Source: Candidatus Fermentibacterota bacterium (GTDB lineage Bacteria > JAFGKV01). Taken from it: 7,735 bases of DNA. Below, piece by piece: positions 1 through 7,735 of the stretch. Both the position numbers and the translations under genes were made by a program. Each line of letters begins with the position of its first letter. Position 1 is the first letter of the stretch. The notes beneath the pieces were generated by a model. The model saw nothing but the letters and a program-made list of their open reading frames with translations, searched no databases and was not told the DNA's origin. The stretch lies in NCBI GenBank assembly GCA_030620115.1, contig JAUXFG010000170.1, positions 1 through 7,735 of the forward strand. Reading direction: 5' to 3'.

Positions 1-194
1 GTCTTTCGGGACCGCCGGTTTTTCTGTGGCGAGAAACCATCCGTGTCCCGAACTTCGTCCTCGGACTTCGTCTCGAACCTCATTCAAAAGCATCCATCAA
101 GCGCCATTCTCGGGTATGAGACAAACTGCATCTGTTCGGGGCGAGGTTTGTGGACCGTTCTGTGAACATCAGCAACAGAACAGACAGTGCTGGG
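1..194. other. Region downstream of the TMTC-like gene up to the window edge
   Basis: A 7-bp stem GTTCTGT/ACAGAAC with an 11-base loop (157-181) lies 13 bases after the TAG stop of the TMTC-like gene; without a T-run it is only a weak terminator candidate. A minus-strand ATG at 81-83 opens a frame that leaves the window after 27 codons, too short and with too weak a ribosome site to call a gene. Confidence 0.3.
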
Positions 195-2000
195 CTATCC
201 CGCAGGCGAAATGCGTGCTATTCTCTCCCGAATCTCGTGCTCCCATCTGCCCCTCGGGGCCAGGGTCAACGCCCTCTGGAAGGAGCTCAGCGCTGCGGTC
301 GAATCACCCACCTCGAGTTGCACGATAGCCTGTTTCGAGTGGGCCTTCCACGAGGCGGGAAATCGCTCCACGAGCATCCGCAGCCATGCCAGAGCTTCTT
401 CCATCCCGCCTGTCGAGGTGAGTATGTCGGAGAGTAGTACTGTTCCCGTCATGTAGTAGATCGATAGCTCACTGTAGGGCCAATAGTTGACCATAGAGGG
501 ATCGAGGATCTCCCGGAGCAGCGCCACGGCCAATGAATCGCGGCCCGTGTCGTGCCAGAGCGAGGCCAACAGCACGCGGATCCTCAAACTGCCAGGATCG
601 GGCTCTGATGCCCTCTCGAGAACCACTGCCGCCTCTTCCAACCGCGCTTCTTCGCGCAAGACCATTCCCTTGCTGAGGAGCAATGATGCCTCGAACAGGG
701 AGCTCCTCTGGTGGGACGGCACCTTCTCCTGGTCTCTGCTGGCGGCACCGGCGGTGGTCACGTCATTGGCAAAGGCCCCCAGCCGCGGCAGGAATTCAGC
801 TGCCAGGAGCATGGCCCAGAGAACCCCCACCAGCATGGCCGCCCTCCGCAACCCCGGGCGCCTTCCAATCTCCTGAAGCACACCCGCCCACAAAACGGCT
901 ACTCCCATGGCGGGAACGTAGAGAAAACGCGGCGACGGCGCCAAGTAGCCCTCTATGGTCGGGTTCCGTATCGCCTGGGGAAGAAGCAGCGGCGCCACCA
1001 ATATCACCGCCCATGACGCCCCTACCGCAATAGCACGGCGGTCCTTGAGCACAAACAGTGGCAGCAGTAGAGGAATGAACACCAGGAGCATGAAACCCCA
1101 GAGGGAAGAAGGGAAGGGGATCAACGGCGCAGTGGCCGTATCAATGGGCAGAAACAGGGTGCGAAGGTAGAAGCCCAACGCACGCCCACTTGCCGCCATG
1201 AGCGACACCACGGAATGACCCTCAAAGGGGAGAGGCGTCACCATGAAGGCGACCCTCACCAAGAGATACAATGCAATAGGAAGACCCAATGCGCACCACG
1301 TGATCACGCGGCCTCGACCAGGGCTCCTTTCTACCTGAGCCAGACTCCATAACCCTAACACTCCCACCACCGCTATCGACGACTCTTTCCCTAAGAGCGC
1401 ACAGAAGAGGAGAACCCCAACCCACCACCATCGCCAACCCTTATCCCGCGCGCTCAACCATACGCCTGCCGCCCAAAACCCAAACAGCGCCGCGAAAAGA
1501 TCAGACCGCGCCGTAATCATTCCCACCGCCTGAACTCGCCCAGGGTGAAAGGCAAAGAAGAGCCCTGCCAGCAGTGCATACTGCCCTGGCAACAGCAGCA
1601 ACGCCACACGAAACGCGAGCAGCGTCGTGATAATACTCATCACCACGTTGGTCAGATGAAAGCCAGTGGGCGAGAGACCCCACAACGTATGATCAATGAG
1701 ATACGACAGGTTCGTCAATGGCCGATAGTACCCTACCTTCCCCTCGTATCCGATTCGGGCGAAGTAGTCAGATGTCAGGATATGCCCAAGATTCCGCCAA
1801 CTGGTGATGGTTGGATTATCCACAATGAGGAGGTGGTCGTCCTGCACGAAGTCGTAGAACACTGCGGGGAGGGTGACAGCGAGGCCAACAAGGAGCAACA
1901 CCGCGTAGCTAGCAGCGTTTATACGGTCGGGAGCAGAGGACGAGGCCTGTGTTTCGTCAGGCCTGATCCGTTCCCGGACACTGGCGGACGGAAGCTGCAT
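195..2000 (-). CDS. TMTC-like O-mannosyltransferase family membrane protein with C-terminal TPR repeats
   Basis: The predicted 601-residue protein has about ten hydrophobic segments and then a soluble helical tail. The N-terminal half carries the signature of the TMTC/PMT-type GT-C glycosyltransferases: after the first membrane helix (about residues 32-48) comes an extracytoplasmic loop with FVQDDHLLIVDNP (acid pair D54/D55), then YYRPL (91-95), GFHLTN (about 113-118), HPGRVQAV with RSD (152-167), a KE pair (205-206) and PRFLYVP (about 357-363). Residues about 436-596 form roughly four TPR-like repeats. Family members transfer a sugar from a lipid carrier to protein Ser/Thr on the outer side of the membrane; a bacterial polyprenyl-phosphate sugar donor and the acceptor are inferred. 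The start chosen is ATG at 2000 because AGGAG lies 4-5 bases upstream; a TTG at 2012 would overlap that site. The stop is TAG. It shares a 240-bp block with the truncated gene at 4405-4764. Confidence 0.85.
   Translation of the reverse strand: MQLPSASVRERIRPDETQASSSAPDRINAASYAVLLLVGLAVTLPAVFYDFVQDDHLLIVDNPTITSWRNLGHILTSDYFARIGYEGKVGYYRPLTNLSYLIDHTLWGLSPTGFHLTNVVMSIITTLLAFRVALLLLPGQYALLAGLFFAFHPGRVQAVGMITARSDLFAALFGFWAAGVWLSARDKGWRWWWVGVLLFCALLGKESSIAVVGVLGLWSLAQVERSPGRGRVITWCALGLPIALYLLVRVAFMVTPLPFEGHSVVSLMAASGRALGFYLRTLFLPIDTATAPLIPFPSSLWGFMLLVFIPLLLPLFVLKDRRAIAVGASWAVILVAPLLLPQAIRNPTIEGYLAPSPRFLYVPAMGVAVLWAGVLQEIGRRPGLRRAAMLVGVLWAMLLAAEFLPRLGAFANDVTTAGAASRDQEKVPSHQRSSLFEASLLLSKGMVLREEARLEEAAVVLERASEPDPGSLRIRVLLASLWHDTGRDSLAVALLREILDPSMVNYWPYSELSIYYMTGTVLLSDILTSTGGMEEALAWLRMLVERFPASWKAHSKQAIVQLEVGDSTAALSSFQRALTLAPRGRWEHEIRERIARISPAG
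1621..1860 (-). repeat. 240-bp block shared with 4424-4663 (copy A, in the full-length gene)
   Basis: Hand alignment at a constant offset of 2,803 bases gives 226 of 240 identical positions and no gaps. Twelve differences fall in third codon positions, one is a synonymous Leu first position (1709), and one (1726) changes Tyr to Cys. Identity falls sharply outside both ends. The block encodes residues 47-126 (Phe-Tyr-Asp through Ile-Thr-Thr). Confidence 0.92.
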
Positions 2001-2004
2001 ATTT

Positions 2005-2010
2005 CTCCTC
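2005..2010 (-). promoter_or_regulatory. Ribosome binding site that fixes the start of the full-length TMTC-like gene
   Basis: GAGGAG on the minus strand, four bases before ATG at 2000. The in-frame TTG at 2010-2012 overlaps this site and has no ribosome site of its own. Confidence 0.7.
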
Positions 2011-2286
2011 AATGAAACAACCCGGCCATTCCTGGCTTCTACGCCGTCAGGAACAGATTGCTGGCGAACCGGCCTCCGGAGAGGGCCTTTCCTGCAGGAC
2101 TCTCCTTTTTACGAGGACAAACGGAGAGAGGCTCCCCCGGGAAGGCATTTATCCTCTCACGCGCTGAGTGTTCGATCAGTATAACTTGTCCACCTAACTA
2201 GGCGAGCCGGCAAATGGCAGTGGCGTGCCGGGGTTCATGCCCAAACGAGCACTCAGGATAGTTCATCCCGTTTCCGTCTCATGGCC

Positions 2287-2305
2287 TTCCGAAACGGCTT
2301 CGGAA
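2287..2305 (-). terminator. Hairpin just after the 679-residue gene, possible terminator
   Basis: A perfect 7-bp stem (TTCCGAA / TTCGGAA) with a 5-base loop starts four bases after the TGA at 2310-2312. There is no U-run on the minus strand, so an intrinsic terminator is doubtful; it may protect the transcript end or slow polymerase. Confidence 0.35.
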
Positions 2306-2309
2306 TCGA

Positions 2310-4349
2310 TCACGACGGCGATGGATTTCCCGGGCTAAAGGAACCGGGCAACGAGTGATCCCTTCCAGGCGACTCGACCCCCTGCCCGATAGCGTCGTTC
2401 GTGTAGGTCCAGTAGTGAAATGAATTGATGAGGCCTTCGACCTGGAAGCTGACATCGCCCTCTACATCGAGGGGTACGAGAAGGTTGAAGAAGCCCTCTT
2501 CGAAACGCACGGTATCAGCGAATGCGTAGTGCCCATTCGCCAGGATCGTGACTTCCTCCTGCTCTATGCTCAGCTCGACCGGGGAGTGGTCGAACAACTC
2601 AAGCAGCTTTCCGCTGAACGAGCCTTTGTATCTCGCGACGAGCCACCCTCCGCCTGGTGGAACCTCAAGCCTGAATCTCTCCTGTATGACGCTGGGTCGC
2701 CCACCATCCCAGAAGCCATCCCCCTGCATCAGTGGGCTTCCTACCGGCCTCTCAAGTGAGTCGCGGTACCGGTATCCACAACGGTACTCAGATAGCGGGT
2801 CACCAACGTCGAGTTCATCAAAAGGCGAGATGTAGGGAGGGCTGTCCGCGACGCTGGAAAGATCGAGAAGCTGAAGCTCACGAAGCGTCGCGTACCCGTG
2901 GGAGAACGGCACGGGAGGTTCAACCTGGAAGCCGCTCAACCAGTCCTCGATGGTGAACGGTTCTTGGGAGGTGACGAGGAGGACACTGCATGGGTATGTG
3001 GCCTGGATGTACTCGGAAACTTCGAGATGTCTCAGCCAGTACTTCACATGCCTCCCGAGGGTTGGGTTCGCGCCTACCGAATGCGAATGGAGTTTGAGCT
3101 GGCCATCGGCCCAATACATGATGGAGGGTCCAGCTGCCAGGATATCAAGGTTCGGGCGAGTGTTCTTGATATGGTCGACGATTTCTTTCTCTCGTACCAG
3201 GGTTCCTACTCCATTCCGGATGAAGAGGAGATTTCCGGAGGCCTGGACTCCGATCATGCCCGAGATGAACACTAGACCGATTCCCCAGACGGGGGCATTG
3301 AAGACTCTCAGTTCACGGAGCGAGTAGAGCGCGTAGCCGATGAAGAAGGGAGTAAGGACATGGAGGTGGCGATTGAAGTGTACTCCCGAGAATCTCGAGA
3401 ATGAGGCTCCAACGACCAGGACAGTGAGATATGCTAGCACAATGAATGACTCGCGCCGCCTGAGTTTTCGCATGCCCAGAAGAGCCAAGACGAACACTAT
3501 CGGAGGCAGCGTTCCAACCCAAGCTGAGCCTTCGCTGCCGACCTTGGCTGTGCTTGGAAAGAGCCCCAGCAAAGCTCCCTTCACCTGGTCAGAGGCGGTG
3601 GCGGACGCTATGAACAGCGACTGGATGAGGCTCTGGTAGTGGATAATGTTCTGAGTGACGACACCTTGTGGCATGAATGAGCCAGTGAGGTGCTTGTAGA
3701 TGAGGTGAGGGACGAAAAGGGGAATGAAGCCGGGGACAAAACGCCAGAGGCGGTGATGTCCATTGATGGAGGCATATATGAAGACAAGGAAGAGGTAGCA
3801 TAGCATGCCTTCGGGGCGTAAGAGAGAAGCGAGAACGGAGAAGACGATGAAGCGGGGGAAGGAGTGGAAAGAGGCGAGGGCAGCCCAGAAAAAGGCAAAG
3901 AAGAAGCCAAAGTTGGTGGAGAACATGTTGTCGAAGATACCAGGGAAGATCACGCAGAAAAACGTGGCCGGGAACACAACTTGAGGCAAGAACCGGTTGA
4001 AAAAACTATACAGGGCAACGGTGCTGGCGAGCGCGAAGACAAGGCATTCGAGGTAGGCCCAGAGGATAAAGGATGAAGTGGACTTAAAGCCTAAGTAGTA
4101 GCCAGGGGCGAAGAGGAGTGGGCTGAGAAGGTCGGAGAGTATCGTTGAAGGGGCTTCGCTAGGGAGGAGACGAAGTGGGTGACCGTGAACCCAGGCGCGC
4201 GCCATGGTGAGGGTGTCCATGGTATCAGGATTGAACATCACCCAGGTGCCGCTGCGAGCATCGTATGCCAAGACGAGGAAAATGGCCCATTGGATGACCA
4301 CGACCAGGAGGATTGCCGCTCGCTTCCTTGAATAGTCTGAATGGCCCAT
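2310..4349 (-). CDS. Multi-pass membrane protein, probable GT-C type glycosyltransferase with soluble C-terminal domain
   Basis: The 679-residue protein starts with a membrane helix (about 11-29), followed by an outer loop containing FNPDTMD, an acidic pair at D42 and D45 in the place where GT-C enzymes keep their DxD-like catalytic acids. About nine more hydrophobic segments follow to residue 375. Further GT-C-like marks are LLRPEG (about 176-181) after a helix pair and FNRHLHVLTPF (325-335). Residues about 385-679 are soluble; 550-645 look rich in beta strands and I do not recognise this domain. The likely job is sugar transfer from a polyprenyl-linked donor on the periplasmic face, but substrate and acceptor are unknown. 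ATG at 4349 is supported by GGAGAGG four bases upstream. The gene sits between the truncated and the full TMTC-like genes on the same strand, 55 bases after the former. The coding strand is pyrimidine-rich in the membrane part, as expected for many Phe/Leu codons. Confidence 0.75.
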   Translation of the reverse strand: MGHSDYSRKRAAILLVVVIQWAIFLVLAYDARSGTWVMFNPDTMDTLTMARAWVHGHPLRLLPSEAPSTILSDLLSPLLFAPGYYLGFKSTSSFILWAYLECLVFALASTVALYSFFNRFLPQVVFPATFFCVIFPGIFDNMFSTNFGFFFAFFWAALASFHSFPRFIVFSVLASLLRPEGMLCYLFLVFIYASINGHHRLWRFVPGFIPLFVPHLIYKHLTGSFMPQGVVTQNIIHYQSLIQSLFIASATASDQVKGALLGLFPSTAKVGSEGSAWVGTLPPIVFVLALLGMRKLRRRESFIVLAYLTVLVVGASFSRFSGVHFNRHLHVLTPFFIGYALYSLRELRVFNAPVWGIGLVFISGMIGVQASGNLLFIRNGVGTLVREKEIVDHIKNTRPNLDILAAGPSIMYWADGQLKLHSHSVGANPTLGRHVKYWLRHLEVSEYIQATYPCSVLLVTSQEPFTIEDWLSGFQVEPPVPFSHGYATLRELQLLDLSSVADSPPYISPFDELDVGDPLSEYRCGYRYRDSLERPVGSPLMQGDGFWDGGRPSVIQERFRLEVPPGGGWLVARYKGSFSGKLLELFDHSPVELSIEQEEVTILANGHYAFADTVRFEEGFFNLLVPLDVEGDVSFQVEGLINSFHYWTYTNDAIGQGVESPGRDHSLPGSFSPGNPSPS

Positions 4350-4404
4350 GATACCTCTCCTCTCCCTGGAACGCTCCCGGCTGGAAAACAGCTCTACGTG
4401 CCGA

Positions 4405-4764
4405 TCAATATAATAGTAGTGCCAGCGTCGTGATAATACTCATCACAACATTCGTCAGATGAAAACCCGTGGGCGAGAGACCCCACAACGTATGATCAAT
4501 AAGATACGACAAGTTCGTCAATGGCCGACAGTACCCAACCTTCCCCTCGTATCCTATCCGAGCGAAGTAGTCAGATGTCAGGATATGCCCAAGATTCCGC
4601 CAACTGGTGATGGTGGGATTATCCACAATGAGGAGGTGGTCGTCCTGCACGAAGTCGTAGAATATCGAAGGCACGGTCACTATGGCGGCAGCCACTCCTA
4701 CAGCCACGAACCTCCACAGGTGCGTCTTCTGTGATGTCGAGCATGGATCCGCTGAATTGGCCAT
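4405..4764 (-). pseudogene. Truncated N-terminal fragment of a TMTC-like membrane glycosyltransferase
   Basis: This frame encodes 119 residues: a hydrophilic leader, one membrane helix, and a stretch that matches the full-length protein at 195-2000 over 80 residues with one change (YYRP becomes YCRP). It includes the FVQDDHLLIVDNP acid-pair loop and the GFHLTN motif. Homology stops at 4424 and a TGA follows after five more codons (ALLLY), so about 470 residues, including all later membrane helices and the TPR tail, are missing. It therefore cannot be a working transferase of this fold. The start chosen is ATG at 4764, which has GGAG six bases upstream; the open frame reaches back to 4947, but the earlier ATGs lack a good ribosome site. 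Upstream of the shared block the two proteins are only loosely alike, so this is not a simple recent copy. It could still be translated as a short one-helix membrane peptide. Confidence 0.75.
4424..4663 (-). repeat. 240-bp block shared with 1621-1860 (copy B, in the truncated gene)
   Basis: Same orientation and reading frame as copy A. Its downstream edge (4424) lies just before the premature TGA at 4405-4407; its upstream edge (4663) lies at the start of the Phe-Tyr-Asp motif. The two copies enclose the 679-residue gene. Confidence 0.92.
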
Positions 4765-5114
4765 ATCGGTCTCCACAGAGAGAAGAATAGCCCGCATGCC
4801 GCCATGCCGCGAGAATTGCTGCCCAATAAGATAGTATCTCGACCACTCGTATGCAGCCTTCCTCAAATCGATCGCCACGACAATCGACTCACTGGACGAA
4901 GGCGCTACGCGCCGTCGGCCTACGGCCGTAAAGGTGGACACAGCCATGTTGGCACGAGAGACCTGAGTCTCTCATGTGCAGTTCCGTAGATGGACAACTC
5001 CAATCGCTCATCACACTTCGCCCGCAGCTTCTTCTGCGGTCCAAATGCCGCTCGTAAGCCAGAAAACCCCTTTGGTTTTCCGATACTGTTACGGCCGGGT
5101 CAGCTTACTAGCCC
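4765..5114. other. Gap between the truncated gene and the insertion sequence, with two small hairpins
   Basis: The open frame of the truncated gene runs back to 4947 without a good start. Two perfect small stem-loops follow: CCGCAG/CTGCGG (5022-5039, 6-bp stem, 6-base loop) and GAAAACC/GGTTTTC (5062-5080, 7-bp stem, 5-base loop). Neither is followed by a clear T-run on either strand. The promoter of the truncated gene should lie here but no convincing -35/-10 pair was found. Confidence 0.5.
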
Positions 5115-5119
5115 AAGTT
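5115..5119. repeat. Candidate target-site duplication, left copy (AAGTT)
   Basis: AAGTT directly abuts the left inverted repeat and is repeated in the same orientation directly outside the right one. Five identical bases placed exactly at both borders are unlikely by chance, though AA and TT also extend the inverted repeat by two bases. Confidence 0.75.
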
Positions 5120-5136
5120 CAGGGCTCCTGACATGG
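5120..5136 (+). repeat. Left terminal inverted repeat of the insertion sequence
   Basis: CAGGGCTCCTGACATGG, exactly complementary to 7415-7431. It is the end nearest the 3' end of the transposase gene. Identity stops at the next inner base. Confidence 0.88.
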
Positions 5137-5155
5137 TCGGAGAATTAAGTTCTAC

Positions 5156-7336
5156 TCAGGAGGTCTGAAAGAGCAGGCGAAGGCTCGTCCCCGGATAGCG
5201 GCACTTCTTTTCATTCATGACCTCACAGAGTGCTGTCAGAGTCTCGTTGTGATGGCGAGTAGCCATGCTGTGAAGACGCACCACCAAGCAATTACTTTCC
5301 TCGTCAGGGACGAGATCCGCCGGGAGCTGGAACACAGCCTTCAGAAACGTTCGTCCCTCCTCCTCGTGTCGATTGAAGAAAGGCATGATGCAGTTTAAAA
5401 GGCTGGTTTCGGCCCGGTACGCTACCATCTTGATGACGTCGGTGAGCATCTTGCGTTCAGGTTCCAGCTTCACGATTTCTTCCTCACCGAGAAGTTCTCT
5501 CAAAGCTACTCTCTCAGGGAGGGCTTTCATGGCAGCATGTACCTCCTGACATCGCTTCTCAAGCTCCCTGATCTTCTTCCCCAGTTCGGAGTTTGCTATC
5601 TTGAACCCACGCATGGTGCGTCTCTGGCTTTCGGGGTTCTCACGCGCCTCCCCCCCGTACTCTGCTTCCAGTTTCTCAAGCTGATTCTTGAGCCTTCTGA
5701 GTTCTTTTTCTTTCTTTTTCCTCTCAGGGTTAGGCACCTGCCGCTCCGGGTCGGCCGGTTCCACGTCATACGTGCACAAATGATCTAAATCGTACTCGTG
5801 CCGCATGTACCGGAAGTAATTCTCCTGACTCCATCGCGAAAACATGCGAACTGCGATTTCTTCCATCTCAAGATCCTGCCGAGTGCTCATCACAGACGTC
5901 TGATGCCCGCTATCGCACAGCCGTCTCACTTCTCGCATCCAGAACCCTTTCTTCATCATTACGCTTCGCTGCCCAAGCTTATACTTCACCACCTTGCCGT
6001 ATACCTCCACCTCCACCTCAAAGAAGCATTCCTTTGGCCACTTCTCGTATTTTCCCTTCCTATAGGTCAAGACGTCGAACTTCTGTTTCCTCCACTTCTC
6101 GAATTTCTTCGGGCTCCATCCCTCTCGATCGAAGATCACCGTCACACGTCTTTCTTTTCCCACCAGCTTCCTCACCTCAGGAAGGATCTGCTTCTCCAGC
6201 ATGGAAAGCAGGCTGTCGTTCGCCTCTGCCGTCACGAAAAAGAGCGGCTCTGTATTCGCGTCATTCACCCACACATCCGTCGTCGCCGGCATGCAGAGGC
6301 GTCTCCTCGCAACATGCGTCTTCGGCAGCTTGTGCGTGCGGCCGTTGTATGGACGTACATGACCGTCAACGTACAGAAATCCCAGAGCCTCCGGCTTCGC
6401 TCTGCTCCATCTCTGCGTAAGCGCGGCCATGAACTTCCTCGCCAAGCCTCGACTCCCCATCTCCTTCAGTTTCCTCCTCAATGTCTTCATCTCAGGCACT
6501 CGGTCCAGGCCCAGTATGATCCCCAGCTCTCCCGGTGCATGCTTCTTCAACTGCTCGGGTGTCTTGATCCTGCGTAACGCCATAAAAGACAATGTCAACA
6601 ACACTGCACGCAGTCCGAAGAAGCCCGAACTAAGGGATCCGTACACCTTCTTTCCCTCTTCCAGCAGCCCTTGTGACAGAAGCGCGGGAAGAGCCAACAG
6701 CACGCCTGCGCCGGACACCGCCTCCGCAGGTACAAACTCTGGTGGCGCCTCATGTACTATGCCTATCCTCGCCAAAGCGCGATCCCCGTGCCGCTTCACT
6801 CCCATTCCCCCAGTGCATTCCTTATCCTCTCTGGAACGTGTTGAAGGACCCTTCAACACGTCCTCATTGGACGACCCTTTCCCTCCGTGCCGCAGCTGTC
6901 CCCTCTCTATCGCACGACGAATCGCCCCTTCCGTCACTCCTATCTCCTTCGCCGTAGCACGGATGGACACACCTGCAGCCAACCGCTTCTGAGCCTTGTG
7001 TACCCTCTCGCCTATCAGCTTATGGGGACCTCGTTGGCCACTACCCCAGCGCCGTAACCCTTCTATTCCCTTCTCTCGATACCTTCGACGATTCTTGAAT
7101 ATCGTGCTCCTGTGTACACCCAATCCTTCCGCCAACTCTTTCGGCTTCGCTAACTTCATCTCGCTGAACATCGCCGCTGCAAGCTGCCTGCCCTGATTGT
7201 CATCCTCACGGAATGCGTGGATAGGACCAGAGCTATTGTAAATCACGACTTGATTGTCTGCCCGGTGGACCGCCAATTCTTTTCCTACGCATATTGCACC
7301 CTCTGGGAGAAGAGGGAAGCATGGTTGAAGAGACAT
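5156..7336 (-). CDS. DDE (RNase H-fold) transposase, about 700-residue two-HTH family
   Basis: The 726-residue protein should cut and join the element ends at 5120 and 7431. Residues about 65-90 form a first helix-turn-helix (AEGLGVHRSTIFKNRRRYRE) and about 120-147 a second one (ATAKEIGVTEGAIRRAIE), both likely to bind the ends. The catalytic core shows D324 in FLYVDGHVRPY, D403 in VIFDREGW and E505 in RWSQENYF; the spacing R501-x3-E505-x6-R512 fits the YREK-type signature of the IS4 clan with Lys replaced by Arg and no Tyr at the usual place. A charged coiled coil (about 538-605) comes next, then a C-terminal domain ending in PGTSLRLLF. I recognise this architecture from unnamed 'putative transposases' common in planctomycetes, but cannot assign a formal IS family. 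The start is ATG at 7336, with AAAGGAGG six bases upstream; a TTG at 7342 lies between the two. The frame is uninterrupted and all three acids are present, so the enzyme may be active. Confidence 0.88.
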   Translation of the reverse strand: MSLQPCFPLLPEGAICVGKELAVHRADNQVVIYNSSGPIHAFREDDNQGRQLAAAMFSEMKLAKPKELAEGLGVHRSTIFKNRRRYREKGIEGLRRWGSGQRGPHKLIGERVHKAQKRLAAGVSIRATAKEIGVTEGAIRRAIERGQLRHGGKGSSNEDVLKGPSTRSREDKECTGGMGVKRHGDRALARIGIVHEAPPEFVPAEAVSGAGVLLALPALLSQGLLEEGKKVYGSLSSGFFGLRAVLLTLSFMALRRIKTPEQLKKHAPGELGIILGLDRVPEMKTLRRKLKEMGSRGLARKFMAALTQRWSRAKPEALGFLYVDGHVRPYNGRTHKLPKTHVARRRLCMPATTDVWVNDANTEPLFFVTAEANDSLLSMLEKQILPEVRKLVGKERRVTVIFDREGWSPKKFEKWRKQKFDVLTYRKGKYEKWPKECFFEVEVEVYGKVVKYKLGQRSVMMKKGFWMREVRRLCDSGHQTSVMSTRQDLEMEEIAVRMFSRWSQENYFRYMRHEYDLDHLCTYDVEPADPERQVPNPERKKKEKELRRLKNQLEKLEAEYGGEARENPESQRRTMRGFKIANSELGKKIRELEKRCQEVHAAMKALPERVALRELLGEEEIVKLEPERKMLTDVIKMVAYRAETSLLNCIMPFFNRHEEEGRTFLKAVFQLPADLVPDEESNCLVVRLHSMATRHHNETLTALCEVMNEKKCRYPGTSLRLLFQTS

Positions 7337-7342
7337 CCGCAA

Positions 7343-7350
7343 CCTCCTTT
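7343..7350 (-). promoter_or_regulatory. Ribosome binding site that fixes the transposase start
   Basis: AAAGGAGG on the minus strand, six bases before ATG at 7336. It rules against the upstream TTG at 7342, which would directly touch it. It is near consensus, which is strong for a transposase. Confidence 0.75.
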
Positions 7351-7362
7351 CAGGTTCTCTTT

Positions 7363-7391
7363 ATAATACGCGCTCCCCACAAAATAAGCAA
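7363..7391 (-). promoter_or_regulatory. Predicted promoter of the transposase gene
   Basis: On the minus strand a -10-like TATTAT (7363-7368, five of six bases of the consensus) follows a weak -35-like TTGCTT (7386-7391) after exactly 17 bases. It lies inside the element, between the right inverted repeat and the start codon, leaving a leader of roughly 20 bases. Prediction by motif only. Confidence 0.5.
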
Positions 7392-7414
7392 GCAAAATCA
7401 ACGGCTTACGCTCT

Positions 7415-7431
7415 CCATGTCAGGAGCCCTG
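7415..7431 (-). repeat. Right terminal inverted repeat of the insertion sequence
   Basis: Reads CAGGGCTCCTGACATGG on the minus strand, a perfect partner of 5120-5136. It is the end nearest the transposase promoter. Confidence 0.88.
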
Positions 7432-7436
7432 AAGTT
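7432..7436. repeat. Candidate target-site duplication, right copy (AAGTT)
   Basis: Second AAGTT, directly outside the right inverted repeat. Removing 5120-7436 would rejoin the presumed original site with a single AAGTT. Confidence 0.75.
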
Positions 7437-7735
7437 TACCTCTGTCTTGCCAACTGAGGCCGGAATTCGCGGATTTCTGGCGCGGAAACCCTTGATAAAC
7501 CTACTTCCATACCTCTGAGATTGAAATGTAGTGGCCATAGATCCTACATTCCGCACTTCGCGAGGGGCGCTTTCTTGAATATTCATGGCCAGGAATGCCA
7601 TATCGGATAAGGAATTTGCTACTCGCAGCGAAGAGCTCTTTGGTCCCTTAGGGTTCGCGCAGAAATAACTTTACATTCTTGCTTGAACTGATACCGCCTC
7701 GGAATGAGCCATGATCATTTTCCAAAACTGCGTTA
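7437..7735. other. Sequence beyond the insertion site, possible small ORF remnant
   Basis: On the minus strand an ATG at 7601 opens a frame that runs into the insertion sequence and ends inside it at 7398 (67 residues, the last ones encoded by the inverted repeat). With the element removed, the frame would end after 58 residues with Asn-Leu-Gly and TAG. I do not recognise the peptide, there is no convincing ribosome site, and it may be non-coding. Nothing else supportable is seen up to the window edge. Confidence 0.35.

Follow-up and report, generated by a model that had tools for sequence, protein, structure and literature searches.

Probable recombination at the EL1 segment of two TMTC-like glycosyltransferase paralogues, followed by truncation of one of them

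Two paralogous TMTC-like genes in the window (the whole 7,735-nt stretch of DNA that was analysed) share an in-frame block of 80 codons whose two copies differ almost only at silent sites. Their sequences suggest that the paralogues recombined at the segment encoding the luminal loop EL1, that both remained functional for a long time, and that one of them, gene 2, was then truncated; we put the probability of this course of events at roughly two in three. Recombination followed by truncation is ordinary in kind, and the outline is well supported. The features of the window are as follows.

195–2000, minus strand: gene 1, a predicted full-length TMTC-like GT-C membrane glycosyltransferase with C-terminal TPRs (601-aa ORF; RBS-like GAGGAG before the ATG at 2000)
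1620–1859, minus strand: copy 1 of the shared block, in gene 1, covering the luminal loop EL1 (FYDFVQDD ... YYRPL) and ending where TM2 begins
2310–4349, minus strand: ORF of a 679-aa multi-spanning membrane protein, between both copies and in the same orientation
4350–4422, minus strand: end of gene 2 (its final five codons plus the stop codon) and a short RBS-bearing spacer before the 679-aa gene; single-copy in the assembly
4405–4764, minus strand: gene 2, a TMTC-like gene truncated to a stub of 119 aa, with an RBS-like GGAG close upstream of its ATG
4423–4662, minus strand: copy 2 of the shared block, in gene 2, differing from copy 1 at 12 silent sites and by a Tyr-to-Cys replacement (YCRPL for YYRPL)
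4663–4764, minus strand: N-terminal part of gene 2 including the first helix; diverged, with no more similarity to gene 1 than is seen in other members of the family
5120–7431, minus strand: IS element with a Transposase_29 gene (5156–7342), 17-bp inverted ends (CAGGGCTCCTGACATGG) and a 5-bp target duplication AAGTT (5115–5119, 7432–7436)
7646–7735, plus strand: end of a third, dispersed repeat (TCCCTTAGGGTTCGCGCAGAAATAACTTTACATTCTTG...), whose first 37 bp have ~30 occurrences genome-wide and which is cut off by the contig end

The shared block encodes EL1 with its DD and YRP motifs and lies within a repeat without gaps (D1, 1620–1877 and 4423–4680, offset 2803). A search of the whole 4.1-Mb assembly located the block at two places only. 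The copies differ at 13 positions, of which 12 are silent (11 third positions and one CTG/TTG) and one replaces Tyr with Cys (TAT/TGT). The first-pass annotation had drawn the two ungapped stretches at 1621–1860 and 4424–4663, and the 14 differences that it reported, 13 of them synonymous, are indeed counted there. In frame, the totals become 13 and 12, and the 12 third-position changes that it listed become 11, with the CTG/TTG and Tyr to Cys changes as described; the fourteenth difference, at 1860, falls on the third position of a codon (GTG, Val, versus ATA, Ile) in the diverged flank just outside the block. At a neutral silent fraction of 0.265, 12 silent changes out of 13 gave p ~1e-6 (our own arithmetic), and 13 out of 14 gave p ~3e-7 for unconstrained sequence. 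The differences were unevenly spread within the block, which is suggestive at most (Fisher p 0.047), and the longest identical run was not unusual. The source is a fragmented assembly, but a misjoin is unlikely, as each copy retains its own scattered differences and positions 2001–4440 have no second copy in the assembly.

Silent divergence (pS) was ~0.21–0.22 in the block (dS ~0.25, dN ~0.005) versus ~0.6 just upstream. The change was abrupt: pS was 0.57–0.68 in the 10–30 codons upstream and 0.08 in the first 20 block codons, a drop from 0.57 to 0.08 across one codon boundary of the kind that marks a gene conversion tract. Identity across this 5' edge went from 15/15 bases inside to 8/15 outside. 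A recombination breakpoint test, max-chi2 on third positions, located the change precisely at the codon that opens the block (offset 0), with a permutation p of ~5e-5 that is the floor of 20,000 shuffles and with an outside signal drawn from only ~30, weakly aligned upstream codons. As far as sequence comparison can tell, the 5' edge of the block is a recombination edge.

Gene 1 is predicted to be a TMTC-like glycosyltransferase based on a GT-C structural match together with DD, YRP and KE motifs. Family matches consisted of TPRs at the C-terminus and a weak PMT_2. The AlphaFold model (pLDDT 86.7, pTM 0.89) aligned with Pmt4, OST/AglB and ArnT over ~330 residues (Z ~19–20, rmsd 4–5 Å), so that a modelled GT-C fold is combined with a C-terminus of TPRs. 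Using the consensus of 45 relatives as a reference, we found QDD and YYRPL, both in EL1, and GKES as the KE motif; the EL1 DD, YRP and KE motifs of gene 1 have counterparts in motifs M1, M2 and M4 of the human TMTCs (PMC7801869). The likeness to TMTC1–4 and to O-mannosyltransferases of the GT-C-PMT clan extends to the GT-C membrane domain, the EL1 DD and YRP motifs, the KE and R..Y motifs and the C-terminal TPRs (PMC7801869). Unlike TMTC1–4, the family described here is bacterial and has GYYRPL, not SHKSYRP, as its first-loop motif, and gene 1 carries PRFLY where TMTCs have ERxxY. At ~residues 152–159 and 357–362, gene 1 reads HPGRVQAV and SPRFLY versus HPxHTEAV and AERFLY in the family consensus, departures that possibly reflect a change of specificity. 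Relatives of gene 1, matching it at ~27–49% identity in the aligned segment, were found in 68 of 386 genomes; where their frames were uncut, they were mostly 500–800 aa long. The other paralogues in its own genome were only 30–33% identical.

In the TMTC-like family, EL1 counts among the conserved segments, and the first-pass annotation had itself named strong local conservation as the null explanation, to be accepted if other paralogues had the same profile. We compared 121 TMTC-like genes from 42 genomes, which are not a random sample, as 212 within-genome pairs and 300 cross-genome control pairs. The median pS of the EL1-equivalent segment was 0.73 within genomes and 0.78 between genomes, and the gene 1/gene 2 pair, with an EL1 pS of 0.22, ranked second among the 212; the profile was absent from most other pairs. 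Since EL1 silent sites are not conserved across the family, and nearly all other paralogue pairs approach saturation there, the identity of the block requires that its two copies share a recent origin. Conservation of the local protein or DNA by itself, which would also have to stop at the 5' edge where base identity falls, is extremely improbable.

Gene 2 consists of a diverged TM1, the shared EL1 block, the start of TM2, five residues (ALLLY) and a stop. It lacks a complete GT-C domain, all motifs after EL1 being absent. Its N-terminal stretch differs from gene 1 at 21 of 30 third positions, and over the 20 residues before the block gene 2 falls outside the eight family members closest to gene 1. 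The frame runs no more than 18 bases beyond the block, and no downstream sequence aligns with gene 1. The earlier description of the blocks as lying inside otherwise diverged genes is misleading, since gene 2 is a stub. Nor was there support for conversion being confined to the block: its 3' edge is the truncation of gene 2, and the tract common to both genes may originally have extended further. Silent divergence climbs from 0.09 to 0.39 along the block, so more than one recombination event may have contributed to it.

The proposal that selection had acted at the protein level after the copies separated was supported for most of the time since the split (block pS 0.21, pN 0.005). The block shows a single replacement over 183 sites (upper 95% Poisson bound 4.7) versus a dS of 0.25, a near absence of replacements which indicates that selection acted on both copies during most of that time. 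If the stub has been neutral since its truncation, our own arithmetic from these values limits the neutral phase to roughly the last fifth. The sole replacement changes the YRP tyrosine; in models of human TMTCs, the tyrosine of motif M2 (SHKSYRP) is part of the lining of the mannose-donor pocket (PMC7801869). Among 42 aligned sequences, this column held Tyr (27), Trp (8), Phe (3), Leu (2) and Val (1), with Cys in gene 2 only (Tyr/Trp/Phe in 38/42). A change at a near-invariant donor-pocket residue suggests decay, and gene 2 is probably a chimeric, dying gene fragment. We consider it very unlikely that the stub is instead a functional short membrane protein under selection, such as a regulatory or dominant-negative EL1 piece. 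It does have an open frame, a good RBS and 12 silent changes out of 13, but relatives with uncut frames are far longer, the single replacement removes the donor-pocket aromatic, and no downstream catalytic motif is present. Three other short TMTC-like frames (G311:C78, G118:C67 and G173:C100) were considered as further stubs and rejected, as these genes are cut by contig ends.

Under recombination followed by truncation, gene 1 and gene 2 are members of one TMTC-like GT-C/TPR glycosyltransferase family. The recombination would have been RecA-type conversion between the paralogues or an exchange with an incoming near-copy. The EL1 coding segment would have passed to gene 2 (or gene 1) from the other gene, with the upstream edge at the FYDF codons, and both copies would then have encoded working enzymes, gaining almost only silent changes (dS ~0.25, dN ~0.005). 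A later loss of the 3' part of gene 2 would have left the 119-aa stub (TM1, EL1 and the start of TM2), which is now probably decaying. Gene conversion and fragment capture had both been suggested by the first-pass annotation; recombination was supported, and the data fit the two alike, including capture from a related strain or species.

A partial duplication with a swap of the 5' end is a possible but unlikely alternative without conversion. Part of gene 1, or of a near-copy of full length, would have been duplicated and joined illegitimately to the start of another TMTC-like gene, with truncation coming later. This would agree with the single informative breakpoint at the 5' edge, the 3' edge being mere truncation, and nested IS elements nearby show that the locus has been rearranged. 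However, the join preserves the frame and the exact TM1/EL1 register, which comes free with homologous recombination, and the silent-only divergence still demands a long functional phase of both copies. Moreover, a tandem array in another genome (G050, see below) has two-sided islands within full-length genes, as conversion makes.

We regard import from a related species as distinctly improbable. The block of copy 2 would in that case derive from a sister-species orthologue of gene 1 (~94% identical), the silent changes would be interspecies differences, and the stub would have been a fragment from the start. A dS of 0.25 with dN near zero does resemble divergence between orthologues of different species, and a long functional life of gene 2 would no longer be required. 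No close relative of the block or of either gene was found in the genome and viral contig collections, though, and no orthologue of gene 1 in two genomes of the same family; DNA relatives in 60 searched genomes were limited to the contig itself. The imported fragment would also have had to join exactly in register.

Silent-cassette antigenic variation is typified by pilE/pilS and vlsE. The locus resembles these systems in having a partial copy near a full-length gene and differs from them in having one partial copy only. With a single residue separating the proteins encoded by the two copies, the stub offers no protein diversity, unlike silent cassettes; beyond that residue, no protein-changing differences between the copies were found (12 of 13 silent). 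A diversity-generating element was likewise rejected, as the changes are silent and neither adenine-directed nor tied to one base. Recombination between the paralogues at EL1 has a parallel in domain 3 of RF1/RF2, where gene conversion restricted to a conserved domain of anciently diverged bacterial paralogues has already been described (PMC4530459). In both cases, old paralogues have an unexpectedly similar tract in a conserved functional segment, with edges seen as a drop in similarity. Unlike RF1/RF2, gene 2 is cut right after the tract, which leaves the upstream edge alone as informative, and there are no relatives to give the direction.

Clear low-divergence islands were present in two of the 42 genomes, which makes the phenomenon uncommon. 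One clear independent recurrence is a set of three tandem, full-length TMTC-like genes with mosaic N-terminal identity (G050:C7; L051, 2009–8062). Over a large part of their N-terminal half, pS was 0.00–0.2 and amino acid identity mostly 0.8–0.97, and the islands were flanked on both sides by pS of ~0.4–0.7. Two-sided conversion is the natural reading where the genes are full-length, and judged by these profiles the array appears to be an independent and clearer case of it than the gene 1/gene 2 locus. A third close pair, in G118 (L091/L030), was rejected as a clean island, as it is close along the whole shared length. If recombination is the right reading, the locus and the G050 array would be two examples of recombination in the donor-binding half of poorly studied bacterial glycosyltransferases, and trees built from that half of TMTC-like genes can mislead. 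It is a doubtful further step to propose that bacterial TMTC-like families repeatedly homogenise the donor-binding region from EL1 to ~TM4 by conversion while the rest, TPRs included, diverges, with the stub as a by-product or donor. Were this true, the enzyme would keep one donor site and change its targets.

The 679-aa membrane protein between the two copies had no significant Pfam or NCBIfam match; its gene starts (4349) 55 bases downstream of the gene 2 stop. The IS element lies upstream of gene 2 and is inserted into a second, dispersed repeat (5110–7541 of the window), uninterrupted copies of which are found on contigs C133 and C147 of the same genome. Longer copies of the repeat at 7646–7735 were observed in C185, C259 and C130, in two cases close to a contig end, and this repeat is possibly the end of a mobile element. 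Such richness in mobile elements makes rearrangement plausible and does not imply that the IS caused the truncation of gene 2. On contig C150 of the same genome (L048), which carries another TMTC-like paralogue, we observed a MITE-like 164-bp repeat (1713–1876 and 9140–9303, 90% identical) with an inner 33-bp palindrome. In a different genome (G319:C193, L057), an 84-bp repeat (2897–2980 and 4989–5072, 95% identical) precedes both members of a tandem pair of TMTC-like genes and is perhaps a shared promoter or a recombination remnant.
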